DNA of 11,416 nt from Opitutaceae bacterium (GTDB lineage Bacteria; Verrucomicrobiota; Verrucomicrobiae; Opitutales; Opitutaceae): assembly GCA_031266495.1 (NCBI GenBank), contig JAISAX010000296.1, forward strand, positions 1 to 11,416. The letters are read 5' to 3'. A program made the translations under genes and the position numbers. Each line of letters opens with the position of its first letter. The first letter of the stretch is position 1. Below the pieces are notes generated by a model that was given only the letters and a program-made list of their open reading frames with translations, had not been told where the DNA came from and searched no databases. This document shows positions 1 to 11,416 of the stretch, in pieces.

Positions 1-4
1 TTCC

Positions 5-1504
5 ATGAGCGAAGCACCTCAAACACCTCGGCACGAAGACATCTCTCACGACCAGCACGCCGTTCGCCGCCAGAAACTCGCCGACCTGCGCGCCGCCGGC
101 CAGGACCCGTTCCTCGCCCGCTTCGAGCCTACCCACCTCTCCGCCGAAGCGCTCAAGGCTCACGTTGACGGCGAGGACAACACCGTCCCTGTCGCCGTCG
201 CCGGCCGCCTCGTCACCATCCGCATCCAGGGCGGCAGCGCCTTCGCCAAGATCCTCGACCAGCAGGGGCAGATCCAGCTCTACGTCCGCCGCGACGTCAT
301 CGGCGAGGCCGCCTACGCCGAATTCAAGAAGCTCGACCTCGGCGACTTCATCGGAGCCAAGGGCACGCTCTTCAGGACAAAGGCTGGCGAGATCACCGTC
401 CGCGCCGGCAACTACACGCTCGTCAGCAAAGCCCTTCGCCCGCTCCCCGAAAAATGGCACGGCCTCAGCGACGCCGAACAGGTTTACCGTCAGCGCTACC
501 TCGACCTGATCGTCAACCCCGAGTCGCGCGCCCGCCTCCAGCTCCGCTCGAAAATCGTCACGCACATCCGCCGCTTCCTCGAAGACCGCAACTTCCTCGA
601 AGTCGAGACGCCCGTCCTCCAGAACGTGGCCGGAGGCGCCGCCGCGCGCCCCTTCGGGACGCACCACAACGCGCTCGGCGTCGATTTCGTGCTGCGCATC
701 TCGCTCGAACTTTACCTGAAGCGCCTGCTCGTCGGCGGCTTTGACCGCGTATTCGAGATTGGCCGCGCCTTCCGCAACGAAGGCGTCTCCCGCCGCCACA
801 ACCCCGAGTTCACCATGCTCGAGGTGTATCAGGCTTACAGCGACTACCGCGGCATGATGACGCTCGTCCGCGACCTGTTCCGGTCGCTCTGCCGCGACGT
901 CCTCGGCACCTTCGAAATCAAACACGCCGCCAGCGGCGAAACGATCAGCTTTGCCGGCGAGTGGCGCGAGGTCCGCTACAAGGACCTCATTCGCGAAGCC
1001 ACCGGCGACCCCGACTGGTTCAGCCGCAGCAAGGAAGAAAAAATCGCGGGCGCCCAGAGGCTCGGCCTCTACGCCGACCCGAAATGGGAGGATTACGAGA
1101 TCACCAACGAAATCTTTTCCAAAAAAATCGAGCCTGCGCTCATCCAGCCCACCTTCGTCACCCACCTGCCGAAGGAACTCTGCCCGCTCGCCAAACTCAA
1201 CCCCGAGGACCCGTCCGTCATCGACGTGTTCGAGCTGACCATCGGCGGCATGGAGATCGCGCCCGCCTATTCCGAGCAAAACGATCCCGACGCGCAGCGC
1301 CGGATGTTCGAGGCGCAGGCCGGCGAGGATATCCAGAAAATCGATACCGATTTCCTTCTCGCGCTCGAACACGGCATGCCGCCCGCCGGCGGCATGGGCA
1401 TCGGCATCGACCGCCTCTGCATCCTCCTCACCGGAGCCGAAAGCATCCGCGACGTGATCCTCTTCCCGCAGTTGCGCCCTCCGGGCGCAACTGCGGGAAA
1501 TTAA
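5..1504 (+). CDS. lysS: Lysyl-tRNA synthetase, class II
   Basis: Charges tRNA-Lys with lysine using ATP in the cytoplasm. The 499-residue length is normal for bacterial class II LysRS. An N-terminal OB-fold anticodon-binding region spans about residues 60-150. The class II catalytic core follows: motif 1 around FLEDRNFLEVETPVLQ (191-206), motif 2 FRNEG...RHNPEFT (256-270) and motif 3 GMGIGIDRL (463-471). The PLAK (394-397) and EIAPAYSEQND (417-427) segments are also typical, though the usual family form has N where this has P420. The ATG at 5 is preceded only by TTCC within the window, so any upstream start or ribosome site cannot be seen. The protein should end after the conserved FPQLRP (487-492); seven more residues come from the second arm of a hairpin overlapping the stop. 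The permease and ATPase genes follow on the same strand, but a 215-bp gap makes co-transcription uncertain. Confidence 0.97.
   Translation: MSEAPQTPRHEDISHDQHAVRRQKLADLRAAGQDPFLARFEPTHLSAEALKAHVDGEDNTVPVAVAGRLVTIRIQGGSAFAKILDQQGQIQLYVRRDVIGEAAYAEFKKLDLGDFIGAKGTLFRTKAGEITVRAGNYTLVSKALRPLPEKWHGLSDAEQVYRQRYLDLIVNPESRARLQLRSKIVTHIRRFLEDRNFLEVETPVLQNVAGGAAARPFGTHHNALGVDFVLRISLELYLKRLLVGGFDRVFEIGRAFRNEGVSRRHNPEFTMLEVYQAYSDYRGMMTLVRDLFRSLCRDVLGTFEIKHAASGETISFAGEWREVRYKDLIREATGDPDWFSRSKEEKIAGAQRLGLYADPKWEDYEITNEIFSKKIEPALIQPTFVTHLPKELCPLAKLNPEDPSVIDVFELTIGGMEIAPAYSEQNDPDAQRRMFEAQAGEDIQKIDTDFLLALEHGMPPAGGMGIGIDRLCILLTGAESIRDVILFPQLRPPGATAGN
1463..1499 (+). terminator. 17-bp perfect hairpin formed from the last codons of lysS
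   Basis: The left arm (1463-1479) begins exactly at the codon for F487 and encodes the conserved FPQLRP ending. The right arm (1483-1499) is its perfect reverse complement, leaving a 3-nt loop (tcc). The stop codon sits at 1502-1504, just outside. A 17-bp GC-rich stem at a gene end could stop or stabilise transcripts. No U-tract follows (the next bases are AT-rich, aattaagaattaag), so it is not a textbook intrinsic terminator. The right arm adds PGATAGN to the protein. The structure is certain; the role is inferred. Confidence 0.6.
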
Positions 1505-1528
1505 GAATTAAGGGAGGTTCTGAAAATT

Positions 1529-1675
1529 GAACAGAAGGCAACGAAGAGAACGAAGAACAACCAGGGAAGCAGACGCCTCATTCTTGTTTAACTTAACTTA
1601 ATTAAATTAAATTAAATTAATTATCATTCATGACCTTCTTTGTTTTCCCTTCGTTCCCTTTGTTTCCTTCTGTTC
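1529..1675. repeat. 27-bp imperfect inverted repeat with AT-rich centre between lysS and the permease gene
   Basis: The arms at 1529-1555 and 1649-1675 pair over 27 positions with three mismatches, and two more A-T pairs extend outward to 1527 and 1677. Each arm is built of three 9-mers of similar sequence: gaaggcaac, gaagagaac, gaagaacaa on the left, and cttcgttcc, ctttgtttc, cttctgttc on the right. The 93-bp centre holds a tandem 5-mer, attaa repeated four times at 1601-1620. No coding sequence fits here. Possible roles are a transcript-end hairpin for lysS, an AT-rich promoter region for the permease gene, or a non-autonomous palindromic element. I recall similar aacagaagg-type sequences between genes of Verrucomicrobiota and Planctomycetes but cannot confirm this. 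Confidence 0.6.
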
Positions 1676-1719
1676 AAAAACGGATTTTTGGATCCACCCT
1701 TGATTCTTGATCAATTTCC

Positions 1720-2952
1720 ATGTCCTGGCCCATCTACCTTGCGATCAAGCAACTCTTTCCTGGCGGGCGCAAGGTGCCGCCGTTTTTCACGCTGATCTCG
1801 ATCCTCGGCGTGGCGCTCGGCGTCACGATCCTCATCATCTCGATGTCGGTCATGGGCGGGTTTGGTTATGAAATCCGCAAGATGGTCATCGACACCCAGG
1901 GCGAGGTGCAGGTCCGCGCCCGCAACGCCATCGCCGATCCGTCCGGCGCCATTGAAAACCTCCTGCGCGTGCCCGGCGTTGCCGCCGCCACGCCGTTCGC
2001 GCAAGGCATGGTCATGCTCGAATGCGAAGGCCGCCCCACCTTCCCCGCCATCCAGGGCATCGACCTCGACAAGGTCGAATCCGTCACCCCGTTGCGGAAA
2101 TTCATCCGCGCCGGCTCGTTCGACGCGCTCGACGACGACGCCATCATCCTCAGTTCCCAACTCGCCCGCACCCTCGGCGCGCACCTCGGCAGCAAGGTCG
2201 AAGTCTATTCCCCGCTCCTCCTCGAAAAGCTCAAGCGGGACGAAGTTTTCATGCCCCGAGAACTCCGCGTCGCCGGCATTTTCGAGATCGGCCACCAGCA
2301 ACTCGACAGCAGCACCGTCCTCGTGACCCTCCGGCTCATGCAGGACCTCTACGGCCTCGGCCCCGCCGCGCACGGTATCAACATAAAAACTACCGCCGGA
2401 GCCGATCCTTTCGACGTGGCCCGCGCCATCAACGCCACCCTCCCCTTCGACCAGCGCGCCGCCACCTGGATGGAGACCAACGACGACTTCCTCTTCGTCC
2501 TGCAAATGGAGAAGAGCATGATCTTTTTCCTGCTCCTGTTCATCGTGCTCGTGGCCAGCTTTTCCATCGCCTGCTCGCTCCTCACCACCGTGGTCCGCAA
2601 GACCCGCGAGATCGGCCTCCTCTGCGCCCTCGGCGCGCGTCCCGGCCAGGTCGCGCTCTGCTTCTGCCTGCAAGGCCTTGTCATCGGCGTTGCAGGCGCC
2701 GCCGCCGGCAACCTCCTCGGCTTCACCGCGCTTCACTATCGCAACGGTATTGTCAATTTCCTTACAAAAATCACCGGCGGCGAACAGGCCCTGCTCAACG
2801 CCTACCAGTTCAACAAACTCCCCTCGCACCTGCTCCTCTCCGACTACCTGATGATCATCACCGGCACGATCCTCATCTCGCTCCTCGCCGGCCTCCTCCC
2901 CGCCTGGCGTGCCGCCCGCCTCAAACCCGTCGACGCTCTCCGCAGTGAATGA
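1720..2952 (+). CDS. LolC/LolE-family lipoprotein-releasing ABC permease
   Basis: Predicted inner-membrane permease that, with a LolD-type ATPase, releases outer-membrane lipoproteins from the inner membrane to the carrier LolA. The 410-residue length suits the family. The visible layout is the LolC/E and FtsX plan: one N-terminal membrane segment (about 21-45), a large periplasmic domain (about 50-260), then three membrane segments (about 265-291, 311-336, 375-393). Family marks are RKTREIGLLCALGA (293-306), the coupling region meeting the ATPase, and the C-terminal LLPAWRAARLKPVDALR (392-408). The ATG at 1720 has no Shine-Dalgarno sequence, only pyrimidine-rich atttcc. An ATPase gene follows 161 bp downstream. 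Only one permease is present here, so it may act as a homodimer (LolF-like) or have a partner elsewhere. Another MacB/FtsX-like exporter role is possible. Confidence 0.9.
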   Translation: MSWPIYLAIKQLFPGGRKVPPFFTLISILGVALGVTILIISMSVMGGFGYEIRKMVIDTQGEVQVRARNAIADPSGAIENLLRVPGVAAATPFAQGMVMLECEGRPTFPAIQGIDLDKVESVTPLRKFIRAGSFDALDDDAIILSSQLARTLGAHLGSKVEVYSPLLLEKLKRDEVFMPRELRVAGIFEIGHQQLDSSTVLVTLRLMQDLYGLGPAAHGINIKTTAGADPFDVARAINATLPFDQRAATWMETNDDFLFVLQMEKSMIFFLLLFIVLVASFSIACSLLTTVVRKTREIGLLCALGARPGQVALCFCLQGLVIGVAGAAAGNLLGFTALHYRNGIVNFLTKITGGEQALLNAYQFNKLPSHLLLSDYLMIITGTILISLLAGLLPAWRAARLKPVDALRSE

Positions 2953-3113
2953 AAGCAAGAATCAAGAATTAAGAAAAACAAACCCATGCGAACAAGTGGC
3001 GGACATCCAAACATGATAACCCTTCCGATGACTCGTTGCTTTTCCCCAACAACGAATTTTCCGCCCGACGGCGAAGCCGCCCATTTTTAATTCTTAATTC
3101 TTAATTTTTTTCC
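2953..3113 (+). other. Permease-ATPase intergenic region with AT-rich inverted motifs and small hairpins
   Basis: No gene is seen here. An A-rich motif (2957-2977, containing aagaattaag) and its approximate reverse complement (3084-3110, containing ttaattcttaattcttaa) edge the gap. Between them are a 6-bp stem at 3033-3038/3050-3055 followed by attttcc, and a 4-bp GAA-loop hairpin at about 3069-3079 followed by a T-run. Either may attenuate transcription, but both are weak as terminators. No clear promoter can be picked out. Confidence 0.4.
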
Positions 3114-3788
3114 ATGCCGATCCTTGCCGCCACCGCGCTCGAAAAATCCTACCTCAGCGGGACCACCCGCCTGCCTGTCCTGCACGGCGTGGATCTCTCC
3201 GTCGCCGCCGGCGAGACGCTCTCCATTCGCGGCGAATCCGGCTCCGGCAAATCCACCCTCCTCAATCTCCTCGCCGCCCTCGACACGCCCGACGCCGGCA
3301 CGCTCACCTGGCAAACCGGCACACTTTATCCCCCCCCCCCCCCCCCTGCCCTTGCCGCGCGCCGCCGCGCCCGGTTTCTCGGCATCGTGTTCCAGTCCTT
3401 TTATCTCGTTCCCGAACTCGATGCGCGCGCCAACGTTCTCATGGCTGCCCGGATGCTCGGCTCACCCGCCGCCGTCGACCGCGCGCGCGCCGACGAACTC
3501 CTCGCCAAAGTCGGCCTCGCCGGACGCGCCCATCACCTGCCCGGACAACTCTCCGGTGGCGAACGCCAGCGCGTGGCCATTGCCCGCGCCCTCATGAACC
3601 GCCCCGCCCTGATCCTCGCCGACGAACCCACGGGCAACCTCGACGAAAAGACCGGCGACGCCGTCATCGACCTCCTTCTCGGCCTCTGCGACGCGACCCA
3701 AACCGCCCTCGTCCTCGTGACGCACAACCCCGCCCACGCCGCCCGCTGCCGCCGCGCCCTCTTTCTCCACGAAGGACGTTTCGCATAA
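3114..3788 (+). CDS. lolD: LolD-like ABC transporter ATP-binding protein
   Basis: Cytoplasmic ATPase expected to drive the neighbouring LolC/E-like permease. The 224-residue length is typical of LolD/MacB-type ATPases. Visible in order: Walker A GESGSGKST (40-48), Q-loop at Q94 (VFQ), signature LSGGERQR (146-153), Walker B LILADE (166-171, with D170 and E171), D-loop GNLDE (174-178) and H-loop H204 (LVTHN). The ATG at 3114 directly follows a T-rich stretch ending tttttcc, with no Shine-Dalgarno sequence. A run of 17 C lies at 3330-3346, encoding most of a Pro6 stretch (73-78) in the variable loop between Walker A and the Q-loop. Any length change not a multiple of three would destroy the protein downstream of Walker A. 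MacB-type ATPases are close relatives, so the Lol assignment rests on the permease beside it. Confidence 0.92.
   Translation: MPILAATALEKSYLSGTTRLPVLHGVDLSVAAGETLSIRGESGSGKSTLLNLLAALDTPDAGTLTWQTGTLYPPPPPPALAARRRARFLGIVFQSFYLVPELDARANVLMAARMLGSPAAVDRARADELLAKVGLAGRAHHLPGQLSGGERQRVAIARALMNRPALILADEPTGNLDEKTGDAVIDLLLGLCDATQTALVLVTHNPAHAARCRRALFLHEGRFA
3330..3346 (+). repeat. 17-C homopolymer inside the lolD-like coding sequence
   Basis: Seventeen consecutive C residues fall within codons 73-78 of the ATPase gene (CCC five times, then CCT). At the length given, the frame is intact. Tracts this long are slippage-prone in replication and in sequencing. Confidence 0.95.
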
Positions 3789-4277
3789 ACAAGCGAGCTG
3801 GCACGGACCGGCGCGGTCAGACCGTAGCTTATGATGCCTTCGGTGCCGTCGCCGCAACTGCCATAGCCGAAGCGACCGTGGGGGCGGATCGTGCCATCGG
3901 ACTGACTGGCAGCGACGCACCACCCAGACTTGCCTGCCGTTCTCCACACCGGGGTGCGCGTTGCTCGGCGTGAGCTTGGGGCAACGCTGCGCACCCACCC
4001 ATTCGTAGTCCCAAATCGTCACGTTGTATCCGAGCGGGGCCGACCAGTCGCCCGGCCGGTAGGGAGCTTAGGAACCGTAACTCCAACCGTTCGCGTCCTG
4101 CTCGTTTGAAAAATCGTCCTTGGAATCTGCCACGAGTGTGCTCGGCTGCTTTTTACCCGGGAGGCAGAGGGGCTGTCGTCAGAGCAGAGCCACGTAGTGT
4201 TTGCAGGCGCAGCAGGCCGCCGAGGCCCGAGGCATCATCACAACCGGCAACAAGAAACCCAAAAGCAGGCGATTCAT
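3789..4277 (-). pseudogene. Decayed secreted-protein gene (signal peptide plus remnant beta-rich domain)
   Basis: Reading down from ATG at 4275-4277 gives MNRLLLGFLLPVVMMPRASA, a good signal peptide. The same frame hits TGA at 4179-4181, resumes as STLVADSKDDFSNEQDANGW then SYGS, hits TAA at 4068-4070, and resumes again with a GYNVTIWDYEWVGAQRC segment, a HPGV segment and QVWVVRRCQS. A frameshift near 3902 continues as SDGTIRPHGRFGYGS and CGDGTEGIISYG. The order DF...GWSYG...HPG...VRR(W)S...G.I..G.FG...GDG fits a domain I recall from secreted verrucomicrobial and planctomycete proteins; its name and fold I cannot give. The 3' end is lost next to the ATPase gene. The two stops and the frameshift are read directly; the identity of the original protein is inferred. 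Chance antisense coding is unlikely given the composition and conserved-looking order. Confidence 0.55.
3806..3824 (+). terminator. Weak hairpin downstream of the ATPase gene
   Basis: The sequence gaccg-gcg-cggtc-a-gaccg offers two alternative 5-bp stems beginning 18 nt after the ATPase stop codon. There is no T-tract. It may be only GC-rich coincidence, since it also lies at the 3' end of the decayed minus-strand gene. Confidence 0.2.
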
Positions 4278-4391
4278 CAGGAAGAGGTTGCCGGCGCGCT
4301 GCCTTCCCCGGTTCACCTGGTCAACGGTCGCCTGCCGTCAGCCGTCCCGGCAGGACTTTACCTTTTCCCGCTCGCATGCCACCTTGCTCCC

Positions 4392-5261
4392 ATGTTCTCC
4401 TCCCCCCCGCTCCACACTGCCCGGGCCACGGCCTGCGCCGAACGTCGCGGCGAACGGATTTTCCGCAGCGCCTCCGCCCTCTCCGCCGTCAGCCAGGAGG
4501 ATGCCCGCCGCCTCGCCCGCGCGCTTGCCGAAACCCGCGCCCGCGCCGCCGCCGACGGCCTCACTCCGCCCGCACTCGACGGTGGGACCTATCCCTACCC
4601 CGAGCGCGTTCTCGTCGAGCCCGTCCTCCAGCGTCTCACCTTGCCCGGGCCCGGCTCCACGGCCGTCGAGCTGGCCCGCATCACGCGCAACAGCTACGAC
4701 GCCTCCGTTCTCAATGCCTGCCGGGTGATGTTCGTCGATGTGGACACCGTTCCCGATTCCAGCAACGCCGGCGACGAGGAAACCGTGCCGCAGGACGAGG
4801 CGCTCGACGCCCTCGTCGGCCTCACCGACCGCCAGCCCGATCTCGCCTTCCGCGTGTACGCCACCCGGGCCGGCCTGCGTTATCTCTGCATCAGCCGCCT
4901 CTTCGATCCGGTGTCCGACGACAGCCGCAGCCTCCTCGCCGGCCTGCGCGCCGACAAGCGCTACGCCACCCTCTGTCGCGTGCAGAAGTGTTACCGCGCC
5001 CGCCTCACGCCCAAATACTGGCGCTGCCTGTGGACGCCCCCCGCCCCCCCGCCGTCCGAAGCCCGCCCGCGCGGTTTTTTCGCCCGCCTGCTCCACGCCG
5101 CCTCCGCCCCGCGCCCGGTCACCGATCCGGCGCGTTTCGCCACCTGCCGTTACCTCGAAACCGTCGGCTCCCCGCCCCGCGTCCTTTCTCCGGAGATCGA
5201 CCTCGTCCTCCGCCACCACGACACCGTCACCGAAGCCGCCTCGGACAAGCCGCTGGCGTAG
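4392..5261 (+). CDS. Uncharacterised conserved-looking protein with VDVD and RVY.TRAGLRYL motifs
   Basis: A 289-residue soluble protein with no signal peptide or membrane segment; I do not recognise a named family. Features seen: a basic, alanine-rich N-terminal helix region (about 30-55), a hydrophobic strand RVMFVDVD ending in acidic D116 and D118, then RVYATRAGLRYL (154-165), CRVQKCYRARLTPKYWRC (195-212), a proline-rich linker (216-226) and a C-terminal tail with histidines (HH 275-276). I have an impression of similar hypothetical proteins in other bacteria with a Q-x-C/S-[FY]-RARLTPKPWR segment. The D-x-D strand followed by a VY.T.aGlR strand is faintly like primase-polymerase cores, a guess only. 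The frame stays open upstream to 4197, but the ATG at 4392 is preferred because upstream sequence belongs to the decayed gene. It stands alone, followed by a palindromic element. Confidence 0.75.
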   Translation: MFSSPPLHTARATACAERRGERIFRSASALSAVSQEDARRLARALAETRARAAADGLTPPALDGGTYPYPERVLVEPVLQRLTLPGPGSTAVELARITRNSYDASVLNACRVMFVDVDTVPDSSNAGDEETVPQDEALDALVGLTDRQPDLAFRVYATRAGLRYLCISRLFDPVSDDSRSLLAGLRADKRYATLCRVQKCYRARLTPKYWRCLWTPPAPPPSEARPRGFFARLLHAASAPRPVTDPARFATCRYLETVGSPPRVLSPEIDLVLRHHDTVTEAASDKPLA

Positions 5262-5314
5262 CCTGCATATTTTCCACGTTGCCGGATAATCATCACGGAA
5301 ACCGGCCAACCATT

Positions 5315-5329
5315 TAACATCTGATGTTA
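5315..5329. promoter_or_regulatory. Perfect 15-bp palindrome taacat-ctg-atgtta
   Basis: Six-base perfect arms with a 3-base spacer, 54 bp after the uncharacterised gene and 17 bp before the large palindromic element. It could be a protein-binding site or part of the transcript-end structure. No gene start lies close by, so a regulatory role is doubtful. Confidence 0.25.
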
Positions 5330-5345
5330 CGCACGCGAAATCATA

Positions 5346-5527
5346 AAATTATGCAGAGGGCACAGAGAAGGCACAGAGATTGGGGAGGCCCGAACGACTT
5401 TGTCGTGTGTTCATTCAATCAATTTTGTCTCGAAGAGATAAAAATCCTTTTTTTATCAATGAACCTCCATTTCTGCCGGACGGGCCTCCCCGAACTCTGT
5501 GCCTTCTCTGTGCCCTCTGCGTAACTT
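5346..5527. repeat. Nested palindromic element with 40-bp arms between convergent genes
   Basis: The outer arms 5353-5392 and 5481-5520 are reverse complements over 40 bp with two mismatches. They read gcagagggcacagagaagg and onward, with a roughly 10-11-base internal period. Pairing continues patchily outward to 5346/5527. Inside the 88-bp centre are two further nested stems, 5409-5415/5458-5464 (gttcatt) and 5437-5444/5450-5457 (gataaaaa), so the whole element can fold as one long hairpin. It fills the gap between two genes that converge, where a bidirectional terminator would be expected. No transposase is present. I recall sequences like ctctgtgccttctctg between genes in diverse environmental bacteria, unverified. 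A MITE-like origin and a terminator role are both possible. Confidence 0.8.
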
Positions 5528-5530
5528 CAG

Positions 5531-6862
5531 TTACTCCGGCAACCCCGGCACCAGATCCGCCAGCCGCACCGGCAGGCCGGTCGCCAGCGAGCGGTTGCCC
5601 GCCGCGCCGCAGAGCACCGAATACAGACCATCGCGCACGCCCGCGGCGCGGCCCAGCGGGTCGGGCTCCGCGCCCGGCTCGAAAACATCGCGCAACATCC
5701 GCGCATCGCCGCCACCGTGACCGCCTTCGCCGGTTTCCGGAATATGGATACGCACCGGCGGTTCCCGGTGCGGACGCAACAACAACGTCACCGGCTCCGA
5801 CACCGCCGCCTCGCCGCCCTCCCCCGCGCCGATCTTCAGGTTGCGGACGAGGTTGTGGTCCTTCTCCGAACCGCTCGTGTACGCTTTTTCAACTACCTCG
5901 TATTCGAGGCGGCCCTTCGTGCCGTTGAACGACACCCGGTAGCCTTCCCACGGCGAGTAGGCCGTCAGGTGATACGTCATCACCGCGCGATTCCGGTACG
6001 AGACCAGCACGCCCATGTCGTCCTCGATCGAGATACCGTCGGTGAAGACGTTGCGGTCGCGCACGTAGCCATCGGCCGGCTCGGCGTCGAGGTAGAGCGC
6101 CTTCAGCCTCGGCTCGGAACGCAGGTCGATGGCGAACGGATCGGACGCCGGATCGGCCAGGTCCCTCGCCCGCTCGTAAAACACCGTCTGGCCACGCGAT
6201 TCCGCATTCTCGCGTCCGTAGAAACGCAGGCCGCCCATCGCGAACACCGTCTCCGGCACCGTGCCCAGCCACCAGTTCACCAGATCGAAATGGTGCGTGG
6301 CCTTGTGCACCAGCAAGCCGCCGCTGTTGCGCTTGTCGCGGTGCCAGCGGCGGAAATAGTCGGCGCCGTGTCTGGTATCGAGCATCCATTCGAAATGCAC
6401 CGAAAGCACATCGCCGATGGCGCCGGCGGCGAGCAGTTCGCGGACCTTGCTGTTGCGCGGGGCGTAGCGGTAGTTGAATGTCACCCGCAGGTCGCGGCCG
6501 GTCGCGGCCATCGTGCGCAGGATTTGCGCGCACCTGTCGGCGTCGATCGTCATCGGCTTTTCCGAAATCACGTCGCAACCGGCCTCCATCGCCGCGCAAA
6601 TGTAGTGATGGTGCGTGCGGTCCATCGAGGTGACGATCACGCGGTCGATCCGCTCCTCCCGGATCATCCGCGCAAAATCACCCGGCGCATAAACCGGAAG
6701 TTTTTTCGGCAGATCGGCCTGCCAGGCGGCGGCGCGCAGCGGATTGATGTCGCAGAGGGCGACCAGCCTGCCCTGCGCGGCATGAGGGCCGGCGAGCGCA
6801 TCGCGAAACATGAAGGCGCGGGACCCGGTCCCGACGAGAGCATAACGGAAAGGAGTGGTCAT
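5531..6862 (-). CDS. Gfo/Idh/MocA-family NAD(P)-dependent oxidoreductase
   Basis: Probably oxidises or reduces a sugar, sugar acid or cyclitol; the substrate cannot be told from sequence. The 443-residue product opens with a Rossmann fold: YALVGTGSRA (7-16, glycines G11 and G13), then LVALCDIN (33-40), whose acidic D38 would contact the cofactor ribose. The family EKP motif lies at 101-103, with K102 as the expected catalytic or cofactor-contacting residue. NYRYAPRNSKVRELL (130-144) begins the C-terminal alpha/beta domain, and HKATHHFDLVNWW (186-198) carries the family's histidine and aspartate candidates H190, H191, D193. No signal peptide is seen, so it should be cytoplasmic. ATG at 6862 is chosen because the Rossmann strand begins right after it; the frame stays open to 7858, but that stretch is antisense to the regulator gene. 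It is divergent from an AraC-family regulator. Confidence 0.93.
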   Translation of the reverse strand: MTTPFRYALVGTGSRAFMFRDALAGPHAAQGRLVALCDINPLRAAAWQADLPKKLPVYAPGDFARMIREERIDRVIVTSMDRTHHHYICAAMEAGCDVISEKPMTIDADRCAQILRTMAATGRDLRVTFNYRYAPRNSKVRELLAAGAIGDVLSVHFEWMLDTRHGADYFRRWHRDKRNSGGLLVHKATHHFDLVNWWLGTVPETVFAMGGLRFYGRENAESRGQTVFYERARDLADPASDPFAIDLRSEPRLKALYLDAEPADGYVRDRNVFTDGISIEDDMGVLVSYRNRAVMTYHLTAYSPWEGYRVSFNGTKGRLEYEVVEKAYTSGSEKDHNLVRNLKIGAGEGGEAAVSEPVTLLLRPHREPPVRIHIPETGEGGHGGGDARMLRDVFEPGAEPDPLGRAAGVRDGLYSVLCGAAGNRSLATGLPVRLADLVPGLPE

Positions 6863-6883
6863 AACAGACCGGCAGGCTACCAC

Positions 6884-6898
6884 ACCCGCGCCGCGGGT
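6884..6898. promoter_or_regulatory. Perfect palindrome acccgcg-c-cgcgggt, candidate operator
   Basis: Seven-base perfect arms with a 1-base centre, 22 bp upstream of the oxidoreductase start. It lies in the 99-bp divergent gap shared with an AraC-family regulator, a common place for operators. GC-rich palindromes arise easily in GC-rich DNA, so confidence is limited. Confidence 0.35.
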
Positions 6899-6917
6899 TG
6901 CCAGCACCGCTGCGGGC

Positions 6918-6932
6918 AAGTGTTTGACACTT
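6918..6932. promoter_or_regulatory. Perfect palindrome aagtgt-ttg-acactt overlapping a TTGACA box
   Basis: Six-base perfect arms with a 3-base spacer, ending 29 bp before the AraC-type gene start. TTGACA at 6924-6929 matches the sigma-70 -35 box, but the best -10 sixteen bases on (tgcaaa, 6946-6951) is poor and would leave almost no leader. The palindrome may be an autoregulatory operator; AraC proteins more often use direct repeats, so another regulator is possible. Confidence 0.4.
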
Positions 6933-6961
6933 TCGCTCACGCGGCTGCAAATGCCCCCCGC

Positions 6962-7786
6962 ATGCTTCGCTACCTCGGATACGGTGAACGACGTTACGGT
7001 GAACGCCCGGTGCTGCCCGTGCAAAGGCAGGTCTGGGAATTCCAGTTTATCCTGCAAGGCGCCTGCCACCCGACCACGCTCGCCGCCGATGCCGCCCGGG
7101 CGAAAACGATGCCCGCCGGCCCGCGCCTCTACCTTTCGCATCCGCTCTCCCGGCACGGCTGGATCGACGCGCCGGGCGGCGTCGCGCACATCCTCGTCCT
7201 GCATTTCCCGACCACGCCGCGCGAGCTGGCGGACCTCGTCTCGCCGCGCCAGCCCTTGACCGTTCCGCTCCGGCCCGCCGATGTGCGACGATTCCGGAAA
7301 CTCGGTCCCGCACTGCTGCCGCTCGTCCGCAAGCCCGACGCGCTCCAGGACCTGCGCGCGCAGCGGTTGCTGCTCGACCTGACACTCTTCGCGCTCGAAC
7401 GCATCGGCTCCACCGCGATGCCGCGCGAGGAGGACGATACCCGCCGGATCGCCCGCAGCCTCGCCTGGTTTCGCGAACACCTCACGGAATCGCCATCGGT
7501 CGAGCAGGCCGCGCGCGCCGTCGGTTGCTCGGCCTCGCACCTGCGCCGCCTCTACCACCGCGCCGGACATCCCTCCCCGCGCAGCGTCCTGCAACGGATG
7601 CGCCTCGAAGCCGCCGCCGAGTGCCTGACGCTCGACTGGCCGCAAAAAAAGGTGGCCGGGTACCTCGGCTTCAGCGAACCGAGCGCCTTCGCCCGCGCCT
7701 TCAGCCATCATTTCGGCTCTCCGCCCGGCGTCTGGCGCCACCGCGCCGCCGCCACGTCCGACGGCAGCAAGGCGCGCGGCCGGTAA
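6962..7786 (+). CDS. AraC-family transcriptional regulator
   Basis: A 274-residue protein with the usual AraC plan. The N-terminal part (about 15-100) has the strand-rich look of a cupin-like ligand-binding arm, including GPRLYLSHPLSRHGW (53-67) and AHILVLHFP (75-83). The C-terminal DNA-binding domain (about 160-262) holds two helix-turn-helix units, the first around SVEQAARAVGCSASHLRRLY (179-198) and the second around KKVAGYLGFSEPSAFARAFS (229-248), ending in the conserved FG.PPG.WR (251-259). ATG at 6962 gives a normal family length; the open frame back to 5717 is antisense to the oxidoreductase. Divergent placement suggests it controls the oxidoreductase gene and perhaps itself. The ligand is unknown, most likely a sugar or related compound. 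Confidence 0.93.
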   Translation: MLRYLGYGERRYGERPVLPVQRQVWEFQFILQGACHPTTLAADAARAKTMPAGPRLYLSHPLSRHGWIDAPGGVAHILVLHFPTTPRELADLVSPRQPLTVPLRPADVRRFRKLGPALLPLVRKPDALQDLRAQRLLLDLTLFALERIGSTAMPREEDDTRRIARSLAWFREHLTESPSVEQAARAVGCSASHLRRLYHRAGHPSPRSVLQRMRLEAAAECLTLDWPQKKVAGYLGFSEPSAFARAFSHHFGSPPGVWRHRAAATSDGSKARGR

Positions 7787-7809
7787 ACGCCGGCGCCGGA
7801 AAAGTGGCG

Positions 7810-7825
7810 CGGGGGCGTCCCCGCC
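7810..7825. terminator. GC hairpin between convergent genes
   Basis: A 6-bp stem gcgggg/ccccgc with a 4-base loop gcgt lies in the 46-bp gap between the stop codons of the AraC-type regulator and the PEP-CTERM gene. There is no T-tract on either strand, so any terminator role would be weak or factor-assisted. Confidence 0.3.
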
Positions 7826-7832
7826 CGCCTGC

Positions 7833-9650
7833 TTATCGACGGTCACGTCGCCGGACAATGGCGTATGCCAACAGCACTACACCCGCCAGCGCCGCGCACG
7901 TCGAGGGCTCGGGCACGGCGGCAAGCGCAATGTCGCCAATCCGGTATTCCCCTTCTTGCTCCAGCGGTGTCACCGTGTATGTGGAACCGGAGGCGTTGTA
8001 ACCGGGTAACGAATACTCCAGCCCCTTGCCGTCGCCCAGGAATGTTGCGCCGCCCGTAATCAGATCAAAGACATCGAGTACGGCTGTCCCGTCGCCGGCT
8101 CCGGCGGCGCCGGAGGCAATCTGCGCCAGCAGGTCGTTGCCCAGGTCCACGACGAATGTGTTGCCACCGGTCGTGGTCTTGATTTCCGGAGTGTTTTTCA
8201 CGGTGATTGCGTCGGAAAGGGTGGTCAGGGTCAGGTGGAGCGTTGCGCCGTCCAAGGTCAGGTGCTCGAGCACCGAGGCGCCCGTGCTTGTCCATGACGA
8301 GCCGTCAATGTCGAGGTCGAAGGCCACATCCCGGGCGTTGTCGCTGTTCACGCTGCCGGTGAGCGAACTTCCGTTCGCCAGCCGGATCGTGGCCTGCACC
8401 AAACCGCTCCCGGTCACGTCGCCGACAAGATGGCTGTTGCTGGCATTGATCGTCGCGCCCAACAAATAATCCCCATTCACGTGGATGGATTGCCGGCCCT
8501 CGACCCGCGCGTTGTCGATCGTGGCCGCATATCCGGTGGCAACGTCAACGGAGCGGGTCAGCAACAAGCCCGCGCCTTGCGTCGAGGTGTAGGCGCCGCC
8601 GTCCACATCCAGTTTATAAGGGTCCGTTTTGACCTCCGTCGAGGCGGTGGTGTTGTTGGCCATAAACAGCGCCGCCGCGCCCGCTCCGGTGACATTCACC
8701 CTGGTGTCCTGCCCGCCCACGCTAACGCTCGTGACGGACACGTTCGTGTTCCTCGAACCAACCCTGACGCCATGCGCATCGACGCCGGAAGTGGTGACGC
8801 GGACATCCGTGGCCGTCAGCACGCTCCCTGTTTCCGCCGACAGACCGAAGGCTCTCGCGCCATTGGTAACGATGTCCAGACCGGAAACCTCCGCCTTGGC
8901 GTTGCTCCCCAGGGAAACGCCATACGATACATCGCCATGAGTGGTGATCGACAGATCTTTCACCGTGCCCGTGGCATTAGTGATGAGAGAAACACCATGT
9001 GCATGGGTTGCTTCATTGAGGACAAAGATTTCCACCTTGCCACCGCTCATATCGAGGAATGCACCACTGCCCTCCGCCTGGACAGCGCGGCTCCTGCCGA
9101 CAGTTATTCCGGTGCCGGAAACGGTCGCGGTAACATTGGTATTGACCACCGTTATCGTGGCTCCGGCCCCCACGTAGATGCCGTTGCTGCCATCCGCCAC
9201 ATTCGTGATGATGTCCGACTCTTCCAAATACACATTCGACAGGGAGCCTGCCGCGTAAAGGCCATGCAATCCTGACGCAGTGCCCGATGTGCCGAGGTGG
9301 CTGTTGTCCAAACGGAGCGTCCCTCCGTCGGTCACGGTGACCGCCCTGCCTTTAGGCTCGTTGTTGGCGGCGGCGGAATTTCCCGTCAGCGTGAGGTGGG
9401 TCCCTTCATAAACGACGCCGTCCGCGACGCCGTTGCCCTTGATGTGCAGGGCGGAATAATCGCCGTCACCGGTGTATGCGGTGTCGCTTCCCGGCTGTAC
9501 GCCGGGGGTATCGACGTATTTGTACGTCTGCGCCACTACAAACGAGGGCGAGACGGCGAACAAAACCCCGGCGGCGACGGCGGCAAGGATTGCGAGCGAA
9601 GAGCGCCGGTTTTCGTACTGGTTTTTGTGTTTCATGGTACTGGATTTCAT
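7833..9650 (-). CDS. PEP-CTERM-sorted secreted beta-helix protein
   Basis: A 605-residue exported protein with no enzyme motif I can see. It has a basic N-terminus and a hydrophobic signal segment (about 18-40) ending SFVVAQ. A long low-complexity body (about 45-560) is rich in G, T, S, V, N and D, with recurring short turns such as GSNGIYVGAGATITVVNTNV, as in pertactin-like right-handed beta-helices. The end is the sorting signal VPEPST (579-584), a hydrophobic stretch and the basic tail RRRDRR. PEP-CTERM proteins are known to be processed by an exosortase and linked to extracellular matrix; no exosortase is in view. There is no autotransporter barrel. Two starts are possible, ATG at 9650 or at 9635, neither with a Shine-Dalgarno sequence. 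By eye its GC content looks lower than its neighbours', which may reflect its unusual amino acids or acquisition. Confidence 0.85.
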   Translation of the reverse strand: MKSSTMKHKNQYENRRSSLAILAAVAAGVLFAVSPSFVVAQTYKYVDTPGVQPGSDTAYTGDGDYSALHIKGNGVADGVVYEGTHLTLTGNSAAANNEPKGRAVTVTDGGTLRLDNSHLGTSGTASGLHGLYAAGSLSNVYLEESDIITNVADGSNGIYVGAGATITVVNTNVTATVSGTGITVGRSRAVQAEGSGAFLDMSGGKVEIFVLNEATHAHGVSLITNATGTVKDLSITTHGDVSYGVSLGSNAKAEVSGLDIVTNGARAFGLSAETGSVLTATDVRVTTSGVDAHGVRVGSRNTNVSVTSVSVGGQDTRVNVTGAGAAALFMANNTTASTEVKTDPYKLDVDGGAYTSTQGAGLLLTRSVDVATGYAATIDNARVEGRQSIHVNGDYLLGATINASNSHLVGDVTGSGLVQATIRLANGSSLTGSVNSDNARDVAFDLDIDGSSWTSTGASVLEHLTLDGATLHLTLTTLSDAITVKNTPEIKTTTGGNTFVVDLGNDLLAQIASGAAGAGDGTAVLDVFDLITGGATFLGDGKGLEYSLPGYNASGSTYTVTPLEQEGEYRIGDIALAAVPEPSTCAALAGVVLLAYAIVRRRDRR

Positions 9651-9840
9651 AATCTTGAGTTTCGTTGTCTGGTTTTTATTCGGTTTGTTTCGTATTTGTT
9701 TATCGATACGGGTGGAAAATCCGGCATGGCCGGAAAATGGATTGCGCGTTGCCGTCGGACGACAGGTGGGGGGGGAGGCGCACGACGGGAAGGAGAAAAC
9801 CCGACGATGTCACTTTATCGAGGCCGGAAAACCGGTGCAC
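9651..9840. other. Leader and promoter region of the PEP-CTERM gene
   Basis: No gene is supported. Next to the start, 9651-9712 is AT-rich and on the minus strand reads ataaacaaatacgaaacaaa and onward, a likely promoter or unstructured leader. A 6-bp hairpin tccggc-atg-gccgga lies at 9720-9734, and an 8-G tract at 9768-9775. Confidence 0.35.
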
Positions 9841-10009
9841 AAAAAAGGGACGCATCTACTAGCGTCCGTTATCGGGGCACCCAGGAGAGGCCCACCAGAA
9901 AAACGCTTTCAATGCGCCCCAACCGGGGCGGCATTTCGAACGCGATTTTCTGGTGCGGCACGTCTGACGAAATTTCCTGGGTTTCGATAACGAGAGCAGC
10001 CGAAGCTAC
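9841..10009 (-). ncRNA. Candidate structured RNA: UUCG hairpin, 126-nt compound hairpin, intrinsic terminator
   Basis: Read on the minus strand. First comes guagc-UUCG-gcugc (10009-9996), a hyperstable tetraloop hairpin. Next is a compound hairpin (9992-9867). Its stems are A 9867-9874/9985-9992 (8 bp), B 9879-9886/9975-9982 (8 bp), C 9893-9902/9946-9955 (10 bp), then short stems 9904-9906/9942-9944, 9908-9910/9938-9940, 9911-9915/9931-9935 and 9916-9920/9925-9929, capped by GGUU. That is about 42 pairs with a lopsided internal loop (19 versus 6 nt) between B and C. Finally ggacgc/gcgtcc (9867-9848) and a run of six U (9846-9841) form an intrinsic terminator. Position 9867 is shared by stem A and the terminator. 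Either a free small RNA of about 170 nt or an attenuator in the leader of the PEP-CTERM gene 190 nt downstream would fit. No convincing promoter was found. A 6S-like identity cannot be excluded. Confidence 0.6.
9848..9867 (-). terminator. Intrinsic terminator, minus strand
   Basis: A perfect 6-bp stem ggacgc/gcgtcc with an 8-nt loop is followed on the minus strand by C and six U. It directly follows the compound hairpin and lies 190 nt upstream of the PEP-CTERM start codon, so it ends or attenuates a transcript from further upstream on that strand. Confidence 0.65.
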
Positions 10010-10349
10010 GCAAAAATGGACTATGTGTGTGGACGGATGTTTTCCGGGTTGTAGTGAAAAGAAGGTTACATCGTATCGCGTTGCGCCAACTGGTGGCGGC
10101 GAAGAGAGAAGGAAGCGTTTGGTAGTTTTTGTGGCCGGGGTCAAGCCCGTGATTGAATTTGAATGCGTTCAGGTCGCATCTCGAAAACCGGCCAAGGGTT
10201 CGGCAGGGCGGCCAAGCCAGGCTCCCCCCCCCCCCCCCCTCTGCGTGCGCACTGGCCCGTCGCGCCACGACCGGCATCTGCAAAAATCGTCTTTAACCCC
10301 GCCCCGCCCCGCCCGAGAGTAAGGCACAGCCATCCACTGCATCGCACCC
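10010..10349. other. Upstream region of serine acetyltransferase, no gene seen
   Basis: Short open frames here lack family features and are not called. The stretch holds a 16-C tract (10224-10239) and a (ccccg) unit repeated three times (10297-10311). No clear sigma-70 promoter or Shine-Dalgarno sequence was found before the start at 10350. The promoter of the minus-strand RNA candidate should also lie here. Confidence 0.4.
10224..10239 (+). repeat. 16-C homopolymer upstream of serine acetyltransferase
   Basis: Sixteen consecutive C residues end 110 bp before the acetyltransferase start codon. Length variation here could alter promoter spacing if the promoter spans it, or it may be a sequencing-prone tract without function. 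Confidence 0.9.
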
Positions 10350-11288
10350 ATGAAGCTCGACGACATCACCCTGGCGCTCCTCGCCTCCTACGAAGCCACC
10401 GGCGGGATCAATCACCTCGACGGAGTCAATCTGCCCTCCGAAGAGTCTGTCAATCACCTCGCCACCGACTGCATGCACCTGCTGTTTCCCGGCTACTTCG
10501 AGCAGGATGGCATCAGCCGCAACGGCATCGCCGGTCATACCGCGCGCCGGCTGCGCGCCGTCCACGACCGGCTTCTGATCGAAGTCGAAAAGAGCCTGCG
10601 CTTCGACAACTACGAAGATCCCGCCGGCCACGCCCGCCACGTGACGATGCAGCTCCTGCGTCGTCTTCCCGAATTGCGCAATATCGTGCAAACCGACGTG
10701 CAGGCCGCCTACAACGGCGATCCGGCGGCGCGCAGCCTGGAAGAAATCATCCTCGCCTACCCGTGCGTGCTCGTGATCTCGCTGCAACGCATCGCCCACG
10801 TCCTCTACAATCTCTCCGTGCCTCTCCTCCCGCGCATGCTCACCGAATACGCGCATGAAAAAACCGGCACAGACATCCACCCGGGCGCGCGCATCGGCCC
10901 GCACTTTTTCATCGACCACTGCACCGGCGTCGTCATCGGCGAGACGGCCACCATCGGCGAACACGTAAAAATCTACCAGGGCGTGACGCTCGGCGCGAAA
11001 TCGTTCGAGGTCGATACCAGCGGCAACCCGGTCAAGGGCGTGAAACGTCATCCCGACATCGGCGACCACGTCACGATCTACTCGCATGCGACGATCCTCG
11101 GCGGCGACACGCACATCGGTGAGCACACCATCATCGGCGCCAACGTCTGGCTGCTCGAGTCGATCCCCGCCCACAGCATCGCGTACTACAAAGGCGAGAA
11201 CCTCGTGATCCGTTCGCGCCGCAAACAGGAAAAAGCCGTCGAAACCCGTACCCAAGACGAGTTGCAGGCCTGGAACTGGTCGATCTGA
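10350..11288 (+). CDS. cysE: Serine O-acetyltransferase, EpsC-type
   Basis: Transfers acetyl from acetyl-CoA to L-serine, giving O-acetylserine, the first step of cysteine synthesis in the cytoplasm. The 312-residue protein has an alpha-helical N-terminal half (about 1-165) and a left-handed beta-helix of hexapeptide repeats (about 172-275). Catalytic-site marks match the family: DIHPGARIG (175-183), FIDH (187-190) whose D189-H190 corresponds to the Asp-His of CysE, GVVIGETATIG (193-203), GVTLGA (211-216) and RHP (233-235) for CoA and serine contacts. An insert EVDTSGNPVKGVK (220-232) sits before RHP, typical of longer EpsC-like forms. The tail after 285 (IRSRRKQEKAVETRTQDELQ) is charged. The ATG at 10350 begins a plausible helix; no Shine-Dalgarno sequence is seen. 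No cysK or sulfate genes are in view. Confidence 0.95.
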   Translation: MKLDDITLALLASYEATGGINHLDGVNLPSEESVNHLATDCMHLLFPGYFEQDGISRNGIAGHTARRLRAVHDRLLIEVEKSLRFDNYEDPAGHARHVTMQLLRRLPELRNIVQTDVQAAYNGDPAARSLEEIILAYPCVLVISLQRIAHVLYNLSVPLLPRMLTEYAHEKTGTDIHPGARIGPHFFIDHCTGVVIGETATIGEHVKIYQGVTLGAKSFEVDTSGNPVKGVKRHPDIGDHVTIYSHATILGGDTHIGEHTIIGANVWLLESIPAHSIAYYKGENLVIRSRRKQEKAVETRTQDELQAWNWSI

Positions 11289-11299
11289 AACAGACTCAT

Positions 11300-11317
11300 C
11301 TGCCGCCGCCGCGGCAG
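11300..11317 (+). terminator. GC-rich hairpin after serine acetyltransferase
   Basis: A perfect 7-bp stem ctgccgc/gcggcag with a 4-base loop starts 12 bp after the stop codon. Two more hairpins follow: gcagc-cgga-gctgc (11320-11333) and ccccgg-ct-ccgggg (11345-11358). None has a U-tract, so termination would be atypical, but three stems in a row after a stop codon suggest a transcript-end region. Confidence 0.4.
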
Positions 11318-11358
11318 CAGCAGCCGGAGCTGCAAACGCAAATTCCCCGGCTCCGGGG

Positions 11359-11416
11359 GGGGGTGGGGAGAGACGATGTTGACCCTTGGCGCGGAAGCGC
11401 CTGGGACCGCCGGCAT
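11359..11416. other. Window tail with G-tract end and GNRA-capped hairpin
   Basis: The end of a 9-G run (11355-11363) is followed by ggcgc-ggaa-gcgcc (11388-11401), which extends to pairs in ccc/ggg. No gene can be supported in the remaining bases. It may be the start of an intergenic repeat cut by the window edge. Confidence 0.25.

Follow-up and report, generated by a model that had tools for sequence, protein, structure and literature searches.

The window, by which we mean the whole 11,416-nucleotide stretch of Opitutaceae DNA analysed, carries on its minus strand a structured element at about 9834-10016, followed on the same strand by a gene for a 605-amino-acid protein (7833-9650). Folding of minus strand 9830-10020 recovered a UUCG-capped hairpin, a compound hairpin and an intrinsic terminator at the positions that a first-pass annotation had given them, with a free energy of -84.4 kcal/mol in comparison to a shuffle mean of -59.7 (sd 4.0, z = -6.2; 0 of 200 shuffles as stable). 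The element borders were set by homology, most full-length relatives matching the query from about position 6 to about position 180 of 191 in the DNA search. The covariance model R1, built on the MAFFT alignment A1 of 39 copies (omitting the truncated L155 and L124, a longer variant), matches this one copy of the conserved leader RNA end to end (model positions 1-171) at 151.1 bits, the window copy itself being one of the 39. The downstream product has a signal-peptide-like start and a PEP-CTERM-like tail, both recognized by eye; the gene had been called a PEP-CTERM gene, and a secreted-type gene is indeed present, but the label itself found no Pfam or NCBIfam support (0 families). The gene lies downstream on the same strand as described, its called start at 9650 being 184 nt away.

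From the 5' end on the minus strand, the UUCG-capped hairpin P0 (9996-10009), seen in the fold and with 95.7% of cells paired in A1, adjoins the closing stem P1, whose 5' strand occupies 9985-9992 and whose 3' strand occupies 9867-9874. The S1 hairpin (CGAA...UUCG; 9968-9986), of which the outer two bases overlap P1, presents in its loop the 5' strand of helix P2 (9975-9982), as placed by the alignment and the kissing analysis described below. It is followed by the long P3/P4 hairpin (9893-9955), found by folding, and by the S3 hairpin (GGGC...GCCC; 9875-9893), the loop of which presents the P2 3' strand (9879-9886), forming 8 bp with 9975-9982. The intrinsic terminator stem-loop (9848-9867), supported by both fold and alignment, is succeeded by a C and a six-T tract, TTTTTT, read directly at 9841-9846. 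As the first-pass annotation had stated, the P1 3' strand and the terminator have exactly one base in common, 9867. Beyond the T-tract, the sequence GCACC (9834-9838) could pair over 5 bp with GGTGC at 9877-9881.

We found that the element belongs to a widely distributed family. At E ≤ 0.01, R1 matched 43 of 252 genomes in the family of Geminisphaera TAV2, 47 of 335 genomes in a class sample and 35 of 337 in a phylum sample, samples that overlap and counts that include weak matches, with up to 8 dispersed matches per genome; at the same threshold, a query with the element DNA matched 31 of 200 family genomes. In a second phylum, that of a Balneolia genome, R1 matched 6 of 148 genomes, and a broader model, R2, matched 10 of 178 genomes of this phylum and 21 of 149 of one class; R1 scores outside Verrucomicrobiota were 30-58 bits. 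A third phylum, that of a Lachnospiraceae genome, gave R1 matches in 0 of 149 genomes, a set that holds no known positive and is uninformative alone. The TAV2 genome carries a full-length homologue (L081) with 80% identity, whose surroundings resemble those of the window only in a G run. The window also contains cysE, whose product is 87% identical to its counterpart in Geminisphaera colitermitum TAV2, pointing to a relative of TAV2 as its source; the element is absent from 68 cysE-anchored loci (L001-L068), and the cysE neighbourhood of the window copy is therefore incidental. One query of plasmid and phage collections returned zero matches. A search of viral contigs with one exact 18-base pattern returned a single virus-like IMG/VR contig (L295), in which an element copy at 2646-2810 lies 70 nt ahead of an N6_N4_Mtase gene, which suggests that the leader can travel along with its cargo gene.

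For gene context, 144 distinct R1 matches were reduced to 138 copies by omitting two at contig ends (L229 and L231), the truncated L155, a second match in L251 that is the same as L256, and two weak opposite-strand matches (L239 and L120). The set favours the stronger matches of the family, class and phylum samples, most of the weaker ones having been left out, and its copies are not phylogenetically independent. The duplicates L289 and L292 were omitted from A4, and the corresponding pair from A5, with proteins there trimmed to 360 amino acids.

Compensatory evolution supports the proposed structure, in line with what a test of the stems among homologs had been expected to reveal if the first-pass reading was right. 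Across A1, the form comprising P0, P1, P2, P4 and S1 is paired in 95.2% of cells and has 136 double-change cells; shuffles give 37.8, none of 500 reaching the observed count, and sliding the partners yields no more than 31. P1, P4, the long-range helix P2 and the terminator all show compensatory changes: in A1, changes on both sides were seen in 6 of 9 P1 pairs, 4 of 9 P4 pairs, 5 of 8 P2 pairs and 3 of 8 pairs of the terminator stem, which is 93.6% paired. The terminator and P1 have A1 columns 163 and 165-167 in common, and both covary. In L128 and L154, P2 is largely replaced, with ACCGCUAA pairing with UUAGCGGU. The model-fitted alignments A2 (99 distinct rows) and A6 (27 rows of divergent copies, including one weak opposite-strand row, L315) concur with A1, P0 and the terminator pairing in only about 80% in A6. 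Copies from the second phylum adopt this fold as well. A conserved structured domain, as is characteristic of riboswitches, is thus common to unrelated genes and lineages.

The first-pass annotation had described a "lopsided" internal loop; the inner helix there is better interpreted as pairing over a long range, probably between kissing loops. P2 has S1 on one side and S3 on the other, and it therefore probably joins the loops of the two hairpins as kissing loops. In A6, S3 is formed by GGYA and URCC on either side of the P2 3' strand, varies at its third pair (CG 10, UA 10, GC 2, AU 1, UG 1) and has 17 double-change cells compared with 4.4 in shuffles. The R2 model does not contain the S3 helix and pairs two of the S3 5' columns (194 and 195) elsewhere, and the fourth S3 pair has column 207 in common with P2. 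S1 is paired in 94% of A1 cells and is nearly invariant, and its support comes from single compensatory cases in the kissing analysis; it is the least certain helix of the element. The mean kissing score was 16.2 over 138 copies and 16.1 over 26 copies, compared with 10.1 and 10.2 in dinucleotide shuffles, for a score that optimises stems and kiss jointly, that 53-56% of shuffles also bring to 13, and whose search selected other hairpins in several rows (for example, L138, L233 and L301). A second, automatic test, which often misplaced P2 (taking P1 in the window), gave a mean for S1 of 3.37 over 164 copies, above all 200 permutations (maximum 2.97), and of 2.92 in 38 divergent copies, below the permutation maximum of 3.03. 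For S3, the mean equalled that of the best permutation (4.21), and the value for divergent copies (4.34) was below the maximum of 4.42; S3 therefore rests on the covariation in A6.

We then consider the position of the element relative to genes, which were called around the 138 copies with our own script, four copies having no downstream call and four no upstream call. The next downstream gene was co-oriented with the element in 129 of 134 cases, as opposed to 86 of 134 for the upstream gene (Fisher 1e-11), with a median gap of 67 nt between element and gene for the 125 genes within 700 nt. By position, the element occupies the 5' leader of the gene that it would regulate; co-orientation and short gaps are expected of a cis leader and not of a free small RNA. 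No sigma-70 -10 box was found at a fixed upstream distance in 102 copies, and the transcript 5' end is putative. The roughly 50 bases upstream of most copies (10017-10066 in the window) are poor in G and rich in A and C across 102 copies, a composition that we take to be reminiscent of Rho loading sites.

The largest known target class of the element is restriction-modification and related genes, beside secreted proteins. By our own labels, assigned from BLAST clusters with Pfam or PADLOC scans of representatives, 51 of 125 downstream genes encode restriction-modification or other defence functions, and in a re-check each of the 9 labelled proteins scanned proved to have a restriction, methylase or PLD-SNF2 domain, although PADLOC gave no match for L147 at 1e-20. 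The first 360 amino acids of 122 downstream proteins gave Pfam matches to N6_N4_Mtase (20), ResIII (10), TSP3_bac (10), PLDc_2 (7), SNF2 (6) and N6_Mtase (4), whereas among 131 upstream proteins no family exceeded 3 occurrences and N6_N4_Mtase was seen in no more than one. PADLOC methylase models matched up to 21 of the 122 downstream proteins; upstream, no model was found in more than 1 of 131, although a few of these genes themselves encode methylases or restriction enzymes. Single scans identified type I (L238), Eco57I-type (L236), C5 methylase (L237 and L139), ISP (L134 and L250), EcoRI-type methylase (L291), HmaB (L223), DUF499 (L243) and ResIII (L137, L147, L150 and L218) genes, together with PLD-SNF2 helicases. 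In a test for retrons, no reverse transcriptase was found among the 25 listed of 65 downstream and the 25 listed of 168 upstream Pfam families.

The non-defence targets, to which the window gene belongs, include many secreted proteins (TSP3-repeat, Ig-like and PEP-CTERM) and some glycosyltransferases or acyltransferases, and a good share of them match no known family. In the second phylum, 14 of 25 copies stand ahead of a signal-peptide- or lipoprotein-like gene start, judged by eye and in some cases not at the first start. With restriction-modification and related genes as the largest target class, the link to PEP-CTERM that the window had suggested is incidental. Methylase genes are not all led by the element: PF01555 has 141 matches, spread over 70 of 160 Opitutaceae genomes, of which 11 lie behind an element, three of them a few kb on (coordinates compared by hand). 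One Opitutaceae genome, G153, has 15 N6_N4_Mtase matches and yet is absent among the element-bearing genomes listed.

The leaders fall into two forms that differ in a further helix, P5, which we defined as a GUGCC motif ahead of the terminator pairing over at least 7 bp with sequence just past it. Of the 119 copies that have GUGCC and sufficient room, 65 can form P5, compared with 11.8% when the downstream stretch is shuffled. P5 also has compensatory variants, for example CGUGCCUG with CAGGCACG. It occurred in 44 of 47 defence leaders and in 19 of 63 others (110 copies; Fisher 4e-12), and it leaves the terminator hairpin intact. The window copy, with its 5 bp below this threshold, represents the other form. 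A hairpin of at least 7 bp at the start codon was found in 33 of 63 P5-bearing copies and 19 of 62 others, a suggestive enrichment that could reflect a possible translational layer. Within about 110 nt past the element, defence-type leaders (L237, L238, L239 and others) often share a second conserved segment around GCCAUCCCGACAGGGCUGA, as well as a hairpin that extends to the start codon. In the divergent L287, L290, L291 and L293, the last hairpin has a Shine-Dalgarno-like AAAGGAAG, AAAGGGAG or GGAGG, and an ATG comes directly afterwards within the T-tract, an arrangement that would suit a translational platform.

In most copies, P1 and the terminator have bases in common, which gives two mutually exclusive helices, one of them an intrinsic terminator, as riboswitches and attenuators do. 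Folds with full P1 enforced were less stable than folds with the terminator enforced in 35 of 39 copies, with a mean difference of 5.3 kcal/mol over all 39, and more stable in 3 (L119, L143 and L149), with one tie; termination is therefore the likely default state. Inner P1 and the terminator coexist in 3 of 4 folds inspected (the window, L134 and L138, not L119), which limits the mutual exclusion to the outer pairs of P1. Outer P1 is weakened by a changed base in the window copy, where P1 and the terminator fit one fold; this copy may be weakened as a switch or biased to termination.

Collectively, these findings are best read as an undescribed, conserved cis leader RNA of the attenuator or riboswitch type. 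More specifically, we propose, with a probability of roughly three in four, that the element is a cis-acting, riboswitch-like transcription attenuator at the 5' end of the downstream mRNA. In this model, RNA polymerase would first produce an aptamer-like domain consisting of P0, P1, S1 and S3 with their loops paired through P2, and P3/P4, the 3' strand of P1 overlapping the 5' strand of the terminator. Without a signal, the terminator would win and the default would be off; a signal, either a small molecule or an RNA-binding factor, would stabilise the domain together with outer P1, thereby blocking the terminator and turning the operon on. In defence leaders, P5 could enclose the terminator in a further helix, and the hairpin that roughly half of the P5-bearing leaders have just ahead of the start codon may add a translational layer. 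We infer the kissing geometry, the switching itself, its direction and the existence of a ligand or factor from the sequences.

The nature of the signal divides this reading into two narrower ones. It is possible, though we would put it somewhat short of an even chance, that the element is a small-ligand riboswitch whose kissing-loop domain binds a metabolite or second messenger directly. The compact domain, long-range loop pairing, conserved unpaired positions and platform overlapping P1 are consistent with this, as is the use of one domain with varied platforms (terminator, start-codon hairpin, and Shine-Dalgarno sequence in the last hairpin), but the targets, which include restriction-modification genes, glycosyltransferases and secreted proteins, have no obvious common pathway. 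Such a diverse regulon would fit a global trans factor, and a binding site for a dedicated RNA-binding protein or antitermination factor is a more doubtful candidate than direct ligand binding, without being far behind it. Against the form of this proposal that invokes a NusG paralogue, 15 element-rich genomes had one NusG-domain gene in 8 cases, none in 2, two in 3 and three in 2, and 15 genomes with no listed match had two in 10, one in 3 and three in 2. Co-occurrence thus does not support a NusG paralogue (LoaP, RfaH or UpxY) as the trans factor, 10 of the 15 element-rich genomes having no second NusG-domain match.

A free small regulatory or 6S-like RNA with its own terminator, one of the two possibilities raised in the first-pass annotation, appears improbable. 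Its length of about 170 nt, its terminator-ended form and the single fold that accommodates P1 and the terminator in the window would suit such an RNA, and 6S RNA shares with the element a long hairpin and a size of about 180 nt; however, the co-orientation with the next gene in 129 of 134 cases, the short gaps, the extra helix reaching past the terminator and the several copies in many genomes are at odds with it. The likeness to 6S that had been remarked on was not upheld, no match to RF00013 being obtained at the gathering threshold or in E-value mode, and 6S RNA was rejected as an identity for a multi-copy cis leader with a median gap of 67 nt. We regard a dispersed mobile or palindromic repeat (REP- or MITE-like) with no regulatory role as very improbable: the up to 8 matches per genome are dispersed and the surroundings of L081 are alike only in the G run, but the copies occur as leaders in fixed orientation and at a fixed distance to genes, with a bias in target class, compensatory helix evolution and zero matches in plasmid and phage collections (one query).

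The element was also compared with known RNAs. Rfam gave no family for the element at gathering thresholds (the window and 14 + 12 further loci), including no T-box match at these loci, or in E-value mode (the window, 5 further loci and one copy). The initial proposal of an undescribed structured RNA acting as a leader with a terminator is thus supported. Sensitive Rfam searches listed for the window only MIR1858, a microRNA model, at E = 8, and for one copy MIR7486, ncr1241 and c-di-GMP-II-GCG, all far under threshold; the last, the sole riboswitch model listed at that copy, lay on the opposite strand with 15.7 bits against a threshold of 47.9.

In the adenine (pbuE-type) riboswitch, P1 and an intrinsic terminator form in competition, contacts between loops stabilise the domain and the default state is off. 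The element is probably similar in all three respects, but it differs in having several helices around P1, a long P3/P4 arm, no Rfam match, and restriction-modification and secreted targets. The lysine riboswitch has kissing loops in a multi-helix junction and a leader with a terminator; the element probably resembles it in these features, whereas the helices differ and there is no Rfam match. In LoaP, RfaH and UpxY antitermination with RNA elements, a leader RNA likewise stands ahead of surface operons; in contrast, the element displays no correlation with NusG paralogues, and its terminator overlaps the RNA domain itself. To our knowledge, RNA leaders are hardly known for restriction-modification systems. 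Among the titles and abstracts of the matches listed, a scope that ends before subscription journals and preprints, we found no description of the element, and terms for Verrucomicrobia and for restriction are absent from the main texts of three RNA-discovery papers (PMC7266159, PMC11109978 and PMC8632094). The orphan riboswitch candidates in the parts of these papers covered likewise combine a structured leader and an expression platform with a ligand that is still sought.

How bacteria hold restriction-modification-like systems off until needed is poorly understood. Type I, II, IIG, III, ISP and Hma-type genes all follow copies of the leader described here, as do genes for secreted proteins, so that one assay for the read-through signal would define a common regulon. 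The element adds a new RNA family that probably has a kissing-loop architecture and in which the question of a ligand can be put to the test. It is present in TAV2 and in genome G006, very probably Opitutaceae TAV5, which has copies at 5561300-5561467 and 7313175-7313344. A broader proposal, which we regard as unlikely on balance, is a cross-phylum riboswitch-like class that would place restriction-modification and related defence systems, together with the secreted or surface proteins first encountered by phages, under the control of a single intracellular signal, such as a second messenger induced by phage or by envelope stress.

Between the element and cysE, positions 10224-10239 of the window are 16 consecutive C (G on the minus strand), and G/C runs of 17-20 matching it are also found in the TAV2 loci L001 and L081; the run in the window is possibly phase-variable or assembly-related.
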